Of a stretch of 64,000 nt of DNA, positions 1 to 64,000 are shown one piece after another. A program made the translations under genes and the position numbers. The DNA is from Flavipsychrobacter sp. (GTDB taxonomy: Bacteria > Bacteroidota > Bacteroidia > Chitinophagales > Chitinophagaceae): contig JANINW010000093.1 in the NCBI GenBank assembly GCA_024508935.1, positions 12,677 to 76,676 on the forward strand. Direction: 5' to 3'. Below the pieces are notes generated by a model that worked only from the letters and a program-made list of their open reading frames with translations, was not told where the DNA came from and searched no databases. Positions within the stretch are counted from its first letter, which is position 1. Each line of letters starts with the position of its first letter.

Positions 1-381
1 AATGCAGCTGTATTTTCAGCTCTTTTTCATGAAAAAGGGAATGCCGTTGGTTTTGACGGAAGCCAGTTAGATGGCCGGGAAGCAATAAAGGCAAGCCTGC
101 AGCAGATATTTACAGATCATACACCGCCGAATTATATATATAGCATTAAAGAAGTGAGAAATCTTACTGATACGGTAGTGTTATTAAAGGCTGTTGCAGG
201 CATGACACAGGTGGGTAGTGCAGTTATAATGCCTGGCCGAAATGCGGTGCAATCGTTAGTAGCCTGCCTTCAAAATGGAAAGTGGCAGATAGCATTGTTT
301 CAGAATACCCCCGCAAAGCTAGATGGCAACCCGGGAGGGTCTGAAGCTATCACAAGGGAGTTGCAGGCACTCTTGAAATAG
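1..381 (+). CDS. SgcJ/EcaC-type NTF2-like protein, 5' end missing
   Basis: The frame is open from base 1 to the TAG at 379-381, giving 126 visible residues; the start lies outside the window. The C-terminal part reads QSLVACLQNGKWQIALFQNT, the typical last strands of the small SnoaL/NTF2-like SgcJ/EcaC family (also called DUF4440-like), preceded by a GRNAVQS stretch that matches the family's PGRDS-like segment. These proteins are 130-160 residues long and form a cone-shaped alpha+beta barrel, usually with no proven enzyme activity. The gene converges on the response regulator gene at 385 with 3 bases between them. Family call from motif only. Confidence 0.7.
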   Translation, partial: NAAVFSALFHEKGNAVGFDGSQLDGREAIKASLQQIFTDHTPPNYIYSIKEVRNLTDTVVLLKAVAGMTQVGSAVIMPGRNAVQSLVACLQNGKWQIALFQNTPAKLDGNPGGSEAITRELQALLK

Positions 382-384
382 TAG

Positions 385-1077
385 TTACCTGTTCCCTTTA
401 TCAAACCATTTTTCTTTATGCGCAATCGTTATTACCTGCGCTTTAGAAGTAACATGCAATTTGCTATAAATATTAGCGATGTGTTTACGCACAGTAAGTA
501 CGCTCAGGTCTAACTGGCTGGCAATGCGTTTGGCATCCCATCCATTGATCGTGTACTGTAGTATTTCCTGTTCTCTATGAGTAATGGAAGCGGGTATTGT
601 ATTCTCTTTATCGGGTGTTTGAGCCGGTACTTTGCTGAGCAGGTTGAGGGCTTTTCGGGCAATAGGCGGGCTCATCGGTGCACCGCCATAGGTAAGAACA
701 CTGGTTATAGCATCTTGCAATACTGCGGCAGATTCATGTTTTAGCAGGTAACCTGAAGCTCCGGCTTTTATAGCCTCAAATATTTTATCATCGTCATCAA
801 ATACGGTCAGGATAATAAAGTTTATCTGCGGATATAAGGTATGTGCCATAGATACCGTCTGTATTCCGTTCATACCGGGCATCTCAAGATCCATAAATAT
901 AATATCTGGCATTTTATTAGGGGGCAGGCCCTTCAACTCTTGCATACATTCATGCCCGTTATTGGCCACAAACAATAAATTACAGTCTTTAAGCAGGGGT
1001 AGTTTTTGTATGAAAGTCTGCCGGTTAATCGGGTTATCCTCTACCAGGGCAATGTTTATCAAAGGAGTAGTTGCCAT
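385..1077 (-). CDS. NarL/FixJ-family response regulator
   Basis: A 230-residue two-domain response regulator. The receiver domain (about 5-125) shows the acidic pair E13/D14, phosphoacceptor D63 in IIFMDLEMPGMNG, switch T91 and K113. A linker leads to a LuxR-type helix-turn-helix at about 165-228 with ITHREQEIL and LTVRKHIANIYSKL. It lies 38 bases downstream of the TPR-sensor kinase gene at 1116 on the same strand, so the two are almost certainly a cognate pair: the kinase phosphorylates D63 and the regulator then binds DNA as a dimer. Target genes cannot be told from the sequence. A convincing full-length member of the family. Confidence 0.92.
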   Translation of the reverse strand: MATTPLINIALVEDNPINRQTFIQKLPLLKDCNLLFVANNGHECMQELKGLPPNKMPDIIFMDLEMPGMNGIQTVSMAHTLYPQINFIILTVFDDDDKIFEAIKAGASGYLLKHESAAVLQDAITSVLTYGGAPMSPPIARKALNLLSKVPAQTPDKENTIPASITHREQEILQYTINGWDAKRIASQLDLSVLTVRKHIANIYSKLHVTSKAQVITIAHKEKWFDKGNR

Positions 1078-1115
1078 ACATATAAAGTTATAGAACCCTT
1101 ATGGGGCGGCAATAA

Positions 1116-3035
1116 TTAATTTGTAGTAGTAAGGGGGGATATTTTCACGATTGTACCGCCATTGTCTCCTGTACTCCATGAAATGGCCCAGCCGCATTCT
1201 TCGGTACGCCGCCGCATATTGAAAAGGCCGTTCCCTTCCTTATTGCCGGTTGTGTCAAATCCTTTTCCATTGTCACTTACCGTTACCTGCCAGCTTATAT
1301 TACTTTGAATATCTACTATTATCTGGTTGCCATTACCATGTTTCAATGCATTGGTCACTGCTTCCTGCATAATACAAAACAAGTGAAAAGCCTGTGAAGG
1401 AGAAAGTTGTATATCACGAATTATGTTTTCATGCACATCTATATGCATATTGTTATAACTGCGCCGGATACGCTGGATGAATATTTTCAGCCTGTCACTG
1501 ATGTCTGTAAGGGACAAGCTGTCTTTCTTCAATGCCCAAATAGTATCGCTTAGCTGGGAAACAATGGCTTGCGAATTTGCGCTAAGCTCATGTATCGTAT
1601 TATCTGCAGCACTGGGGTTTTGGTATTTTATGTGCTCGATATTTGATGCAATAGAGGCAGCATAAACCCCCAGGCTATCGTGTAAGTCGGCCGCTATCCG
1701 TTTTCTCTCGTTTTCCTCGGCTTCGCGTACAGCCTGGTACGATTGCTGTTTTTCGGTAGCCAGCAAATAAGCCATCCGCAGCTTTTGTTTCTTCCTGAAG
1801 TTCCTGAATAAGATAATGGAGAAAAGAATAACCAGCAGTGCCAGTAAGGTGGTGCCGTATAAAAGATAGTTTTGGCGCGTCAGTTCAAATTGCTGCCGGA
1901 TGATGATATTGTTTTTCTTTTGCACATCATATTTTGCCTGTATCTCGGCCAGGGCATCTGCTGTATTCTTTTTATAAAGCGAATCATTTAGAGATATCAG
2001 CCGTTCAAGAGTGGTGCTGTAATTGTCGAGATCGCCCGAGGCTTTATAGGCTCTTGCCAGTAGCTTATACAGAAAAGGCAGTTTCGCACTGATATTATAT
2101 TTTACGGCCGCGTCTATTGCCTGTTTGGTTAAGGCAATGCTTTTAGCCGGTTCATTGGTCAGTTCATAATATTCCGCCATCTGCCCCATATCCGACACAA
2201 TGTAATAAGGGTCGCCAATGATACTGCGTATCTCCAGCGCATCCTTCAGCGATTGTTCTGCCTGCGGGTTCCTGTTGGTAGCCATCAGGTAGCCAACCTG
2301 GATGTTCAGTGCATTGGCCAGCGCTACGAGATTGTTATATCTGCGGGCAATTTGAATCGCTTTTTTACCATAATATTCTGCTGAATCAAAACGGTTGGTA
2401 TTGTTGAACATGGCAGCCATATTCGAGTATACTACCGCGTGTTCTTTCTCGTTAGTGCCGTAGTAGTCTGTGTACAATGCCTCGTGGCTCCACCGGAATG
2501 CCTGCGGATAATTGTTTATTTCCATATACACCCAGCCCAGTCCGCGTTTAGCTATCAGTTGATATAGTGTGTCTTTGTTACGCTCACTATTATTCAGCAG
2601 TTTATAAAAAGCGGCTATGCCATCTTTGTATTGTTCCTTCCTTACCATCAATGTGCCCTTCAGGTGCAGAAAACGGCGGTATACACGTTCTTCTGAATGT
2701 TTTTGTTGTTCCAGTTGCAGTAGTTGCCGGTCGGTTATTTGCAGGGCGCTGTCTGGCATGCCGTTTTTTTGCTGTGCAAATGCATAATAGTAGTAGGCGT
2801 CAGCGGTGCCTGCATCTTGTGTTTGCAGGGATAGCTTAAGCGCCAGGGCCCCGTAGTACATAGCATCTTTATTGCTCATGGCATTGCTTTCCTCGCAAAT
2901 GGAAAAGATAAGCGGTAAACGGGCAGTAGCATTCGCAGTTTGATCTGCTGCTGTTCTCAGGCTATCAATACGGCGGGATTGTGCATTGCAGTATTGCACA
3001 AAAAAAAGCAGGATATAGAGTGGCAGTAGTTTCAA
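1116..3035 (-). CDS. TPR-containing sensor histidine kinase (HisKA_3)
   Basis: A 639-residue sensor. A signal peptide (about 1-18) is followed by a tetratricopeptide-repeat sensor region of roughly 350 residues that should lie in the periplasm. One membrane helix (YLLYGTTLLALLVILFSII, near 393-412) and a short coiled coil follow. The HisKA_3 dimerisation domain has the phosphorylated H452 in IAADLHDSLG, and the HATPase_c domain has QEAVTNALKH (N box) and DNGKGF (G1). This is the NarX/DesK-type kinase fold, common with TPR sensors in Bacteroidota. It is the first gene of a two-gene unit with the NarL-type regulator at 385. The signal sensed is unknown. The final residues are intact. Confidence 0.92.
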   Translation of the reverse strand: MKLLPLYILLFFVQYCNAQSRRIDSLRTAADQTANATARLPLIFSICEESNAMSNKDAMYYGALALKLSLQTQDAGTADAYYYYAFAQQKNGMPDSALQITDRQLLQLEQQKHSEERVYRRFLHLKGTLMVRKEQYKDGIAAFYKLLNNSERNKDTLYQLIAKRGLGWVYMEINNYPQAFRWSHEALYTDYYGTNEKEHAVVYSNMAAMFNNTNRFDSAEYYGKKAIQIARRYNNLVALANALNIQVGYLMATNRNPQAEQSLKDALEIRSIIGDPYYIVSDMGQMAEYYELTNEPAKSIALTKQAIDAAVKYNISAKLPFLYKLLARAYKASGDLDNYSTTLERLISLNDSLYKKNTADALAEIQAKYDVQKKNNIIIRQQFELTRQNYLLYGTTLLALLVILFSIILFRNFRKKQKLRMAYLLATEKQQSYQAVREAEENERKRIAADLHDSLGVYAASIASNIEHIKYQNPSAADNTIHELSANSQAIVSQLSDTIWALKKDSLSLTDISDRLKIFIQRIRRSYNNMHIDVHENIIRDIQLSPSQAFHLFCIMQEAVTNALKHGNGNQIIVDIQSNISWQVTVSDNGKGFDTTGNKEGNGLFNMRRRTEECGWAISWSTGDNGGTIVKISPLTTTN

Positions 3036-3239
3036 CAGGAATATTTACTACAAATTACATCGCAAGGTTAAAAGTTTATATACTACAAATTAGGTAGTTT
3101 AATTATTACAGGTAAATTGTATGCTGTTAATGCTTTTACATTCCGTTCATCTGCATTGTATTGTATAGTTACATCGGTTTAATGCGTTATTCGGCCGCAG
3201 GTTTATAGCAGCTTTATTAATTTTAAGTAAAACTACCGC

Positions 3240-3617
3240 ATGACGCAGCAAGACTATAACCAGCACATGGACATTAAATTTGGCCACCTGGAGCTCATTG
3301 ATGTTCCAGAAATCGTGGCAAATTGCACCGTTCCCTGGTTCAATCAAACACTTACACAAGTAAATGATGCTGTAATACGTTTGGGCATTGTGCAGGGGGA
3401 ATATCACTGGCATAACCACCCCAATGATGATGAGTTCTTCTTTGTGCTTTCCGGCCGCTTATATATAGATCTCGAAGACCGGACAATAGAACTGGGCCCT
3501 ATGCAGGGTACTACCATTACCAAAGGGAAAATGCACCGTCCGCGTGCGTTGGAAAAAACGGTGATGCTTATGGCAGAGACTAAATCGATCGATCCTATAG
3601 GTATCGTCTCTGAATAA
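3240..3617 (+). CDS. cupin-domain protein
   Basis: A 125-residue single-domain cupin. The motif-1 region EYHWHNHPNDDEFFFVLSG carries the metal-binding histidines and glutamate, followed by RLYIDLEDRTIELGP and the motif-2 histidine in KGKMHRP. These small beta-barrels usually bind one divalent metal; enzymatic roles vary and none can be assigned here. ATG at 3240 is used, but the ATG at 3267 (MDIKFGHLEL) would also keep the whole domain. The TauE/SafE gene begins 33 bases downstream on the same strand, so co-transcription is possible. Confidence 0.82.
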   Translation: MTQQDYNQHMDIKFGHLELIDVPEIVANCTVPWFNQTLTQVNDAVIRLGIVQGEYHWHNHPNDDEFFFVLSGRLYIDLEDRTIELGPMQGTTITKGKMHRPRALEKTVMLMAETKSIDPIGIVSE

Positions 3618-3650
3618 TCTTTGGCATATTGTTTTTTACACTTACTTCTC

Positions 3651-4481
3651 ATGGATAATATCATTGTTTTAATACTGATTGGATTTGCTATTGGTACTGC
3701 CGGTACCTTAATAGGCGCCGGCGGCGGTTTCATTCTAATGCCTATATTGTTACTGACCCAGCCAGATATGCCGCCCGATATAGCTACGGCCATTTCTATT
3801 GCGGTGGTGGCCATCAATGCTATTTCCGGCTCCATAGCGTATGCGCGTTCGCGCAGGATAGATTACAAGGCCGGCCTTATCTTTTCGCTGGCCACCATTC
3901 CGGGCTCTATAGCAGGGGTTTTTGTCACGAAATATATACCTCTGAATATTTTTCATATTGTCTTTGGCTGCCTCCTGGTTATAGTGGCAACCTACCTGTT
4001 TATTAAGAATACAAAAGCGCAACATACCAGGGCTGAAGGGAACTATGATTTTAAAAAAGGGAAAGGATACGTTACACGTACGTTAACAGATAAAGCAGGG
4101 GTAAGCTATACTTATAGTTATAACCTGACATACGGTATTGTAATAAGTATATTGGTTGGGTTCTTATCTCCCTTGCTGGGCATTGGCGGAGGTATCATTC
4201 ATGTGCCGGCAATGGTGCAGATATTGCAGTTCCCTGTGTATTTAGCTACGGCTACATCGCATTTTATACTCGCCGTTATGTCCACTGTTAGTGTCTGCGT
4301 GCATCTGTATGAAGGAAGTTATAGCGGCGAATTGGCCCGTAATATGGTTATTGGCCTGGGCATTGGTATTATACCTGGTGCACAGCTCGGCGCTTATCTT
4401 TCGCACAAGATCAAGACACATGTCATTATCCGCGTGTTGGCTGTATGCCTGGCTATAGTAGGCATACGTATGATACTTTAG
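3651..4481 (+). CDS. TauE/SafE family sulfite exporter-like membrane protein
   Basis: A 276-residue polytopic inner-membrane protein with about eight hydrophobic segments. It has the family hallmark of two similar halves, each with a glycine-rich motif: GTLIGAGGGFILMP near the N terminus and PLLGIGGGIIHVP in the second half. TauE/SafE proteins export sulfite, sulfoacetate or related organosulfur anions, though many members have no known substrate. A longer frame opens at a TTG (3621), but the ATG at 3651 gives a clean start directly at the first membrane helix. It follows the cupin gene at short distance. No sulfur-metabolism genes are adjacent. Confidence 0.88.
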   Translation: MDNIIVLILIGFAIGTAGTLIGAGGGFILMPILLLTQPDMPPDIATAISIAVVAINAISGSIAYARSRRIDYKAGLIFSLATIPGSIAGVFVTKYIPLNIFHIVFGCLLVIVATYLFIKNTKAQHTRAEGNYDFKKGKGYVTRTLTDKAGVSYTYSYNLTYGIVISILVGFLSPLLGIGGGIIHVPAMVQILQFPVYLATATSHFILAVMSTVSVCVHLYEGSYSGELARNMVIGLGIGIIPGAQLGAYLSHKIKTHVIIRVLAVCLAIVGIRMIL

Positions 4482-4490
4482 TATTTGCCG

Positions 4491-4871
4491 CTATTTCTTC
4501 TTTTTAGCCTCGGCCTTCGCTGCATCTTCGGCTATGCGGTATTTAACAATGTCTTTTACCAGTTTCAAAGGCATCCTCTTTTCAATAGGGAATTGTATAG
4601 CCCCTTTGGATGTTTTGTAAGCTGCCAGCTCATCTTTAAATGCTACTATAGGCGAACTGGTTGGGTAAAAACCGATATGTTCTTTGGCGGCGGCAAAATA
4701 TACCAGCACACTGTTCTGTTTATAAGCCGGCATATTATAACTGATCACTTCTTCTGCCTTAGGAGCAGCCTGCCTGATGGCTTTCCTCAATTGTTCTAAA
4801 GCAGGTTTTACATTTTCCGGTACAGTAGCCATATACTCGTCTACTGTTTTGAATTTTTTAGCAGCATCCAT
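4491..4871 (-). CDS. DUF1801 / YdhG-like protein
   Basis: A 126-residue soluble protein of the DUF1801 (YdhG/YjbR-like) family. It has the N-terminal pattern VDEYMATVPENVKPALEQLR, the central ISYNMPAYKQN with a conserved proline-alanine-tyrosine, and VLVYFAAAKEHIGFYP. Members resemble frataxin-fold iron chaperones (Fra/YdhG of Bacillus), but iron binding is unproven for most. It converges on the TauE-like gene (9 bases apart). A more distant member of the same family lies at 51797. The C terminus is very lysine-rich (AEAKKKK). Confidence 0.85.
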   Translation of the reverse strand: MDAAKKFKTVDEYMATVPENVKPALEQLRKAIRQAAPKAEEVISYNMPAYKQNSVLVYFAAAKEHIGFYPTSSPIVAFKDELAAYKTSKGAIQFPIEKRMPLKLVKDIVKYRIAEDAAKAEAKKKK

Positions 4872-4982
4872 AATTAAGAGTTATATCTGTTTTGCGCGAT
4901 TCAATAAATATACGGCAAATACCGTATGCGGCATTATGGATATTCCGGCGCTTATGTCTAATTTGCTGCAACAGTATTGTTT

Positions 4983-5558
4983 ATGGAACAGGGGTATATA
5001 ACCGATAAGAAATTTGATACGGCTGCTTTTGCTGATGCTCTTTTAACAAAGAATGAATACGAGCACTGCGAGTTTTTGAACTGCGATATGGGTAGCGCTG
5101 ACCTGTCGGGCAACACATTTGTTGATTCTGTTTTTAATGGTTGTAACCTAAGTCTTTCCAAATTTGCAAAGACCGCTTTTAGGGATGTACAGTTTAAAAA
5201 CTGCAAGATGCTGGGTATCCGGTTTGACACCTGTGATGATTTTATCCTGTCATTCAGTTTTGATAATTGCCAGCTCGACCATTCTTCGTTTTATAAAATG
5301 AAATTGAAGAAGATTAATATTATAAATTCCCGCCTTACAGAAACCGATTTTACCAGTGCTGATCTTACAGAAGCCATCTTTGCTAGTTGCGATCTTTCCG
5401 GTGCGGTTTTTGAAAATACTATTCTAGAAAAAGCAGATTTACGTAGCGCATACAATTATTCAATAGACCCCGAAGCAAACCGTATACGCAAAGCAAAGTT
5501 CTCGCTGCATGGGCTTGCGGGGCTTTTGCACAGGTATGATATCCAGGTAGAAGATTGA
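4983..5558 (+). CDS. Qnr/McbG-like pentapeptide repeat protein
   Basis: A 191-residue pentapeptide-repeat protein. Repeats of the type A(D/N)LSG and CxFxxC run from about residue 25 to 155 (for example CEFLNCDMGSADLSGNTF and TDFTSADLTEAIF). They predict a right-handed quadrilateral beta-helix with a break near FILSFSFDNC. The C-terminal segment SIDPEANRIRKAKFSLHGL resembles the dimerisation tail of Qnr/MfpA proteins, which mimic DNA and protect gyrase. The ATG at 4983 is preferred to the in-frame TTG at 4977. Gyrase protection is an inference from overall architecture; many chromosomal relatives have no known role. Confidence 0.82.
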   Translation: MEQGYITDKKFDTAAFADALLTKNEYEHCEFLNCDMGSADLSGNTFVDSVFNGCNLSLSKFAKTAFRDVQFKNCKMLGIRFDTCDDFILSFSFDNCQLDHSSFYKMKLKKINIINSRLTETDFTSADLTEAIFASCDLSGAVFENTILEKADLRSAYNYSIDPEANRIRKAKFSLHGLAGLLHRYDIQVED

Positions 5559-6131
5559 TTACTGTTTTTGCAAGGGCAGTATCTTTTTTAAAAACATCCA
5601 GGTGATAAAACCGAACACAAAGCCACCGGCCAGCATTACAGCTATGTTTACAAAAAATATAACCATGTTATTGCTGAATACCTGTTTGGTATAGTTGATG
5701 CTGAGAAAAGTAAGTGTGGCAGCTATCCAACCAATAATATTAGCTACTATCCATAGGTTGGCTGCCGGTGTAAATTTTTTAAGGGTGAAAGATTGGAGTA
5801 TACCGGTTAGTAAGGCGGCGATACATACGCTGTATAGTATATAGTTAGGGCCCAGCTTTATGCCTGCAAATATTTGTAGCAGGTCGAAAAACAGGAAAGG
5901 TATGCTCATGCCTGCTATCGCAGCTAGTATCCAGTTTTTGTTTATAGCTATTATTTTTCTCAACGCACGCCATTGCATAAACCCAACGCCTGCGCCCATG
6001 CCTGTACCCATAAAGAACTGCATATTATGGATGCCGGTACCTTCAAATAGCATAGCCAGCAGCAGAACCAATATAATGCCCGATAACCAACCTATGGCTA
6101 TAGCTTTTATCCACTTTCCCTTTGATAGCAT
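5559..6131 (-). CDS. hypothetical polytopic membrane protein
   Basis: A 190-residue hydrophobic protein with about six membrane helices, the first being GWLSGIILVLLLAMLF. Notable features are a glycine-rich second segment (MGTGMGAGVGFMQWRAL) and a similar last one (VMLAGGFVFGFITWMFL). I do not recognise a named family with certainty; the glycine-rich G-x-G-x2-Q-W motif resembles small uncharacterised Bacteroidota membrane proteins. It directly abuts the pentapeptide-repeat gene in convergent orientation with no bases between the stops. No function is inferred. Confidence 0.7.
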   Translation of the reverse strand: MLSKGKWIKAIAIGWLSGIILVLLLAMLFEGTGIHNMQFFMGTGMGAGVGFMQWRALRKIIAINKNWILAAIAGMSIPFLFFDLLQIFAGIKLGPNYILYSVCIAALLTGILQSFTLKKFTPAANLWIVANIIGWIAATLTFLSINYTKQVFSNNMVIFFVNIAVMLAGGFVFGFITWMFLKKILPLQKQ

Positions 6132-6246
6132 TGTCAGTTAATTAGATTACAGGTGTGCAAAATGCATAAATCTAATGATTCATTAGAATGATGTCAATTT
6201 TGCACTGTGCATCGGAAGTAAAAAACAACAGCCTTTAAGCCGTAGC

Positions 6247-6447
6247 CTACATTTTATGTGAAGGCTGCGTTGGTATTTCTGGAGCTGGCTCATTGGTGCC
6301 TGGTTTTTCCGGCGGTATGGTTTCGGGTCTGCCAGGGGGTATCACCGGGGCATCCGGTACATCTTTACCGGGTATTTCCGGTTGTTTTCCCGGAAGGGGC
6401 ATTTCCTCTGGTTTTTCGGGTTGTTGCGTGTCTGATATGTTTTGCAT
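6247..6447 (-). CDS. small proline/glutamate-rich protein
   Basis: A 66-residue frame of very low complexity with about 20 prolines and many glutamates, in PEKPEEMPLPGKQPEIPG-like repeats. It has no signal peptide and no hydrophobic segment, so it is predicted to be a disordered cytosolic peptide. Small PxxPE-repeat proteins recur in Bacteroidota genomes without known function. The coding case rests on a clean ATG, consistent codon use and the recognisable repeat. It could still be a chance frame. Confidence 0.5.
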   Translation of the reverse strand: MQNISDTQQPEKPEEMPLPGKQPEIPGKDVPDAPVIPPGRPETIPPEKPGTNEPAPEIPTQPSHKM

Positions 6448-6582
6448 GGCTCCAGCTTTTATTATCTAAACAAATTTACCTGCTTACTGTTTGGTACCCG
6501 CTGATACCCGTCAAATGCAGCATTGATCAGAATCATTTTTTGTGGCTATTCAGTATAATATTTTTGGGATAAATAAAAACAT

Positions 6583-7674
6583 ATGAATCTCACATCCGAA
6601 GAAAAACAAATAGTAGCAGGCGTAAAATACCTGCCTGCAGTATCGCTAATATTGTCATTTGAACCGGCGATAGGGTTGAGGGCAGAAGCACAGTACAAGC
6701 TGAAGATCGCTTTTGGCAATATTAAAAAACAATTACAGGAAAGCTATTCTGAAAATATATGGGCGCCAGTGCTTGCAAAACTTGAAAAAGCAATTGCATC
6801 CATTGATTATGATTCTGTGAAGAAAAGCGTGGCTATTTATGTGTCGCCTGTCATTTCAAAAACTTTCTACCTGGACATAGAAGTAGATGATAAAGTGACC
6901 ATTGATGAGTCTTTCGAGATCAGAGACCTTATCTATGCCAAACAAGAGCCGCTTAAATATTTGATATTCCTGGTGACTGGAAGGAACGCAAAATTATTCA
7001 TGGCCGATAATGGCCAGCTGATACGCGTAATGTTGTCTGTGCCCGATACCCAGGATGCTTACGAAAATGATATAGCCGAGCGTGTGACTAATTTTTCAGA
7101 CCCGGCAAAGCGGAAGGAACATTTGCAGGATAAATATCTGAGAAGTATTGACAACGCTTTATCGCAGGTATTGGTACAATACAAGCTGCCGGTCTTCCTG
7201 GTAGGTGTAGACCGGCTTTTAGGCCACTACAAAAGCATTTCTGCGAATGCTAAAAGCATCATAGATACCATCCACGGCAATTATGAGGAAGCCACTATTG
7301 CAGAATTGCAGGAAGTTGTAAAACCTTATGCTGCTGCTTTGAAACAACAGAGAAACGCCCGGTTGATGGAGGAAATTGAAAAAGCGATGAATGCCAATAA
7401 GCTGGATATGGGCGTAAGCCTGGTTTGGAAAACAGCGCATGATAAGCAGGGCAGGTTGCTGATCGTAGAAAAGAATTTTGTGTACCCGGCAGACAAAGCA
7501 GCAGAAGGTGAGCATATTTATCCGCATGACGAGACGACTGAGTCTGCATTCTTTATAAAAGACGCTGTGGATGATATTATAGAGCAGGTATTGGAGCATG
7601 GTGGTGATGTTGTTTTTGTAGATGAGGGCATGCTGGAGGAGTACGGCCGTATAGCACTGATACGCTATTACTAA
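6583..7674 (+). CDS. baeRF3-domain protein (bacterial aeRF1-like, Balon-related)
   Basis: A 363-residue protein with the three-part layout of bacterial archaeo-eukaryotic release factor homologues (baeRF family 3). The N-terminal domain shows CxLPAVSLILSFEP-like strands with long helices. The middle domain has YLIFLVTGRNAKLFMADNGQ and later LPVFLVGVDRLLGHYKSI, and the C-terminal eL30-like domain has VDDIIEQVLEHGGDVVFVD. The family includes Balon, a ribosome-hibernation factor, so a ribosome-associated stress role is plausible but inferred. The eRF1 GGQ peptide-release motif is absent. Monocistronic, ended by a strong hairpin at 7695-7729. The ATG at 6583 follows an A-rich leader. Confidence 0.75.
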   Translation: MNLTSEEKQIVAGVKYLPAVSLILSFEPAIGLRAEAQYKLKIAFGNIKKQLQESYSENIWAPVLAKLEKAIASIDYDSVKKSVAIYVSPVISKTFYLDIEVDDKVTIDESFEIRDLIYAKQEPLKYLIFLVTGRNAKLFMADNGQLIRVMLSVPDTQDAYENDIAERVTNFSDPAKRKEHLQDKYLRSIDNALSQVLVQYKLPVFLVGVDRLLGHYKSISANAKSIIDTIHGNYEEATIAELQEVVKPYAAALKQQRNARLMEEIEKAMNANKLDMGVSLVWKTAHDKQGRLLIVEKNFVYPADKAAEGEHIYPHDETTESAFFIKDAVDDIIEQVLEHGGDVVFVDEGMLEEYGRIALIRYY

Positions 7675-7694
7675 TTTCGTTTTTATAGTGCATA

Positions 7695-7729
7695 AATAAG
7701 GGATGGCAATCAATTTGCCATCCCTTATT
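7695..7729. terminator. bidirectional hairpin between convergent genes
   Basis: A perfect 15-bp stem (left arm 7695-7709, loop tcaat, right arm 7715-7729). It sits between the stop of the baeRF3 gene and the end of the convergent glycosyltransferase gene, so it can serve both. The flanks are A/T-rich rather than a pure T run. Confidence 0.75.
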
Positions 7730-7748
7730 ATATTACTGCTATCTATAG

Positions 7749-9095
7749 TTATAAGCTCAGTACCGGCAATTTTTCTATGTGCTTTTCACAGAGCGTTTCC
7801 GGGTTATATTGTTTAAATTCTTCTGCAAGTTTCTCCACATTCTTTCGATAAATATTATTGGTCATCACTTCCTTTACAGCGCTGGTTATCTTTGAAGGAT
7901 CTGGTTTTTCTGTGCGCAGGTTTAGCCCCAGCTTAAAATATCCAACCCTGGCGCATATCTCATTCTTGCCTTCATGTATGCCGGCTACTACCATTGGCAC
8001 TTTATTACATATGCTCAACAGCACGCCGCCATATCCGCCGTTAGACACAAATACATCTATGTATGGCATTACATCATTGAAAGGGATGAAGTCTTCGATA
8101 AGAATGTTCTCGTAAGCCCTGTATTTTTCGCGCAGCATAGCAGTATGCCAGCTTGCCGTTGTTACTATCAGCAGGTTATCTGTTCCCTTAAAAGCCTCTA
8201 TGGATGGAATGATGAGTTTATTTACATCTCCTTCAAAAGTACCCTGCGTTACCAGTATTACCTTGCTGTATTTACCCAGCTTGGTTTTGAAAGCATTGTT
8301 TTTTGATACGGTCGCTGCGTAAGGCAGTAAGGGCCCTATAAAATGTATATGCCTGCTCATGTTGGGACGCGCATATTCAAAACCTGGGGTGCCGCTTTGC
8401 AGGTATAGGGTAGACTTTTCTATTTGCATATCAAAAATATTCTTGCTTTTTGCCTTTATGCCATATTGCCCATGATATTTCTGGACAAGGGCATACGGTT
8501 TTTTGAGCAATACATTGTCTGTAAGAAAACGCAGGAAGCTATGCAATACTTTGCCGCCAAAACTGCTGGCAGGGGTAAGCCCCATAATAGGCGGCGGTAG
8601 TTCTTTTGACGATTCTCCTAGTGGCAGTATGCCAATAGCAATGGTATGTTTTTTCAGTTTCTCCCGCACAAATGAAATACCGGTAAAAGCATTGTCTGCT
8701 ATCAGCACATCGAAATTGAAGCTCTTGTTTATCTCTTTTATGTCTTCGAAAAATTCAGGGCCCCGTTCTATAAAATAGGTGCAGATGTCGAATATTACTT
8801 TTTTTACATGGTTCTTTATTTTCTGCCTTTGCGGGAATACCTCGTCAATATTATTCACAGTCACCTCTTTAGCTTTATCAAAAAGGTAATAGGGTATGCC
8901 CAGTTTTTCAATTTTTGAAGCATAGCTGGGGCCTGTATACCATCTCACATCATGTCCCGCATTTTTCAGGTGTACAGCAAGTGTGGTTAAAGGGCTAAAA
9001 TGCCCGTCGGCCGGGATATTAGCAAAAAGGATCTTTTTCTTCCGTGAGCCAATAGTGTTTAGCACTGTTTGTGGTGTGGCGGTTACTGTTTTCAT
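7749..9095 (-). CDS. GT1-family (MGT-like) glycosyltransferase
   Basis: A 448-residue GT-B glycosyltransferase of the UDP-glycosyltransferase/macrolide type (GT1). The N-terminal acceptor domain starts KKILFANIPADGHFSPL, with the conserved GH-x-x-P. The C-terminal nucleotide-sugar domain has VILVTQGTF and VFVSNGGYGGVLLSICNKVP, equivalent to the HGG...GVP donor-binding loop with SNGG in place of HGG. Such enzymes glycosylate lipids, polyketides or terpenoids. The longest frame opens at TTG 9116; the ATG at 9095 (MKTVTAT) is the better start. It is divergent from the AraC-type regulator at 9180, which may control it. Confidence 0.88.
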   Translation of the reverse strand: MKTVTATPQTVLNTIGSRKKKILFANIPADGHFSPLTTLAVHLKNAGHDVRWYTGPSYASKIEKLGIPYYLFDKAKEVTVNNIDEVFPQRQKIKNHVKKVIFDICTYFIERGPEFFEDIKEINKSFNFDVLIADNAFTGISFVREKLKKHTIAIGILPLGESSKELPPPIMGLTPASSFGGKVLHSFLRFLTDNVLLKKPYALVQKYHGQYGIKAKSKNIFDMQIEKSTLYLQSGTPGFEYARPNMSRHIHFIGPLLPYAATVSKNNAFKTKLGKYSKVILVTQGTFEGDVNKLIIPSIEAFKGTDNLLIVTTASWHTAMLREKYRAYENILIEDFIPFNDVMPYIDVFVSNGGYGGVLLSICNKVPMVVAGIHEGKNEICARVGYFKLGLNLRTEKPDPSKITSAVKEVMTNNIYRKNVEKLAEEFKQYNPETLCEKHIEKLPVLSL

Positions 9096-9179
9096 ACTTA
9101 TTAATAATTTCTGCAAAGAAACCGCCCAGTCAGAGGGTGAAAAAGTGTAATTTGTGCCTGAAACAGGTCATTTTACGCC

Positions 9180-10202
9180 ATGGGACTACAAGCTACTGTT
9201 ATCAAAGACATTATATACGCTGCCGCGAATTATGCCGATGCATATGATATCATAAGAGAGAAAGCGGGCTTTTCACAGGAAGAAATAAGTGATTCCAGTA
9301 AAATGGTGGACTGGGAAAAAGCAGGCGCCTTATGGGATATGCTGGCAGATATTACTGGCAATGAGCAAATAGGGCTGGTTGTGGGTAGCGAAATGAGTCT
9401 GGCCGTAAATGGTATGGTAGGTTTTATGATGCAGGCAAGCAATACCCTGCAGGAAGCACTGGACGTATATTGTGCTTATGGGTATATGGTATGCCCTATG
9501 ATAACTTTTGTACAAAGAATAGAAGGCAACCAAGTAATTGTAGAATTGCACCAGAACGCGATGTGGAAAACCAGCTATCCGAGAAATGCACGTATAGTTA
9601 TTGATTCGCTATTGGCTTGTACAATAAGTCATATACGTACGCTTACGGGTAAAAATATCTACCCGCTGGCAATTGAGGTAGAGTATGCTAAGGCGGCACT
9701 GGATGAATATACAAAGGTGCTGCAATGCCAGGTTTTGTTTAATGCACCATTACATCGCATGATATTCAATGCAGATGATCTGCAGGCACCCATACTTACA
9801 CGTGATACATCTGTTTACGACACGTTTAAAACCATATTGGGCCAGAAGAAATCGATTGCACTCCAAACCAATACGGCGGATGCGCTGAAGAACCTGCTGC
9901 TGATGCAGTTTAAAGGACGCATACCAACAGTTGAAGAGGCTGCTGAAAACCTCGGCATGACGGTGCGTACCTTGCAACGTAAGCTCACAGAGGAGCAAAC
10001 CAGTTTCCGAAATATCGCCAGCGAGGTAAAGAAAGAATTAGCAATGCACCTGATGAAGAACCCTGCAACATCTATTACCGAAGTAGCAGACGTACTGGGC
10101 TATGGCGACCTGCCTGCTTTTCGCCGTGCTTTCAAATCCTGGACCAATGCTGCCCCAAAAGCAGTAAAGCCCCAACTGGAAAAGCAATATGCTGCTATCT
10201 GA
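9180..10202 (+). CDS. AraC-family regulator with Arabinose_bd-like N-domain
   Basis: A 340-residue regulator with the OruR/ArgR-like layout: an N-terminal 'arabinose-binding of AraC' domain (about 20-210, with MVGFMMQASNTLQEALDVY) and a C-terminal HTH_18 domain. The HTH (about 240-330) has VEEAAENLGMTVRTLQRKL and ITEVADVLGYGDLPAFRRAF, both helix-turn-helices being intact. It starts 84 bases from the divergent glycosyltransferase gene, so the shared promoter region is its most likely target. Inducer unknown; relatives respond to small hydrophobic or cationic molecules. Confidence 0.9.
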   Translation: MGLQATVIKDIIYAAANYADAYDIIREKAGFSQEEISDSSKMVDWEKAGALWDMLADITGNEQIGLVVGSEMSLAVNGMVGFMMQASNTLQEALDVYCAYGYMVCPMITFVQRIEGNQVIVELHQNAMWKTSYPRNARIVIDSLLACTISHIRTLTGKNIYPLAIEVEYAKAALDEYTKVLQCQVLFNAPLHRMIFNADDLQAPILTRDTSVYDTFKTILGQKKSIALQTNTADALKNLLLMQFKGRIPTVEEAAENLGMTVRTLQRKLTEEQTSFRNIASEVKKELAMHLMKNPATSITEVADVLGYGDLPAFRRAFKSWTNAAPKAVKPQLEKQYAAI

Positions 10203-10241
10203 AGATAGAAGAAATACTCATACTGACATATATCATTGTAC

Positions 10242-10270
10242 TGGCCGGCTATATTGATGCCGGTCATTTT
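10242..10270 (+). terminator. weak intrinsic terminator after the AraC gene
   Basis: The arms tggccggc (10242-10249) and gccggtca (10259-10266) pair with one G-U, followed by four T. It lies 40 bases after the AraC-type stop. Confidence 0.5.
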
Positions 10271-10361
10271 GTATACTGTATGGTCGTTATATTTTTAACT
10301 TTAAATGCAGTTTGAGACAGGAGCAATTCCTTGACATTTAAATACTTAAAATCATTTCAAA

Positions 10362-11471
10362 ATGGCGGCAACAAAAAATACCAGGAATGTTCAGACAGAA
10401 GTTGATGCAAGCTTTTTGTACCGCAGGTTGTATGAAAAAGAAACGGATGCGGGCATGGCTGCTGTTTTCAAACAAATGAGTGAAATAGAGCAACGTCATG
10501 CCGAAGCTATGTTTAGAAAATATAACCCGGGCACCGTTGTTTCATTGCCTGCTCCCAGCGGCAGGGCGAAAGTGATAGACCTGGTAGGGCGTATTTTCGG
10601 CTATGATTATGTATTAGGTACTTTGATGGATACGGAAAAGAGTATCTCCAATGCGGTGCTTGTGCACAAAAAGAATAAGAATATCAGTATAGAGGGAAAT
10701 GAAACGAACCATGTAAAAATACTGCGCTCTTTACTGGAGCAGGATAAAACCTATGGCGCCAATGTAGCCCGGTTTGAAAAACGCCACCGTTCTGTAGGAG
10801 GTAATGCATTGAGGGCTGCAGTTTTGGGTGGCAACGATGGACTGGTTTCCAATTTCAGCCTGGTGATGGGCATTGCCGGTGCTTCTGCTACGCAGCAAAG
10901 TGTATTGCTGGCGGGTATTGCAGGTTTGCTGGCCGGTGCATTGTCTATGGCCCTGGGCGAATGGATATCGGTAAAAAGTTCGCAGGAATTGTATGAGAAC
11001 CAGATGGATATAGAGATGGAAGAGCTGGAAACGAATCCTGAAGATGAGCAACATGAGCTGGCCCTTATTTATATGGCTAAAGGTGTAGCAGAGCCGCAGG
11101 CGAAACAAATGGCTGCCGAAGCACTTGCGGATAAAAATAAGGCTCACCAGATATTGATAAAAGAGGAACTGGGAATATCGCCTGAAGAGTTGAAAGGTTC
11201 GGCGGTAGAAGCAGCAGTGTTTTCCTTTGTGCTGTTTTCAATCGGGGCCATCATACCGGTGATACCTTTTTTCTTTGTTTCGGGCATGAAGGCGGTTATG
11301 TTCAGTGTGGGATTGAGTGTATTGGGTTTGTTTTTTATAGGGTCTGCTATTACCTTATTCACCAACAGAAATGTTTGGTTCTCAGGCTTGCGCCAGGTAG
11401 CATTTGGCCTGCTGGCTGCAGCCATAACATTTGGTATTGGCAGGCTGATAGGTGTATCGTTGGCGGGATAG
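10362..11471 (+). CDS. VIT1/CCC1 transporter with ferritin-like N-domain
   Basis: A 369-residue protein. Residues 1 to about 130 form a rubrerythrin/ferritin-like helical module with glutamates and histidine arranged as in di-iron helices (YEKETDAGM, SEIEQRHAEAMF). From about 145 a VIT1/CCC1 domain follows: LRAAVLGGNDGLVSNFSLV, then the membrane helices and the acidic cytosolic segment DIEMEELETNPEDEQ. Relatives move Fe2+ or Mn2+ across the membrane. The fused ferritin-like domain is a known bacterial arrangement and suggests iron binding before transport. Single gene with a terminator-like hairpin after it. Confidence 0.9.
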   Translation: MAATKNTRNVQTEVDASFLYRRLYEKETDAGMAAVFKQMSEIEQRHAEAMFRKYNPGTVVSLPAPSGRAKVIDLVGRIFGYDYVLGTLMDTEKSISNAVLVHKKNKNISIEGNETNHVKILRSLLEQDKTYGANVARFEKRHRSVGGNALRAAVLGGNDGLVSNFSLVMGIAGASATQQSVLLAGIAGLLAGALSMALGEWISVKSSQELYENQMDIEMEELETNPEDEQHELALIYMAKGVAEPQAKQMAAEALADKNKAHQILIKEELGISPEELKGSAVEAAVFSFVLFSIGAIIPVIPFFFVSGMKAVMFSVGLSVLGLFFIGSAITLFTNRNVWFSGLRQVAFGLLAAAITFGIGRLIGVSLAG

Positions 11472-11481
11472 TTAAAAACAA

Positions 11482-11506
11482 ACAAAGGCTGCGTTAGCAG
11501 CCCTTG
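11482..11506. terminator. hairpin between convergent genes
   Basis: An 11-bp stem with one mismatch, acaaaggctgc (11482-11492) with gcagcccttgt (11497-11507 region) and loop gtta. It lies between the VIT1-type and MFS genes, which converge. Confidence 0.55.
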
Positions 11507-11538
11507 TCGTGTTTTCGGGAGGTGGTGAATTGTATCTT

Positions 11539-12852
11539 CTATGCTGTTTCTCCTATAATTGCAGGTGTTTCCTGTTTTGCTGCCAGCATATCATTTATGT
11601 TTTGCAGCTCGCGGTCGGCATTCTTCTTTTTTACCAGTTCGCTGATGCGGTACACAAGGAACAGGCAAATAAATGACACCGTGCTTACTACATAACCCAG
11701 TTCTGGATAATGCTGCAGGGGGCTGGTCTTGCTTTCCTGTGTTACAATAAACCCCGCGCACATAGCGGCAATACCACCGGCTATCTGCTGCAGTGATGCA
11801 TTCAGGCTCATGTATGCGCCGCGGTCTTTCATTTCAGGCACGGCAGTAGACAAGGTTTGAGCTGGCACCATACGGCTCATGATACCCATGAACATGATAA
11901 TGTTGACAATCACTACCTGCCACAGCGGTGTGATGGACAAGTGCGTGTAAACGGTTACCATCAGTATGGCAATAATTGTACCGGCTGTAAAGAGCTTGAA
12001 CTTATCTACCTTATCGCTGATGCGGCCTACCAGTGGCATAACGATGATAGAGGAAATACCTGTTATCATAAATATCAAAGGCAGTTGATGCTGGCTGATT
12101 CCAATATTGTTTACGAGAAAGGCGCTGCCGAAAGGCATCATCATGAAACCACCTACTGACAGGAATGTGGTAGCCACGAAGCCTACCTGGTAATGTTTGT
12201 TGGCCAGGGTGTGCAGCAGGTGCAAAAACGGGCTCTTGTCGTTCTGTAAGGCAAGGTGTTTGTCTACAGGTTTCATGCGCAGCATTACTATTGCGGCAAT
12301 TATTACAGCAAGGCCTGCTATCATCAGGAAGGCAGCATGCCATCCCCATGCATTGGCTATGAATATACCTATAGGTATACCCAGCACCTGGCTGGCTGCA
12401 AAAGCCATCTGTACAAAACCCATAACGCGTCCGCGCTGGTTGATAGCAAACGTATCCGTCATTATGGCCATAGAAATAGAGCCAATAACGCCACCAAATA
12501 AACCTGTGACAATACGTGCGGCCAGCAGCATAGCATAGCTATCGGCCATAGCACACCAGAAGGTACCGGCAATAAAGCCTGTGTAGAAAAATAAAAGCAA
12601 TTTTTTGCGGTCGAACTTATCTGCAAAACCTGCAGCTAATATGCCCGATATACCTGCGCTGAAGGCATAAGCCGATACCACCATACCAAACTGGCGGGTA
12701 GTAATGCCCATTGTTTTCATCAGTATATCGCCTAATGGAGATAATACCATGAAATCGAGTATAACGGTAAACTGCAGCAATGCCAGCAGTGCTATGAGTA
12801 ATTTTTGATAGGAGGTGAATCCCTGTAATTCGTGTTGTTCCTGTTGTTCCAT
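11539..12852 (-). CDS. MFS transporter (AraJ/arabinose-efflux type)
   Basis: A 437-residue major facilitator with twelve predicted helices. The motif-A-like loop ILAAGFADKFDRKKLLLF lies between helices 2 and 3, and the N-terminal segment is LDFMVLSPLGDILMKTMG. The layout matches DHA1-type efflux carriers for drugs, sugars or metabolites. It lies 26 bases downstream of a TetR-type regulator on the same strand, the usual arrangement for an efflux pump repressed by its own regulator and induced by its substrate. The substrate cannot be told from sequence. Confidence 0.9.
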   Translation of the reverse strand: MEQQEQHELQGFTSYQKLLIALLALLQFTVILDFMVLSPLGDILMKTMGITTRQFGMVVSAYAFSAGISGILAAGFADKFDRKKLLLFFYTGFIAGTFWCAMADSYAMLLAARIVTGLFGGVIGSISMAIMTDTFAINQRGRVMGFVQMAFAASQVLGIPIGIFIANAWGWHAAFLMIAGLAVIIAAIVMLRMKPVDKHLALQNDKSPFLHLLHTLANKHYQVGFVATTFLSVGGFMMMPFGSAFLVNNIGISQHQLPLIFMITGISSIIVMPLVGRISDKVDKFKLFTAGTIIAILMVTVYTHLSITPLWQVVIVNIIMFMGIMSRMVPAQTLSTAVPEMKDRGAYMSLNASLQQIAGGIAAMCAGFIVTQESKTSPLQHYPELGYVVSTVSFICLFLVYRISELVKKKNADRELQNINDMLAAKQETPAIIGETA

Positions 12853-12878
12853 AGTTGTTGTTCTAATTGAGGTGATGG

Positions 12879-13472
12879 TTATTTTTTCTTCAGTGCTTTC
12901 AGCACATAATCAAAAGTTTGCCAAAGTATTTTGTCGTTCAGCACAAATTTTTTGCCGCCTATGCTGCGCCCTTCATTGTGAAAGCGTACCAGGTTGTACA
13001 GCGGTGCAAAGGCAACCGACCAATACACTTCCAGCGGCATAGCGTCTACTTCCCCACGTTCAAGCGCGTTTTTCATAAATCGGCCCATATTTTCTTTAAA
13101 GGCGCCGGCGACGTTTTTAAAAGCGGTTTCGTGGTAAGATGAAGAGCGCAAGGCCTCAGCAAACATAGCCGCCAAGGGGTTTTCAAGCATGTGGCGTGCA
13201 CGGTTTTTCCATTGCTGGCGTAGTCCTGTTTCGAAACTGGCATCCGGATCGAAACCTGCGAGTACAATGCTATTCATACGCTCTGCTTCCTCTGTGGCAA
13301 TTTTGGTGATTAGGTCGTCTTTGTCTTTGTAATAGATATACAAGGTAGCTACTGATATTTCGCACGCTTTAGCCAGTTTATTCATACTAAATCCGTCCAC
13401 CCCTTCTGCAACCACCAACTCCATGGCCTTTTCCTTTACCAGCTGCTCCTTATTTATATCCCTTGTACGCAT
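12879..13472 (-). CDS. TetR/AcrR-family regulator
   Basis: A 197-residue TetR-type repressor. The N-terminal helix-turn-helix runs from about 10 to 55 (VEKAMELVVAEGVDGFSMNK-like, then KACEISVATLYIYYKDKD), and an all-helical ligand domain makes up the rest. It is the first gene of a likely two-gene unit with the MFS carrier. A TAnnTTTG box on the minus strand (13492-13499) lies 19 bases upstream of its ATG. It most likely represses its own operon until a ligand binds. Confidence 0.9.
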   Translation of the reverse strand: MRTRDINKEQLVKEKAMELVVAEGVDGFSMNKLAKACEISVATLYIYYKDKDDLITKIATEEAERMNSIVLAGFDPDASFETGLRQQWKNRARHMLENPLAAMFAEALRSSSYHETAFKNVAGAFKENMGRFMKNALERGEVDAMPLEVYWSVAFAPLYNLVRFHNEGRSIGGKKFVLNDKILWQTFDYVLKALKKK

Positions 13473-13491
13473 CCCATATACTTTGACAGTG

Positions 13492-13499
13492 CAAATATA
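13492..13499 (-). promoter_or_regulatory. -7 box for the TetR-MFS operon
   Basis: The minus strand reads TATATTTG, a full match to the Bacteroidota -7 consensus TAnnTTTG, 19 bases before the TetR ATG. A regulator site would be expected to overlap here, but no clear palindrome was seen. Confidence 0.5.
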
Positions 13500-13635
13500 A
13501 GTGAATGTTCGTTTATTTATAAAAGTTCTACTATAGAAAATATTTATGGTGCTTGGGAAATATTATGGTGCATTCCGGTTAAGCGCATTTACTATCTTTA
13601 ATAAATCTATAATCGTTCATACCAAAATTATTTTT

Positions 13636-14199
13636 ATGAAAACATTATCCTTGTCTGTTTTCATTTGCCTGCTGGCGGGCATTATTTCTGCGCAGCCACT
13701 CAGCAAACCGGCGGCATTACTATTTAAAAACGTAAAGACAAAACTCAGTGCCCCTGAGAAAAATGATATTGCCAAACAACTTGGTTTCAATTTGGCGAAA
13801 GACGGAAAGCAATTTACGGTTGAGAACGGGGAGGAATACCCTTTCGGCGCTGTAGCTATTATTACTGATATGAATAAGGATGGTAAAGAGGAAGTATTTG
13901 TTTCTTTCGGTAATACTTATACATCCGGTATGGCGGGCTCTTCAGTAGCGCTATACATAAAAGATGCATCCGGAAAATATATGCCTAACCTCGGTTTCCC
14001 GGGTATGGTGCCCGACGCGCTTACCATTAATACACAAGGCTACCCCGACCTGGTGATTGGTGGCCCCGGTATGGAATACCCGGTTTGGCGCTGGAATGGT
14101 AAGGAATATGCTTACAGTCGCACTATTAAGGACAATGCATACGAGAAAGTGAAAAAAACGAATGTTGAGGATATAGGTAAGGCTTATGCGGCACAGTAA
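13636..14199 (+). CDS. secreted hypothetical protein with an FG-GAP-like segment
   Basis: A 187-residue protein with a clear Sec signal peptide (MKTLSLSVFICLLAGIISAQ). An upstream in-frame ATG at 13546 would bury this signal, so 13636 is used. The mature part carries an acidic DMNKDGKEEVFVSFG segment that resembles the Ca-binding DxNxDGxxE loop of FG-GAP/EF-hand-like repeats. A second half reads GYPDLVIGGPGMEYPVWRWNG, also repeat-like. Probably periplasmic or surface exposed. No specific function is inferred. It converges on the NUDIX gene with 13 bases between. Confidence 0.7.
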   Translation: MKTLSLSVFICLLAGIISAQPLSKPAALLFKNVKTKLSAPEKNDIAKQLGFNLAKDGKQFTVENGEEYPFGAVAIITDMNKDGKEEVFVSFGNTYTSGMAGSSVALYIKDASGKYMPNLGFPGMVPDALTINTQGYPDLVIGGPGMEYPVWRWNGKEYAYSRTIKDNAYEKVKKTNVEDIGKAYAAQ

Positions 14200-14212
14200 A
14201 ATGATAAGATAT

Positions 14213-14848
14213 TTACCATTTAAAGCCAGCCTCTGTCAGCACCTCGCGTATGGCTTCGTATGATTTATAAACGATAGGGCCCATATCTTTTTCGGCTACC
14301 CAGCGCGCTTCCTGTATATTCTCTTCTTTCTGCGGAGAAAGTATGTCTTTTTTCGTACCCTGCATGCGGTACCAACTGGTACATTTCAGCAGGTTCTCTT
14401 TATTCTGGGAATATATATGATAGGTGTCGCATATCTTATCACCCAGTTTCAGTTGCTGCAGGCCGGTTTCCTCGCTCACTTCCCGAAGCGCACATTCAGC
14501 TATATCTTCGCCATCATCCCGCTTGCCTTTGGGAAGGTCCCATTTGCCGCGGCGGTATATCATCAATACGGCGCCGTCTTCGTTTACAACAATACCTCCA
14601 CCCGCATCTATAGGTGTGTACAGGCTATATAGTTCTTTTTTCAGCGATTGCGGCGATATATCTTCTATAATAGCTCCCAGCGAGCGTGGTTTTTCCATAT
14701 GCTCAAATGCCAGCCGGTAGTTGCGGGGAAATGCACCGGTAAAACCCATATAGCCTGCTGCAATGGTATGCGTGGCTATATAGCTTTTAGCATCTGTAGT
14801 AAGGATGAGGGGCTTATTATTAAAATATATCTTTTGTACGTAGTCCAT
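14213..14848 (-). CDS. NUDIX hydrolase
   Basis: A 211-residue protein. The C-terminal NUDIX domain (about 75-205) has a complete box, GKRDDGEDIAECALREVSEE followed by TGL, matching GX5EX7REUXEEXGU. The N-terminal 70 residues (MDYVQKIYFNNKPLIL) form an extra domain of unknown role. Such enzymes cleave nucleoside diphosphates linked to another moiety. The frame opens at TTG 14908 and would overlap pyrE; the ATG at 14848 is preferred, leaving 48 bases to the divergent pyrE. Substrate unknown. Confidence 0.88.
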   Translation of the reverse strand: MDYVQKIYFNNKPLILTTDAKSYIATHTIAAGYMGFTGAFPRNYRLAFEHMEKPRSLGAIIEDISPQSLKKELYSLYTPIDAGGGIVVNEDGAVLMIYRRGKWDLPKGKRDDGEDIAECALREVSEETGLQQLKLGDKICDTYHIYSQNKENLLKCTSWYRMQGTKKDILSPQKEENIQEARWVAEKDMGPIVYKSYEAIREVLTEAGFKW

Positions 14849-14881
14849 AGGGGGCTGTTTGTAAAAATTGCTTAATTGGCG

Positions 14882-14889
14882 TAGGTTTG
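14882..14889 (+). promoter_or_regulatory. -7 box close to the pyrE start
   Basis: TAGGTTTG matches TAnnTTTG and ends 7 bases before the pyrE ATG. If it is used, the transcript would be leaderless or nearly so. Confidence 0.5.
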
Positions 14890-14896
14890 GGCGGTT

Positions 14897-15526
14897 ATGA
14901 GCACACAAAAATATTTTGCCGAAAAGCTACTGCAAATTAAAGCATTGCAAATCAACCCGCAAAAACCATATACATGGGCTTCGGGATGGCATTCGCCGGT
15001 GTATTGCGATAATCGTAAGGTATTGTCGTACCCGTATGTACGCGATTTTGTAAAGAGCGAGCTGGCTAATATGGTATTGGAGCATTTTCCGGATGCGGAA
15101 GTGATAGCGGGCGTAGCTACAGCAGGTATTGCACATGGCGTAATGGCTGCCGACCTGCTGAAACTGCCGTTTATATATGTGCGCAGCAAGCCTAAGGAGC
15201 ATGGCATGGGCAACCAGATAGAGGGTGTAATGGAGCCGGGTAAAAAAGTTGTAGTGGTAGAAGACCTGATATCTACAGGTAAAAGCAGCCTGGAAGTGGT
15301 AGACGTATTACGTACCAACGGTGCAGAAGTAGTAGGTATGATCGGCTTGTTCACTTATGGATTTAATGCAGCGGCCGAAGCATTTGAAAAGGCTAAGGTG
15401 CCTTTATATACTATAAGCAATTATATGGCGCTGATGGAAGTAGCCGAAGAGCAGCAACTGATAGCAGCCGACCAGAAAGAGACCCTGGGCCAGTGGCGTG
15501 TAGATCCCGCTAATTGGGGCAAGTAG
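14897..15526 (+). CDS. pyrE: orotate phosphoribosyltransferase
   Basis: A 209-residue type I phosphoribosyltransferase that joins orotate and PRPP to give orotidine 5'-phosphate in pyrimidine synthesis. Diagnostic parts are the orotate-binding ASGWHSPVYCDNR (28-40), AGVATAGIAHG (71-81) and the PRPP loop VVVEDLISTGKSS (119-131). The ATG at 14897 lies 7 bases after a TAnnTTTG box. Length and motifs match the family fully. Downstream on the same strand lie a UbiA prenyltransferase, Maf and a FAD oxidoreductase. Confidence 0.95.
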   Translation: MSTQKYFAEKLLQIKALQINPQKPYTWASGWHSPVYCDNRKVLSYPYVRDFVKSELANMVLEHFPDAEVIAGVATAGIAHGVMAADLLKLPFIYVRSKPKEHGMGNQIEGVMEPGKKVVVVEDLISTGKSSLEVVDVLRTNGAEVVGMIGLFTYGFNAAAEAFEKAKVPLYTISNYMALMEVAEEQQLIAADQKETLGQWRVDPANWGK

Positions 15527-15614
15527 TTTTATTGATGTAATGGTGAAGTATACAGGCCGGCAGACGGTTTCATACTTCGTGTTTCATTGTTCATGATTCC
15601 TTATTTACCCGGGC

Positions 15615-16556
15615 ATGTATTGGTTTACCCTTGTACGCTGGAAAAACCTGCTTATCATATTTCTCACGCAGCTTTTAGCGTGGGCCTGCGTGATATTGCC
15701 TTTGCAGTTGCATGCAGGCCAGGTGTTGCTGCTTAGTCCGCAAAACTTCCTGCTGTTGTCCGGCTCTACCGTATTGATAGCTGCAGCGGGTTATATTATC
15801 AACGATTATTTCGATATTAAGATCGACAGCATCAACCGCCCTGATAAGGTAATACTGGAAAAGCGTATACCGCTACGTATGGCCATCATCATGCATACGG
15901 TGCTGAATATAGCAGCCGTGCTTATGGCTGCACTGGTGGCGCTGAAGTATAACTGGCTGGCAATGCAGCTAATATGTACTGTTTTGCTCTGGTTATATTC
16001 TACTTCTTTCAAACGGCAGTTTGTAACGGGTAACGTGGTAGTAGCATTGCTTACTGCACTTACTATTGTTACACTCATTGTGTATGAACCGGCATTACAT
16101 CCGTATATCAATCATTACAAGTTTATAGATACACCCACCGGGAGGCAGCCTAACCCTGTATGGGTACTGGGTATCTACACCTATTTCGCTTTTATGCTTA
16201 CCTGGATGCGCGAGATAGTGAAGGATATGGAAGACTATAAAGGCGATGCCGCTGAAGGATGTATGACGATGCCTATACGCTGGGGCCTGCAAAAGTCTGC
16301 CCGTTTTGTATTAGCACTGGGGTGGTTTGCAGCTATACCGCTGGTGGATGTAGGTTTCGAGCTATGTGCTGCAGGGTGGTGGTGGCTGGGTATTTATACA
16401 CTGGTAGGCTTAGCTTTACCGGTTACGGTGTGGGTAGCACAGTTGCAGCGACAAACCAATCAAAAAGAATTTCATAAAGCCAGCCGCAATATCAAAGCTA
16501 TTATGGTATTAGGTATTGTTTCGCTGGTCATTTATTATTTACAGGTACATGGATAG
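15615..16556 (+). CDS. UbiA-family geranylgeranylglycerol-phosphate-type prenyltransferase
   Basis: A 313-residue membrane prenyltransferase with both Asp-rich motifs: NDYFDIKIDSINRPDK (63-78) and REIVKDMEDYKGD (199-211). These bind Mg and the prenyl diphosphate. About eight membrane helices are visible. In Bacteroidota this branch is usually annotated as geranylgeranylglycerol-phosphate geranylgeranyltransferase, a homologue of the archaeal ether-lipid enzyme; the true acceptor is uncertain. Its last 8 bases overlap the maf start, so the two are translationally coupled. Confidence 0.85.
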   Translation: MYWFTLVRWKNLLIIFLTQLLAWACVILPLQLHAGQVLLLSPQNFLLLSGSTVLIAAAGYIINDYFDIKIDSINRPDKVILEKRIPLRMAIIMHTVLNIAAVLMAALVALKYNWLAMQLICTVLLWLYSTSFKRQFVTGNVVVALLTALTIVTLIVYEPALHPYINHYKFIDTPTGRQPNPVWVLGIYTYFAFMLTWMREIVKDMEDYKGDAAEGCMTMPIRWGLQKSARFVLALGWFAAIPLVDVGFELCAAGWWWLGIYTLVGLALPVTVWVAQLQRQTNQKEFHKASRNIKAIMVLGIVSLVIYYLQVHG

Positions 16557-17106
16557 GATCATACTGGCGTCGCAATCGCCGCGCAGGAAACAACTGATGG
16601 AGCTGGCAGAATTGCAGTTCGATATAGTGATAGCAGATGTAGATGAGACCAACCCGCCCGGGATGCCCGGCCACCTGGTGCCGGAACATCTGGCCCGGAA
16701 GAAGGCTGCGGCTATAGAACAACATGCGCATGAAGCAATCATAATAGCTGCTGATACCGTGGTGTTGCTAGACGATGAGATATTAGGCAAGCCTTCGGAT
16801 GAAGCGCATGCTATAGGGATACTCACAAAACTCTCGGGCCGTATGCACCAGGTAGTAACAGGTGTATGTATGCAGAAAGGCAATCATCAAAAATGCTTTT
16901 CTGTTACTACTGAAGTTTATTTCCGGCCACTGACTTCCGAACAGATAAAACACTATGTTAGCCATTACAAACCTTTCGATAAAGCCGGAGCCTATGCCAT
17001 ACAGGAATGGATAGGCATGATAGGCATTGAAAAAATAAACGGGGACTATTATAATGTAATGGGATTGCCCATAGGAGAAGTCGTAAAAAGTCTTTTGTTG
17101 ATGTAA
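16549..17106 (+). CDS. maf: Maf-family nucleotide pyrophosphatase
   Basis: A 185-residue Maf/Ham1-fold house-cleaning pyrophosphatase. It has the N-terminal LASQSPRRKQLMEL (substrate/phosphate loop), the central IIAADTVVLLDDEILGKP with catalytic aspartate, and the C-terminal DKAGAYAIQEWIG. Such enzymes hydrolyse non-canonical dNTP/NTPs to the monophosphate. The start ATG lies inside the end of the UbiA gene (overlap of 8 bases), in place of the earlier in-frame GTG/TTG codons. Confidence 0.93.
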   Translation: MDRIILASQSPRRKQLMELAELQFDIVIADVDETNPPGMPGHLVPEHLARKKAAAIEQHAHEAIIIAADTVVLLDDEILGKPSDEAHAIGILTKLSGRMHQVVTGVCMQKGNHQKCFSVTTEVYFRPLTSEQIKHYVSHYKPFDKAGAYAIQEWIGMIGIEKINGDYYNVMGLPIGEVVKSLLLM

Positions 17107-17115
17107 TTTGCAATT

Positions 17116-18246
17116 ATGCTCAGTTATTGGGAACAGCAAAGTTTTATCAGGTACGACCATATAGTGATAGGGGCAGGCATAGTGGGCCTCAGTACCGCTA
17201 TTGAGTTGAAAGATAAATACCCGCAACAACGCGTGCTGGTATTGGAAAGGGGCTTATTACCTACCGGTGCCAGCAGCCGCAATGCTGGTTTTGCCTGTAT
17301 GGGCAGCCTTACCGAATTGCTGGACGATAGCCAATACAGCAGTGAAGATGAAATTGTGCTGCTGTACGAACGCCGCAAAAAAGGCCTTGAAATATTGCGC
17401 AAGCGCCTGGGTGACGAGAGGATAGGGTATAAAGCAAACGGCAGTTATGAACTGATAAGTGATACCGAACTGCCTGCTTTGGAGCAAATGGATTACCTGA
17501 ACAGGTTGCTGCTGCCTATTACCCGGCAGCCTGCTTTTAAAATGGCCAACGAGCAGATACAGGCATCCGGCTTTTCAGCCAGCTATACAAAGGCTATGGT
17601 AGAAAATACCTGCGAGGGCGAGCTGCATACGGGCAAGATGCTGCGTGCACTTACAGATTATGCTATAGAAAAAGGGATAGAGATAAAAACAGGCGCAGAG
17701 GTATTGAGGTTTGAAGAAGAAGCACATTATGTGGCCATATTCTTGAAACACGATTTGCGAAACGAAGAGCTTGTATTACACAGCGATAAGCTGTTTATAT
17801 GCACCAATGCATTCACGCCGCAGCTACTGCCGGATGAAGATGTAGTGCCGGGCAGGGGACAAGTACTCATAACCCAACCCGTGCAAGGATTGAAGTTTAA
17901 AGGCGTATATCATTTCGATAAAGGGTTTTATTATTTCCGGGAAATAGATGGCCGTATATTATTGGGCGGTGGCCGCAATCTCGATTTCGGTGGTGAAACG
18001 ACTGCTGAGCTGACGATTACGGAACGTATACAAATAGACCTGGAAGAAAAGTTACATGGTATAATTATACCCGGCACCCCGTTTTTAATTGAGCAACGCT
18101 GGAGCGGTATCATGGCCTTCGGCGCTACCAAGCAACCTATTGTCAAATCATTTAGCCCGCGTGTGTATGGGGCCTTTCGTATGGGTGGTATGGGTGTGGC
18201 GCTTGGTAGTGAGGTTGCACAACAACTTATGCAGCTAATTGTTTAA
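17116..18246 (+). CDS. FAD-dependent oxidoreductase (DAO family)
   Basis: A 376-residue D-amino-acid-oxidase/glycine-oxidase-like flavoprotein. The N-terminal dinucleotide-binding motif is DHIVIGAGIVGLSTAIEL, followed by the ribose-binding glutamate in VLVLERG. Next comes GASSRNAGFACMGS, and near the C terminus RMGGMGVALGSEV, which closes the FAD site. These enzymes oxidise amines or amino acids to imines. It lies 9 bases after maf and ends the pyrE-UbiA-maf run. The substrate is unknown. Confidence 0.88.
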   Translation: MLSYWEQQSFIRYDHIVIGAGIVGLSTAIELKDKYPQQRVLVLERGLLPTGASSRNAGFACMGSLTELLDDSQYSSEDEIVLLYERRKKGLEILRKRLGDERIGYKANGSYELISDTELPALEQMDYLNRLLLPITRQPAFKMANEQIQASGFSASYTKAMVENTCEGELHTGKMLRALTDYAIEKGIEIKTGAEVLRFEEEAHYVAIFLKHDLRNEELVLHSDKLFICTNAFTPQLLPDEDVVPGRGQVLITQPVQGLKFKGVYHFDKGFYYFREIDGRILLGGGRNLDFGGETTAELTITERIQIDLEEKLHGIIIPGTPFLIEQRWSGIMAFGATKQPIVKSFSPRVYGAFRMGGMGVALGSEVAQQLMQLIV

Positions 18247-18270
18247 TATAGTAAAGGGCTGCAAAAAGCT

Positions 18271-19002
18271 TTACAACAACTTGTAACGGTTAAAAAGACC
18301 TAATACCTCATCGCGGTAGGTATTGCCAATGGTTATAAGCTGGTCTTTTACACGCACACTATTCCCATCCACTTCATTTACATATTGTATGTTTACAATA
18401 TAGGATTTGTGCAGACGTATAAAACCGGAATAGGCAGCCAGTTGTTCTTCAAAGCTTTTTAAAGTACCGTGTACTATTATCTTGCCTTGTTCAGTCCATA
18501 GGCGTACATAGTCTTTCAGCCCTTCTACCAGCCATAACTGCTCCAGGTTGATGCGCACCAGTTTGCCTTCTGATTTTACAAACAGCAAATTATCTGTGAT
18601 GGCTGCCTGCACTGCATTTGCAGAAGAGGGGGTGGCGCGTAATATATCTGCCGCCTTATTTACTCCTTTCAAAAAGCGGTCGAATGCTATAGGTTTTAGC
18701 AGGTAGTCTACTGCATTCATTTCATAGCTTTCTACTGCATACTCCGCATAAGCGGTAGTGAATATCACCAGCGGTGGATCTTTCAGGGTTTTTAAGAAAT
18801 TGATGCCGGTTATCTCCGGCATATTAATGTCCAGTAAAAGCAAATCTGCTTTTTGCCCGCTCAGGAACTGGAATGCTTCCAATGCATTTTTGCATTTTCC
18901 GGCCAGTTGTAAAGACGGTACTTTGGCGATATAGGTTTCCAGTATATCCCTGGCTATAGGTTCGTCGTCTACTATCAGTACTTGTATTATGTCTTTGTTC
19001 AT
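18271..19002 (-). CDS. LytTR-family response regulator
   Basis: A 243-residue regulator. The receiver domain (1-120) has acidic residues D12/D13, phosphoacceptor D58 in LLLLDINMPEITG, and KPI near 103. The LytTR DNA-binding domain (about 135-240) has LFVKSEGKLVRINLEQLWLV and RLHKSYIVNIQYVNEVDGN. LytTR domains bind imperfect direct repeats about two helical turns apart. The gene overlaps the kinase gene at 18999 by 4 bases (ATGA), giving a tightly coupled pair. It is the only complete LytTR gene in the window. Confidence 0.95.
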   Translation of the reverse strand: MNKDIIQVLIVDDEPIARDILETYIAKVPSLQLAGKCKNALEAFQFLSGQKADLLLLDINMPEITGINFLKTLKDPPLVIFTTAYAEYAVESYEMNAVDYLLKPIAFDRFLKGVNKAADILRATPSSANAVQAAITDNLLFVKSEGKLVRINLEQLWLVEGLKDYVRLWTEQGKIIVHGTLKSFEEQLAAYSGFIRLHKSYIVNIQYVNEVDGNSVRVKDQLITIGNTYRDEVLGLFNRYKLL

Positions 19003-20111
19003 GCCAGTGAAATATTGATGGAAATGGTATAGATGTCTTCTGTTTTTGTTTCGTTGATACGGTGCTTTCCGGGATACAACAATTCCAGCCGTTTGCGCAG
19101 GTTTGTAAGGCCAATGCCGCCCACCGTATCAGCTGTTGCTACCTGCGATGCGCCTTTATATCTATTGGTACTGATAATGGTTAGTTCGTTGTTTGCAATA
19201 ACGAAGTTAAAGGCCCCTTCAATATCATCTGAAATATAGCGGGTGCCATGCTTAAAGAGGTTTTCCAGTACCGGCAGCCACAACAGCGGAGGAATGGAAT
19301 AATCCCTGTCTGCGGTAATATGAAACTTTAGCTTATTATCATTGCTCAGGCGCAGTAGTTCCAGCTCTATATAAGCGTATATTACTTCCTTCTCTTTTTC
19401 GTACGATACCTTTTCTACATTCGATTCATACAGCAGGTAGCGCAGTATGCTCGACAGTTTTAATATCGCATCGGGTGCATTATCAGCCTTCTTCAGTGCA
19501 AGCCCGTAAAGATTGTTAAGGGTATTGAAAAGGAAATGGGGGTTTATCTGGCTTTTCAGAAAGTTCAATTCTGTTTCTGTTTGTTTCTTCCTGGCTTCTT
19601 CAGCCAGTTGCTGCTGTTTGTAGTAATCATTCATGTACCATGCCATGGTAAAGATGAGCACCCACATAATATTGCCTGCGAGGTAAGTAGCCGTATCATC
19701 TAAGATATCCCCTACGCTCCATCCTTTCGTTACAGGTGCCGATACAAAACCTATTTGCTGTACATGGTCTACGTCAAAATGGTAGCCGGCCAGTTTCACG
19801 CCGATGGTATATGTCACAGATATTACGGTTACCAGCAAGCCTGCAAAAAGAAAATACAGGCCATATTTTTTCCTGGAAAGAAAACGTGGAGCCAGTACCA
19901 GGTTGTTGGTATAGAGCAATATCGCCTGCAATAAGGTACCTACTATAATAAAGGGGGCATACCAGGGCGATTGAATAATGCCATAATGCAGTTCCCGCTC
20001 GTTATTAATATTTGTATTCAATACCATGTAGAGCATGAGTGCCCATAGGTATATATTCCGCGCCAGCCGACTGCGCAATGCCTTCAATATCTTTCGAAGT
20101 GTACTATTCAT
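18999..20111 (-). CDS. LytS/YehU-type sensor histidine kinase
   Basis: A 370-residue kinase with four predicted N-terminal membrane helices (for example YAPFIIVGTLLQAILL) and a cytosolic coiled coil. The His_kinase domain has LKSQINPHFLFNTLNNLYG, with the phosphorylated histidine in NPHFLFN, and an HATPase_c with LPVLENLFKHG and GIGLTNLRKRLELLYPG. The frame reaches 20192, but the ATG at 20111 is the natural start before the first helix; 20112-20241 contains a large inverted repeat. Forms a unit with the LytTR regulator. Confidence 0.93.
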   Translation of the reverse strand: MNSTLRKILKALRSRLARNIYLWALMLYMVLNTNINNERELHYGIIQSPWYAPFIIVGTLLQAILLYTNNLVLAPRFLSRKKYGLYFLFAGLLVTVISVTYTIGVKLAGYHFDVDHVQQIGFVSAPVTKGWSVGDILDDTATYLAGNIMWVLIFTMAWYMNDYYKQQQLAEEARKKQTETELNFLKSQINPHFLFNTLNNLYGLALKKADNAPDAILKLSSILRYLLYESNVEKVSYEKEKEVIYAYIELELLRLSNDNKLKFHITADRDYSIPPLLWLPVLENLFKHGTRYISDDIEGAFNFVIANNELTIISTNRYKGASQVATADTVGGIGLTNLRKRLELLYPGKHRINETKTEDIYTISINISLA

Positions 20112-20154
20112 TGAGCATGCAAATAAGCCAGATTTCCGATCAAAGCATAGAGGG

Positions 20155-20241
20155 TTAGACCAAACTACCAAAATTTTCGACGAAATCTCCACCTGTAGCG
20201 GGTATTCGATGTTCGTCGGAAATATGAGTCGTTTGGTCTAA
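20155..20241. repeat. 30-bp-arm imperfect inverted repeat in a divergent promoter region
   Basis: Arms 20155-20184 and 20212-20241 share one centre at about 20198. The outer 11 bp (ttagaccaaac / gtttggtctaa) and the inner 7 bp (cgacgaa / ttcgtcg) match perfectly, and about 25 of 30 positions pair overall. The loop is 27 bases. It lies between the kinase gene (leftward) and the small secreted protein gene (rightward). Confidence 0.8.
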
Positions 20242-20303
20242 TAAAGTTTTTGAGGATAGGCAATTGATATTGTTTTGTGCTATCAAATTCACTACACCAC
20301 CTT

Positions 20304-20528
20304 ATGAAAAAGACATTCTTGCTTTTCCTCTTCATCATTGCTGCATCATCTATACAGGCTCAAACAACGGTAGGCAAACCTAAAGTGGCCAATGATACAC
20401 TGGTGCGCATGAAACAAACGGCAAAGCCTGTAGCTGATACAATATCCCGCTCCCAGAGTTTTATACAGTATTTCGTACAGCATAGCAAGGTAGCAGCTGT
20501 AATAGCCGGCATGCTCAATAAAAATTAA
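20304..20528 (+). CDS. small secreted protein
   Basis: A 74-residue protein with a strong Sec signal peptide (KKTFLLFLFIIAASSIQAQ) and a mature part of about 54 polar residues ending in VAAVIAGMLNKN. I do not recognise a family. It lies 25 bases before the serine hydrolase gene on the same strand and probably shares its transcript. The ATG at 20304 starts the signal peptide; the upstream frame to 20277 begins with a non-ATG codon. The inverted repeat at 20155-20241 ends 62 bases upstream. Confidence 0.65.
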   Translation: MKKTFLLFLFIIAASSIQAQTTVGKPKVANDTLVRMKQTAKPVADTISRSQSFIQYFVQHSKVAAVIAGMLNKN

Positions 20529-20553
20529 TAACCATCTCAATAAATAAACCATT

Positions 20554-21927
20554 ATGAAAAAGCAATTATTCTTATTAGTCCTGTTCCTGTCCTGCATTAG
20601 CCGTTATGCAGTGGCGCAAATTGATCCTGTATATGCAGGCCTGCTGCAATACACACTTGACAGTGTGTGTAAGAAAAATAAGATCAAAGGCATATCAGCC
20701 GCTGTATATGTGCCTAACCAGGGTATATGGACAGGCGTATATGGAGAATCTCATGCCGGGGTGCAGATAACACCGGATATGTATTTTCCCATTGGCAGCA
20801 ATACCAAAACCTTTACCGCAGCTATTATATTGAAGCTACAGGAGAACGGCCAGCTTAGCATTAATGATACGATAGGCAAATGGCTCATAAACATACCAAA
20901 TGTAAACGGGCAGATAACCGTAAAACAACTGCTGAACCATACAAGCGGCTTGTATAGCTACACAGATAATCCTGATTTTTTCGCTGACCTCAATGCTGAT
21001 TACGCTCATGTCTATCAGCCGGAGGATATGCTGAAATATATTAAGGCCCCTATTGCCGCACCCGGCGCACCATGGAGCTATTGCAATACCAACTTTCTTT
21101 TGCTGGGGCTTATTATTAAAAACATTACCGGGCAGCCTGTTTATAAAAACTACAGGGATATGATCTTCGACCCGCAGGGATTTAGCCATACAGTTTTTTA
21201 CCCGCAGGAGCAGCCCAATGGCACCATACCGCATGGATGGGCCGATGCCGGAAAAAACTACATGGAAGATATGCAGGTGGCCTATAATTATGAGAACACA
21301 GCTTTCCTGAGCATGGCCACCAGTGCGGGTGCTATTGTGTCTACTGCTTCAGACAATGTAAGGTTCTGGAATAACCTGATGACCGGGCAGATCATCAATG
21401 CAGGCTCACTGGCGCAAATGACAGATGTATTGCCTTTAAGCACAGCATTTGGTTACGGCCTGGGCATTATGCGGTTAAAGAATTTCAATGGGCATACCGT
21501 GTATTCTCATGGTGGCACCTGTTTTGGATATCTTAATGAGAACGTGTACGATTCCATTAAAGGCCTGGCCATCACAGTGCTCAGCAACCAGGATAGCATT
21601 GACAATGACATGTTGTCTGCAAGGGTAGTGAAGGCCTTGCATAAAATAGCGTTGAACATCCCGCCAACAACAGTGCATGCGTTAAATGTAGACGCCGGCG
21701 TCAGGGCATATCCTAACCCTGCCTCAGACAGGCTGATTGTAAGCATGAATAATATTGACACTGCCGTAATGGATGTGTATGATATGACAGGCAGGAAGGT
21801 AATGCACCAGGTTATATATAAAGGCGATAATAATGTATATCTGAATATCGCCGAGGGCTCTTACATCTCCCGTATTGAAAGCAATGGTCAGTTATTGTAC
21901 ACCCATAAATTAAGAATTGTAAAATAA
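20554..21927 (+). CDS. secreted serine hydrolase (beta-lactamase/AmpC fold) with T9SS sorting domain
   Basis: A 457-residue protein. After a signal peptide (about 1-22) comes a class C beta-lactamase/DD-peptidase fold with S82-N-T-K85 (SxxK), Y176-C-N178 (YxN) and H319-G-G321 (HxG in place of KTG). It is thus an esterase/peptidase-like member of the family rather than a proven lactamase. The last 80 residues (AYPNPASDRLIVSM onward) are a type A T9SS sorting domain, so the enzyme is secreted and attached to or released from the surface. A strong terminator follows at 22013. Confidence 0.9.
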   Translation: MKKQLFLLVLFLSCISRYAVAQIDPVYAGLLQYTLDSVCKKNKIKGISAAVYVPNQGIWTGVYGESHAGVQITPDMYFPIGSNTKTFTAAIILKLQENGQLSINDTIGKWLINIPNVNGQITVKQLLNHTSGLYSYTDNPDFFADLNADYAHVYQPEDMLKYIKAPIAAPGAPWSYCNTNFLLLGLIIKNITGQPVYKNYRDMIFDPQGFSHTVFYPQEQPNGTIPHGWADAGKNYMEDMQVAYNYENTAFLSMATSAGAIVSTASDNVRFWNNLMTGQIINAGSLAQMTDVLPLSTAFGYGLGIMRLKNFNGHTVYSHGGTCFGYLNENVYDSIKGLAITVLSNQDSIDNDMLSARVVKALHKIALNIPPTTVHALNVDAGVRAYPNPASDRLIVSMNNIDTAVMDVYDMTGRKVMHQVIYKGDNNVYLNIAEGSYISRIESNGQLLYTHKLRIVK

Positions 21928-22012
21928 TTGCCATCCTATTGACAATGACAATAAGAGGCAATACCTTTAAGACACGTTGAGTAAACATTAAAAGTATTTA
22001 GTAAATACGCCT

Positions 22013-22039
22013 GGGTGGCTTTATAGCCACCCTTTTTTT
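22013..22039 (+). terminator. intrinsic terminator
   Basis: An 8-bp GC-rich stem (gggtggct / agccaccc) with loop ttat and seven T. It ends the serine hydrolase transcript and isolates the downstream metal-type operon. Confidence 0.88.
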
Positions 22040-22102
22040 GTACAGATGATTTTTGTCATTACCCCCGGCAATATTAGTCATCGGTATAAACTGAATCCTT
22101 CT

Positions 22103-22110
22103 TACTTTTG
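22103..22110 (+). promoter_or_regulatory. -7 box of the MbnP operon
   Basis: TACTTTTG matches TAnnTTTG and ends 4 bases before the GTG at 22115, which decides that start and implies a leaderless or nearly leaderless message. Confidence 0.55.
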
Positions 22111-22114
22111 TAAA

Positions 22115-22495
22115 GTGAAGCAATTGCTGGCCATAGCCTTATTATGCTGCATCAGTTACCAATATGTACTGAGGGTGGGCATCGTGGCATGGTACGAGCT
22201 GAACAAGGAATACGTGGCACATAATCTTTGTGAGAACCGCAACAAACCCCAATTAAAATGTTGCGGTAAGTGTTATTTACGTAAACAGCTTAATAAAACA
22301 GAAGATAACAGCGGAGACAGCAAACAGCTACCTGCTAAAGCAGAAAAAACAGAGGTGGCAGCAATGCCTGTTTATGCAGCGCTTCTCACACCTGCATTTT
22401 TCATTTCCGGTACATTAGCGCATCACGCACATTATCTCAATGCCCAGGGTTACCAGGGAGTATGTTCTATATTTCACCCGCCGCCTGTAGTATAG
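22115..22495 (+). CDS. cysteine-rich membrane-anchored protein of the MbnP operon
   Basis: A 126-residue protein. An N-terminal hydrophobic segment (KQLLAIALLCCISYQYVL) is a signal or anchor, followed by a cysteine cluster NLCENRNKPQLKCCGKCYLR and a second hydrophobic stretch. The C-terminal tail is HH-rich (TLAHHAHYLNAQ). Cysteine plus histidine richness suggests metal binding, which is an inference. The frame runs upstream to 22046, but the GTG at 22115 fits both the signal and the adjacent promoter box. It is the first gene of the operon that contains MbnP. Confidence 0.7.
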   Translation: MKQLLAIALLCCISYQYVLRVGIVAWYELNKEYVAHNLCENRNKPQLKCCGKCYLRKQLNKTEDNSGDSKQLPAKAEKTEVAAMPVYAALLTPAFFISGTLAHHAHYLNAQGYQGVCSIFHPPPVV

Positions 22496-22583
22496 TTTTC
22501 CGGCTACATTCATTGCAGTAAACAAGCGTAGGTATTTCACCTGTGTCCTTACTGCTGTATACATTCATCTTAATAAAAATGAA

Positions 22584-23501
22584 ATGAAGCAAATAATTTG
22601 CTGCATAGCACTTTGGTGCGTTGCTGCAGCCGCTTATGCATGCGATGTGTGCGGTGGTGCAGCAGGCGGGCAGGGCCTTGGTATATTACCTATGTACTAC
22701 CGCAATTTTGCAGGCCTGCAATACCAGTACCGTAGTTTCAATAGCCTACAAGAGCAGGTAGATGAAAACCAATCTCCCCGGCAAAGCAGGGAGTATTATA
22801 ATACCGTACAGGTATGGGGCAGGGTACATGTAAGCAAAAGGGTACAGCTTTTTGCCTTTCTGCCTTACCAGTTCAACCGCAGGTCTGTCGGCAGTACAGT
22901 TTATAATTATAATGGCGCGGGCGACGTATCGGTTTGGGCAAATGCCACCGTATTAAAGACTGAAGATGACTGCGATTGTAATTGGCGGCATATGTTGGTG
23001 GCAGGAGGTGGCCTGAAAGCACCGACCGGTAAATATGCCTCTCATGCCAATGACAAAGCGGATATCCTGAATATTATGCCAGGCACCGGTACCTGGGATT
23101 TTGCCCTCAATGCTAACTATACATTGCGCTACCGTAAAGCCGGTATCAACACAGAAGCCTCTTACACCCTTACTACTGCCGATGCAGAAAGCTATAAATA
23201 TGGCAACAAGCTTACTGCTGCACTGCGTGGATTTTACGCGTTGCAATATGGCCAGTTTACCATTTTGCCACAGGCCGGCCTGCGCAGTGATTACAGCCTG
23301 CACGATTACGATAATTATAAGCGTAAATGGCTGAATGAGCAGAGCGGTGGTTATATTTTATATGCTACAGCAGGTGCCCAGGCCTATTATGGCAGGGTAG
23401 GCCTGCAGCTTAGCTACAATAAGCCGGTAGCACAGCACTATGGCGGTGGCAATGTAAAAGCCCTGCAGTTTGCTGATGCAGGCTTATTTTTCTTATTCTA
23501 A
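22584..23501 (+). CDS. outer-membrane beta-barrel-like protein with CDVCG motif
   Basis: A 305-residue exported protein: the signal peptide ends in AAAYA and the mature chain begins CDVCGGAAGGQGLG. The rest alternates aromatic and polar residues as in an outer-membrane barrel (FAGLQYQYRSFNS, RVQLFAFLPYQFN, and an aromatic last strand ADAGLFFLF). The CxxC at the mature N terminus is a possible metal site or lipid-anchor mimic. I do not recognise a named family. It sits between the Cys-rich protein and the MbnP gene. Confidence 0.7.
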   Translation: MKQIICCIALWCVAAAAYACDVCGGAAGGQGLGILPMYYRNFAGLQYQYRSFNSLQEQVDENQSPRQSREYYNTVQVWGRVHVSKRVQLFAFLPYQFNRRSVGSTVYNYNGAGDVSVWANATVLKTEDDCDCNWRHMLVAGGGLKAPTGKYASHANDKADILNIMPGTGTWDFALNANYTLRYRKAGINTEASYTLTTADAESYKYGNKLTAALRGFYALQYGQFTILPQAGLRSDYSLHDYDNYKRKWLNEQSGGYILYATAGAQAYYGRVGLQLSYNKPVAQHYGGGNVKALQFADAGLFFLF

Positions 23502-23514
23502 AAACAATAATTAA

Positions 23515-23919
23515 ATGAAACAACATATTCAAATTGCTATAATCGCATTCAGTATTATAGGTGTTTTAAGCGCCTGCCAAAAGAAAGATGATACACCGGC
23601 GCAGCCTGCAAAAGTGGTCATTAATGTTTCGTCTCCTGTCAGCGGGCAGCTATACCGTAAGGGAGATAGTGTTTACATCAATGCATCCGTAAGCTATATA
23701 AGCGAACTGCATGGCTATGAGCTGCAACTGAAAAATAAAAACACAGGTACAGTATTGTATGCAAGTGATGAACATGTGCACAGCGATGCTTTTGCTATTA
23801 AAGAAGCCTGGTTGGACACATTGTCTACTGCTACCGACCTGCAACTGGAGATAACTACGGAAATTGACCATGAAGGTAATAGCTCGCAAGCTGAAATTGA
23901 ATTTAAAAGCCAACCATAA
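23515..23919 (+). CDS. lipoprotein of the MbnP operon
   Basis: A 134-residue lipoprotein with the lipobox LSAC at about residues 18-21 and a mature immunoglobulin-like beta domain (VVINVSSPVSGQLYRKGDSV). A histidine pair (DEHVHSDAF) and a second near DHEGNS could bind metal. It begins 13 bases after the barrel gene. No specific family is claimed; the fold resembles small Ig-like DUF4625-type lipoproteins of Bacteroidota. Confidence 0.75.
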   Translation: MKQHIQIAIIAFSIIGVLSACQKKDDTPAQPAKVVINVSSPVSGQLYRKGDSVYINASVSYISELHGYELQLKNKNTGTVLYASDEHVHSDAFAIKEAWLDTLSTATDLQLEITTEIDHEGNSSQAEIEFKSQP

Positions 23920-23967
23920 ATGGCATAGAAATTGTCTTATTTTATCACTTACCTTAATCAAAATCAT

Positions 23968-24759
23968 ATGATATACACCAAGTTTAAAACCGCTGCCCTG
24001 TTTGCAATGCTTGCCATCAGCGTTGTTGCCTGCAAAAAGAAAGATGACCCTATAACCACCGGTGGCCCTGATCCTTCAGGTTCCGGCACTGTAGGCTTCG
24101 AATTCAATAATTATGTTGGAGACAAGGAACTGGATAGTACAACCAGTTTTACAGTAGCAGGTAGTCAAACCATTACCGTTACCAAATTCAATTATTTCAT
24201 TAGCAATATTCGCCTGAAGAAAAGCGATGGTACAGAATATGCGGAAAGCGAGAGCTACCACGTAGTTAAGCAGACAGATGGTGCCAGCAAGCATTTTCAT
24301 TTGAAAAACGTGCCTGCCGGCAGCTATACCTCTGTTAGCTTTATGATAGGTGTAGACAGTGCCCGCAATACGAGCGGTGCGCAAACAGGTGGCCTTGATC
24401 CTTACGGTGCAGCGAAAGATATGTATTGGGATTGGAATACCGGGTACATCATGGCCAAACTGGAAGGCAGTTCACCGCAGGCTGGCTCTGCAGATCATAA
24501 ATTCATGCATCATATAGGGGGCTTCAAAGGTGCGAATAGCGCTGTACGTACTGTAACGCTGAATTTCCCGTTCACGGCTGTGCTTGCTTCAGGTAAAGAA
24601 CTGAGCATACCTGTAAAGGCCAACCTGGCTAAATGGTTTGAGCCCAATAACGTAAGCCTGGCAACCAACCCGGATATTATGACAGTAAGTACGGTCTCTA
24701 AATCAATAGCTGATAACTATGCAAATATGTTCAGCCTGTTGCCTATGGTAATAGAATAA
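23968..24759 (+). CDS. MbnP-like lipoprotein
   Basis: A 263-residue lipoprotein (signal peptide ending VVAC, then KKKDDP). The mature part matches the MbnP family: GTVGFEFNNYVGDKELD, then ITVTKFNYFISNIRLKKSDG, GSYTSVSFMIGVDSARN and a WDWNTGY aromatic motif. MbnP proteins occur beside methanobactin and copper genes, often with a di-haem MbnH partner, and bind copper through a modified tryptophan. No MbnH is present within this window. The ATG at 23968 starts the signal peptide. The function is thus copper-related by family only. Confidence 0.85.
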   Translation: MIYTKFKTAALFAMLAISVVACKKKDDPITTGGPDPSGSGTVGFEFNNYVGDKELDSTTSFTVAGSQTITVTKFNYFISNIRLKKSDGTEYAESESYHVVKQTDGASKHFHLKNVPAGSYTSVSFMIGVDSARNTSGAQTGGLDPYGAAKDMYWDWNTGYIMAKLEGSSPQAGSADHKFMHHIGGFKGANSAVRTVTLNFPFTAVLASGKELSIPVKANLAKWFEPNNVSLATNPDIMTVSTVSKSIADNYANMFSLLPMVIE

Positions 24760-24787
24760 TTTATATTGCAATTACAATCCATAAAAT

Positions 24788-25204
24788 ATGAAAAAGAATA
24801 AAGGCTTCGTTCTGGCAGCTATAGCAGCTGCAGCCAGCTTATTTGCAAGCTGTAACAGGGATTACATGAGCTACGATGTGCGCGAACTCACTGCTTCAGG
24901 TAGAGGGGGCACGGCCGTTCTTCGTGTAATGCCGGCACATCATGACCGACCTATAGATACAGGTATGGTGTACATAAAGTACAATACCATGAACCAGGCT
25001 AAACTGTATGATGATTCAGCAAAGATCATGCTGGAAGGTGGCACTCCTGTGGCTATTTTTTCAGGTTTGAAGGGAGGAAATTATTATGTGTATAGCAAGG
25101 GCTGGGACAGAAACATCAACCAGGAAGTGATTGGAGGCCGTGCTGTAACTGTAACACAGGAAGGTGTTTATTTCATAAGGCTTGCTGTAACTGAAGGCGA
25201 TTGA
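24788..25204 (+). CDS. HH-motif lipoprotein, copy 1
   Basis: A 138-residue lipoprotein (LFASC lipobox near residue 20). The mature domain shows GRGGTAVLRVMPAHHDRPID, VYIKYNTMNQAKLYDDS, GLKGGNYYVYSKGWD and a final RLAVTEGD. It is a clear paralogue of the next gene, sharing the PxHH pair and the IKYN, YDDS and TEGD blocks. Probably one beta-sandwich domain in the periplasm or outer membrane. The conserved histidine pair and operon context suggest metal handling, an inference. Confidence 0.75.
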   Translation: MKKNKGFVLAAIAAAASLFASCNRDYMSYDVRELTASGRGGTAVLRVMPAHHDRPIDTGMVYIKYNTMNQAKLYDDSAKIMLEGGTPVAIFSGLKGGNYYVYSKGWDRNINQEVIGGRAVTVTQEGVYFIRLAVTEGD

Positions 25205-25233
25205 GTACAAATGAAGCTCAAATTTTTAATATC

Positions 25234-25659
25234 ATGAAAAGACAAACTCTATACACGATATGGCTGCCTGCTTTGGTAGCCATATCGTATTTTTCGGCAT
25301 GCAAGGATAAGAAAACAGAAACGCCAGCACCTGCAGTTATTGCAGGCAAAGGAGGCAGTTCTATCCTGCGCGTTATACCGCGCCATCATACCAAAGAGAT
25401 AGACAGCTGCACGGTGTACATAAAGTATAATGCGCAGGACCTGCCTGCAAATGGCAAATACGACGATTCGCTGAAAGTAGTGAAAGACAGCAGTGGCCAT
25501 CCTTATGCCATCTTTACCGGCCTGAAAAAAGGTAACTATTATTTGTATGGGTTTGGTTGGGACAAAAGCATTGCCGATACCGTACTGGGTGGCTCTCCGC
25601 ATATAATTACCACAGATGGGACAGACGATATGTATTTGCAGATAACAGAAGGAGATTGA
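25234..25659 (+). CDS. HH-motif lipoprotein, copy 2
   Basis: A 141-residue lipoprotein (SYFSAC lipobox, then KDKKTETP). It is the tandem paralogue of the gene at 24788: GKGGSSILRVIPRHHTKEID, VYIKYNAQD, KYDDSLKV, GLKKGNYYLYGFGWD and final QITEGD. The ATG at 25234 is used; the frame opens upstream at a TTG. The genes are 29 bases apart. It is the last gene of the 22115-25659 operon. About 213 bases without a gene follow. Confidence 0.75.
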   Translation: MKRQTLYTIWLPALVAISYFSACKDKKTETPAPAVIAGKGGSSILRVIPRHHTKEIDSCTVYIKYNAQDLPANGKYDDSLKVVKDSSGHPYAIFTGLKKGNYYLYGFGWDKSIADTVLGGSPHIITTDGTDDMYLQITEGD

Positions 25660-25872
25660 TAAATATCGGGGGGGACGGATCAGGCTTTGGTGCCATATTA
25701 ACTATTAGATAATATTTTATAGCTATTTATTTTCAATTAATCAGCTGCAAAAATATCGCCTGTTCTGGTTTCCTGTTTTATCAGAAAACGCTTGCAAAAG
25801 TCCCGTTAATTTATTATTATTGCTTTTTATACAACCGTTTTACGAATATCAGTATTTGAACAATTTTAGCTT

Positions 25873-27330
25873 ATGTCTATAAAACTACTTTCTCGGTTTA
25901 AAAACTATGCTGCACTGGGACTTGTTTTGCTGGCAGGTAATATAGCTCATGCGCAGCCATGTATACCGCCTTTGGCAGTTAACTGCACCAATTCAGCCAA
26001 CTCTACCTGGATCACTAATTTTAAAACCACGGGAGCAGTAGTGAATATTAATAATACTACCGCTTGTGATGCAGCTAACAGCTATTTTTACTTTTCTACC
26101 ATTACCTGCCGTGCCAATGCCGGTACGAAAATTGGTTATTCCGTAACTCAAAGCAAGAGCTGGCAAACTGGTTTGGGTGTGTGGGTAGACTGGGGTAAAG
26201 ATTTAAGTTTTGGTAATGGCAATCAATACGGTGTCAATGAAAAACAAAACGTTACCAACCAGTTTTTTAATGGTTCTACGGCGTTAGCAAGTTCTACTAC
26301 GCCATATGAGATAAAAATTCCTGCAAATATTAAGCAAGGCATATACCGCATACGTGTACGTATTGCAGCAGGTGCAGCTCCTCCGTCATCTACAGTGTTT
26401 GGTGGTGTTGCTCCTTGCGCAGGCGGCAGTGGTAACTACGATAATGGTGAAACGGAAGAATATAACCTTGAAGTGATTAACCCATGCCTGCCTCCGGGAG
26501 TTACGTCCGTGTCAAACCTTTCAGATCGTTCCGCTACTGTTTCATGGTCTGTAAGGCCTAACGCTGATATGTATGAATGGCTCTTAGATACAAGCCGTAC
26601 TGATCCTACCAGCTATGGTTATTATTATACCAGTACAGCTAGTGTTGCTTTCCCTAGTGTAGACTATCCTAAACTGGAATGTAATACCAAATATTATTTC
26701 CATGTGAGGACTATTTGTGATACTACGCCAAAACCGTCATCAGCCTGGGTTTATTCTCCATGGACAATAGATTCATTTACTACTGATCAGTGTTGTTATA
26801 TCCCACCTGTGACCATAAGCCAGGTAGGACCAACTACTGCAGTAGCTACGTGGACTGCAGTACCAAGTGGATACAGGTATGAATATGCAGTAGGTACTAC
26901 CGGCAAAAATCCTCCTTTGACCGGCGGAACACAAACAAACTATACCAGCGTATTGCTGCAAGGTTTACCATGCAATAAAGAATCTTTCTTCTACCTCAGG
27001 GCGTTATGTTCTCCTACACCGTATTCTGAATGGGGAGAAACCAGCGTTGTTACCCTTCCTTGTACCTCTGTTGACAATGTTGGTGGTATTGCAGGTGGGA
27101 TAGAGGCCTATCCAAACCCTGCGAAAGACATGATCACTGTAAAAGTGAAAGGATGGAAAACAGGAGATGGCAATGTGGTTATTACAGATCTCACCGGCAA
27201 AGTTGTGAAAACAGCTATAGCCAGTACTGATATAGTAAGCCTGAGCCTGGATGGCCTGGCACCCGGTTTCTACCTCTTAAAGTACACTGATCCGCAAAGA
27301 AGTGAAGTGATCAGGATCAATAAACAATAA
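25873..27330 (+). CDS. GEVED/FnIII surface protein with T9SS sorting domain, copy 1
   Basis: A 485-residue secreted protein. After the signal peptide (ends AHAQ) comes an N-terminal GEVED domain (about 30-200) with VWVDWGKDLSFGNGNQYG and NGETEEYNLEV. Two fibronectin type III modules follow (near 205-300 and 310-400, with SATVSWSVRPNADMYEW and TAVATWTAVPSGYRYEYA). A type A T9SS sorting domain (AYPNPAKDMITVKVKG) ends the chain. Probably displayed on the cell surface as an adhesin or binding module. Paralogue of 27530. A terminator follows at 27357. Confidence 0.92.
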   Translation: MSIKLLSRFKNYAALGLVLLAGNIAHAQPCIPPLAVNCTNSANSTWITNFKTTGAVVNINNTTACDAANSYFYFSTITCRANAGTKIGYSVTQSKSWQTGLGVWVDWGKDLSFGNGNQYGVNEKQNVTNQFFNGSTALASSTTPYEIKIPANIKQGIYRIRVRIAAGAAPPSSTVFGGVAPCAGGSGNYDNGETEEYNLEVINPCLPPGVTSVSNLSDRSATVSWSVRPNADMYEWLLDTSRTDPTSYGYYYTSTASVAFPSVDYPKLECNTKYYFHVRTICDTTPKPSSAWVYSPWTIDSFTTDQCCYIPPVTISQVGPTTAVATWTAVPSGYRYEYAVGTTGKNPPLTGGTQTNYTSVLLQGLPCNKESFFYLRALCSPTPYSEWGETSVVTLPCTSVDNVGGIAGGIEAYPNPAKDMITVKVKGWKTGDGNVVITDLTGKVVKTAIASTDIVSLSLDGLAPGFYLLKYTDPQRSEVIRINKQ

Positions 27331-27356
27331 GAATTTCCAGTTCAAAACTAATAATG

Positions 27357-27387
27357 AAAACTCCCGCCAAACGGCGGGAGTTTTTTT
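27357..27387 (+). terminator. intrinsic terminator
   Basis: A 12-bp stem (aaaactcccgcc / ggcgggagtttt) with loop aaac and seven T, 27 bases after the first GEVED gene. Confidence 0.9.
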
Positions 27388-27529
27388 GTAAAAAAATCTA
27401 TATTAATACAAACCTTTATTTAAAATCAGCTGTCTTATTAGTTATAAGGCTATGTGAATAGTTTGCATAGTAGTGTTCTTTCCCGGAGATTTCTCATTGT
27501 ACCTGTCCATTTAATCCCATTCAGTACTT

Positions 27530-28981
27530 ATGAAACTACACATCAATCTCAGCAGCATCTTATCGCCTGTTTTTTTCATCGCATTCCATGCAGCATCAGC
27601 ACAATTTGGACCACCACCTTGCGTGCCGGTATATGGAAATAGTTGTACCAACTCTGCAAATACTACCTGGATAACCAATTTTAAAACAACAGGCGGCATT
27701 ATCAATATCAATAATAGCTCTGCCTGCAGTGATGCGAGCAGTTATAAATATTACCAGGGCATTTCCTGCAAATACAATGCAGGGTCTACTGTAAGCTGGG
27801 ATGCTACCCAATCTAAACCATGGAGTACCGGTTTGGCAATATATGTAGATTGGAATGATGATGGCATATTTACCCTAACCGGGGGCAATGTACCGGGCGG
27901 CACAGAGAAAATGACAGCGAATGCTACCTTCTTTAATAATGTTACTAATCCCGCAAATGCCCCTGCAGGCAGGAGTTTTGTAGTGCCCGAATGGGCTAAG
28001 CAAGGTATACACCGTATGCGTGTACGTATCCAGGCATCAGGTGTCAATCCTACATTGCCTGCCGTGAACGGCACACCCTGCGGATTGATCAATAACGGAG
28101 AGGCAGAAGATTATGATTTTGAAGTGGTGAACCCTTGCACAGCACCGGGTGTCACATCAGTTTCGGGGGTTAGTGACCATGAGGCTACTGTATCATGGTC
28201 TGCAAGGCCTAATGCTGATATGTACGAATGGTTATTAGACAATTCACCTGCAGACCCAACCAGTTTTGGCTATTATTATACAACCAAGCCAAGTGTAAGT
28301 TTTCCTGATGCTAATTACCCGCAGTTGCAATGCCATACCCAATATTATTTTCACCTGAGAACTGTATGTGATACCCGTCCTACGCCTGCATCAAATTGGG
28401 TATACTCTCCATGGATAACGGAGACATTTACCACCGACGAATGTTGTTATATGCCGGTAGTAACTATGAGCCAGGTAGCTCCCACCAGTGCTGTAGCCTC
28501 ATGGAGTGCAGTGCCAAGTAATTATGCTTACGAGTATGCTTTAGGTTCGCAACCCAATAATCCCCCGCTTACCGGTGGTACTGTTACCAACTATACCAGT
28601 GTATTATTGCAAGGGCTGCCCTGCAATGCAAAATCATATTTATACGTAAGGTCTTTATGTTCTCCTACGCCACAATCAGGTTGGACAGAAACGCCTTTCT
28701 TTACATTGCCCTGTACATCTGTAGATAACCTGAACGGTATTGCCGGTGGAATAGAGGCTTATCCAAATCCTGCTAAAGATGCAGTAACGATAAAAGTAAA
28801 TGGCTGGAAGAACAGCGATGGTCATGTAGTAGTTACTGACCTTAGCGGGAAAGTATTGCATACTGCTTTGGTTAGTGCAGATAGGGTTAATATTCCTTTA
28901 GTAGGTTTAGCACCCGGCATATACCTGGTTAAATACGCAGATGCTGTGCGCACTGAAATAATACGCATCAATAAGCAATAG
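27530..28981 (+). CDS. GEVED/FnIII surface protein with T9SS sorting domain, copy 2
   Basis: A 483-residue paralogue of 25873, colinear over its whole length. The signal peptide ends ASAQ, and the GEVED domain has IYVDWNDDGIFT and NNGEAEDYDFEV. Two FnIII modules follow (ATVSWSARPNADMYEWLL; SAVASWSAVPSNYAYEYA), then the T9SS type A domain (AYPNPAKDAVTIKVNG). Each copy has its own terminator, so the two are separately transcribed. Tandem duplication followed by divergence in the N-terminal domain is visible. Surface adhesin-type role inferred. Confidence 0.92.
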   Translation: MKLHINLSSILSPVFFIAFHAASAQFGPPPCVPVYGNSCTNSANTTWITNFKTTGGIININNSSACSDASSYKYYQGISCKYNAGSTVSWDATQSKPWSTGLAIYVDWNDDGIFTLTGGNVPGGTEKMTANATFFNNVTNPANAPAGRSFVVPEWAKQGIHRMRVRIQASGVNPTLPAVNGTPCGLINNGEAEDYDFEVVNPCTAPGVTSVSGVSDHEATVSWSARPNADMYEWLLDNSPADPTSFGYYYTTKPSVSFPDANYPQLQCHTQYYFHLRTVCDTRPTPASNWVYSPWITETFTTDECCYMPVVTMSQVAPTSAVASWSAVPSNYAYEYALGSQPNNPPLTGGTVTNYTSVLLQGLPCNAKSYLYVRSLCSPTPQSGWTETPFFTLPCTSVDNLNGIAGGIEAYPNPAKDAVTIKVNGWKNSDGHVVVTDLSGKVLHTALVSADRVNIPLVGLAPGIYLVKYADAVRTEIIRINKQ

Positions 28982-29006
28982 CGATCTGGTAAAGCCTGAA
29001 AAAATT

Positions 29007-29035
29007 GGCGCTACTGTAAATAATACAGTAGCGCC
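29007..29035. terminator. 12-bp hairpin after GEVED copy 2
   Basis: A perfect stem ggcgctactgta / tacagtagcgcc with loop aataa, followed by an A/T-rich stretch. It lies between convergent genes and may work in both directions. Confidence 0.7.
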
Positions 29036-29073
29036 ATTATTATTAATGGAGGGCAAAAATATTTTCTGTGTGT

Positions 29074-29340
29074 TTAAAGTGCCAGTAATCTGCGGTGCAC
29101 TTCTCTTGTATCTTCAGGATTGTTGATAATGATGCAATCATCCATACCGAAAATGAACATCATTTTCAACGGCAGGTTACTGAGCCGCGAAACAAAAGTA
29201 CTAAGGGAAAAATAGTCTTTGTCCCCGCTGTATTCAATTTTCCTGTGGATAATTACGTTGCTGGCTTTTTCAGTTTGCAGCAACTCTTTTCCGCTTAATG
29301 GCTTGCATAGAATGGCCATTACATATTCGCTTGCAGTCAT
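29074..29340 (-). CDS. small hypothetical protein
   Basis: An 88-residue soluble protein beginning MTASEYVMAILCKPLSGKEL. It contains a hydrophobic core stretch LPLKMMFIFGMDDCIIIN and a charged tail (REVHRRLL). There is no signal peptide and no recognised family. It stands alone, convergent with the second GEVED gene and followed upstream by an 858-base gene-free region. The coding assignment rests on length and plausible composition. Confidence 0.5.
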   Translation of the reverse strand: MTASEYVMAILCKPLSGKELLQTEKASNVIIHRKIEYSGDKDYFSLSTFVSRLSNLPLKMMFIFGMDDCIIINNPEDTREVHRRLLAL

Positions 29341-29464
29341 TTCTCTTCCTTTATATGTGTGAAAAATATGCGAAGGGTTTATTTCATAGCGGGGTTAATT
29401 TAAAATTAAAAATAAAATATTGAAAATCACAAGCATTGGGTGGTATATTTTTATAAATACCCCA

Positions 29465-29498
29465 TTTTATCATATAAATACCTATTTATATGATAAAA
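29465..29498. repeat. perfect 16-bp inverted repeat, 2-bp spacer
   Basis: Left arm 29465-29480 (ttttatcatataaata) and right arm 29483-29498 (tatttatatgataaaa) are exact reverse complements separated by cc. It is too A/T-rich for a typical terminator. It could be an operator or a cruciform-forming element. Confidence 0.85.
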
Positions 29499-29711
29499 AT
29501 GCATAAATAAGAGTAGTAAACTAAACCGGGTATATAATATCCGGGCTCAAATGTATAAGATGCTGAACGCTTGGGAGGAAGGGGGATGCCTATTTCCGCT
29601 TTTTAGGATAGACGATATCAAGCAGGCTAATGCAGAACAACAGGCCTTGCCTTCCCAGGTATATTGTTGTGATGATGTATAAGGCCGTCATATCTCGTTT
29701 TCTTTTTTTAG

Positions 29712-29833
29712 AAACATCGTTAGCACCGCGTGAGCCCTTGTTATGGTGGTGGGGAAATTAGGGGCTGATGGAAAAAGCGAAAATTATTTCTGGCTCACGC
29801 GGTGTTTCTGATGATTGGGTAAGAACGATGTTT
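29712..29833. ncRNA. candidate structured RNA (nested stems)
   Basis: An outer 10-bp stem (aaacatcgtt 29712-29721 with aacgatgttt 29824-29833) encloses an inner 13-bp stem (caccgcgtgagcc 29724-29736 with ggctcacgcggtg 29792-29804). On the 5' side the stems are 2 bases apart and on the 3' side 19 bases, so the fold has a one-sided bulge and a 55-base terminal loop. A short T run follows on the plus strand. It does not match 6S, tmRNA, SRP or RNase P RNA by eye. The strand is undecided. Confidence 0.45.
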
Positions 29834-30165
29834 TTCAGTGTTTGTTTATCTTTTGTTTTGTGACAGGTAGGTGTTTGTTTGTGTGTTTATTGTTTTGTTT
29901 TGATAGCAGTTGATATTGTTTGTTCGTTTGATGATGTAAAGGTGCAACCGCATTTCTCCACTTAGAAATTTTCAGGCACAGTTAACGTCCATTTTGCAAG
30001 GACTTAACGAGTGATTTACAATACATTGATGCAGAAATACGCTAAAAAATAACACTGAGTAATAATTGCACTCGCCTCAAACCCTTTTCCATTAAGGGTT
30101 TATGTGATTTTAAATTTTTTCGAAAAATATTTTTGCATTTTTATTGGATGCATTGGTTTCTTATG

Positions 30166-30173
30166 TATCTTTG
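30166..30173 (+). promoter_or_regulatory. -7 box of the PadR-GldL-like operon
   Basis: TATCTTTG matches TAnnTTTG, 25 bases before the PadR ATG. A TTGG-containing segment about 20 bases upstream fits a -33 element. Confidence 0.55.
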
Positions 30174-30198
30174 AATTAAGTATTAAGAACAATATATT

Positions 30199-30540
30199 AT
30201 GGTATACTCATCTGAACTGGTAAAAGGCACGTTAAAAACAATAGTTATGAAGCTGCTTACCGACAACAAGAAAATGTATGGATATGAGATAACGCAGCGC
30301 GTTAAAGAGCTTACTGCCGATAAGATACAGATAACAGAAGGCGCACTCTATCCTACATTGCACGCATTAGAAGCTGAAGGGTTGCTTACTACCCAAACTG
30401 AATATATAGGAAAGCGAGTACGGAAATATTACAGCCTTAGCCCGACAGGCAAAACCCGCACTAAAGAACGTGTAAGCGAGATGGCAGATTTTATCAATAC
30501 AATGATCTTCCTGCTGGACCTGAAACCTAAAACGGCTTAA
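30199..30540 (+). CDS. PadR-family regulator
   Basis: A 113-residue winged-helix regulator of the PadR family. It shows LKTIVMKLLTDNKKMYGYEI, VKELTADKIQITEGALYPTL, HALEAEGLL and KRVRKYYSLSPTGK, the complete N-terminal wHTH, plus a short dimerisation helix. The next gene starts 1 base after its stop, so PadR almost certainly controls its own two-gene operon. Such PadR plus multispan membrane protein pairs are frequent in Bacteroidota. Confidence 0.93.
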   Translation: MVYSSELVKGTLKTIVMKLLTDNKKMYGYEITQRVKELTADKIQITEGALYPTLHALEAEGLLTTQTEYIGKRVRKYYSLSPTGKTRTKERVSEMADFINTMIFLLDLKPKTA

Positions 30541-30541
30541 C

Positions 30542-31684
30542 ATGTACCAACTCAGTGATGAACAGGTAGACTATATTCTTAATGACATAAGTGCACGTGG
30601 CATTAAGATGGAAGACCTGCAGGACAACCTGCTGGATCATGTCTGCTGTATCATAGAACAAAACCTCGAAGATGGGGGAGCTTTCGAGGCCTTTTATCAA
30701 AGCACTATTGCGAGGTTCTATAAAAAAGATCTGGCGGAGATAGAAGAAGAAACCCAACTCCTTCTCACATTCAAAAACTATTATGCAATGAGAAAAGTAA
30801 TGATAAGGGCAGGTGTAGTGTCTGTATGTGCATTCGCACTTGGCTCGCTCTTTAAGATCATGTACTGGCCCGGGGCCAGTGTTTTATTTACCCTGGCCAT
30901 AGGTATTTTCAGCTTTATTTTTATGCCTCTGCTCTTCCTGCTGAAGCGCAGAGAGGCGAGCAATACACAGGAAAGGCTATTGCTGGCCAGTGGTGTGCTG
31001 GCAGGCATAGGCTATGCTGTATCGACCTTGTTTCATGTACAGCACTGGCCTGGTGCACGCATCATGTGGTTTGTAACACTGATACTGGCTTTTTTTGTAG
31101 CCATACCGCTTTATTTCTTTGGTGGCATTCGCAAGCCGGGACAGCGGACGAATACAATTGTAATTTCTGTGGTAATGGTAGGTGTGTTGGGTGTTCAATT
31201 CCTGCTTACCGCATTGCGCCCATCTACCCAAACAACAGGGCGCATCTATGCCTACCTGCAAACAGAAGATATGCTGGAAAAGCTAAGGCACCAGCAGCAT
31301 AACAATGATAAACTGGTGCAGGACATACAGGCTACCTGCGAAGCCCTGAAGCAGGAATTGCTGCAAACCGAAATAGGCCTGCGCGAAATACCGGGCGATT
31401 TTGAAGCACAAAATATACGCCTGAATGAAAGGTATGTAGCCAACGGCTTTTTTACCATGGAGCGCCCCGGCCAGCTGCTGAAGCAGTTGAAACAGCAAGT
31501 GGCAGCCTATAATGCATCCAAAGCAGGAATGCCAGACAGTCAGCTGCCTGTGAAGAATTCTATTCTTGACGACCATTTCCTGGACAAGGACTTTTGCAGC
31601 AGTTTGTATGTGCTGAATAATATTGCGCAGCTGCAGGTTTTCCTGGCGCAAATACCCCCGGGCGATGCAGCTACTGTAAGATAA
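30542..31684 (+). CDS. membrane protein with GldL-like repeats
   Basis: A 380-residue protein. An N-terminal cytosolic helical domain (1-80, similar to the soluble head of PadR-linked membrane proteins) is followed by about five membrane helices. Two segments, GSLFKIMYWPGASVLF and STLFHVQHWPGARIMW, repeat the F(K/H)xxxWPGA motif typical of GldL, the gliding-motility and T9SS motor membrane protein. After the membrane part comes a coiled coil (residues ~235-300) with a Q/E-rich stretch. It is co-transcribed with PadR. It is not GldL itself, because no GldM or GldK neighbours occur. Confidence 0.75.
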   Translation: MYQLSDEQVDYILNDISARGIKMEDLQDNLLDHVCCIIEQNLEDGGAFEAFYQSTIARFYKKDLAEIEEETQLLLTFKNYYAMRKVMIRAGVVSVCAFALGSLFKIMYWPGASVLFTLAIGIFSFIFMPLLFLLKRREASNTQERLLLASGVLAGIGYAVSTLFHVQHWPGARIMWFVTLILAFFVAIPLYFFGGIRKPGQRTNTIVISVVMVGVLGVQFLLTALRPSTQTTGRIYAYLQTEDMLEKLRHQQHNNDKLVQDIQATCEALKQELLQTEIGLREIPGDFEAQNIRLNERYVANGFFTMERPGQLLKQLKQQVAAYNASKAGMPDSQLPVKNSILDDHFLDKDFCSSLYVLNNIAQLQVFLAQIPPGDAATVR

Positions 31685-31779
31685 GAACCCTTTCTATTGT
31701 TTTAATTATCCAAATGTAAGCTCCTTTCCAGGAGCTTTACTGGCATACATGGCTTAAGATATCCTGAACCAAAGCCTTG

Positions 31780-31787
31780 TATCTTTG
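31780..31787 (+). promoter_or_regulatory. -7 box close to the Crp/Fnr start
   Basis: TATCTTTG ends 4 bases before the ATG at 31792. Confidence 0.5.
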
Positions 31788-31791
31788 TGCC

Positions 31792-32364
31792 ATGCAGGAT
31801 GCTTTATTACATCATATAAATAAGTTCACGCCACTCACGGAGGATGAAGAGGATATTGTCCTGGCATGTACAAGCGTTCAGCAGCTTAAAAAGAAAGAAT
31901 TCCTGCTAAAAAAAGGGCAGGTTTGCACTACCTACAATTTTATAGCCGGCGGATGCCTCCGTTGTTTTTCTACAGATGATGAGGACAACGAAACGATACT
32001 GCAGTTTGCCATAGAGAACTGGTGGATGATAGATTATAGCAGTTTTAATACCCGCAAGCCAACCCATTTGAATATACAGGCTGTAGAAAATACTGTGGTA
32101 ATTAAAATACATTACGATGTGCTGGAAACATTATTGGAAAAGGTGCCTAAGCTGGAGCGGTATTTTCGCATCATTGCGCAGCGCGCGCTGGACGCATCGC
32201 ACCGCCGCATAGAATATGTATATACAAGAAGTGGCGAAGAAAGGTATCGTTATTTCAGCAAAAGCTTTCCACAGTTTGTACAACGCATACCGCAATATAT
32301 GCTGGCGTCTTATCTCGGCTTCACACCTGAATTTCTTAGTAAAATAAGAGCTAAGAAAATTTAA
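31792..32364 (+). CDS. Crp/Fnr-family regulator
   Basis: A 190-residue cyclic-nucleotide-binding-type regulator. The beta-roll (about 20-120) has KKKEFLLKKGQVCTTYNFIA and GGCLRCFSTDDEDNE, followed by a long C-helix and a helix-turn-helix with YMLASYLGFTPEFLSKIRAK. The FGE(M/L)-phosphate motif of cAMP-binding Crp is not present, so a different or no ligand is likely. The ATG at 31792 is set by the promoter box 4 bases upstream. It precedes the AhpD-like gene by 77 bases and may regulate it. Confidence 0.9.
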   Translation: MQDALLHHINKFTPLTEDEEDIVLACTSVQQLKKKEFLLKKGQVCTTYNFIAGGCLRCFSTDDEDNETILQFAIENWWMIDYSSFNTRKPTHLNIQAVENTVVIKIHYDVLETLLEKVPKLERYFRIIAQRALDASHRRIEYVYTRSGEERYRYFSKSFPQFVQRIPQYMLASYLGFTPEFLSKIRAKKI

Positions 32365-32441
32365 GTCTTCTTTTCTTAAACCAGTTCAATTTTTTGGGCG
32401 GCTTTAAGCCGGAATTTTACAGTACAAAAAAACGATACATT

Positions 32442-32885
32442 ATGAGCACAAGAATTTCAATGCCTAAAGCGGCGCCGGAAGCCTACCATGCAATGCTTGC
32501 TTTTGAAAAGTATATGGCATCTACCTCTATAGATCCTATACAGAAGGAATTGATAAAAATACGTGCATCGCAAATAAATGGCTGCGCTTATTGCCTGGAT
32601 ATGCATAGCCGCGACGCCCGTAAGCTGGGAGAAACAGAACAGCGTATTTATTGCCTCAGTGCCTGGAGGGATACTGATTTTTATACCGAAGAAGAGCAGG
32701 CGGTACTGGCACTTACAGAAGAGGTGACACTTATCAGTAACCATGTGAAAGATGAGACTTTCAATAAGGCTGCTGCACTATTCGGGGAAAAGAAGGTGTC
32801 GGAGATCATCATGGCTATTGTCATTATCAATAGCTGGAATCGTATAGCCATTACCAGCCGTACTATGCCATTAAAAGATGCATAG
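32442..32885 (+). CDS. carboxymuconolactone decarboxylase / AhpD-like protein
   Basis: A 147-residue AhpD-fold protein with the peroxidase motif C-A-Y-C-L-D-M-H (CxxCxxxH) in GCAYCLDMHSRDARKLGE, followed by ERIYCLSAWRD-like and EEQAVLALTEEVTLIS. AhpD-like proteins act as thiol-dependent peroxidases or adaptors, here probably in redox defence. The frame opens at 32394, but the ATG at 32442 (MSTRISMPKAAPEAYHAM) is the family-typical start. It commonly pairs with Crp/Fnr or RpiR regulators, as here. Confidence 0.92.
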   Translation: MSTRISMPKAAPEAYHAMLAFEKYMASTSIDPIQKELIKIRASQINGCAYCLDMHSRDARKLGETEQRIYCLSAWRDTDFYTEEEQAVLALTEEVTLISNHVKDETFNKAAALFGEKKVSEIIMAIVIINSWNRIAITSRTMPLKDA

Positions 32886-32918
32886 GTGTCAACTATACTA
32901 CAGAGCAGACAATAAAAA

Positions 32919-32938
32919 AGGAGGCGCGATAGCCTCCT
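32919..32938 (+). terminator. weak hairpin after the AhpD-like gene
   Basis: A 7-bp stem aggaggc / gcctcct with loop gcgata, with no strong T run. Confidence 0.45.
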
Positions 32939-33092
32939 CTATATGTCCAAACCTATAGGAATATGAAAGAACGAAAATAGGCATATTGTTGGTAGACGGG
33001 ATTAAAATATGAGTAATTCCACCGTATAGACATGCTCCGGGAATTTTAGGGGTGGAGGTACGGATTTTGCTGATATAGCATAGCAAAAAAGT

Positions 33093-33287
33093 ATGATCAT
33101 GGATACTACAAGTTTTCAGCAAAATTGGGAACAAAAGAAAAGCGAATTGAAGAAAGAATACCCGCAGCTTGAGGAGAGAGACCTGGAATATGAGATAGGT
33201 AAAGAAGAAGAATTGTTGCAGCGGCTTCAAGAGAAACTAGGTAAAACCAAAGCCGATATCCGCAATTGGCTGCATATAATGGGGTAG
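33093..33287 (+). CDS. CsbD-like general stress protein
   Basis: A 64-residue, highly charged helical protein with the pattern FQQNWEQKKSELKKEYPQL, the CsbD-like (general stress) signature in its Bacteroidota form, ending RNWLHIMG. No membrane or signal segment is present. Relatives are induced by sigma-B-like stress or phosphate starvation; the role is unknown. ATG codons at 33093 and 33099 are both possible starts. Confidence 0.72.
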   Translation: MIMDTTSFQQNWEQKKSELKKEYPQLEERDLEYEIGKEEELLQRLQEKLGKTKADIRNWLHIMG

Positions 33288-33348
33288 AAGCCCAGGCCAT
33301 CAGCCTCTTGGCACAAAGTTTTAAGTGGCCCTTGCAACTATTTGTAGT

Positions 33349-33561
33349 ATGAGCAAGGATATAATCTCTTCACTGGAATTTCTGAATGTAATAACACTGG
33401 CAAAGTCTATTTCTCCTACGGTAGCCTTTTCAGTCAACCTGGACCCGGCAACCACCGATTTAAAATTTAAGTTTGAGAACGAGGTGCAGGTGCATAATTT
33501 CAGGCATGGGCTGGAAGAAATAGATGTTGATATAAGCCGGATGAATATTGATTTTGCATAA
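33349..33561 (+). CDS. small hypothetical protein
   Basis: A 70-residue protein starting MSKDIISSLEFLNVITLAKS with a mixed alpha/beta composition and no membrane segment. No family recognised. The ATG at 33349 is preferred over the upstream frame that opens at GTG/TTG. It lies between the CsbD-like and FMN-reductase genes. Confidence 0.5.
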   Translation: MSKDIISSLEFLNVITLAKSISPTVAFSVNLDPATTDLKFKFENEVQVHNFRHGLEEIDVDISRMNIDFA

Positions 33562-33630
33562 ATGTAGGTGAGATATTATATGGCTAACTGCCCGTTGATA
33601 ATATCTATACGTACAGGCAGTTAGGCCTGC

Positions 33631-33638
33631 TATCTTTG
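33631..33638 (+). promoter_or_regulatory. -7 box close to the FMN reductase start
   Basis: TATCTTTG ends 6 bases before the ATG at 33645. A 9-bp inverted repeat (ctaactgcc 33584-33592 / ggcagttag 33616-33624) lies just upstream and could be an operator. Confidence 0.5.
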
Positions 33639-33644
33639 TGCTGT

Positions 33645-34181
33645 ATGAACAAAAAGCATATCCTGGCTATTTGCGGCAGCACGCGCGCAGCATCGGTAAA
33701 CCTGCATGTTATAAAACACATAGCTTCACTTACTGAAGATGAACTGGATGTTGAACTATACGAAGACCTGGTAAACCTTCCTCAATTCAACCCGGATACA
33801 GATACAACTGAGCAGCTTCCCGCTATAGTTGCAGGTTTCCGCAATAAAGTGAAGCAGGCTGATGGTATATTAATATGTACGCCTGAATATGTTTTTACTT
33901 TGCCCGGCAGCCTGAAGAATGCATTGGAATGGACGGTTTCCGCAACTGTTTTTTCTGATAAGCCAACAGCCCTTATTACTGCATCGGGCATGGGAGCAAA
34001 AGCTCATGAAGCATTGCTGCTGGTGATGAAAACGATTCAGACTGTATTTACAGATGAAACGCAATTATTGATATCCGGGGCAAAAAGTAAGATAAGCAAA
34101 GAAGGAATGATACAGGACCCGAAAACAGAAACAAATCTTCGCAACCTTGCAGCAGCATTTGTTCTCCTGGTAAAAGGATAA
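33645..34181 (+). CDS. NADPH-dependent FMN reductase
   Basis: A 178-residue flavodoxin-like fold enzyme. The N-terminal FMN phosphate loop is ICGSTRAASVNL, followed by GILICTPEYVFTLPGSLKNA and LEWTVSATVF, all typical for NAD(P)H-dependent FMN/azoreductases. The enzyme transfers hydride to FMN and on to quinones, chromate or azo compounds. The ATG at 33645 is set by the TAnnTTTG box 6 bases upstream. Single gene. Confidence 0.92.
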   Translation: MNKKHILAICGSTRAASVNLHVIKHIASLTEDELDVELYEDLVNLPQFNPDTDTTEQLPAIVAGFRNKVKQADGILICTPEYVFTLPGSLKNALEWTVSATVFSDKPTALITASGMGAKAHEALLLVMKTIQTVFTDETQLLISGAKSKISKEGMIQDPKTETNLRNLAAAFVLLVKG

Positions 34182-34183
34182 CC

Positions 34184-34363
34184 CTAATAAAGCCCCTTTA
34201 CATATTTCATTGCTACCATAAACAGCAGGCACAGTGCCAGGAGTAATAAGCCGGCCCTGAGTTTTTTGTGCTTACGCGTAAGAAAACCTTGTAAGGTTAA
34301 AACCCCGCCTGCCAGGAACAGGAACATGAATACCAGCAGCACAATAAAAATCTTCAGATCCAT
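34184..34363 (-). CDS. small two-helix membrane protein
   Basis: A 59-residue minus-strand frame (ATG at 34363, TAG at 34184) encoding two hydrophobic helices, KIFIVLLVFMFLFLAGG and LRAGLLLLALCLLFMV, with a basic loop RKHKK between them. It converges on the FMN-reductase gene (2 bases apart). No family recognised. The clear two-helix pattern with positive-inside loop supports a real small membrane protein. Confidence 0.6.
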   Translation of the reverse strand: MDLKIFIVLLVFMFLFLAGGVLTLQGFLTRKHKKLRAGLLLLALCLLFMVAMKYVKGLY

Positions 34364-34390
34364 AAGCGCCGCGAAAATAAGAAGAAAATG

Positions 34391-34912
34391 CTATAGCTGA
34401 AATTTGCCCTCGTCCAGTTGTGTCTTTATCTGCATCGCCTTCCTGGCAAAATCTTCGTAGCAGCAGGTGTTCATCAGCCCTTTGGTTGCTGTGTGAAACA
34501 TGGTGCCTTTTTCCCTATCGGTAATAGTAACCCGCAGTTGCTCATAAAAATTATGATTGCGGGTATAGTTTATCTCTGAGGCACATATGTCCAGTTCCTT
34601 GTAATGAAATCTTAGCCTTTTATGTGCAGCATTCTTTACTACCATTTTATCCGCCGTAAACCTGATGGTCAGGCTCTCAGATTTCATCGTATTGTCACCA
34701 ACAAATTTTACTGTATCAGTTTGTGGTGGCCCCCAGAATACTCCATTGCCATAAGAATAAAGTTCTAAAGCATATAAAGAATCTGCTACCGGAAATAAGA
34801 TCATCCGGTAACTGATTTGCGCTCTTTCGTCAACGAAATAGCATTTTTTTAAAGAAGGTTGGGCTGCTGCCTGCAGGGTGCAGCACATAAAAAGTACAAG
34901 CAGGAATTTCAT
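34391..34912 (-). CDS. secreted hypothetical protein
   Basis: A 173-residue protein with a signal peptide (KFLLVLFMCCTLQAAAQ) and a beta-rich mature domain containing YRMILFPVADSLYALELYSY and two cysteines near the C terminus (NTCCYEDF). No named family recognised. It is 27 bases upstream of the small membrane protein gene, which could be co-transcribed. Confidence 0.65.
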   Translation of the reverse strand: MKFLLVLFMCCTLQAAAQPSLKKCYFVDERAQISYRMILFPVADSLYALELYSYGNGVFWGPPQTDTVKFVGDNTMKSESLTIRFTADKMVVKNAAHKRLRFHYKELDICASEINYTRNHNFYEQLRVTITDREKGTMFHTATKGLMNTCCYEDFARKAMQIKTQLDEGKFQL

Positions 34913-35192
34913 ATCCCTTAATTTATAAGTGTTTAAATTCCTCCTCTAACTGTGTGATTTATAACCCCTATGAAGTATTTTAATCAAATTTTAATGTATC
35001 GAAGGTAGCAAAAAAAATAATATACAAGCAATAGAACAACAAAAATATATAAATAATTTTCTTGACGATGTTTTCCGACACCCACATTCCCTAAAAATCA
35101 GGGAAATTACGGAGCCGAAATTCGATTTTGGAGAGATCATAGAAAGGAAAAAATGGAGGCCAACCATTTTTAGAGATACTTGTTTCAATTTT

Positions 35193-36149
35193 ATGAAACA
35201 TATACTGCTGGTTTGCTGCCTGATTTGTAACGGATATTTTCTGAGCCTGGCACAGGAAACTATAGATTATGGATATCCGGTTCACTATATCAGTCTGCAT
35301 ACAGAAGGTAAAGACATGAAGATGGCCTATATGGATGTAGGCGCTCAGTCACCAAATGGACAGGCCATCCTCCTATTGCACGGAAAAAACTTCAGCGGCT
35401 TTTATTGGCATAATGTCATTTCGTTTTTGAATGAAGCAGGATACCGGGTAATTGTGCCCGACCAGGTTGGCTGGGGCAAAAGCGATAAACCGGATATCCA
35501 TTACAGTTTTCCCTTGCTTGCTTACCACACTAAACAACTGCTTGATTTTCTAAAACTCAATAGGGTAATAGTGTTAGGGCATTCAATGGGTGGTATGCTG
35601 GCCACACGCTTTGTGCTAATGTACCCCAAAATGGCAGAAAAAATGATCCTTGAAAATCCTATAGGGCTGGAAGATTATAAAACCTTTGTGCCGTATACAC
35701 CCACAGATACGCTATATAAAAAAGAATTGGCAGCCACTTATCAAAGCTATCATAAATACCAGGAGAGTTATTACCCCGAATGGAAGCCGGCCTATGAACC
35801 GCTGGTGGCAGTACAGGCAGCCGCATTAAACGAACCTGGCTTTAAATATACTGCCTGGGCAAATGCTCTTACTTATCAAATGATCTATGAGCAGCCGGTA
35901 TGCTATGAGTTTAGCCATATTAAAATACCTGTATTGTTGGTGATAGGACAGGCAGACCGTACTATTGTTGGCAAGGATAAACTGGGCGAAATGCAAAAGC
36001 AGCAACATGGCCGTTATGTGGAGTTGGGTAAACAAACAGCTAAGGTCATACCTGGTAGTAAACTGGTGCCGCTGGCGGGAGTAGGGCATATACCACATAT
36101 ACAATCGCCGGATGCCTTTAAAAAAGCGGTGCTTGATTTTTTGAAATGA
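35193..36149 (+). CDS. alpha/beta hydrolase, exported
   Basis: A 318-residue hydrolase with a signal peptide (HILLVCCLICNGYFLSLAQ) and the full alpha/beta fold. The oxyanion region is ILLLHGKNFSGFYW, the nucleophile elbow is VIVLGHSMGGMLA (Ser in GHSMG), and the late Asp/His are in VIGQADRTIVG and GVGHIPHIQSP. It resembles haloalkane dehalogenase/epoxide hydrolase-type esterases, though substrate is not inferable. A hairpin terminator follows. Confidence 0.88.
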   Translation: MKHILLVCCLICNGYFLSLAQETIDYGYPVHYISLHTEGKDMKMAYMDVGAQSPNGQAILLLHGKNFSGFYWHNVISFLNEAGYRVIVPDQVGWGKSDKPDIHYSFPLLAYHTKQLLDFLKLNRVIVLGHSMGGMLATRFVLMYPKMAEKMILENPIGLEDYKTFVPYTPTDTLYKKELAATYQSYHKYQESYYPEWKPAYEPLVAVQAAALNEPGFKYTAWANALTYQMIYEQPVCYEFSHIKIPVLLVIGQADRTIVGKDKLGEMQKQQHGRYVELGKQTAKVIPGSKLVPLAGVGHIPHIQSPDAFKKAVLDFLK

Positions 36150-36162
36150 TGAGAGGAAGGGT

Positions 36163-36208
36163 ACCGGCAGCAATGATGTTTTCATGAGGCTTATTGCTGC
36201 CGGTTGTT
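36163..36208 (+). terminator. intrinsic terminator with long loop
   Basis: An 11-bp stem accggcagcaa (36163-36173) / ttgctgccggt (36194-36204), with a 20-base loop and a TTGTTTT tail. Confidence 0.65.
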
Positions 36209-36243
36209 TTCATTGGTGATAATCGGGTGAGGCTGCAATGCAG

Positions 36244-36621
36244 TTATCCGGCAATTGCATACTCATTTATAGGGGCGGGGGTGGTTAGTTTTATTCTGTA
36301 AAAGACACTGCCGGGTTTTAGTTCTACTTCATAACCTTTCATTTTTAGCTCGGTTACTTTGCATATAGCGCTAAAGCGCGTGGTGAATACTTTAGGGTGT
36401 CCATTGTCATCTGCAAGGTATGTTTGGCCCAGTTTTTCGGCAAAGCAGGGCAGGTGCTGCAGCCTGGCCTGTTTCTGGTCCATTTCGCGGTGTAGTTGCT
36501 GCTTTACACCATGCTGCTGCAGGCTACTGTTTACAAACCTGCGCAGCCATTGCAATGATTCTGTATTGCGGCAGCTTTTTATCCAGCTGCTCACGCATGC
36601 ATAAAATTGATTTGCTTCCAT
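36244..36621 (-). CDS. hypothetical protein
   Basis: A 125-residue protein beginning MEANQFYACVSSWIKSC. It has a helical first half rich in Q/R (KQQLHREMDQKQARLQ) and a beta-rich second half (GYEVELKPGSVFYRIKL). The frame extends upstream to 36756 but with unusual composition; the ATG at 36621 is preferred. No known family. It stands before a 465-base gene-free stretch. Confidence 0.5.
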   Translation of the reverse strand: MEANQFYACVSSWIKSCRNTESLQWLRRFVNSSLQQHGVKQQLHREMDQKQARLQHLPCFAEKLGQTYLADDNGHPKVFTTRFSAICKVTELKMKGYEVELKPGSVFYRIKLTTPAPINEYAIAG

Positions 36622-36836
36622 GATTATTTTATTATGCTGGTTTAAATTTTTATTGTGCTTTATTATTGTCATGAACCTTTTTGCATGATGAAGACTGGCA
36701 TCTTGATTTTTGCAATAGTGTGTTATCCACCAATCGTTCACATTTAAGCAATTCATGTTATTTCTTAGTTTAAAATTTTTAATGCTGCATTTTTATTAGT
36801 TAACTTGTGTCGTGTTTTTTATTTTTTGTTTTGAAC

Positions 36837-36868
36837 GCCCGATGTTTCTACATCGGGCTATTCTTTTT
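36837..36868 (+). terminator. hairpin upstream of the S24 regulator gene
   Basis: A perfect 9-bp stem gcccgatgt / acatcgggc with loop ttct and a TATTCTTTTT tail. It may terminate an upstream transcript or attenuate. Confidence 0.6.
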
Positions 36869-37020
36869 AAAAAACACGGTGCTCATTTTAATTGTGTTTC
36901 TTAATTTCTATTCATATCTCCGGCAAGCCTTCTACAAGCAATATTTTAAGTTGCTGAGTTTTGATTTTTGTTATACATTTGTTCAGAATTGTAGTATTTT
37001 CGTCCTGTTGTTTACACAAA

Positions 37021-37046
37021 TGTACAATTTATGTACAAGTGTACAA
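37021..37046 (+). promoter_or_regulatory. triple TGTACAA operator-like repeats
   Basis: TGTACAA occurs at 37021-37027, 37032-37038 and 37040-37046 (spacings 11 and 8). TGTACA is itself palindromic, and the cluster ends 40 bases before the S24 regulator ATG. Candidate autoregulatory operator. Confidence 0.6.
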
Positions 37047-37086
37047 AATTTTTTAAACGCATTTTATCAACATAAAAAACCCAATT

Positions 37087-37830
37087 ATGGCACAGCTACA
37101 TGAAGGCGAAGCATTGCAGAATGCGGCGAAAATGAGTAAACCGGGCATACATGGCCTGGCCGATCTTTTAGGAGTTCCACGCAGCACCCTCTATTATAAT
37201 TTCCGTAAAGAGCGGCTGGATGATGAGATAAAAGAAAAAGCTGCACAGGCACTGGGTATTAGTATGGAGCAGCTTTTCGGAGGGCTGTACAATGATCCGA
37301 CCGGCGAGAAGCATTTTTATAATAATGGCCGCCTTTCGGGTGATGACCTGCGGGCACGTAAGGCTTTTGGAGATATAAACAGCCAGCCCGAAGGCATAGC
37401 CGTAGTACCCATAATGGCCCAGGCCGGCTACAGCAAAAGTTATCTTGATCCTAAGTTTACAGAAGACCTGGAAATGATGGTAGTGCCGAATATGCCTTTC
37501 AGGGGAGAGCGCTACCGGGTATTTGAAGTAAGCGGCGATAGTATGGAACCTACCCTGAAAGAACATTTTCATGTAGTAGGCGAGCTGGTAGAACAGGCAT
37601 TCTGGAACAGTACGGCACAGTTCTATATTTACGTTATAGTTACAGAAGACCGCATCATGGTAAAACGCCTTTTCCGTAAGGACAATAATAGTTTTGTGTG
37701 CATCAGCGATAACGAAGAGTTTTATCCGCAGTTCATCCTGCACAAAAAAGATATTAAAGAGCTGTGGCTGGTAAAAAGGAAAATAGATTGGGAGATGCCG
37801 CCTCCCAAGCGTTTTGAGATAACTGTCTAA
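37087..37830 (+). CDS. LexA/S24-like transcriptional regulator
   Basis: A 247-residue regulator. The N-terminal DNA-binding part (about 10-65) has HGLADLLGVPRSTLYYNFRK. The C-terminal S24 peptidase domain has the nucleophile S152 in SGDSMEPTL and the base K193 in RIMVKRLF, 41 residues apart as in LexA-type proteins. An Ala-Gly pair at about 113-114 (AQAGYS) could be the self-cleavage site. Such Bacteroidota proteins act as stress or phage-type repressors. No phage genes are nearby. The TGTACAA repeats upstream suggest autoregulation. Confidence 0.88.
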   Translation: MAQLHEGEALQNAAKMSKPGIHGLADLLGVPRSTLYYNFRKERLDDEIKEKAAQALGISMEQLFGGLYNDPTGEKHFYNNGRLSGDDLRARKAFGDINSQPEGIAVVPIMAQAGYSKSYLDPKFTEDLEMMVVPNMPFRGERYRVFEVSGDSMEPTLKEHFHVVGELVEQAFWNSTAQFYIYVIVTEDRIMVKRLFRKDNNSFVCISDNEEFYPQFILHKKDIKELWLVKRKIDWEMPPPKRFEITV

Positions 37831-37859
37831 AGATATTTGTTGGTTAGTAAGCAACACCG

Positions 37860-37886
37860 AAGCCCCGATACAAAAGGGGCTTTTTT
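37860..37886 (+). terminator. intrinsic terminator after the S24 gene
   Basis: A 7-bp stem aagcccc / ggggctt with a 9-base loop and six T. Confidence 0.85.
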
Positions 37887-37912
37887 ATTTAGTTGCTGTC
37901 ATTTAATTTTTA

Positions 37913-38881
37913 TCATGCCTTGTTGGCTGCATTTACAATGAAATAGATGTTCAAAGCAAGGTATAGTAAAATAAATAGTGGTGCGGCAATACGGTCAAAC
38001 CGTTTAGCTGATACTGTTTTATCTTTCCTTACCAGGTACAGGGAAAAAGTATTGGATATGATAATGCCCAAAATAAAGACAAGTGTAGTGCCGTGCAACG
38101 CATCGACCAGGGTAAATGTGCTGGATTCTGGCAGGGCAGAGTCTACAATGTATTTATTGCCCACTACCGCAAACAACGCACCTACGCTAAGGCTGAACCG
38201 TGAATCGAAGCTGCCTATATGTATGTAAAAGCACATGCACGCTATGAGGAAGGCAACGTACATACCCAGGAACATCTTCCAGAATAAGCCTGCCGCATCG
38301 CGTTTTATCTGCATCACTACCTTAAAATTGCTATACTCGGTGTGCGGAGTAGAGATACTTTTATCACCAAATGCCGTTTCATATTTTTTTGTGCCGGCGG
38401 TGATGCGCAGGCTGTCTATATCCCAGCCCCGCAGGGTATAGCGCGGATCAAAATGCTTACCCAGCGTGTCTACGACAAATACCAGTGCCTTTGAATCGAA
38501 CTGGGAGTTCTCAATAGAAAATCGCAGCTTCTGCCTGTCGAAAGGGAAATTGGTTATTTTCCAGGAGTCTTTCATTACACAATCCAGTTTCATCAGCAGG
38601 TATACATCCCCTTCGCTCGTGTCTACGGTCGAAAATGATTTTGTAACGCTTTTTGCCTGAGGTATTTCCAGGTTTTGCAAAAAATCAAATTCCTTATTCT
38701 TGTACCTGAGCCATAGCCAGGCACTCAATGTATACTCACGCTGTTTAAAATCTATATCGTGAATGCTGGTGATGTATATGCCGGCCTTAACCGTATCCGG
38801 CACCTCAGCATCTGCAAATGCTCTTTGGCTGTTAACAACACTGCTGACCAGCAAGACCAGGAAGAATAAAACCTTTTTCAA
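37913..38881 (-). CDS. prokaryotic pentameric ligand-gated ion channel homologue
   Basis: A 322-residue protein with the Cys-loop receptor layout. After a signal peptide (1-~23) comes a beta-sandwich ligand-binding domain (24-~200) with YTLSAWLWLRY (loop-D region) and the hallmark Pro-loop NFPFDRQKLRFSIENS (111-126, FPFDRQ at 112-117) plus GWDIDSLRI (152-160). Four membrane helices follow: M1 near 200-220, M2 near 228-247 (RFSLSVGALFAVVGNKYIV), M3 near 257-284 and M4 near 298-316. As in other bacterial channels the Cys-loop disulfide is absent. The ligand is unknown. Divergent from the DNA glycosylase gene. Confidence 0.82.
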   Translation of the reverse strand: MKKVLFFLVLLVSSVVNSQRAFADAEVPDTVKAGIYITSIHDIDFKQREYTLSAWLWLRYKNKEFDFLQNLEIPQAKSVTKSFSTVDTSEGDVYLLMKLDCVMKDSWKITNFPFDRQKLRFSIENSQFDSKALVFVVDTLGKHFDPRYTLRGWDIDSLRITAGTKKYETAFGDKSISTPHTEYSNFKVVMQIKRDAAGLFWKMFLGMYVAFLIACMCFYIHIGSFDSRFSLSVGALFAVVGNKYIVDSALPESSTFTLVDALHGTTLVFILGIIISNTFSLYLVRKDKTVSAKRFDRIAAPLFILLYLALNIYFIVNAANKA

Positions 38882-38923
38882 TTCTTATATTTTAAAACAA
38901 CAAGATAAGTATAATAACTGCGT

Positions 38924-38931
38924 TAAATTTG
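38924..38931 (+). promoter_or_regulatory. -7 box of the DNA glycosylase gene
   Basis: TAAATTTG matches TAnnTTTG, 26 bases before the ATG at 38958. Confidence 0.45.
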
Positions 38932-38957
38932 CATCCGTATTTAAAATTCCACACTCA

Positions 38958-39521
38958 ATGTCCTATTGCTCAGCCATAGAAACGATGACGGCAGACCGCA
39001 AGGCCTTACATAAGGAATACCATGATCATCATTATGGTTTCCCTATTCATGACGATAATGAGTTGTTTGGCAGGCTGATCCTTGAAATAAACCAGGCAGG
39101 GCTTAGTTGGGAAACCATTCTAAAAAAGCAGGATAGTTTTCGCAAGGCATATCATAATTTCAATATTAAGAAAGTGGCTGCCTATACCGATAAAGACCGG
39201 GAAAGGCTGATGAATGATGCCGGTATAATACGGAACCGCCTGAAAATAAATGCAGCTATTGAAAATGCAGCGGCCATATTACAACTTCAAAAAGAACATG
39301 GCTCATTTGAAAAATGGCTGCAGCTGCACCATCCCAAAAGCAAAGAGGAGTGGGTAAAGCTGTTTAAGAAAACATTTCGTTTTACCGGTGGTGAAATAGT
39401 GAATGAATTCCTGATGAGCATAGGGCACCTTCCCGGGGCACATGATGAGCAATGTAAAGTGTATAAGCGTGTGCTGAAAGAAAAGCCGTTGTGGAATACA
39501 AAACAACAGGCGGTAGCGTAA
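38958..39521 (+). CDS. tag: DNA-3-methyladenine glycosylase I
   Basis: A 187-residue TagI-type glycosylase that removes 3-methyladenine from alkylated DNA. The zinc-snap ligands are all visible: C4 in MSYCS, the histidine in KALHKEYHD near 18, and the H/C pair spaced by four in GAHDEQC near the C terminus. The core has YHDHHYGFPIHDDNELFG and INQAGLSWETILKKQDSFRK. The frame extends upstream to 38763, but the ATG at 38958 (MSYC) is the family start. Gene symbol given by family. Confidence 0.93.
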   Translation: MSYCSAIETMTADRKALHKEYHDHHYGFPIHDDNELFGRLILEINQAGLSWETILKKQDSFRKAYHNFNIKKVAAYTDKDRERLMNDAGIIRNRLKINAAIENAAAILQLQKEHGSFEKWLQLHHPKSKEEWVKLFKKTFRFTGGEIVNEFLMSIGHLPGAHDEQCKVYKRVLKEKPLWNTKQQAVA

Positions 39522-39632
39522 TTAGCTTCATCATTTGAAATTGCTTTATCTCTTATAGCTCAAACGTTTAGCCTTAGTTAAAACAATTTTACTGGCATAG
39601 ATTTTTGACGCTGTGTTGAAAAAGGAGCAACT

Positions 39633-39821
39633 ATGGACGACAAGAATAACACGGGATACCAGGATAGGTCCCGTATAAATATGAACGAGGATTATGAAGT
39701 ACAGTACTGGACGGGAAAACTGGGTATCACTAAAGAAGAATTGGCCCAGGCTGTAGAACTGGTAGGTACTTCGGCCGCAGCTGTTGAAGAGTATGTAAAC
39801 AGCTACCATCGAAAAGCGTAG
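39633..39821 (+). CDS. DUF3606 protein
   Basis: A 62-residue protein with NEDYEVQYWTGKLGITKEEL and LAQAVELVGTSAAAVEEYV, the complete DUF3606 signature. It is a short all-helical protein widespread in Proteobacteria and Bacteroidota with no known function. It is followed by a strong terminator. Confidence 0.9.
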   Translation: MDDKNNTGYQDRSRINMNEDYEVQYWTGKLGITKEELAQAVELVGTSAAAVEEYVNSYHRKA

Positions 39822-39823
39822 AT

Positions 39824-39853
39824 AATAACCGGCATGTTTAGCCGGTTATTTTT
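39824..39853 (+). terminator. intrinsic terminator
   Basis: A 10-bp stem aataaccggc / gccggttatt with a 7-base loop and a T-rich tail. Confidence 0.85.
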
Positions 39854-39990
39854 ATTTGCACTATACTTTTTCCTAATCAGCTGTTAACTATATCTAATTG
39901 TCCTGTTAAGGTTGCTGCTGTAGTTTATAGATTCAATCGCGGGGTTCAAATTTGTGTTTCCTAACAAAACACTACTTAAAGAACACCGCC

Positions 39991-40275
39991 ATGAACATCT
40001 CAGAAGCCACCGCTATTGTCCAAAAACTACAAGTTTACCAGGGCCAGGTAATGAAGCCCCTTCACGCCAGGGTAAAAGATTTCCTTATTGTACCTGCCGG
40101 TCAGAAAGAATTCGACCTGATGTTTAAAGAAATAGCAGAGAAACACACTCCGCTGCAAAGTGCGCTGACGCCATTTAAAGACAATGTCACTGTTCTTGTG
40201 TGCTTTGACAATGAACAGAAAGGGCCGGCATATTGCTACTACGACTATTTTCTTTTTACCAACGATATTCATTAA
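39991..40275 (+). CDS. hypothetical protein
   Basis: A 94-residue soluble protein (MNISEATAIVQKLQVYQGQV) with a central Phe/Pro-rich block and a C-terminal aromatic stretch CYYDYFLFTNDIH. No recognised family. The ATG at 39991 follows an A-rich leader; the frame upstream has no better start. It converges on the DUF4268 gene (13 bases apart). Confidence 0.6.
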   Translation: MNISEATAIVQKLQVYQGQVMKPLHARVKDFLIVPAGQKEFDLMFKEIAEKHTPLQSALTPFKDNVTVLVCFDNEQKGPAYCYYDYFLFTNDIH

Positions 40276-40288
40276 AAGTTAGAAAGGC

Positions 40289-40750
40289 TTAAAGCAATCC
40301 TTCCAGTCCATACTTTGCCATGCTCCAGAATGCATCTAATGCTATGATGCGTGGTTTAAAGAAGGATATGAGGGCTGGCCAGTCTTCTGTGCGGTTAATA
40401 TTGACACCGCTTATACTGGTGCCTATGCGGCTGGTTATCTTGCCATGTTCATCAGTTATCATTGGCTGCCATTGCCAGTCTTCTCCTGTAGCTTCGCGCA
40501 GTATAGGTTTTAGTTGCAGCAATTGTGCATAATGCAATTGCTGTATACCTGTATCTGCCTGCGACAGTACTATGGCTATGCTTGCCTGCCGGTTATCTGC
40601 GTCCATCCTGAAATGGACGCCTGTAATGCCTGTTTTATAATTGATCCAGTTGGTCTTTTCACCGTCGGCCGATAATACCGGCTGCATATATTGCCCGAAT
40701 GTTGTCCAGAAAGCCTGTCGCTGTTTTGCCGCTTCTTGTTTAGTGTACAT
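40289..40750 (-). CDS. DUF4268 protein
   Basis: A 153-residue protein with the DUF4268 features RQAFWTTFGQYMQPVLSADG, KTNWINYKTGITGVHFRMDA and C-terminal LISFFKPRIIALDAFW. Function unknown; family members sometimes occur next to restriction-like or nuclease genes, but no such neighbours exist here. Confidence 0.88.
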   Translation of the reverse strand: MYTKQEAAKQRQAFWTTFGQYMQPVLSADGEKTNWINYKTGITGVHFRMDADNRQASIAIVLSQADTGIQQLHYAQLLQLKPILREATGEDWQWQPMITDEHGKITSRIGTSISGVNINRTEDWPALISFFKPRIIALDAFWSMAKYGLEGLL

Positions 40751-40883
40751 TGTTCTGGCTTAAAATTACTGTCATTCTCCTTTTTACCATTCGCCGAAAT
40801 ATTTTTTGTGACAAATGTTATTTTGTAAAATACTGATTATCAATAGTATACATTCTGTAGCGGCTTTTATTTATTAAAGTCTG

Positions 40884-40936
40884 CTTTACAAAAAGTAAAG
40901 TATACTTGTATTTTTGGAAAGTGTGCTTTACTTTTG
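40884..40936 (+). promoter_or_regulatory. promoter with CTTTAC inverted repeat upstream of a membrane protein/XRE unit
   Basis: ctttac-aaaaa-gtaaag (40884-40900) is a perfect 6-bp inverted repeat. A third gctttac lies at about 40925. Two TAnnTTTG boxes follow, TATTTTTG (40909-40916) and TACTTTTG (40929-40936). Plausible autoregulation by the XRE protein at 41508. Confidence 0.5.
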
Positions 40937-40975
40937 TTTTGTAATTAACCGTCAACTGTCTAAACCGTAAATAAT

Positions 40976-41500
40976 ATGAGAGGTTTCAAAACAATGTATG
41001 ACTATCGTGGTAAAGTAGCCGGCGGTATAGCAGCAGCAGTGTTTGCTGTGGTTACGCTGGTGCAAAAACTCACGCATTTCACACTGTTTAAAAAGCTGAA
41101 TGCCGACCAGCATTATTATCTATGCCTTTGCATGGTTGCTATGTCCCTGTACACAATGGCTTTTAGCCGGGAGAAGAATGATGATGAAAGGGTAAAAGAA
41201 GTAAGGGCCCGCAGCCTGCAGATAACTTTTATGCTGTTCGCCGGTGTGTTACTGGCACTATCGTTCAACGGCATCATTTTCCCCGATCTCCAGTTTGACG
41301 GTACTGCTTTATTATTTCTCTCCGGCTTTTATGTAGTGTTCTACCTGGTTATCTTCCATATTGGCATTTATTTCGATAACGTATGGCAGTTTGGCGAAGA
41401 GCCGGGCATATGGCAAAACCTGAAGAAGAATAAATTGATGATCGTATTAATATGGATCGGTTCCTTAATACTGATAGAACTTATTTTCAAATTGTTTTAA
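40976..41500 (+). CDS. membrane protein cotranscribed with XRE regulator
   Basis: A 174-residue protein with four predicted membrane helices (for example GGIAAAVFAVVTLVQKL and LLFLSGFYVVFYLVIFHIGI) and charged loops (SREKNDDERVKEVRARS). It matches the pattern of small membrane proteins that share an operon with a short XRE-type regulator (the two are 7 bases apart), a common Bacteroidota arrangement with unknown role. The ATG at 40976 or the one at 40994 could start it. Confidence 0.75.
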   Translation: MRGFKTMYDYRGKVAGGIAAAVFAVVTLVQKLTHFTLFKKLNADQHYYLCLCMVAMSLYTMAFSREKNDDERVKEVRARSLQITFMLFAGVLLALSFNGIIFPDLQFDGTALLFLSGFYVVFYLVIFHIGIYFDNVWQFGEEPGIWQNLKKNKLMIVLIWIGSLILIELIFKLF

Positions 41501-41507
41501 CCGCTGC

Positions 41508-41708
41508 ATGAAGAATACGATAAAAGTAGAGCGGGCAAAGCTGAACATTACGCAGACAGACCTGGCAGATGCCGTGAAGGTGTCTAAGCAAACGATACAT
41601 TCTGTAGAAACAGGGCGCTTTGTACCGAGTACTATACTGGCTATGAAAATAGCTGCTTTTTTCAAGGCGAAAGTGGAAGACATTTTTGAACTGGAAGACA
41701 CGGACTAA
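41508..41708 (+). CDS. short XRE-family regulator
   Basis: A 66-residue helix-turn-helix protein: NTIKVERAKLNITQTDLADA, VKVSKQTIHSVETGRFVPS and KIAAFFKAKVEDIFELED. It is a minimal lambda-cI-like regulator with no ligand or dimerisation domain, typical of YozG-like proteins that control a co-transcribed membrane protein. It most likely binds the CTTTAC inverted repeat upstream of the operon. Confidence 0.93.
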   Translation: MKNTIKVERAKLNITQTDLADAVKVSKQTIHSVETGRFVPSTILAMKIAAFFKAKVEDIFELEDTD

Positions 41709-41841
41709 ATAGCACAGACATATTGGAATATCACAAGCGTTTTTTTTAGAGAAAAGCGTTGCAGGGAGGGATATGCCTGTAAGGTAAAATAAAATTATAG
41801 CAATAATATAATAGTATAACAAATTTTAAATACGATAAAAA

Positions 41842-43425
41842 ATGAAAACAAAACTATGTATCCTGGTGGCAGTTTGTTTGATAGCTGCAACTGCTCATGC
41901 CCAAAACACTGCCGATGCAGTAAAGAGCAAACTACTGCTTACGCTTAAAAAAGAAGTAGTGCCTGCCAATCCTTCGGGCAGCAACCATACGCTTGGTATC
42001 TCCCAAATCGATGAACTTGGGGCAAGTTATCATTGCAGCAAAATACATCCGCTTAAGCAATTTGCTAAAGGTGGCGGGGTATATGTACTGACATTTGAAC
42101 AGGTAAAAGATATCAATGTTATAGCGCAGGCATACATGCGTACGGGTTTGTGTAGTGCTGCAGATATTGATGCAGTGGCTACATTGGGTGGTGCCATACC
42201 AAATGATACGCTCTTCCCAAAGCAGTGGGGCCTGCACAACGACGGAAGCTTTTCTACCGTAGCAGCAAAAGCAGGCGCCGATATTGATATGCTGCATGCA
42301 TGGGATGTAGAGCAGGGAGATAGCAATATTGTAGTAGCCGTACTGGACGCAGGCTGCAAGCTAAACCATACAGAGCTGCAGGGTCGTATATGGGTGAACA
42401 AAGCAGAGATTGCGGGTAACGGTATAGATGATGATAACAATGGTTATACAGACGATACCCTTGGCTGGAATGTGGCTTATGAAAATGCAAACCCTGCTGA
42501 CGATCATGGCCACGGTACGCACGTTGCCGGTATTATAGGTGCTAATGCAAATAATACTACCGATATAGCCGGGGTAGACCAGCATTGCAAGCTGATGATC
42601 ATAAAGAGCGCTGACAGTAATGGGTTTCTTGATTATAGCTGGTTTATAGAAGGTATCTATTACGCGGCAGATAATGGGGCGCGTATCATCAATATATCTG
42701 CTGGTGGTACGCTGAAGGCACAGGCATTTGAAGATGCTGTAAACTATGCGTTAGGCAAAGGTGTGACCATAGTAGCTGCGATGATGAATTTTGGCAGTTC
42801 GGTAAACTGTTACCCGGCAGCATACCCGGGCGTGATAGCTGTTGGTGCTACCGACCCGCAGGATGTACGCGCTACCTTCAGCAATTTCGGTAAGCACATT
42901 TCTGTATGTGCACCGGGGCATTATATCTATAGCCTGTCTCATAAATACGATAGCGCCTACGTGGTAATGAGCGGTACATCGCAGGCCACACCGCATGTAA
43001 CAGGACTGGCATCCCTGCTGCTGGCGCAAAACCCTGCGCGCACTACTGCGCAACTGAAAACACTGATAGAAACCAATGCACAGGATATGGTAGGGGATAA
43101 TAAAGATGTGCAAGGCTGGGACCAATACTATGGCTACGGACGCATTAATGCATACAGGGCGCTTACAAATGCAGTATCTGTAAAAGAGGTAAATAGGGTA
43201 AATGCCTGGAGAGTATATCCTAACCCGGCTACAGATAATATAATCATTGAAGATTGTGAAGGGGCCATGCTTAGCCTGTATGATATAACCGGCCGCCAAT
43301 TATATACTGCAACGATAAATAGCGTAAACTATACATTGCCTTTGACTACTTATACAAAGGGCAACTACATACTGCAGTTACATAACGGCAGCAAATTGCA
43401 AACTATAAAGCTGCAGTTGCAATAA
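41842..43425 (+). CDS. secreted subtilisin-like serine peptidase (S8) with T9SS sorting domain
   Basis: A 527-residue peptidase. After a signal peptide (about 1-20) and a prosequence of about 120 residues comes the catalytic domain with D169 (VVAVLDAGC), H224 (DDHGHGTHVAG), oxyanion Asn316 (AAMMNFGSS) and S380 (MSGTSQATPHVTG). A T9SS type A sorting domain (YPNPATDNIIIED) is at the C terminus. It should act outside the cell or on the surface, degrading protein for nutrition or attacking other cells. A clean terminator follows, after which the repeat array begins. Confidence 0.93.
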   Translation: MKTKLCILVAVCLIAATAHAQNTADAVKSKLLLTLKKEVVPANPSGSNHTLGISQIDELGASYHCSKIHPLKQFAKGGGVYVLTFEQVKDINVIAQAYMRTGLCSAADIDAVATLGGAIPNDTLFPKQWGLHNDGSFSTVAAKAGADIDMLHAWDVEQGDSNIVVAVLDAGCKLNHTELQGRIWVNKAEIAGNGIDDDNNGYTDDTLGWNVAYENANPADDHGHGTHVAGIIGANANNTTDIAGVDQHCKLMIIKSADSNGFLDYSWFIEGIYYAADNGARIINISAGGTLKAQAFEDAVNYALGKGVTIVAAMMNFGSSVNCYPAAYPGVIAVGATDPQDVRATFSNFGKHISVCAPGHYIYSLSHKYDSAYVVMSGTSQATPHVTGLASLLLAQNPARTTAQLKTLIETNAQDMVGDNKDVQGWDQYYGYGRINAYRALTNAVSVKEVNRVNAWRVYPNPATDNIIIEDCEGAMLSLYDITGRQLYTATINSVNYTLPLTTYTKGNYILQLHNGSKLQTIKLQLQ

Positions 43426-43444
43426 CCGGAATAAGTATAGCGAA

Positions 43445-43477
43445 AGCCGTAAGTATACAATGCTTACGGCTTTTTTT
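43445..43477 (+). terminator. intrinsic terminator of the S8 peptidase gene
   Basis: A 9-bp stem agccgtaag / cttacggct with loop tatacaatg and seven T. Confidence 0.88.
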
Positions 43478-43488
43478 GTTTGGAATAA

Positions 43489-43583
43489 TTCACCGCGGAA
43501 AACATCCTGTTCACCGCTATGCCGCAGGATTATAAAGGTTTACCTCATAAATTTTTCAGGTGTATAAAACCATTCTACTTTTG
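43489..43583 (+). promoter_or_regulatory. array promoter 1 with four half-sites
   Basis: Half-sites TTCACCG (43489), TTCACCG (43510), TATGCCG (43518) and TTTACCT (43539) precede the -7 box TACTTTTG (43576-43583). The second half-site starts 66 bp before the box, as in all four array promoters. The transcript would run into the hairpin at 43695. Confidence 0.7.
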
Positions 43584-43694
43584 TTATGTAATCAAGAGAA
43601 CAAAACAAACAAGCAAGTATAGAATCGGGGCTGGGGATGTGAAGAAAAGAATAGTGATCATAGCATAATATCCCCAAAAGTTTAGGTGGTTTAG

Positions 43695-43722
43695 AGCGGA
43701 GGTTTCGTACCTCCGCTATTTT
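43695..43722 (+). terminator. array hairpin 1
   Basis: A 9-bp stem agcggaggt (43695-43703) / acctccgct (43709-43717) with loop ttcgt and a weak T tail (ATTTTCT). It lies 26 bases before the ATG of the mini-gene at 43744, so it may attenuate rather than fully end transcription. Confidence 0.7.
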
Positions 43723-43743
43723 CTAAAAAAAGCAAAGCATACT

Positions 43744-43956
43744 ATGACAAACAAATATAAGCATAACGGGAATGGTATCCTGGCAAAGCTGGATTATGAT
43801 AGCGATTTCGCACAGGGGCAATATTTGCAGTCTGCTCTTTATCCTAAAGACGGGGCTTTCCGGGTGAGTTATTATGTTTTTCATGCAAAGTATAAGAAGG
43901 CGGAATTGATAGCAGCATCGTTTTGTCCCTATATGGCGAATGCAGCCCAGGCGTAA
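43744..43956 (+). CDS. array mini-protein A1
   Basis: A 70-residue protein starting MTNKYKHNGNGILAKLDYDS. It shares a core with the protein at 44274: Y-x(3)-F-x(2)-G-Q-x(2)-Q-x-A-x(2)-P-x-D-G-x-F-x-V-S-Y-Y, and a late K-x-E-L and Cys-x-Tyr. Neither a signal peptide nor a membrane helix is evident. No known family recognised. It lies just after array hairpin 1, and its own terminator is at 44039. Confidence 0.6.
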   Translation: MTNKYKHNGNGILAKLDYDSDFAQGQYLQSALYPKDGAFRVSYYVFHAKYKKAELIAASFCPYMANAAQA

Positions 43957-44038
43957 GTCTCGTATAAAAGATGTTGAACAAAAGCAACAAACAAAAAGAA
44001 TAGTCGTTCAAACAAAACAAATAAGTGGTGTGTGTTAG

Positions 44039-44066
44039 GCAGGAAGCAGTAGCTTCCTGCTTTTTT
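44039..44066 (+). terminator. terminator after mini-gene A1
   Basis: A 9-bp stem gcaggaagc / gcttcctgc with loop agta and six T. It is preceded by GTGTTAGG, similar to the GTTAGG before the array hairpins. Confidence 0.85.
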
Positions 44067-44080
44067 GTGTTTCAAAGGTT

Positions 44081-44175
44081 TTTACCGCGGAATATATAAG
44101 TTTCACCGATTCACCTCAACAAGTTTATAGTTGACCTCTTAGATTTTATTACAGTAATGTGCCGGTGTACTTTTG
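44081..44175 (+). promoter_or_regulatory. array promoter 2 with four half-sites
   Basis: Half-sites TTTACCG (44081), TTCACCG (44102), TTCACCT (44110) and TTGACCT (44131) precede TACTTTTG (44168-44175). Spacing 21-8-21, and 66 bp from second half-site to box. Confidence 0.7.
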
Positions 44176-44232
44176 GGTTGTTGATCATAACAGTCAAACA
44201 AACAACAAGTAGTATTCTCGGTTAGGTGGTAG

Positions 44233-44263
44233 AGCGGAGGTTTCGTACCTCCGCTATTTTTTT
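44233..44263 (+). terminator. array hairpin 2
   Basis: A perfect 9-bp stem (44233-44241 / 44247-44255), loop ttcgt, seven T. It lies 65 bases after the start of -7 box 2 and 10 bases before the ATG of mini-gene A2. Confidence 0.8.
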
Positions 44264-44273
44264 AATCCTTTTT

Positions 44274-44501
44274 ATGATAAAGCCGGCATTGATTAGGAAA
44301 CTGAAGCAACTGAATAAGAATAATGGCATCATTATACGTGTAGGCTACGGTTATAATTTTAATCCCGGTCAAATAACACAAAATGCAATTCATCCTGCAG
44401 ATGGTGGTTTCCATGTCAGCTATTATACTGTAAGTGTTACTGAGAATAAAATAGAGCTAGTGGGTAAGTTATGTTGTTCATACCCATCTTTCATAGCTTA
44501 A
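44274..44501 (+). CDS. array mini-protein A2
   Basis: A 75-residue protein starting MIKPALIRKLKQLNKNNG, paralogous to the product at 43744: NGIIIRVGYGYNF, PGQITQNAIHPADGGFHVSY and KIELVGKLCCSYP match the same positions. Roughly 40% of the aligned core is identical by eye. The start at ATG 44274 gives a basic N-terminal helix; the longer frame upstream would run through the hairpin. Function unknown; conservation between the copies argues for selection. Confidence 0.62.
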   Translation: MIKPALIRKLKQLNKNNGIIIRVGYGYNFNPGQITQNAIHPADGGFHVSYYTVSVTENKIELVGKLCCSYPSFIA

Positions 44502-44537
44502 TGGTCTTGTTGTATGGAGATTGTTGAAAAGATGATA

Positions 44538-44631
44538 TTCACCGAAGAAAATAAATATTCACCGCTTCACCGCATGAATAAAGGCTTTGGCCTCATATAT
44601 TTTCCGGCTATTCATTACCTGTCTATTTTTG
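44538..44631 (+). promoter_or_regulatory. array promoter 3 with four half-sites
   Basis: Half-sites TTCACCG (44538), TTCACCG (44558), TTCACCG (44566) and TTGGCCT (44587) precede TATTTTTG (44624-44631). The first spacing is 20; the others are 8 and 21. Again 66 bp from second half-site to the box. Confidence 0.7.
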
Positions 44632-44728
44632 TTTGGTAATCAGGTATAGCGATCAGGGCATTGGAGGGATAAAGTAAATTATTAAGATTTTAGTGTGTCG
44701 AGAATTTCATTCTCGGTTAGGTGGTTAG

Positions 44729-44759
44729 AGCGGAGGTTTCGTACCTCCGCTATTTTTTT
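44729..44759 (+). terminator. array hairpin 3
   Basis: Identical stem and loop to hairpin 2 (44729-44737 / 44743-44751), followed by A and seven T. A 7-bp hairpin (44699-44715) lies just upstream. Confidence 0.85.
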
Positions 44760-44791
44760 GTCGCTGCTATTTAATGAATTGTGCTACCGGA

Positions 44792-44886
44792 TTTACCTAT
44801 AAAAATTGAGCTTTTACCGCTTTGCCTCATGAAAATCTACATTCGCCTCATATATTTTTCTAAGCACATTGCTGTTGATATTTTTG
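44792..44886 (+). promoter_or_regulatory. array promoter 4 with four half-sites
   Basis: Half-sites TTTACCT (44792), TTTACCG (44813), TTTGCCT (44821) and TTCGCCT (44842) precede TATTTTTG (44879-44886). Spacing 21-8-21 and 66 bp. It drives the 57-residue gene at 44921. Confidence 0.68.
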
Positions 44887-44920
44887 AATTGTTGATCATT
44901 TCACAATTAAAACGAGGATC

Positions 44921-45094
44921 ATGAGGAACAATAACAAAACAATAGTTGCACGTTCATACAATTCATTTGTGCACGCAATAAAGAATATAGTAGAAGGTAT
45001 AAAGTATGGCATAAGCGGCAACACTCAGCCTAAGGCCATGCAGCCGGTGAAATTGTATGCGTATCAGGTTGTGGATAATAAAAGGAATTTGTGA
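44921..45094 (+). CDS. array mini-protein B
   Basis: A 57-residue frame (MRNNNKTIVARSYNSFVHAI ... VVDNKRNL) with an unusually good ribosome site (aacgaggatc) directly before the ATG. It lies between array promoter 4 and hairpin 4 and is not homologous to A1/A2. A mixed basic peptide without signal or membrane segment. No family known. The ribosome site and placement are the main evidence that it is translated. Confidence 0.55.
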   Translation: MRNNNKTIVARSYNSFVHAIKNIVEGIKYGISGNTQPKAMQPVKLYAYQVVDNKRNL

Positions 45095-45150
45095 GTAGCA
45101 AAAGCATATAAATAAGGGATAAGTTAAGTATTTCAAGGTTAGGTGGTTAG

Positions 45151-45177
45151 AGCGGAGGTTTGTACCTCTGCTTTTTT
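45151..45177 (+). terminator. array hairpin 4
   Basis: Stem agcggaggt / acctctgct (one G-U), loop ttgt, six T. It is preceded by GGTTAGGTGGTTAG like hairpin 3, and ends the transcript of the 57-residue gene. Confidence 0.85.
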
Positions 45178-45325
45178 ATTGATAATTGAATAGTTAAACT
45201 GGTTATTAATCACTCATATATAACATGATACAAACTGGTATGTTTTTCGCTTTTTGAAAATTAAATTTATACCCGGATTGTATTATTGCACCGTACTTAT
45301 TTGTTTAAAGCAAAATCAGGTAGTA

Positions 45326-45970
45326 ATGGATAAAGCACCTACAAACAGTAATAAGACATTGCCCATACTGATAGCTATCGCAGGATGGTTTGCGCTAACA
45401 GCACAATTTTATCTTCTTCTCGATAACCGCACAGCCCCTGTTGGCGAAACAATACTGCGCTATTTTGGCTTCTTTACAATACTCACCAATCTGCTGGTAG
45501 CATTAAGCCTTTCATACCTTGTATTAGCACCTGATAGCCGGCCGGGGCGTTTTTTTGCTAAAGCAACTACACTTACGGCCATTACCGTTTATATTGTAGT
45601 GGTTGGCTTGGTGTACAATACCGTTCTTCGTTTTCTTTGGGCGCCGCAGGGACTGCAAAAACTGGTCGACGAATTCCTGCATAGCATTATACCGGTCCTG
45701 TTCCTGCTGTACTGGATAATCTATGTACCTAAGCGGCACTTGCAGTGGCGGCTGTTATGGGGATGGCTGGTTTATCCCCTGATATACTGTATATATACAT
45801 TGCTACGAGGCACTGCATCTGGTTTTTATCCCTATCCTTTTATGAATGTTACCGAACTGGGTTACCCGGCTGTTTTGCGCAACTGTTTGTATGTTACTCT
45901 CCTGTTCCTCTTCTTTAGTGTGCTGTTTATAGGGTTGGGTAAGCTGGGCGCTAAAAAAGTGAAATACTGA
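45326..45970 (+). CDS. Pr6Pr-family membrane protein
   Basis: A 214-residue six-helix membrane protein. It matches the Pr6Pr/FAR-17a-like family: RYFGFFTILTNLLVALSLSY, LVDEFLHSIIPVLFLLYWII, VYPLIYCIYTLLRG and PYPFMNVTELGYPAVLRNC. Conserved histidine, glutamate and asparagine lie inside the membrane region. The eukaryotic AIG1/ADTRP relatives are threonine hydrolases for fatty-acid esters of hydroxy fatty acids; the bacterial role is unknown. The ATG at 45326 is used; the frame opens 72 bases earlier. Confidence 0.85.
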   Translation: MDKAPTNSNKTLPILIAIAGWFALTAQFYLLLDNRTAPVGETILRYFGFFTILTNLLVALSLSYLVLAPDSRPGRFFAKATTLTAITVYIVVVGLVYNTVLRFLWAPQGLQKLVDEFLHSIIPVLFLLYWIIYVPKRHLQWRLLWGWLVYPLIYCIYTLLRGTASGFYPYPFMNVTELGYPAVLRNCLYVTLLFLFFSVLFIGLGKLGAKKVKY

Positions 45971-45989
45971 GCAATAGCCTGGCCGACAC

Positions 45990-46613
45990 TTATTTGTATG
46001 ATCCATTAGCCCATATTATGCTGGGCTCCAGCCATTCCTTGTTTGCCTTGTATAGAAAGCCATGCTTCATGCCGGTATGCAGTAGTATTTCTTTATAGTG
46101 GGGAATATTGCACTTACTTGCCTCTTTAATGGAACTGCATGTTTCGGTATTATCGCTCGCCTCATATATAGAAAGAATATTGCCGCAAACATTCAGGCCG
46201 GGGTCTTCTGCCAGCATACTTTTATAGCAGCACCCAATAAATACATAATTTACATCGCTGTTATGCAGGATAGAAGACACCTGCATGGCTATATATCCGC
46301 CTTTGGAAGTGCCTACTACGGTAATGTTTGAAGGTGCAATGCCTGCTTTTATGAGGCTATCGGCCTGGTGAGCTATTTTCTTTGCATATTCTTTGCTGTC
46401 CGTTCCCTGTGACCTTATTTCGCTCAATACAGTAAATCCCCGCTTGCGGTAGGCGGCTAATACCTCGTTATATTCTACTCGTCCGTATTCCGGGTGTTTT
46501 TCGCCCAGCGGTTTTAGCTCCAGGAACATATTGTGCAGGAAGAAAACATACTTCTGTGCATCTGCCGCCTGGCAAGTGTATAGTAGTAGTATGGTAAGGA
46601 GCAGTTTTTTCAT
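45990..46613 (-). CDS. secreted alpha/beta hydrolase-like protein
   Basis: A 207-residue protein with a signal peptide (KKLLLTILLLYTCQAADAQ) and a short alpha/beta hydrolase core. It shows YVFFLHNMFLELKPLGEKHP and the nucleophile elbow ITVVGTSKGGYIAMQVS (Ser in GTSKG), with a late His in GMKHGFLY. It probably acts as an exported esterase. It is smaller than typical lipases. Substrate unknown. Convergent with the Pr6Pr gene. Confidence 0.75.
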   Translation of the reverse strand: MKKLLLTILLLYTCQAADAQKYVFFLHNMFLELKPLGEKHPEYGRVEYNEVLAAYRKRGFTVLSEIRSQGTDSKEYAKKIAHQADSLIKAGIAPSNITVVGTSKGGYIAMQVSSILHNSDVNYVFIGCCYKSMLAEDPGLNVCGNILSIYEASDNTETCSSIKEASKCNIPHYKEILLHTGMKHGFLYKANKEWLEPSIIWANGSYK

Positions 46614-46716
46614 GGGTGGTATTTCCTTAAAATTACTTACTATAGATTTTAAATAAAAATGTGCAAGCTTAGTAGCAGATGCATTGCTCCAATAACCGGC
46701 GATAAGAAATGTGTCT

Positions 46717-46724
46717 TACATTTG
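46717..46724 (+). promoter_or_regulatory. -7 box close to a start
   Basis: TACATTTG ends 6 bases before the ATG at 46731. Confidence 0.5.
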
Positions 46725-46730
46725 AATCTC

Positions 46731-47435
46731 ATGAAAAGAATAATAATAGTTGCTCTTCTTTGGCTGCTAGGTAGCAATAGTTATGCACAGCAGGAGGACA
46801 CAGTTAAAGTGCTTGTATTGTCTCCCTATAAGGTAGTTGTAGACAAGGCTTGCGAGGCTGCATACAACGAGCTGGATAGAAAAATACAGGCAAACAGGCC
46901 ACAATTGTATGCCGCAATGAAACATGAGCGCGACGATAACCCGGAGGACTTTAACGCACAACCCTGGTATGTAAAGCAAATGTATGAGAGCCAGCTGGCC
47001 TTGCTAAACAAACTGACATTGGCTAACCAGCTGTCATTTCTCTTCAGCGATTTTCTGAACTACCGTATGGGTAAGCCTCTGAAAATAAAACCACGGCTGG
47101 TAATAGTAACGTCCGCTACATCTGCCGGTAATACTGCAGCATATAAAAAAATAGCCGCCTCCAACGATTTTATTGTAAACATTCCCGCGATGCGGATATA
47201 CAAAACAGCACAAGGTGCCACCATGGCAAAAGCTACTACTCAATTGTATAACTGCCATACCAATACAATTGTGCTGGAAAAAGAAACAGAAGGGAATACT
47301 GTAGCCCAGCCTTATGATATAGTGCGGTGCAATGACGGAGGTATAGATTGTGCTATGCTCAACGCGATTTATCCCAACTTTTTTGAATGCCTGAATATCA
47401 TAGGCAAATCTGCAGGTAAAAGTATTGACCGCTAA
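46731..47435 (+). CDS. secreted hypothetical protein upstream of chrA
   Basis: A 234-residue protein with a signal peptide (KRIIIVALLWLLGSNSYAQ). The mature part is alpha/beta with NRPQLYAAMKHERDDNPED and KIKPRLVIVTSATSAGNTA. I do not recognise a family. The ATG at 46731 is fixed by the TACATTTG box 6 bases upstream; the frame from 46659 is rejected. chrA starts 5 bases after its stop, so the two are surely co-transcribed, but a chromate link is not implied. Confidence 0.65.
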   Translation: MKRIIIVALLWLLGSNSYAQQEDTVKVLVLSPYKVVVDKACEAAYNELDRKIQANRPQLYAAMKHERDDNPEDFNAQPWYVKQMYESQLALLNKLTLANQLSFLFSDFLNYRMGKPLKIKPRLVIVTSATSAGNTAAYKKIAASNDFIVNIPAMRIYKTAQGATMAKATTQLYNCHTNTIVLEKETEGNTVAQPYDIVRCNDGGIDCAMLNAIYPNFFECLNIIGKSAGKSIDR

Positions 47436-47440
47436 TAACG

Positions 47441-48541
47441 ATGAGCAGCAGGTTGAAAGAAGTAGCCGGTGTTTTCCTGAAACTGGGCATAATAGGTTTT
47501 GGCGGGCCGGCAGTACATATTGCTATGATGGAAGAAGAGGTAGTGCGAAAGCGGCAATGGATGAGCCGCGAACACTTCCTGGACCTGGTAGGAGCTACTA
47601 ATTTAATACCCGGACCCAATTCTACCGAAATGACGATGCACTGCGGGCATGAGCGGGCAGGGTGGAAAGGCTTGGTGATAGCAGGCGCATGTTTTATTCT
47701 TCCCGCAGTAATAATAACCGGGTTATTTGCATGGGCGTATGCCCGTTATGGCAGTTTGCCGGGAGTAGCCCCGTTTATATATGGTATTAAGCCGGCTATT
47801 ATTGCGGTTGTAGCTTCAGTAATGATAACGCTTGGGCGCAAAGCCTGGAAGAGTGCCGCCCTTGGACTGCTGGGTATTGGTTGTATTATAGCCAGTTTTG
47901 CAGGCATAAATGAGATAGCTGTGTTGTTTGGTGCCGGATTTTTGTGGATGCTGCTTTACCTTTTGAAAAATAACCGTAATAAGAACCTGCAAGCGCTAAG
48001 CCCAATGCTGGCAGTACCGGTACCTGCTGCAAAACTGTTTTGGATATTCCTGAAAATAGGCGCTATTCTGTATGGCAGCGGCTATGTATTATTTGCTTTT
48101 TTAGACAGCGAATTGGTGAGCCGGGGTATACTCAGTCGTGGCCAGTTGACAGATGCTATAGCTGTAGGGCAGTTTACCCCCGGGCCGGTATTTTCGGCGG
48201 CTACTTTTATTGGTTACCAGGTAGGTGGCTTGCAGGGCGCTGTGGCCGCCACTGCAGGTATATTTTTGCCCTCATTCCTGTTTGTGGCTTTGCTGAACCC
48301 TCTCATACCCAGGCTGCGACGCTCGGCCGTAATGTCTGCGTTTTTAGATGCAGTAAACATGGCTTCTGTAGCTATTATGCTGGCAGTATGTGCCGGCATG
48401 GCCAAAGATGCTGTTACGGATTGGAAAACGCTGGTAATAGGCTTGGCAGGTTTTGCAGTGGCTTATTTCTTTAAAAAGATAAATACCGCATTGATCGTAA
48501 TTGGTGGCGCTTTACTGGGCTATGGGCTTAGCTTTATATGA
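47441..48541 (+). CDS. chrA: chromate transporter, long-chain CHR family
   Basis: A 366-residue membrane protein with two homologous CHR domains: GIIGFGGPAVHIAMMEEEVV near the start, GATNLIPGPNSTEMTMH, and in the second half FGSGYVLFAFLDSEL-like GAILYGSGYVLFAF with AVGQFTPGPVFSAATFIGYQ. Each half has the conserved FGG...PGP pattern. Such proteins export chromate as a proton antiporter. The last 30 bases overlap the convergent histidine kinase gene. Confidence 0.93.
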   Translation: MSSRLKEVAGVFLKLGIIGFGGPAVHIAMMEEEVVRKRQWMSREHFLDLVGATNLIPGPNSTEMTMHCGHERAGWKGLVIAGACFILPAVIITGLFAWAYARYGSLPGVAPFIYGIKPAIIAVVASVMITLGRKAWKSAALGLLGIGCIIASFAGINEIAVLFGAGFLWMLLYLLKNNRNKNLQALSPMLAVPVPAAKLFWIFLKIGAILYGSGYVLFAFLDSELVSRGILSRGQLTDAIAVGQFTPGPVFSAATFIGYQVGGLQGAVAATAGIFLPSFLFVALLNPLIPRLRRSAVMSAFLDAVNMASVAIMLAVCAGMAKDAVTDWKTLVIGLAGFAVAYFFKKINTALIVIGGALLGYGLSFI

Positions 48542-49843
48542 TGCCGTATTGTGTACGGTCTTTAAGGAAAAGCGGAAAGTGCTGCCCTTGCCAGGTATGC
48601 TGTCTACCTGCATTTTGCCACCATGGTTCTCTATAAACTCTTTACAGAAGATTAGGCCAAGGCCTGTACCTTTTTCATTCATAGTACCGGCTGTGGTATA
48701 GCGTTTGTCCAGGTTAAAAAGATTTTTGCGTATGTCTTCTTTCATTCCCGTTCCATTGTCACTTACGCTTATCTCGGTCATGCCGTTGGCGTGCGCAATA
48801 GCTACCTTTACACGTGCATTGCCATCGTTATAGCTAAACTTCAGTGCGTTCCCAACCAGGTTGCGGAGTATAAACAATACCTGGTCATGATCACCTATGA
48901 CCTGGGTGCCGAATGGCACATGGTTTTCCAGGCTTACATTCTTTTTTTGCGCAGCATCATGATAAAATTCTAAAACATGTGCTGCCATTTGGTGGATATC
49001 TAAAGGCACTTCATGTTTTACCATGCTGGATGACGAGGTAAAATAGTTTTGTGAAGACCAGGCCAGTAAGCTGTTTAATACTTCAGTAGATTTCTCCAGG
49101 CGCTCATTGAGTTCATGTATCACCAGCGTCTGTTCTTCTGGGGTGAGCTGGTCACTCTCCAGCAGGGTTAGGGAACCTTTAAGGCTATTGAGCGGGCTGC
49201 GAAGGTCATGGCCTATGATGGATAACATTTTGTCCCGCAGTTCGTTAGAGTTACGAAGCGTTTCTTTTCCCCGCAGGATGGTATTTTGGTATTCTCCCAT
49301 ATCGCGCAGCAAATTCCAATATAAGAAAGCGCATAGGAGGCAGGAATTGGTAACGGCAATAATATAAAGTACCTGGTGTAAGGCGGGTAGCGGGTAATAT
49401 GGCGCGTGCGATTGCTGCCACAATTTAACGCCAAGGTATAATATGGTAATATTGCAGGCATGTATAATGCGGCCAAAGTTTTTCGGTACAAATAATACCA
49501 TTGCTGCCAAAACCACGAAAAAGTAATTTTCTATACCCAAAGATGGTCCAAAACCAATGGAGCATTCTGTAAGCCATGCAAGCAGGCCTATAATGATAAG
49601 TGATCGTGATAAGGTAAGATGATGGGTTATATTAAGCACAAGAGCGGCCAGTAATAAGGCTGATAATGAGAGCAGATGCACTGTGAATAACAAGGAATCG
49701 AGTGTAAGGCTTATCGCCAGGGTGCTGAATACAATACCAACACCAAGGCCGGCATTCATAGCACGTAGCTGCACCATGCTCTTAAAACTCATATTGTCGG
49801 TGACACCGGCATTTAGGAGTTTCTTTAATAATCCTCTCATCAT
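48512..49843 (-). CDS. membrane sensor histidine kinase (HisKA)
   Basis: A 443-residue kinase. About six N-terminal membrane helices (for example LLFTVHLLSLSALLLAALVL) form the sensor. A HisKA domain follows with the phosphorylated histidine in MLSIIGHDLRSPLNSLKG, then HATPase_c with FILRNLVGNALKFSYNDG, SVSDNGTGM and GTGLGLIFCKEFIENHGGK. No receiver gene is adjacent, so it is an orphan kinase. The ATG at 49843 (or 49840) is used, 7 bases after a TATATTTG box on the minus strand. Its end overlaps chrA by 30 bases. Confidence 0.9.
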   Translation of the reverse strand: MMRGLLKKLLNAGVTDNMSFKSMVQLRAMNAGLGVGIVFSTLAISLTLDSLLFTVHLLSLSALLLAALVLNITHHLTLSRSLIIIGLLAWLTECSIGFGPSLGIENYFFVVLAAMVLFVPKNFGRIIHACNITILYLGVKLWQQSHAPYYPLPALHQVLYIIAVTNSCLLCAFLYWNLLRDMGEYQNTILRGKETLRNSNELRDKMLSIIGHDLRSPLNSLKGSLTLLESDQLTPEEQTLVIHELNERLEKSTEVLNSLLAWSSQNYFTSSSSMVKHEVPLDIHQMAAHVLEFYHDAAQKKNVSLENHVPFGTQVIGDHDQVLFILRNLVGNALKFSYNDGNARVKVAIAHANGMTEISVSDNGTGMKEDIRKNLFNLDKRYTTAGTMNEKGTGLGLIFCKEFIENHGGKMQVDSIPGKGSTFRFSLKTVHNTASYKAKPIAQ

Positions 49844-49850
49844 TATCTTA

Positions 49851-49858
49851 CAAATATA
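49851..49858 (-). promoter_or_regulatory. -7 box close to the histidine kinase start
   Basis: The minus strand reads TATATTTG (plus-strand caaatata), 7 bases before the ATG at 49843. Confidence 0.5.
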
Positions 49859-49980
49859 AGGTTGAATGGCATTCGGAAGGGTGATACAAGGGCATTGCGG
49901 GGATTTATAAAAAAAACAGTACCGGGAAACCCTTGGATAAATAGGTTGCAAAAGCTGTTTTAATGCCCTATTTTGTTCTT

Positions 49981-50640
49981 ATGAGGCAGCTACGACAAAA
50001 TATATTGCTTTGCGGACTGTTACTAATAACCAATGTAACCACTGCACAGGTAGGCATAAAAATTTCCCAAATGCGGCCAAAGGGAGACATAGGGGAATAT
50101 TTCAAAAAGAATGTGGCCTACGACATTTATTATTACATCAGTACTCTGAATGATCATTTACGGTCGAGGGTGGGTATTATGTACACCCAATCTACCAGCA
50201 GGTTGGATACCTTTAATATATATGCCGTAAAAGGTAATGGCAGCAGTGCACTAATATTGCCGGGATATGAGGTATACCATAAGCTGCGTATGACTGCGCT
50301 ATATATAGATGAAGACCTGCGCATTATCAGGCGTAGGGGTTTTACCGTGTTTGCCGGCCTGGGACTAATGGTAGGTAAAGCCCATATGGAATACGACCAG
50401 GGATATGAAAGTATGGGTACGACCAGCAATGCAAAAGCTGACAATACGCTTTTCGGTCTTCGGTTTAATGTTTCACTCAACTACAAGATCAATAATCATT
50501 TTGAAGTTTTTGCAGCAGCTACACATAATGCGCTGACGGTAACAGACTGGAGTGCATCTTATGCAAATACCTGCTATGGGCTTGGGCTGAATTATACAAT
50601 AAAAGACAAAACCGATAACAAAAACAAAACCGGAAAATGA
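49981..50640 (+). CDS. outer-membrane beta-barrel-like protein
   Basis: A 219-residue exported protein with a signal peptide ending TTAQ. The mature chain has alternating strands typical of an outer-membrane barrel (GFTVFAGLGLMVGKAHMEYD, FEVFAAATHNALTV, TCYGLGLNYTIKD). The final residues (DNKNKTGK) are not a classical barrel end. The next gene starts in its stop (ATGA, 4-base overlap). The ATG at 49981 is used in place of an upstream in-frame start. No specific family. Confidence 0.65.
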   Translation: MRQLRQNILLCGLLLITNVTTAQVGIKISQMRPKGDIGEYFKKNVAYDIYYYISTLNDHLRSRVGIMYTQSTSRLDTFNIYAVKGNGSSALILPGYEVYHKLRMTALYIDEDLRIIRRRGFTVFAGLGLMVGKAHMEYDQGYESMGTTSNAKADNTLFGLRFNVSLNYKINNHFEVFAAATHNALTVTDWSASYANTCYGLGLNYTIKDKTDNKNKTGK

Positions 50641-51392
50641 AGCAACTATACTATGCAGGGTTTGTAATGGTTGTGATGCTATTGGCAAATTGCACCAAAG
50701 TTGAAAAAGACGTTCATGATTATTTCCCGGTAGTGAAGACCGTAAGTGCACAGGTTGTGGCAGACGGGAGTGTAGAGATAACAGGGGAAATAGTGTCGAG
50801 CGGCAATACAGATGTTTATTATGTAGGTTTCTGTGCCGATACTGTACCAAACCCGCGAATGACGGCTAACCAGCGCCAGTCTGCCGGGCTGGATGGTAAA
50901 CGTTTTACATATACTTATGAAGGTTTGGATGCCACAAAGAAATATTATTTCAGGGCATGGGCTACCAACAAGGAAGGCTATGCCATTGGGGGCGATGTGG
51001 AGGTGGATAGTGTTTTTCTGCCTTCAGATCCGGTACCATGTAACTTGAATATTAATTCAATTTCTGTCAATGCAACAACAGAGGTGTACACAAATATCAG
51101 TTCCCTGGTACAGTCGGGTGGGGTATGGATAGCAACAGCAACCAGTAATAACCATAAGTTGGAAGTACGTTTTGCTGCAAAGCCCTTAAGTGGTAAATAC
51201 ATCATTACGAAGGCCATTCCAGGTGATAGATATATGAATATATTCCTGGATAATGTGGCTGTGAATGGTGGCGCTGATGTATATGTGCGCCAGCTAACAG
51301 GCGGTAAATTAAAAATAAGCCTGTGCAGTGCATTTGTATCTTCAGGCGGTGCAACAAACGATGTGCTGAAGACTGCTTTTGTTACACAATAA
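50637..51392 (+). CDS. lipoprotein with FnIII-like domain
   Basis: A 251-residue lipoprotein (LLANC lipobox, then TKVEKDVHD). The mature part contains a fibronectin-like domain, GSVEITGEIVSSGNTDVYYV with YEGLDATKKYYFRAWATNKE, and a C-terminal beta domain (LVQSGGVWIATATSNNHKL). It overlaps the preceding barrel gene by 4 bases and is certainly co-transcribed, suggesting a surface complex. No recognised specific family. Confidence 0.75.
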   Translation: MKQLYYAGFVMVVMLLANCTKVEKDVHDYFPVVKTVSAQVVADGSVEITGEIVSSGNTDVYYVGFCADTVPNPRMTANQRQSAGLDGKRFTYTYEGLDATKKYYFRAWATNKEGYAIGGDVEVDSVFLPSDPVPCNLNINSISVNATTEVYTNISSLVQSGGVWIATATSNNHKLEVRFAAKPLSGKYIITKAIPGDRYMNIFLDNVAVNGGADVYVRQLTGGKLKISLCSAFVSSGGATNDVLKTAFVTQ

Positions 51393-51474
51393 ATAGCATA
51401 CTGCAATAAGTAAAGAAAACTACGGGTTTTCCACAGTTTTATCTGCTAATTTATGTTTATCGGTTTTGTCAAGG

Positions 51475-51482
51475 TACCTTTG
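51475..51482 (+). promoter_or_regulatory. -7 box of the small gene at 51591
   Basis: TACCTTTG matches TAnnTTTG, 108 bases before the ATG at 51591. Confidence 0.4.
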
Positions 51483-51590
51483 TACCAACCACCTGACGTA
51501 TTTATTGTTTGAAGGGCATCTTACACTTACATAACCTGCCTGTGTTTAAATACTGTTGATTTCTTTTAACTGTAAGTAAAACCACAGGCG

Positions 51591-51791
51591 ATGTTTATTT
51601 TCGTTGGATATATTACTCATGGCGACAAGCGCTATGAGGTAAAGATTGAGCCTAAGTGTCCTGACACGGGGGCATATGGCCTTATGATAAATGATCAGCC
51701 TTCGCGCATGGAAATGAAGAATGGAAGCTGGCAGGTAGATGGAGTTGAGGATGACCTGTGCCGGCGTATTGCCGCATACCTTCCTGATTGA
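51591..51791 (+). CDS. small hypothetical protein
   Basis: A 66-residue protein (MFIFVGYITHGDKRYEVKIE) with a compact beta-rich pattern and an acidic C terminus. No recognised family. It lies 5 bases before the convergent DUF1801 gene's end. Coding is suggested by normal composition and an ATG after an A-rich leader (AAAACCACAGGCG). Confidence 0.55.
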   Translation: MFIFVGYITHGDKRYEVKIEPKCPDTGAYGLMINDQPSRMEMKNGSWQVDGVEDDLCRRIAAYLPD

Positions 51792-51796
51792 TAAGG

Positions 51797-52210
51797 CTAT
51801 TCCACCATACTTATCCAGCGCTGTACATGGTCTGCAAGTCCTTTTCTTTTATTCTCCAGGTCCTGCATATCATCTATGTTTATAATGCCGCGGCCGTCTT
51901 TATAAGTAGTATGAAATAATTTTTCCGGGTCGGGTACTTTGGCACCAGTAGGAAATACGAGCAGGATATTCCCGCGGTGCAGGTTTATTACCACTATATC
52001 ACGTTTATATTCTTTGGGGTCAAAAGGTTTCATTGGCCCGGTGTAATAAAACGAAGGTGAATTCCATTTTATTTGTTCTGCTATTTCTTTGTGGGCACTC
52101 AATATTATTTGTCTTGCAGCCTCAATAATAGCAGCTGCCGGAGCCGGCAGTGTATTTATATGTTCGGTTACCTGCTGGGTATCAGGTATAAGTTTCCTCA
52201 TCTTTGCCAT
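51797..52210 (-). CDS. DUF1801-like protein
   Basis: A 137-residue DUF1801-family protein, distantly similar to the one at 4491: ILSAHKEIAEQIKWNSPSFYY and KRDIVVINLHRGNILLVFP fit the family's core strands. It is longer at the C terminus with DMQDLENKRKGLADHVQRW. Role unknown (frataxin-like fold inferred for the family). Confidence 0.75.
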   Translation of the reverse strand: MAKMRKLIPDTQQVTEHINTLPAPAAAIIEAARQIILSAHKEIAEQIKWNSPSFYYTGPMKPFDPKEYKRDIVVINLHRGNILLVFPTGAKVPDPEKLFHTTYKDGRGIINIDDMQDLENKRKGLADHVQRWISMVE

Positions 52211-52396
52211 ACATCAAGATAAATAAATACTATGGGTTTTTGAGAAAAAAGTTTAGTGTATAGATTCTAATAATAGTGGCTAGCCCAGTTATGATGCGCG
52301 GCTGATGCAAATCATGTTTACTATTGATGGACGTTCTTTTTAAGGGGTGTTAGGGTGTTTAAGTTTGCAATGTTATAATTTCTAAACACCGGGCTC

Positions 52397-53053
52397 ATGA
52401 ATATGCCATTTACAGCCGATGAATTTATGGAGGTTTTTAAAACCTATAATATATCTGTATGGCCGTTCCAGTTATTCATGAATGTATTGGCAATTGCAGC
52501 TGTTTTCTTTGCTTACAGGCAGTCCGCACATTCCAATAAAATAGTAATCGGTATACTGGCCTTTTTTTGGGTATGGATGGGGCTGGTATATCACATAGGT
52601 TTTTTGTCAGCAATTAATAAAGCAGCATTTGGGTTTGGTGCAGCCTTCGTATTGCAAGGTATATTACTTGTGTACTATGGATTTTCAGGAAACGGCATCC
52701 AGTTTCGATTACGAAGTGATATATACGGAGTAACAGGTGGGTTGTTGATGTTATATGCGGTTGTTATTTACCCGATGCTGGGCTTTTTGCTAGGCCATGT
52801 ATATCCTGCAACACCTACTTTCGGTTTACCATGTCCTACAACCATATTTACATTAGGTATGTTGCTATGGGCAGATAGAAAATTACCCTTCGGTGTTTTT
52901 ATAGTGCCACTGCTTTGGAGTATTATCGGATTTTCCGCAGCACTGCAAATGGGCATACGAGAAGATATAGGATTATTAGTAGCCGGCCTGGCCTATTTAG
53001 TGCTATGGCTGACACGTGAGAAGACAAATAACCTGCGTCCTGCCGCTAACTGA
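52397..53053 (+). CDS. DUF6064 membrane protein
   Basis: A 218-residue membrane protein with about six helices: FTADEFMEVFKTYNISVWPF, WVWMGLVYHIGFLSAINKAA and PTFGLPCPTTIFTLGMLLWA fit DUF6064. No known function. Followed 49 bases later by an Hsp20 gene on the same strand. Confidence 0.85.
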   Translation: MNMPFTADEFMEVFKTYNISVWPFQLFMNVLAIAAVFFAYRQSAHSNKIVIGILAFFWVWMGLVYHIGFLSAINKAAFGFGAAFVLQGILLVYYGFSGNGIQFRLRSDIYGVTGGLLMLYAVVIYPMLGFLLGHVYPATPTFGLPCPTTIFTLGMLLWADRKLPFGVFIVPLLWSIIGFSAALQMGIREDIGLLVAGLAYLVLWLTREKTNNLRPAAN

Positions 53054-53102
53054 TTTATGATGCGTATTCTAACTATTAATAACCATTTTAAAAGTTAACA
53101 CT

Positions 53103-53534
53103 ATGAGTTTAATTAAAAGAAATTCAGGTCTGTACGATCCATGGAAAGACTTTTTCGATACTGAAAGTTTCTTCCCTTCATTAAGGAATAGCGCGCGCAG
53201 CAATATGCCGGCCGTAAATGTGTCTGAAGACGACAAAAACTATTATGTAGATGTGATCAGCCCGGGATTTAAGAAAGATGATTTTTATGTGAACGTGGAT
53301 GATGATATGCTTACTATCAGTGCCGAATCAAGCAGCGAAAGCAGTGAAGAGGATAAAGACAAACAATACAGCCGCAGGGAGTATAGCTATAATTCATTCA
53401 CGCGTAGTTTTCAGCTGCCCGATAATGCCAAGGATGATGCAATAACCGCAGCGTATACCGATGGTGTTTTAAAACTAAACATTCCTAAAACAACCCAACA
53501 AACCAAAGCAACCAAGGAAATCAAAGTAGATTGA
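53103..53534 (+). CDS. Hsp20/alpha-crystallin small heat shock protein
   Basis: A 143-residue small heat shock protein. The alpha-crystallin domain (about 35-128) has MPAVNVSEDDKNYYVDVISP and DDDMLTISAE, with the conserved GVLKLNIPK near the C terminus. It is an ATP-independent chaperone that holds unfolding proteins. The N-terminal arm is short and polar. Followed by a strong bidirectional terminator. Confidence 0.95.
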   Translation: MSLIKRNSGLYDPWKDFFDTESFFPSLRNSARSNMPAVNVSEDDKNYYVDVISPGFKKDDFYVNVDDDMLTISAESSSESSEEDKDKQYSRREYSYNSFTRSFQLPDNAKDDAITAAYTDGVLKLNIPKTTQQTKATKEIKVD

Positions 53535-53566
53535 CATATGTAAATGACGCAAATTTCAGACAAGCA

Positions 53567-53594
53567 AAAAAAAGCCGGGTTGCCGGCTTTTTTT
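53567..53594. terminator. bidirectional terminator
   Basis: A 12-bp stem aaaaaaagccgg / ccggcttttttt with loop gttg, flanked by an A run and a T run, between the convergent Hsp20 and DUF2892 genes. Confidence 0.9.
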
Positions 53595-54057
53595 ATTCCT
53601 GTTCATTGAAATCCAGTTCGTTGGCATAATCGCTACCATTGTTTTTAATACTACCTTGCCGATAGGCGTTGCCTGCTAAATGCATAGAACCCTGCCCATA
53701 ATTGGACCCCGCCTGGGTAGTACTACCTGTCCTGTTGTCTTCGCCGCGAGCTATTGGGCTATCGGTAGCAGTATATGAATCTACGGCTGATTTATAACTA
53801 ACGTCTTCTCCCGGTAATCCTGTATTTTCCCCGTATCTGGCTATTATTCTTTTCCCTTGTACAGGATACCCGAATAAAGGCGCAAGCAGGCAGAAATTGA
53901 ATAGTGCTGCCGCAAGAACAATGGTGCCAATGGCAGCTATTGCGAGATTTGCCGGGTAAGAGGGATATGAATAACCCCAGGCCAGCAGAGCAAACCCCAG
54001 GCAGCCACGTACAATTTGCCCGGTTGTGCTTACCATAAACCTGATGATATCTTTCAT
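53593..54057 (-). CDS. DUF2892 (YgaP-like) membrane protein with repeat tail
   Basis: A 154-residue protein. The N-terminal DUF2892 domain (GQIVRGCLGFALLAWGY, then LFNFCLLAPLFGYPVQGKR) spans the membrane twice. A polar C-terminal half follows, with serine/glycine/asparagine repeats such as NRTGSTTQAGSNYGQGSMH, of no known family. DUF2892 proteins have no defined function. It converges on Hsp20. Confidence 0.8.
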   Translation of the reverse strand: MKDIIRFMVSTTGQIVRGCLGFALLAWGYSYPSYPANLAIAAIGTIVLAAALFNFCLLAPLFGYPVQGKRIIARYGENTGLPGEDVSYKSAVDSYTATDSPIARGEDNRTGSTTQAGSNYGQGSMHLAGNAYRQGSIKNNGSDYANELDFNEQE

Positions 54058-54173
54058 GGCCTTATTTTTTCTAAAAACGGAAAATAATATGCCATCAATG
54101 CATAATTAATTAAATAACAGCGCTTGTTGTGCCGAAGGATTTATATTAGTTTCAATGTTCTAATACCCTTATA

Positions 54174-54344
54174 ATGAACAAAAATGTAAATACGCTTCTA
54201 AATATTGTTATAGGAATAGCATCACTGGCAGTTATCTACCTGCTTATTTTTGAAAGTGCAAAAACCAAAGCCTTTGGCTGGAGCATAGCACTGTTTTTCC
54301 TTGCTTTGGCTATAAGAACAATGTACAATCGCAGGAAAGGTTAA
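54174..54344 (+). CDS. small two-helix membrane protein
   Basis: A 56-residue protein with two hydrophobic helices (LLNIVIGIASLAVIYLLIF and FGWSIALFFLALAIR), flanked by KNVN and YNRRKG. It is transcribed toward the PaaE-type reductase gene with 3 bases between the stops. Clean ATG and positive-outside/inside charge pattern support it. No family. Confidence 0.6.
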   Translation: MNKNVNTLLNIVIGIASLAVIYLLIFESAKTKAFGWSIALFFLALAIRTMYNRRKG

Positions 54345-54347
54345 TAC

Positions 54348-55391
54348 TTATAACCATAATTCAGCATCCCCGTATACCGGATGCCCTACGCAGGTGAGCA
54401 CCAAACCTTTTTGCAGGTCATTGTCGGTTAATACTTCATTATAGGCATGCCATATTTTGCCTTTGGTACAGGTAGCTACACAACTGCCGCAACTTCCTGT
54501 TTCGCAGCTATATGGCAGGACAATCCCTTCCTTTTTGGCAGATTTTAAGATCGAATTGGGATAGTGTACCGGCAATGTAAACACTGTTTCGCCCTTGTGT
54601 ATGATTACGGTATGTGTTTCTTTATCAGGCGGTGTGGGCAGCAGCCGGGGCAATGTGTCAATAACAAAGTTTTCCTTTTTAATGTTATCCGCTTCAACAC
54701 CTGTCTCCTTGAGCGTATAGGTGCAAAGCCGCATATAGTTTTCCGGTCCGCATATGTAGAATAGGGTGTGGTTATTATCAGTGTTATATTGCCACAGATA
54801 TTGAAATATAAGTTCTCTGTGCAGCCTGGCTTTGACTAATGAATGGGTGTCGCTGAAGAGTAATTCTATGTAGAATTGTGATGGGGATTTTTGCTGAATA
54901 TCCTGTAATTCCCGCAGGAATATGCCCGTATCTTTGGACGAATTACTATATACCAGCACCACTTTCATAGCAGGATGTCTATGCAATGCTGTTTTTATCA
55001 GTGAATATACCGGTGTTATTCCGCTGCCTGCGGCAAAGAAGAATACGCAATTATAACGCGCTATGTTTTCCGGCAAAACAAAAAAGCCGCCAGCGCCGGT
55101 GCTTAAAATTTCATCGCCCGGTAGTGCATCGTCTACCAGGTAGCGACTGAAAAGGCCATTAGGTACTCTCTTTACACCAATTGATAAGGGTTCTTTTAAT
55201 TCGGGTGATGATGTGATGGAATAAGACCGCCTGTATTCTTTATTGTGATGAAATCTTACCAATGTCAGGTATTGCCCGGCCCTGTAATTTATACCATGCC
55301 CGTCTTCAAAAACAATAGTTTTAAAACCAGGAACCTCTTCTCTTATTGTTTTGATGCGTAAGTTTAGATAAATGCCATTTGCCGCGTCCAT
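54348..55391 (-). CDS. PaaE-type ferredoxin-NAD(P)+ reductase / flavohaemoprotein-like oxidoreductase
   Basis: A 347-residue three-module electron-transfer protein. A FAD domain (about 1-110) has RRSYSITSSPELKEPLSI, and a NAD domain (110-235) has FFFAAGSGITPVYSLIKTA. The C-terminal plant-type [2Fe-2S] domain has SCETGSCGSCVATC (Cys ligands) and LTCVGHP for the last Cys. The order fits PaaE/phenol-hydroxylase-type reductases that feed electrons to oxygenases or nitric oxide dioxygenases; no oxygenase gene is nearby. Confidence 0.92.
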   Translation of the reverse strand: MDAANGIYLNLRIKTIREEVPGFKTIVFEDGHGINYRAGQYLTLVRFHHNKEYRRSYSITSSPELKEPLSIGVKRVPNGLFSRYLVDDALPGDEILSTGAGGFFVLPENIARYNCVFFFAAGSGITPVYSLIKTALHRHPAMKVVLVYSNSSKDTGIFLRELQDIQQKSPSQFYIELLFSDTHSLVKARLHRELIFQYLWQYNTDNNHTLFYICGPENYMRLCTYTLKETGVEADNIKKENFVIDTLPRLLPTPPDKETHTVIIHKGETVFTLPVHYPNSILKSAKKEGIVLPYSCETGSCGSCVATCTKGKIWHAYNEVLTDNDLQKGLVLTCVGHPVYGDAELWL

Positions 55392-55420
55392 GAATCAGGT
55401 TTTAAGAACAACTGTGCAAT

Positions 55421-55428
55421 CAAAAATA
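55421..55428 (-). promoter_or_regulatory. -7 box of the reductase gene
   Basis: The minus strand reads TATTTTTG, 29 bases before the ATG at 55391. Confidence 0.45.
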
Positions 55429-55484
55429 TAACAAAAATCCCCTGCACATGCAGGGGAACTGAACTAAGAATATTCATTGGTAGT

Positions 55485-56954
55485 TTATTGTACAATAAAT
55501 GACCGTGATACTTCTTGGCCTTCAAATTGCAGTTTTAATATATAGTTACCTGCGGGCAGTTGGTTTGCTGGCAAATTATATTGATAACTCCCTGCTACTA
55601 TGCCTTCCCATTGGAGCATAAGCATACCTTGCTGGTTATAGATACCTGCTGCCAGTGACACAGGTTCGTCGAATGCGGCTGATATGGTGATGTTATTAGT
55701 TTGGCGCGCAGGATTTGGGTAGATATTTAAGCCTATATTATTTTTCACAGTATTTACCTGCAGCATGTAATCATTAAAACGGTATAGCGTGCCCACGTCA
55801 CTGCTATTGAATGCATACATGAGAAGGTCGCCGTTGTATTCTATAAAATTGCGTGCCGTGTATACCGGATCCCACTGATAGCTGGCAGAGCGGGCTTTTG
55901 ATGTCTTATCGCAATAGCTGAGTAATGAATTGTGCTTATCAGGGCGGCCATTAAAGTATATATGCTGCTTGTAAAGGATGAAATCTGCCGTACCTGTAGC
56001 TATACGGTTGACTGTATCAGTAATACTAACCGTTTTGGTGATAGTATCATAACGGGTAATTACAAATAGTTCTGCACCATCCCATGTTTTCGATTGCATA
56101 TAAATATAATTGTCAATCGCCGCCATCGGGTGTTTACCATTAGGTACAGTATAAGTAGTTCCAGGTTTGGCATCCGTAAGTTGCACAGGAGGGTTTATTC
56201 CATCATACACAAAAAGGTCGTTCTTCTCTTTGCCGAATTTTGATTGCCCGGCCATGAAATAAAGTTTATTATTCAGGATGGTAAAACCGGCTGTGCGTGC
56301 GGCGTTCCTTGTTGTATCGTTCTGCAGGTTCGTAAGTTGCGTGATGTTTTTAGTTGCCGGGTCGTATTCATAAATTTCATAGCCTTTCATAAGGTCATAA
56401 GCTACGAAGCATATTTTATTATTGTAGGCAATGAGCTGGCCTATGTCTGACGGAGCAATGCAGTCGGGGAAGTTGGTAACAGCAACTGTGGTATCAAGTA
56501 CAGGATCATACTCTATTATTTGCCAGCTATACCCCGGTTTTATCACATTATTTGTATAGTAAAGCTTGTGGTTAATTGCTGTATAGTCACCGGGTAGGGC
56601 ATTGGGAGACCATGGATAGCTGCTCTTTATATAGCTTACTTGTCCGCTGCTGCCATACCTGGCCACTTTGTAAGCCGTATCGTAGAGGGAAAAATAAATA
56701 GCTGTATCCAATACGCAAAGTTCGGACCGTATATAGCTTTTAAAGCCTGGTACAGAATCAATAGTCGTTCCGTCTGTAAACCATAGCCCGTTGTTTATGC
56801 TAGTATGCGGGCCCCCGGCAAAATAAATTTTGTTTTGGAAGGGTACCGGGGAAGAAAAAGTTACAGGTTTTCCCTGGTAATATAATTTCGTAAATCCTTG
56901 TGCACCTGCCGCGGTATATGCCAGGGAGAGGATGGCGAATAGAAAGTATTTCAT
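55485..56954 (-). CDS. secreted protein with ELWxxDGT-like repeats and T9SS sorting domain
   Basis: A 489-residue secreted protein (signal peptide ends AAGAQ). About seven beta-propeller-like repeats follow, with GLWFTDGTTIDSV, YEIYEYDPATKNITQLTN, KNDLFVYDGINPPVQLT and GAELFVITRYDT, resembling hyalin-/ELWxxDGT-type propellers. A T9SS type A sorting domain (IYPNPARQTNNITIS) ends the chain. Probably surface-located; no catalytic motif is seen. Confidence 0.85.
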   Translation of the reverse strand: MKYFLFAILSLAYTAAGAQGFTKLYYQGKPVTFSSPVPFQNKIYFAGGPHTSINNGLWFTDGTTIDSVPGFKSYIRSELCVLDTAIYFSLYDTAYKVARYGSSGQVSYIKSSYPWSPNALPGDYTAINHKLYYTNNVIKPGYSWQIIEYDPVLDTTVAVTNFPDCIAPSDIGQLIAYNNKICFVAYDLMKGYEIYEYDPATKNITQLTNLQNDTTRNAARTAGFTILNNKLYFMAGQSKFGKEKNDLFVYDGINPPVQLTDAKPGTTYTVPNGKHPMAAIDNYIYMQSKTWDGAELFVITRYDTITKTVSITDTVNRIATGTADFILYKQHIYFNGRPDKHNSLLSYCDKTSKARSASYQWDPVYTARNFIEYNGDLLMYAFNSSDVGTLYRFNDYMLQVNTVKNNIGLNIYPNPARQTNNITISAAFDEPVSLAAGIYNQQGMLMLQWEGIVAGSYQYNLPANQLPAGNYILKLQFEGQEVSRSFIVQ

Positions 56955-57052
56955 AGAGTTCGCGGTTATACATTAAAATTAAAAGCCTTTTTTGAAAATG
57001 TATACACATTCTATATTTCAAACATTATTCTGACAAAAGCCTTTTAAGGCTG

Positions 57053-57060
57053 TATTTTTG
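57053..57060 (+). promoter_or_regulatory. -7 box of the J-domain gene
   Basis: TATTTTTG matches TAnnTTTG, 15 bases before the ATG at 57076. Confidence 0.5.
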
Positions 57061-57075
57061 AATATCACTATTGTC

Positions 57076-57738
57076 ATGCCAGCTAAAGAAATAAAAGATT
57101 ACTACCGTATACTGGGTGTAGCCCCCGCTGCTAATATACAGGATGTGAAAAAAGCTTATCGTGCGCTGGTGTTTAAATATCACCCGGACACAAGTGATAA
57201 AGGCGATTTTGCGAAGGAAAGGTTTCATGATGTGCAGGAAGCTTACGAAATATTGAGCGATGCACAGCGGCGGCGGCGGTACGATGAAGAACGCTGGCTG
57301 AGCGGCATGAGCCGGCGTGCAGAAGAGCAGGTAGCCATAACCCCTGCATGGATATTGGCAGAAGCACAGCGCCTGGGCAGGCATATGATGGTGGTAGATG
57401 CTTATCGCATGGACCATGCTGCCCTGCGGGATTATGTATTTCTTTTGCTGAGTAAAGCACATATAGCTGTATTGCAGCAGGAAGGCGATGAACATATCAA
57501 CCGGCAGGTAATACAGCAGTTGCTGGCGGCAGTACGCAGTATTAAGTTCAGCTATCTTGAACAAATTGCCGTATTACTGCAAACGGTAGCCGGTGCCGAT
57601 GCAGACCTTGTGGCAGATATACAATACCGTGTGGACGAGCGCCGCAGGCAGGCGGCCTGGGAGCGGTTTATGCCGCTGGTAGCCATAGGCATAGCTTTGT
57701 TGCTTACCGCTATTATGTTTTTCTGGGGCCGGCGCTAA
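57076..57738 (+). CDS. membrane-anchored J-domain protein
   Basis: A 220-residue protein. The N-terminal J domain (about 5-70) has YYRILGVAPAANIQDVKKAY with the catalytic HPD in FKYHPDTSDKG and RFHDVQEAYEILSDAQRR. A helical middle part follows, and the C terminus is a membrane helix (PLVAIGIALLLTAIMFFWGR). It should recruit DnaK to the membrane, as DjlA-like proteins do, although no Zn-finger or DnaJ C-terminal domain is present. The next gene starts 65 bases downstream. Confidence 0.88.
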   Translation: MPAKEIKDYYRILGVAPAANIQDVKKAYRALVFKYHPDTSDKGDFAKERFHDVQEAYEILSDAQRRRRYDEERWLSGMSRRAEEQVAITPAWILAEAQRLGRHMMVVDAYRMDHAALRDYVFLLLSKAHIAVLQQEGDEHINRQVIQQLLAAVRSIKFSYLEQIAVLLQTVAGADADLVADIQYRVDERRRQAAWERFMPLVAIGIALLLTAIMFFWGRR

Positions 57739-57803
57739 GGTTATACACCTTGCGTGGGTATCTTTTTTTGTCTCCGGGGCTTACGTTCATTTATTTTACC
57801 CTT

Positions 57804-58217
57804 ATGCATGTACCGGCCTCGCACGAGGATGTTTTTGTGAGAGAAATGCTCATTCACGGGCGGCCAGAACGCGCTGCCAGGGCCGCTTTCCCGTATATGC
57901 TCAAAGAATACATTCCCGATGCCGTCATTTATATGATGGAAAACCCCGAAATAACCCGCCGTATCGATGCCGGCTTCCTGTATATGTACAGGGACTATGC
58001 CGGCGATATAGAAATACCTAAAGTAGCGCCCATAACGGATGAGGACAGGATAGGCATACTTAAACGAATAACCAGCCGTATGCGTAAGCGCCCCCAGTAT
58101 ATACGCGACGGCCATTGCCTGGCACAGATCATGGTACCTTATACCGAAGATGAAATAACTGCGGCAGAAAGTATGCTGGATAAACTGCTGCAGATGGATA
58201 ATGCCATAGCATTCTGA
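57804..58217 (+). CDS. hypothetical protein downstream of J-domain gene
   Basis: A 137-residue soluble protein beginning MHVPASHEDVFVREMLIHGR, with a helical repeat-like pattern (PERAARAAFPYMLKEYIP; RRIDAGFLYMYRDYAG) and an acidic-basic C-terminal half. No known family. The ATG at 57804 is preferred to the frame opening at 57750. It probably shares a transcript with the J-domain gene and could be its client or partner, an inference from proximity alone. Confidence 0.6.
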   Translation: MHVPASHEDVFVREMLIHGRPERAARAAFPYMLKEYIPDAVIYMMENPEITRRIDAGFLYMYRDYAGDIEIPKVAPITDEDRIGILKRITSRMRKRPQYIRDGHCLAQIMVPYTEDEITAAESMLDKLLQMDNAIAF

Positions 58218-58530
58218 GTATAGAAAAAGTTTCATCTTCATTCATTCTATTTTCCAGGAGATAGTTCTTGCTGTAACAATGGGGCAGTTGAAAGCCTTTG
58301 CCGGAAAGGGTTTGGTGTATTTCAGGCTTTTTTGTATGGGTTATATTTCAAATTATCCTGTATGTAAACAGGTTGTTATCGGCATATTAAGACCCTGTTA
58401 AGCAGCCCGAAAAATTACGCAGGAAAAAAACGAGCATAGATATTTGCACTATCAAAACAACAAACAAACAACACTACACCGGACCTAACACACCCGGCTT
58501 CAAAACAAAACAAAAAATAAACACACCACG
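58218..58530. other. 313-base region without a gene
   Basis: It holds a weak terminator (58291-58333), and from about 58440 a leader rich in CAAACAAACA repeats that ends at the ATG at 58531. Nothing else recognisable. Confidence 0.6.
58291..58333 (+). terminator. intrinsic terminator of the J-domain unit
   Basis: A 7-bp stem aaagcct / aggcttt with a 26-base loop and six T. Confidence 0.6.
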
Positions 58531-58812
58531 ATGACTGTAAAATCTGCTATTGCCGTACTGTTTCCAGGAGTAAGAACTACCGATGTTGTAAATGCCTCTA
58601 TAGAACATGAAGTTCACGTTCTGATGAAGGAACCATACAATCCCCGCAAAGACTATTCAATATTTACCAAGCCTGCAAGGCGCGAAGTGGTAAAGGAAGG
58701 TATCAATTTATTATTCGTATTCTCTGATGGCAGTTCTGTACTGGCTAAAGATGAAGATACTATGGAAGAAGCCCTTGGCCGCATGAGCTCCATGGGTGTA
58801 TATGCCTACTAA
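58531..58812 (+). CDS. small hypothetical protein
   Basis: A 93-residue soluble protein (MTVKSAIAVLFPGVRTTDVV) with an alternating alpha/beta pattern and a late segment LLFVFSDGSSVLAKDEDT. No signal or membrane segment and no known family. It has a CAAACAAACA-rich leader of about 90 bases like the leaders in the array. A strong terminator follows. Confidence 0.7.
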   Translation: MTVKSAIAVLFPGVRTTDVVNASIEHEVHVLMKEPYNPRKDYSIFTKPARREVVKEGINLLFVFSDGSSVLAKDEDTMEEALGRMSSMGVYAY

Positions 58813-58836
58813 AACACTGTTGTGTTTGATTCTGTA

Positions 58837-58866
58837 AGCGCAGGACGTTCTCGTCCTGCGCTTTTT
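58837..58866 (+). terminator. intrinsic terminator
   Basis: An 11-bp stem agcgcaggacg / cgtcctgcgct with loop ttct and five T. Confidence 0.9.
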
Positions 58867-58978
58867 ATATCCTGGTATCTATAAAGTATTCCCGTTTCCA
58901 TGTTTCTTTTTTCCGTTTCGCTGGTAGGGGTTTTATTATATAGATAAATTGTATTCAATTTGCTGAAAATTCAGTGCA

Positions 58979-60277
58979 ATGCGTTTGCCTTATACGCTTT
59001 TAATACTTTTTACATTCGCCATCAACGCATCGGCCCAGGTACGTTTTTCCAGCCTGGATGAATTATTGCGGTATGCTGATAAAAATGCCCCTGCCGCAAA
59101 ACAGGCTGTATTACAGCCCCGTATAGCAAAACAAGATATGAATGTCCAGGCCTCGGGTTTATATCCTAAAGTAAATGCTTTTGCCAGTGGCGATTATTAT
59201 CCTATTATACCTACGCAGGTAATACCGGCTGAAGTATTAGGCGGTAAGCCCGGTACGTATTTAAAAGCCCAGTTTGGTTTACCCTATGTGTTTGTGGCCG
59301 GTGCAGAATTGAGTATTCCGGTAGTGAACCTGGAAAAATGGACGCAGGTAGCCAAAGCCAGGACATTATACCACCAAAACGAATGGACCAGCAAAGCCAC
59401 ACTGGAGCAGTTTCACCAGCAGTTGATGCAAAGCTACTACCAGGCGCTGGTAACTAAAGAGGTGCTGAAACTGAATGACGAGAATGTGGGTACAAGCAAT
59501 GAACTGCTGCGCATAATGGATGAGCGCAACAAGCAGGGCGTTGTTAATCCTTCTGATTATAACCGTAGCCGCAACCTGCAGCTCGATGTACAATCATCCG
59601 GTATCGGGTACACCCGCTCATTAGAGCAAAGCATTAATAATCTTAATGCATTACTGGCTGTAGACAACGATAGTATAGTACTGGATGAAACACTTTCCGG
59701 TTTTGACTGGCCATTGCTGCAAACTGCGGCTGATGCAGCTAACCGTGCAGGCTGGCATGAAGCCGACCTGAAATTGCATACAGCCGAGCTATCATTAAGC
59801 GAAAGCCGTAAAAGCGGCTTGCCACGCCTGGCGCTAAACAGCCGGTATACCTACAATATGCAAACAAAGTTTGAAACAGGTTCAAATAATGTAGAATTCA
59901 ATTCCGCCAATATAGGGCTACGCCTGGATGTACCATTGTTCCAGGGTTTATATTATCGCTCCCTGATAAATAAGAATAAGCTGCAATTGCAATCTGCAAA
60001 ACTGGAGCAACAGCGTACCCGTGCATCGCTCACCCAGCAGCAGCAGGATTGGTTTACCCAATACACAGCCGCCTATAGCAAGCAGGCAGTGCTGGAACAA
60101 AAAGTAAAAACGGCATCGGACAACCTCCGTATTGCCAAACTGAATATACAGGAAGGCGTGATGGAGTTTGATGAGTTCAATAATATATTTATAGAGTACA
60201 ATAAAGCCCGCATGGAATATTTGCAAAACCTTGCCGATGGCGTTTTATATTATCTGTTAAGCACACAAAAATTCTAA
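58979..60277 (+). CDS. TolC-family outer-membrane protein
   Basis: A 432-residue outer-membrane efflux protein with a signal peptide (ends ASAQ) and the typical two-fold repeat of long helices and strands, for example LRYADKNAPAAKQAVLQPRI and ALNSRYTYNMQTKFETGSN. It lacks the lipid anchor seen in OprM. It is the first gene of the 58979-64000 unit and would form the outer channel for the adaptor and MacB-type permease that follow. Substrate unknown. Confidence 0.92.
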   Translation: MRLPYTLLILFTFAINASAQVRFSSLDELLRYADKNAPAAKQAVLQPRIAKQDMNVQASGLYPKVNAFASGDYYPIIPTQVIPAEVLGGKPGTYLKAQFGLPYVFVAGAELSIPVVNLEKWTQVAKARTLYHQNEWTSKATLEQFHQQLMQSYYQALVTKEVLKLNDENVGTSNELLRIMDERNKQGVVNPSDYNRSRNLQLDVQSSGIGYTRSLEQSINNLNALLAVDNDSIVLDETLSGFDWPLLQTAADAANRAGWHEADLKLHTAELSLSESRKSGLPRLALNSRYTYNMQTKFETGSNNVEFNSANIGLRLDVPLFQGLYYRSLINKNKLQLQSAKLEQQRTRASLTQQQQDWFTQYTAAYSKQAVLEQKVKTASDNLRIAKLNIQEGVMEFDEFNNIFIEYNKARMEYLQNLADGVLYYLLSTQKF

Positions 60278-60281
60278 AGAA

Positions 60282-61373
60282 ATGAAGCGACAGCTTTATT
60301 GGTTACTGTTAGCTTTTGCGGCTACCGGCTGCAAGCAAAAAGAAAAGGAAATTCACCCGGAAATGAAACAAATGACCGCTGCCGTATACGCTTCCGGTTC
60401 TTTGTTGCCGGAAGAAGAATATAAAGTAGTGAGCAGTGTAGATGGCTACCTGGCGCAAGCCCTGGTAAAGGAAGGTGATACCGTAAAAAAAGGCCAGCTG
60501 CTATTTGAACTAAGCAGTGAAGTACGTAATGCGCAGACGCAGGGTGCCGAAGCTGTAGTAAGCCGTACTATCCCTACGGTAGCAGAAAATGCGCCTGTAT
60601 TTCGTGAACTGCAGGGACGAATGGAAGTAGCACGTATCAGGCTGCAGCAGGATAGCTTACAATATGTACGTTATAAAAACCTGTACGAGCAAAATGCCGT
60701 TTCAAAAAGCAATTATGAGAAATATTATCTCCAGTATCAAAGTTCATTAAAGGATTATCAAAACCTGAGGCAGCAAATGGAAGGGCAGCGGCTGTCCGGC
60801 CAACTGCAATTGCAGCAGGCGCGCAACCAGCTTACAGTAGCTGCTGCGCAAACAGATGTGGGTAAGCTGAAAAGCTATGTAAATGGGGTAGTGTATGATG
60901 TTTATAAAAAGGAGGGAGATCTTATCAATCCTAACCAACCAATAGCCTTAATAGGTGCAGGGGATATGTATGCCAGGCTGCTGGTAGATGAAGATGACCT
61001 GGACAAGGTATTGGAAGGGCAAAAAGTACTGATAACCATGGATGCTTTTCCTGATAAAGTATTTAATGCACGCGTGAGTAAAATATATCCGTTGTTAAGC
61101 AAGGTGGAGCAATCCTTTAGGGTAGATGCAGTACTGGAAAGCACCGTACCGGTGGGCATGTATGGACTGAACCTGGAAGCGAATATAGTAGTAGCTGATA
61201 AACAGCAGGTATTGGCTATTCCCAAAGCAGCACTGCTGAAAGGCGATAGTGTGCTGGTGAAAGAGAATAATAAAAAGCAAAAAGTAAAGATCAGGAAAGG
61301 GGTTGAAGATGAGAACTGGGTAGAAGTACGCGGTGGCCTGTCCCAGTCATCAACCATAATCATAGAGCAATGA
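60282..61373 (+). CDS. periplasmic adaptor (HlyD/MacA type) lipoprotein
   Basis: A 363-residue membrane-fusion protein with a lipobox (AATGC, Cys17). The lipoyl/biotinyl half-motif is YKVVSSVDGYLAQALVKEGD, followed by DTVKKGQLLFEL, a coiled-coil hairpin (about 105-190), and the second half-motif and beta-barrel with YARLLVDEDDLDKVLEGQKV. It links the ABC permease to TolC. It starts 4 bases after tolC and overlaps the permease gene by 4 bases (ATGA). Confidence 0.93.
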   Translation: MKRQLYWLLLAFAATGCKQKEKEIHPEMKQMTAAVYASGSLLPEEEYKVVSSVDGYLAQALVKEGDTVKKGQLLFELSSEVRNAQTQGAEAVVSRTIPTVAENAPVFRELQGRMEVARIRLQQDSLQYVRYKNLYEQNAVSKSNYEKYYLQYQSSLKDYQNLRQQMEGQRLSGQLQLQQARNQLTVAAAQTDVGKLKSYVNGVVYDVYKKEGDLINPNQPIALIGAGDMYARLLVDEDDLDKVLEGQKVLITMDAFPDKVFNARVSKIYPLLSKVEQSFRVDAVLESTVPVGMYGLNLEANIVVADKQQVLAIPKAALLKGDSVLVKENNKKQKVKIRKGVEDENWVEVRGGLSQSSTIIIEQ

Positions 61374-62632
61374 ACTGGAAATTAGCATTCAATATCGCTG
61401 TTACACACCTGGTCTCCAAACGCAGGCAAAGCATTATTGCTATGCTTGGGGTTACATTCGGTATTTCCATGTTCATTATCATGATCAGTTTCATGACAGG
61501 TGTGAACCAGTTTACGGAAGATATGGCTATGGACAATACGCCCCATGTGCGTATATACAAACCCATAGAACTGGAAGATAAAAAGATCATATCGATCGAT
61601 AACCCCGAAAAAGGAAATGACTGGCATGTGCTGCTGCATCAACGACCAAAGAATGAATTGCCTAAAATAAAGAATGGCATGATGCTGATGCAGCAGATAG
61701 AATCTATGCCGGAAGTGCTGGGTGTTGCCCCGCAGATATCATCGCAGGTATTTTTTAATAACGGCCCGGTGCAGATACCCGGTACTATAAATGGTATAGA
61801 CGTAAAGAAGCAGAAGGAATTGTTTGCCCTGGATAAGAAAATGGACTATGGTGACCTGGATGACCTGCTGAAGGGTGGCGATGTAATAATAATAGGCAAA
61901 GGCCTGGCCAAGAAAACCAATGTAACGCTCGGCGACCGCGTAAGCGTAACAACGCCCGAAGGCAATAACTTGACCTTAAAAATAGTCGGGATATTTTCTT
62001 ACGGTATCGTTTCTATGGACGAAAGCCGGTGTTATGCAACGCTGGCTACTGTACAAAAGATATTAGGGAAAGACCCTTCCTACGTAACAGACCTGAACAT
62101 CAAGCTTAAAGATATAGACGGTGCACGTGCTTTTGCTGCCAACTTAGCCAATCAATTACCGGAAGCGCATGTGGAAGATTGGGAAACGGCCAATGCATCC
62201 CTGCTGGCTGGTACGGCCATTCGCAATATCATGACCTTTGTGGTTTGTGCTACACTGTTGGTGGTAGCGGGTTTTGGTATTTACAATATCATGAACATGA
62301 ATATTGTAAATAAAATGAAAGATATAGCCATATTGAAAGCTACGGGTTTCCAGGGGAATGATATTACGGGTATTTTCCTGCTCCAATCATTAATGATAGG
62401 CGTAGCAGGTGCATTGCTTGGCCTGGTAATCGGTTTTTTCATCAGTTACCTGTTATCCATCACGCCATTCCCGGCAGGTGAGTTTTTCCGTATCAAAACG
62501 TTCCCGGTAAACTTCAATCCTATGCATTACCTCACGGGAGTAATGTTCGGGTTCCTGACTACGCTGTTTGCAGGATATTTTCCATCCAAACGGGCGTCTA
62601 AAATAGACCCGGTTTCGATAATACGGGGATAA
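61370..62632 (+). CDS. MacB-type ABC transporter permease
   Basis: A 420-residue FtsX-fold permease. The first membrane helix (RQSIIAMLGVTFGISMFIIM) is followed by a large MacB periplasmic domain (about 60-275, with GKGLAKKTNVTLGDRVSVTT), then three helices with IRNIMTFVVCATLLVVAGFG, KDIAILKATGF and PSKRASKIDPVSIIRG. The periplasmic domain identifies a MacB mechanotransducer that pushes substrates from the periplasm out through TolC. The ATP-binding gene follows 42 bases later, so the ATPase is not fused as in E. coli MacB. Confidence 0.93.
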   Translation: MNWKLAFNIAVTHLVSKRRQSIIAMLGVTFGISMFIIMISFMTGVNQFTEDMAMDNTPHVRIYKPIELEDKKIISIDNPEKGNDWHVLLHQRPKNELPKIKNGMMLMQQIESMPEVLGVAPQISSQVFFNNGPVQIPGTINGIDVKKQKELFALDKKMDYGDLDDLLKGGDVIIIGKGLAKKTNVTLGDRVSVTTPEGNNLTLKIVGIFSYGIVSMDESRCYATLATVQKILGKDPSYVTDLNIKLKDIDGARAFAANLANQLPEAHVEDWETANASLLAGTAIRNIMTFVVCATLLVVAGFGIYNIMNMNIVNKMKDIAILKATGFQGNDITGIFLLQSLMIGVAGALLGLVIGFFISYLLSITPFPAGEFFRIKTFPVNFNPMHYLTGVMFGFLTTLFAGYFPSKRASKIDPVSIIRG

Positions 62633-62674
62633 GCGTGTTATTATAGCAATGTATACTATTAACGATTTGAAAAG

Positions 62675-63379
62675 ATGACTATTTTAAAAGCTGACGGAAT
62701 AGTAAAGTACTTTACAGAGCCTGAGAAATTTAAGGTGCTGAAAGGGGTAAGCTTTGAAGTAGCTAAGGGCGAGTTCCTGTCTATAATAGGTAAATCGGGT
62801 TGTGGCAAAAGTACATTGCTGTACATACTCTCTACCATGGATACTGATTATGAAGGAAACCTGGAGATAAAAGGTGAAAACCTGAGAGGCAAAACGCAAA
62901 ATGAGCTGGCGGCATTCAGAGGAGAAAACCTGGGGTTTGTATTCCAGTTTCATTACCTATTGCCTGAGTTTACTGCCTTGCAGAATGTGATGATGCCCGC
63001 CATGAAGCTGGGCAAATACAGCAATGAAGAGATAGAGCATCGTGCCATAGAGAAACTTAAACTGGTAGGTATGGATGAGTATGCCCGTAAGCATGCTTCC
63101 AAATTATCGGGCGGACAGCAGCAGCGGGTGGCTATAGCCAGGGCTTTGGTCAACGACCCGGCTATAATCATGGGCGACGAACCTACCGGTAACCTTGATA
63201 AAGCAAATTCAATAAAAGTATTTGACATACTGAGCCAGCTGGCGCACGATAATAACCAAACTATTATTACCGTTACACACGATCCTGATTTTGCGAATGG
63301 CAGTGACCGTATTATTGAAATGGAGGATGGAAACATAATAGGTACCCATTTTCCTAAACAAGGTGCGAAGCAGCTCTGA
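62675..63379 (+). CDS. MacB/LolD-type ABC transporter ATPase
   Basis: A 234-residue ATP-binding protein with Walker A GKSGCGKST (39-47), Q-loop FVFQFHYLLPEFT, signature KLSGGQQQRVAIARAL, Walker B IIMGDEPTGNLD and H-loop TVTHD. The motifs match the LolD/MacB/FtsE group that couples to FtsX-type permeases. It completes the export complex with the three genes upstream. Likely substrates of this type include antimicrobial peptides, toxins or lipoproteins. Confidence 0.95.
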   Translation: MTILKADGIVKYFTEPEKFKVLKGVSFEVAKGEFLSIIGKSGCGKSTLLYILSTMDTDYEGNLEIKGENLRGKTQNELAAFRGENLGFVFQFHYLLPEFTALQNVMMPAMKLGKYSNEEIEHRAIEKLKLVGMDEYARKHASKLSGGQQQRVAIARALVNDPAIIMGDEPTGNLDKANSIKVFDILSQLAHDNNQTIITVTHDPDFANGSDRIIEMEDGNIIGTHFPKQGAKQL

Positions 63380-63386
63380 TAACCTT

Positions 63387-64000
63387 ATGCAAAAAGAAAG
63401 GCCACATATAATAGCCAGGGACAGCCCGCAGGGCCGTTTAAAGCAGATGCAGTCCGGAACGCTGCCGTATCTCATTATTATAGGGTTTGCGGTATGCTCT
63501 ACCATTGCACGCTTTTATATGGTGCCTGAATGGACTACTACGTTTCAGCTGCAGATGTTTTTTGTCCAGGCATTTGTTCTATCGTGTGTATGGACCTACG
63601 TTAAGGACCTTAACCGGCGGCTTGAAAAAACACTCCCCTTCGAAAATGGCGCTGTAAAAAGAATGGCCGTACAGATAGGGCTAACCTTTGCCGGCGTGAC
63701 ACCTGTTATGGGGATAATAGTATATGTATTAAGGCCCAGGCTGCCCCATTATTTTAATACCCAGTTTTTCGCACTTACTATCATTTTGTTTGCTGCCATC
63801 ATATTCCTGTTCAACTTTGTGTTCTATGCATTTTATTTCTTTACCAACTGGCAACGGTCTGTTGAGGAAAAAGCGAGCCTGGAAATACAGGCAGCAGAAC
63901 TGGAAAAGGAAAAATTCAATTTACAGTACCACCAGTTGAAGAACCAGGTAAACCCACATTATCTTTTCAATACGCTTACTTCCCTTGATGGGCTTATTCA
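63387..64000 (+). CDS. LytS-type sensor histidine kinase, 3' end missing
   Basis: The ATG at 63387 starts 7 bases after the ABC ATPase stop, and 204 complete residues are visible. Four membrane helices (for example LPYLIIIGFAVCSTIARFYM and FFALTIILFAAIIFLFNFV) are followed by a coiled coil and LKNQVNPHYLFNTLTSLDGL, the phosphorylated-histidine motif of the LytS family (NPHYLFN). A LytTR regulator would be expected next, outside the window. Its place in the export operon suggests that the pump is controlled by, or signals to, this kinase. Confidence 0.9.
   Translation, partial: MQKERPHIIARDSPQGRLKQMQSGTLPYLIIIGFAVCSTIARFYMVPEWTTTFQLQMFFVQAFVLSCVWTYVKDLNRRLEKTLPFENGAVKRMAVQIGLTFAGVTPVMGIIVYVLRPRLPHYFNTQFFALTIILFAAIIFLFNFVFYAFYFFTNWQRSVEEKASLEIQAAELEKEKFNLQYHQLKNQVNPHYLFNTLTSLDGLI

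Follow-up and report, generated by a model that had tools for sequence, protein, structure and literature searches.

The question raised by this locus is which transcription factor reads four closely packed copies of one promoter, and what is transcribed from them. The copies lie in the window, the whole stretch of 64,000 nucleotides from Flavipsychrobacter sp. that was analysed. A sequence-only reading had described them as tandem targets of one transcription factor, leading to small RNAs and mini-proteins. The explanation that we consider probable is a set of LytTR-activated transcription units that end at near-identical terminators and give putative short RNAs.

Anatomy of the array

Re-reading of the sequence bore out the four promoter copies with four half-sites each (Table 1). 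Within a unit the half-sites follow one another in steps of 21 (20 in unit 3), 8 and 21 bp, and their consensus, read as an 8-mer, is approximately TTYACCKC. Four of the 16 half-sites are off TTYRCCKM or at its edge. The third of unit 1 (TATGCCGC), the fourth of unit 2 (TTGACCTC) and the fourth of unit 3 (TTGGCCTC) are true mismatches; the fourth of unit 4 (TTCGCCTC) stands at the edge but fits. The second half-site precedes the TAnnTTTG box by 66 bp in all four units (43510/43576, 44102/44168, 44558/44624 and 44813/44879), as had been claimed, but this distance is the local form of a wider rule that places the last half-site 37–39 bp before the box. A TAnATTTT stretch at box-28 to -21, absent from the earlier list, starts 38 bp past the second half-site in 4/4 units and has a pairwise identity of 43/48 (90%). 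Because the units are paralogues, their agreement does not amount to four independent observations.

Table 1. Positions in the window of the elements of the four units
Feature	Position	Strand	Details
Unit 1 promoter	43489..43583	+	half-sites 43489, 43510, 43518, 43539; TAAATTTT 43548-43555; TACTTTTG box 43576-43583
Unit 1 conserved 3' module	43676..43724	+	terminator hairpin 43695-43717, weak T-tract
Mini-ORF 1, 70 aa	43744..43956	+	3' of unit-1 hairpin
Separate terminator-like hairpin	44037..44066	+	3' of mini-ORF 1
Unit 2 promoter	44081..44175	+	half-sites 44081, 44102, 44110, 44131; TAGATTTT 44140-44147; TACTTTTG box 44168-44175
Unit 2 conserved 3' module	44215..44261	+	terminator hairpin 44233-44255
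Mini-ORF 2, 75 aa	44274..44501	+	homologue of mini-ORF 1, 22/54 aa identical
Unit 3 promoter	44538..44631	+	half-sites 44538, 44558, 44566, 44587; TATATTTT 44596-44603; TATTTTTG box 44624-44631
Unit 3 conserved 3' module	44710..44757	+	terminator hairpin 44729-44751
Unit 4 promoter	44792..44886	+	half-sites 44792, 44813, 44821, 44842; TATATTTT 44851-44858; TATTTTTG box 44879-44886
Unit 4 ORF, 57 aa	44921..45094	+	5' of unit-4 hairpin
Unit 4 conserved 3' module	45132..45178	+	slightly changed terminator hairpin

The sequence between the elements is poorly conserved, as the earlier reading had it: in pairwise comparison of the four units, half-sites and box agree at 195/240 positions (81%) and the other spacer at 99/279 (35%). 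This difference speaks against a tandem-duplication relic with no present function, as does the divergence of third codon positions in the mini-ORFs while first and second positions are kept. Such a relic would account for paralogous units, one of them without an ORF and none with relatives elsewhere, and we regard it as very improbable.

A genome-wide count of the spacing pattern at up to three mismatches gave four matches in the 3.76-Mb genome, which are the array's own four. The other strand and the backward control gave 0 matches each. The pattern was built from the array itself and is thus circular for those four and informative for the absence of others. None of 14 congeners has a match to the four-unit pattern, and a relaxed pattern with the box was near control across the genus (82 matches vs 76).

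The motif in related genomes

The sequence-only reading did not recognise the family of the regulator. The half-sites resemble those of LytTR response regulators, being direct repeats of published length and spacing that head a LytTR regulator operon (PMC4847170 and PMC6193735, in the parts cited). These sources describe repeats of 9–11 nt, spacers of 11–13 nt and autoregulation through direct repeats. The array has two direct repeats with such a spacer: in units 1, 2 and 4 the 8-mers of each pair are 21 bp apart, and unit 3 has one pair at 20 bp. In the own genome and in relatives, the motif also precedes a LytTR protein gene at the liaF-type operon, with a different last base of the half-site.

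Direct repeats of the TTTACCGA type with a 21-bp period occur upstream of a LiaF-TM-type operon in 14/14 congeners. Across the 15 genomes of the genus, TTYRCCKM-N13-TTYRCCKM gave 63 matches against 24 for the backward control. The 63 consist of 4 in the array, 53 others that were read and 6 unread, and the class counts are taken from the 53. Five gene classes follow 47 of these 53 matches, and 6 lie elsewhere. The classes are the liaF type (18 matches, 14/14 congeners, the gene in five genomes being assigned from translations, beyond the automatic name pattern), the CarboxypepD_reg/TonB type (12 matches, 11/15 genomes), sppA (10 matches, 8 genomes), an ABC exporter (4 matches, 4 genomes) and lemA (3 matches, 3 genomes). 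An AIM24-domain gene was read behind the motif at one site only (L027), and a similar site is present in G014.

Among 26 named LiaF-type protein loci, 13 of which are the congeners again, 24 have a strict half-site at box-59 together with one at box-80 and/or box-38. A half-site matrix trained on 25 of the 26 LiaF-type promoters, none from the own genome, placed all 12 of its 12 best composite window matches in the array. With 200 column-permuted matrices, a mean of 1.36 and a maximum of 11 of the 12 best fell there, and 0/200 reached 12. Half-site, 21-bp period and -7 box distance thus recur before orthologous genes in relatives, and a matrix of foreign training finds the array, which supports the view that one transcription factor acts on tandem targets.

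The matrix gives the box at TAnATTTT a higher score than the TAnnTTTG box in units 2 and 4, and the TAnATTTT scores of units 4 and 2 are the highest (30.6 and 25.4). Each unit might accordingly hold two overlapping LytTR promoters, sites 1+2 serving a TAnATTTT box and sites 3+4 the TAnnTTTG box, and the 38-bp distance found in every unit is the geometry of liaF-type promoters. TAnATTTT lacks the final G, however, and TT at box-23/-22 is kept in 25/25 liaF-type promoters, so that the TTTT is explained as the -33 element of the downstream box; two promoters per unit are unlikely. In the single-promoter reading that we prefer, the direct repeats with their 21-bp spacing would be occupied by a LytTR-type response regulator as two abutting pairs (sites 1+2 and 3+4); the regulator would aid RNA polymerase at the weak -33 element (TTTT, box-24 to -21) and activate the TAnnTTTG promoter 37 bp past the last half-site. 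Envelope stress is the probable signal, since in relatives the motif stands before a LiaF-type LytTR operon, TonB-receptor-type genes, sppA, lemA and an ABC exporter.

The 16 clustered half-sites could also act as a DNA decoy that titrates the regulator, with transcripts as by-products. The dense doubled sites, their lineage specificity and the lack of known product homologues would suit a decoy, but box, -33 element and terminators are as well kept as the half-sites, and we consider it highly unlikely.

Candidate regulators

Where it was read, the motif-headed operon encodes LiaF-TM, DUF4288, a LytS-type His_kinase and a Response_reg+LytTR protein. The own genome carries it on contig C18 with the motif upstream (PF22570 at 63.7 bits, PF06580, PF00072 plus PF04397), so that a LiaF-TM protein is encoded with a two-component system as in LiaFSR/PSP-like systems. 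The genome has 10 LytTR domains, and a scan of about 1.5 kb on each side of 10 LytTR loci, which stops short of the C18 and C37 promoter sites, found no pair. A LytTR pair inside the window (18271-20192) was rejected as the binder, because the 330 bp before it contain no pair with the 21-bp period. In an LRS, a LytTR regulatory system without phosphorelay, a membrane protein accompanies the LytTR regulator in place of a receiver domain and kinase. The C18 and C37 regulators have Response_reg domains and adjoin His_kinase genes, and are not of this type.

The candidate binders are the regulator of the liaF-type operon and a second LytS/LytTR pair on contig C37, either of which may act on the array. 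The C37 promoter shares the TTCACCKC variant of the array, with TTCACCGC at 0 and 21 and TTCACCTC at 39 upstream of the pair. The last base is C in 13/16 half-sites of the array and A in 11/12 hand-picked liaF-type promoter sites of the own genome; the liaF-operon regulator may therefore not be the binder. At C37 the last base is C in 3/3, and C at C37 and in the array contrasts with 1/12 at liaF-type sites (Fisher p 9e-5, for sites that are non-independent and hand-picked). In addition, 0/11 matching-kinase loci of other genomes show a 21-bp pair within the 330 bp that were read, and likewise none of these genomes has the array. A separate C37 system with TTCACCKC half-sites is thus a serious, if tentative, possibility. 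Against it, the -7 box at C37 is poor (CAACCTTG), the third site and the core promoter overlap, the distance from the sites to the kinase gene 3' of them is about 180–220 bp, and the liaF-promoter matrix still finds both the array and the C37 sites. A fuller scenario appears rather doubtful: a lineage-specific stress module in which the C37 pair, with its shifted preference, drives a tandem set of small RNAs that are siblings and have their 3' module in common, together with a new family of mini-proteins. Doubled dimer sites would then make steeply responsive promoters.

Terminators, putative RNAs and mini-ORFs

The near-identical hairpin noted earlier after each promoter was found again, 119, 65 and 105 bp past the box in units 1–3 and 272 bp in unit 4, where the loop is one base shorter and a G-U pair occurs. 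As for csRNAs and LhrC, an apparently regulated promoter is shortly followed by an intergenic terminator. The hairpin has 4 copies genome-wide and no match in 58 relatives, and seven terminator-like sites lie in 43400-45300 against 1.1 in shuffles. All units have in common the stretch GGTTAGGTGG(T)TAGAGC 5' of the terminator, and the unpaired stretch 5' of the hairpin is nearly invariant among them. Promoter plus terminator point to putative small RNAs. From start sites predicted about 7 nt past the boxes, units 1–3 would give one RNA each of ~80–135 nt, at about 134, 80 and 121 nt in that order, and unit 4 a ~286-nt RNA with the 57-codon ORF, all ending at the near-identical Rho-independent terminators. 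Transcription that runs past the terminators of units 1 and 2 could lead to expression of the two homologous orphan mini-proteins.

A search for mRNA targets in 123 start regions did no better with the real seed than with shuffled ones: its best duplex scored -16.3, the best duplexes of 30 shuffled seeds averaged -17.0, and 22 of the 30 did at least as well as the real seed. Rfam 15 gave 0 matches at the gathering score and 11 sub-threshold matches of no consistent kind; none of the 11 is named FopS, a model whose presence in that Rfam copy was not confirmed. The GGTGGTTAGAGC stretch of the 3' module has what we take to be a resemblance to a tRNA D-arm. A tRNA-derived module was dropped, since ARAGORN detected no tRNA anywhere in the window and the matches at E up to 10 included no tRNA family.

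Mini-proteins had been proposed as products of the array, and they are supported for two of the units. The ORFs of units 1 and 2 are homologous and lie 3' of the hairpin; in unit 3 no comparable ORF was seen, and the unit-4 ORF lies 5' of the hairpin, its kinship undemonstrated. Mini-ORFs 1 and 2 have 32, 32 and 19 identical bases of 54 at codon positions 1, 2 and 3, and coding constraint acts on both. A search of the family's 293 other genomes at E 0.001 returned no mini-protein homologue, and none was confirmed in a contig pattern search with poorly chosen patterns. Pfam, PHROGs and NCBIfam gave nothing over cut-off (best E 0.014), and mini-ORF 2 had no plasmid or phage match. Its AlphaFold model (pLDDT 57.2, pTM 0.40) is too poor for structure search. 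Since the hairpin module, the mini-proteins and the full architecture are unmatched outside the own genome in the searches made, the transcribed part stands without comparative support.

The coding constraint on mini-ORFs 1 and 2, which start 19–27 nt past the hairpins, would also fit ordinary mRNA promoters for mini-proteins, with hairpins that act as attenuators or simply as terminators and have no function as RNA. The unit-4 ORF between promoter and hairpin and the weak T-tract of unit 1 are in keeping with this. Unit 3, however, has no such ORF, a strong hairpin stands ahead of any ORF in units 1–3, and the near-invariant unpaired stretch is unneeded by a terminator; we find mRNA promoters improbable.

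Significance and comparison with known systems

The type of regulator is familiar; its targets here, probably several short RNAs together with two orphan mini-proteins, are not. The LiaF-LytTR system gains a testable regulon, with motif, spacing rule and target genes; no description of a LiaF-LytTR regulon in Bacteroidota was found among the papers listed in searches of the open-access literature (subscription journals lie mostly outside it). In Firmicutes, LytTR has been reported in operons with LiaI-LiaF-TM plus Toastrack (PMC11237479, in the part cited). The operon here resembles LiaFSR/PSP-like envelope stress systems in encoding LiaF-TM with a two-component system and in having sppA and lemA among the motif-bearing genes, but a LytTR regulator and a LytS-type kinase replace LiaR/LiaS. 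LytTR sites of the YpdB and HdrR type are likewise direct repeats of ~8–9 bp with a 12–13-bp spacer, close 5' of the core promoter, and also occur upstream of a REC-LytTR + LytS-type kinase operon. The array differs from them in its two abutting pairs per promoter, its four-fold repetition and its Bacteroidota TAnnTTTG core.

The FopS RNAs of Bacteroides thetaiotaomicron are also paralogous short RNAs of Bacteroidota with a 3' terminator hairpin (PMC11697453). Bile salts increase their levels by way of a regulator that is not yet known, and the part of that paper cited leaves open which regulator raises them under membrane-active stress. Here, in another part of Bacteroidota, sequence is enough to name the class of transcription factor at a putative small-RNA locus; were C37 the binder, this would be a LytTR-controlled multicopy small-RNA locus in Bacteroidota. 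As far as the same part goes, FopS RNAs share the 5' part and have canonical promoters at many loci, whereas the array shares the 3' part at one locus.

In streptococci, one two-component system controls the CiaR-dependent csRNAs, several short transcripts that end at terminators; their prediction followed the same promoter-terminator logic, and northern blots showed those that were probed (PMC3091779, in the part cited). The array belongs to another regulator family and other bacteria and is tandem at one locus. Listeria LhrC1-5, a small RNA present in several copies, is controlled by a two-component system for cell-envelope stress (PMC4132741, in the part cited), with another regulator and with CU-rich target-binding sites, none of which was recognised in the array. 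By analogy of description, not of sequence, the streptococcal csRNAs and Listeria LhrC appear to be the closest kinds.

Anatomy of the promoter array

The four-unit description given by the sequence-only reading is borne out, and the array is real rather than a chance pattern. Counting the second half-site as 1, the four half-sites start at -20 (-19 in unit 3), 1, 9 and 30, and the -7 box (TAnnTTTG) starts 66 bp past the second half-site in all four units. Read as an 8-mer, the half-site is approximately TTYACCKC. The sequence between the elements had been called poorly conserved, and pairwise comparisons between units agree, with identity at 195/240 positions (81%) for half-sites and box versus 99/279 (35%) for the remaining spacer; between box-28 and box-21, a TAnATTTT stretch reaches 43/48 (90%). 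The units are tandem copies that have diverged but retained their sites and spacings. Allowing up to three mismatches, the array pattern, itself derived from the four units, matched nothing else in the 3.76-Mb genome, nothing in a backward control (the pattern reversed) and nothing in 14 other genomes of the genus (congeners). The near-identical hairpin reported to follow each promoter closes every unit with a T-tract; its four copies all lie at the array, and no match was found in 58 relatives.

Both strands of the window were scanned with a half-site matrix, derived from 25 liaF-type promoters in other genomes, plus a score for the box. All 12 best matches fell inside the array (scores 30.6 to 17.4; best outside 14.7), and with 200 column-permuted matrices the array took a mean of 1.36 of the top 12 matches (maximum 11). 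A wider scan of 133 kb of this genome, chosen partly for its regulon members, ranked the liaF operon (34.0), a TonB-type gene (32.9), unit 4 (30.6), the gene at L114:12583 (29.0), unit 2 (25.4), the ABC exporter (22.6), unit 1 (22.1), unit 3 (20.3), a second kinase/LytTR pair on contig C37 (19.6) and a minus-strand site at locus L103 (17.8). In units 4 and 2 the top score falls on the TAnATTTT box and not on the box first described, at which the scores are 23.5 (unit 4), 22.1 (unit 1), 20.4 (unit 2) and 20.3 (unit 3).

Features of the array and of related loci (L, locus examined; G, genome; C, contig)
Feature	Location	Observation
Promoter array	window ~43489-45178	boxes at 43576, 44168, 44624, 44879
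Leader-like stretch (TGTTGAACAAAAGCAACAAACAAA)	window 43960-44066	mini-ORF 1 to unit 2; GTTAGG and own terminator
Flanking Pr6Pr-family membrane protein gene	window 45254-45970	no match in 14 congeners
LytTR regulator, adjacent same-strand 397-aa ORF matching kinases	window 18271-20192	regulator: matches of 57-68% identity in 12/14 congeners
C37 kinase/LytTR pair	L101 3497-5418	three TTCACCKC half-sites upstream
201-aa gene behind three half-sites	L114 12477-13188	no Pfam match; ~12.5 kb past window's right end
LiaF-TM/DUF4288/LytS-type kinase/LytTR operon	L112 3100-6090, L116-L141	conserved three-half-site promoter
TTTACCGA/TTTACCTA pair	L083 (G007:C6:217542)	long stretch without gene close downstream

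Half-site motif across the genus

A relaxed pattern (last two half-sites and box, 3 mismatches) gave 82 matches in the genus versus 76 in the control; some were promoter-like, and the seven examined lie at the starts of genes whose products are LemA, an AIM24-domain protein, an ABC exporter and SppA. With just the pair, TTYRCCKM-N13-TTYRCCKM, 63 matches were obtained in 15 genomes versus 24 in the backward control. Four lie within the array, and 53 of the remaining 59 were examined: 47 precede one of five gene classes and 6 lie elsewhere. These classes are liaF-type (18 matches, 14/14 congeners, assigned from translations in five genomes), CarboxypepD_reg/TonB-type (12 matches, 11/15 genomes, own included), sppA (10 matches, 8 genomes), ABC exporter (4 matches, 4 genomes, own included) and lemA (3 matches, 3 genomes). 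A fourth lemA case came from the relaxed search only, and the AIM24-domain gene is a single examined case. Pfam confirmed S49, AIM24, LemA, TPM, ABC and CarboxypepD_reg/TonB domains in example genes. The pair at L083 possibly drives another small RNA.

The LiaF-type operon and the candidate regulator

Where examined, the products of the LiaF-type operon are LiaF-TM, DUF4288, a LytS-type His_kinase and REC+LytTR. Among 26 such loci, 13 being the congeners again and 13 others (Taibaiella, Flavipsychrobacter and Bacteroidota MAGs among them), 24 carry a strict half-site at box-59 accompanied by one at box-80, at box-38 or at both positions; of the other two, L136 has a weaker version, and the start of L129 was misplaced by automated reading. 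All 25 promoters used for the matrix keep CC in every one of the three half-sites, and TT at box-23/-22. Together with the sppA, lemA, ABC exporter and TonB-type genes, the operon forms a candidate envelope-stress regulon of Chitinophagaceae-like Bacteroidota.

One account of LytTR sites gives two repeats of 9-11 nt with 11-13 nt between them (PMC4847170), and another places direct repeats 12 bp apart ahead of autoregulated LytTR operons (PMC6193735). In Firmicutes, LytTR has been noted in operons with LiaI-LiaF-TM plus Toastrack (PMC11237479). Since the half-site pairs head a LytTR operon and match the published geometry, the motif is most probably that of a LytTR response regulator; the factor, initially assigned to no familiar family, can be named to class with fair confidence. 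The array binder may be the LytTR regulator of the liaF-type operon on contig C18, that of C37, or both. Eleven loci in other genomes that encode matching kinases lack, within the 330 bp examined, a half-site pair like that ahead of the C37 kinase/LytTR genes.

In liaF-type promoters the half-sites lie at box-80, -59 and -38, whereas the array has them at box-87, -66, -58 and -37, that is, two 21-bp pairs with abutting inner sites. Near-abutting sites are not wholly private to the array, because one of the 25 liaF-type promoters (L127) has sites 9 bp apart. Within this genome, the last half-site base is C in 13/16 array sites versus A in 11/12 liaF-type sites, the latter picked by hand.

Predicted small RNAs and mini-proteins

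If transcription starts ~7 nt past the box, units 1-4 would yield products of ~134, 80, 121 and 286 nt. The array region holds 7 terminator-like sites versus 1.1 in shuffles, and in every unit the hairpin with its T-tract resembles a Rho-independent terminator, the T-tract of unit 1 being weak. Leaders align poorly between units; at the 3' end, 37/50 columns do not vary, and a large part of the unpaired GGTTAGGTGG(T)TAGAGC is among them. Because a terminator needs no such unpaired conservation, this points to a role at the RNA level or to gene conversion. Folding z-scores were -2.16, -1.87 and -3.22 for units 1-3, a seed-target test on 123 start regions of the examined sequence was negative, and Rfam placed the array in no described RNA family. 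The leader-like stretch ahead of unit 2 may be the decayed remains of a fifth unit; its CyaR-like match in Rfam falls short of the threshold (24.1 bits, E 0.15).

The proposed mini-proteins have fared unevenly. Mini-ORFs 1 and 2, which follow the unit-1 and unit-2 hairpins, are homologous (22/54 aa identical), with 32, 32 and 19 of 54 bases identical by codon position, as expected of real genes; the kinship of the ORF before the unit-4 hairpin found no support. Neither mini-ORF has known relatives in the databases and genomes searched. The array neighbourhood may be lineage-specific.

Comparison with known systems

Streptococcal csRNAs have been predicted from a regulator-activated intergenic promoter plus terminator, the same logic as used here, and those probed were detected (PMC3091779). 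Listeria LhrC1-5 are described as multicopy small RNAs dependent on a two-component system during cell-envelope stress (PMC4132741), and FopS as paralogous small RNAs whose levels in Bacteroides thetaiotaomicron rise with bile salts (PMC11697453). By its anatomy, the array would work like the csRNAs and LhrC1-5. What is new is that tandem LytTR-type promoters, their sites doubled, occur together with putative sibling small RNAs and orphan mini-proteins; among the genomes searched, this combination was found in a single one, from the Bacteroidota.
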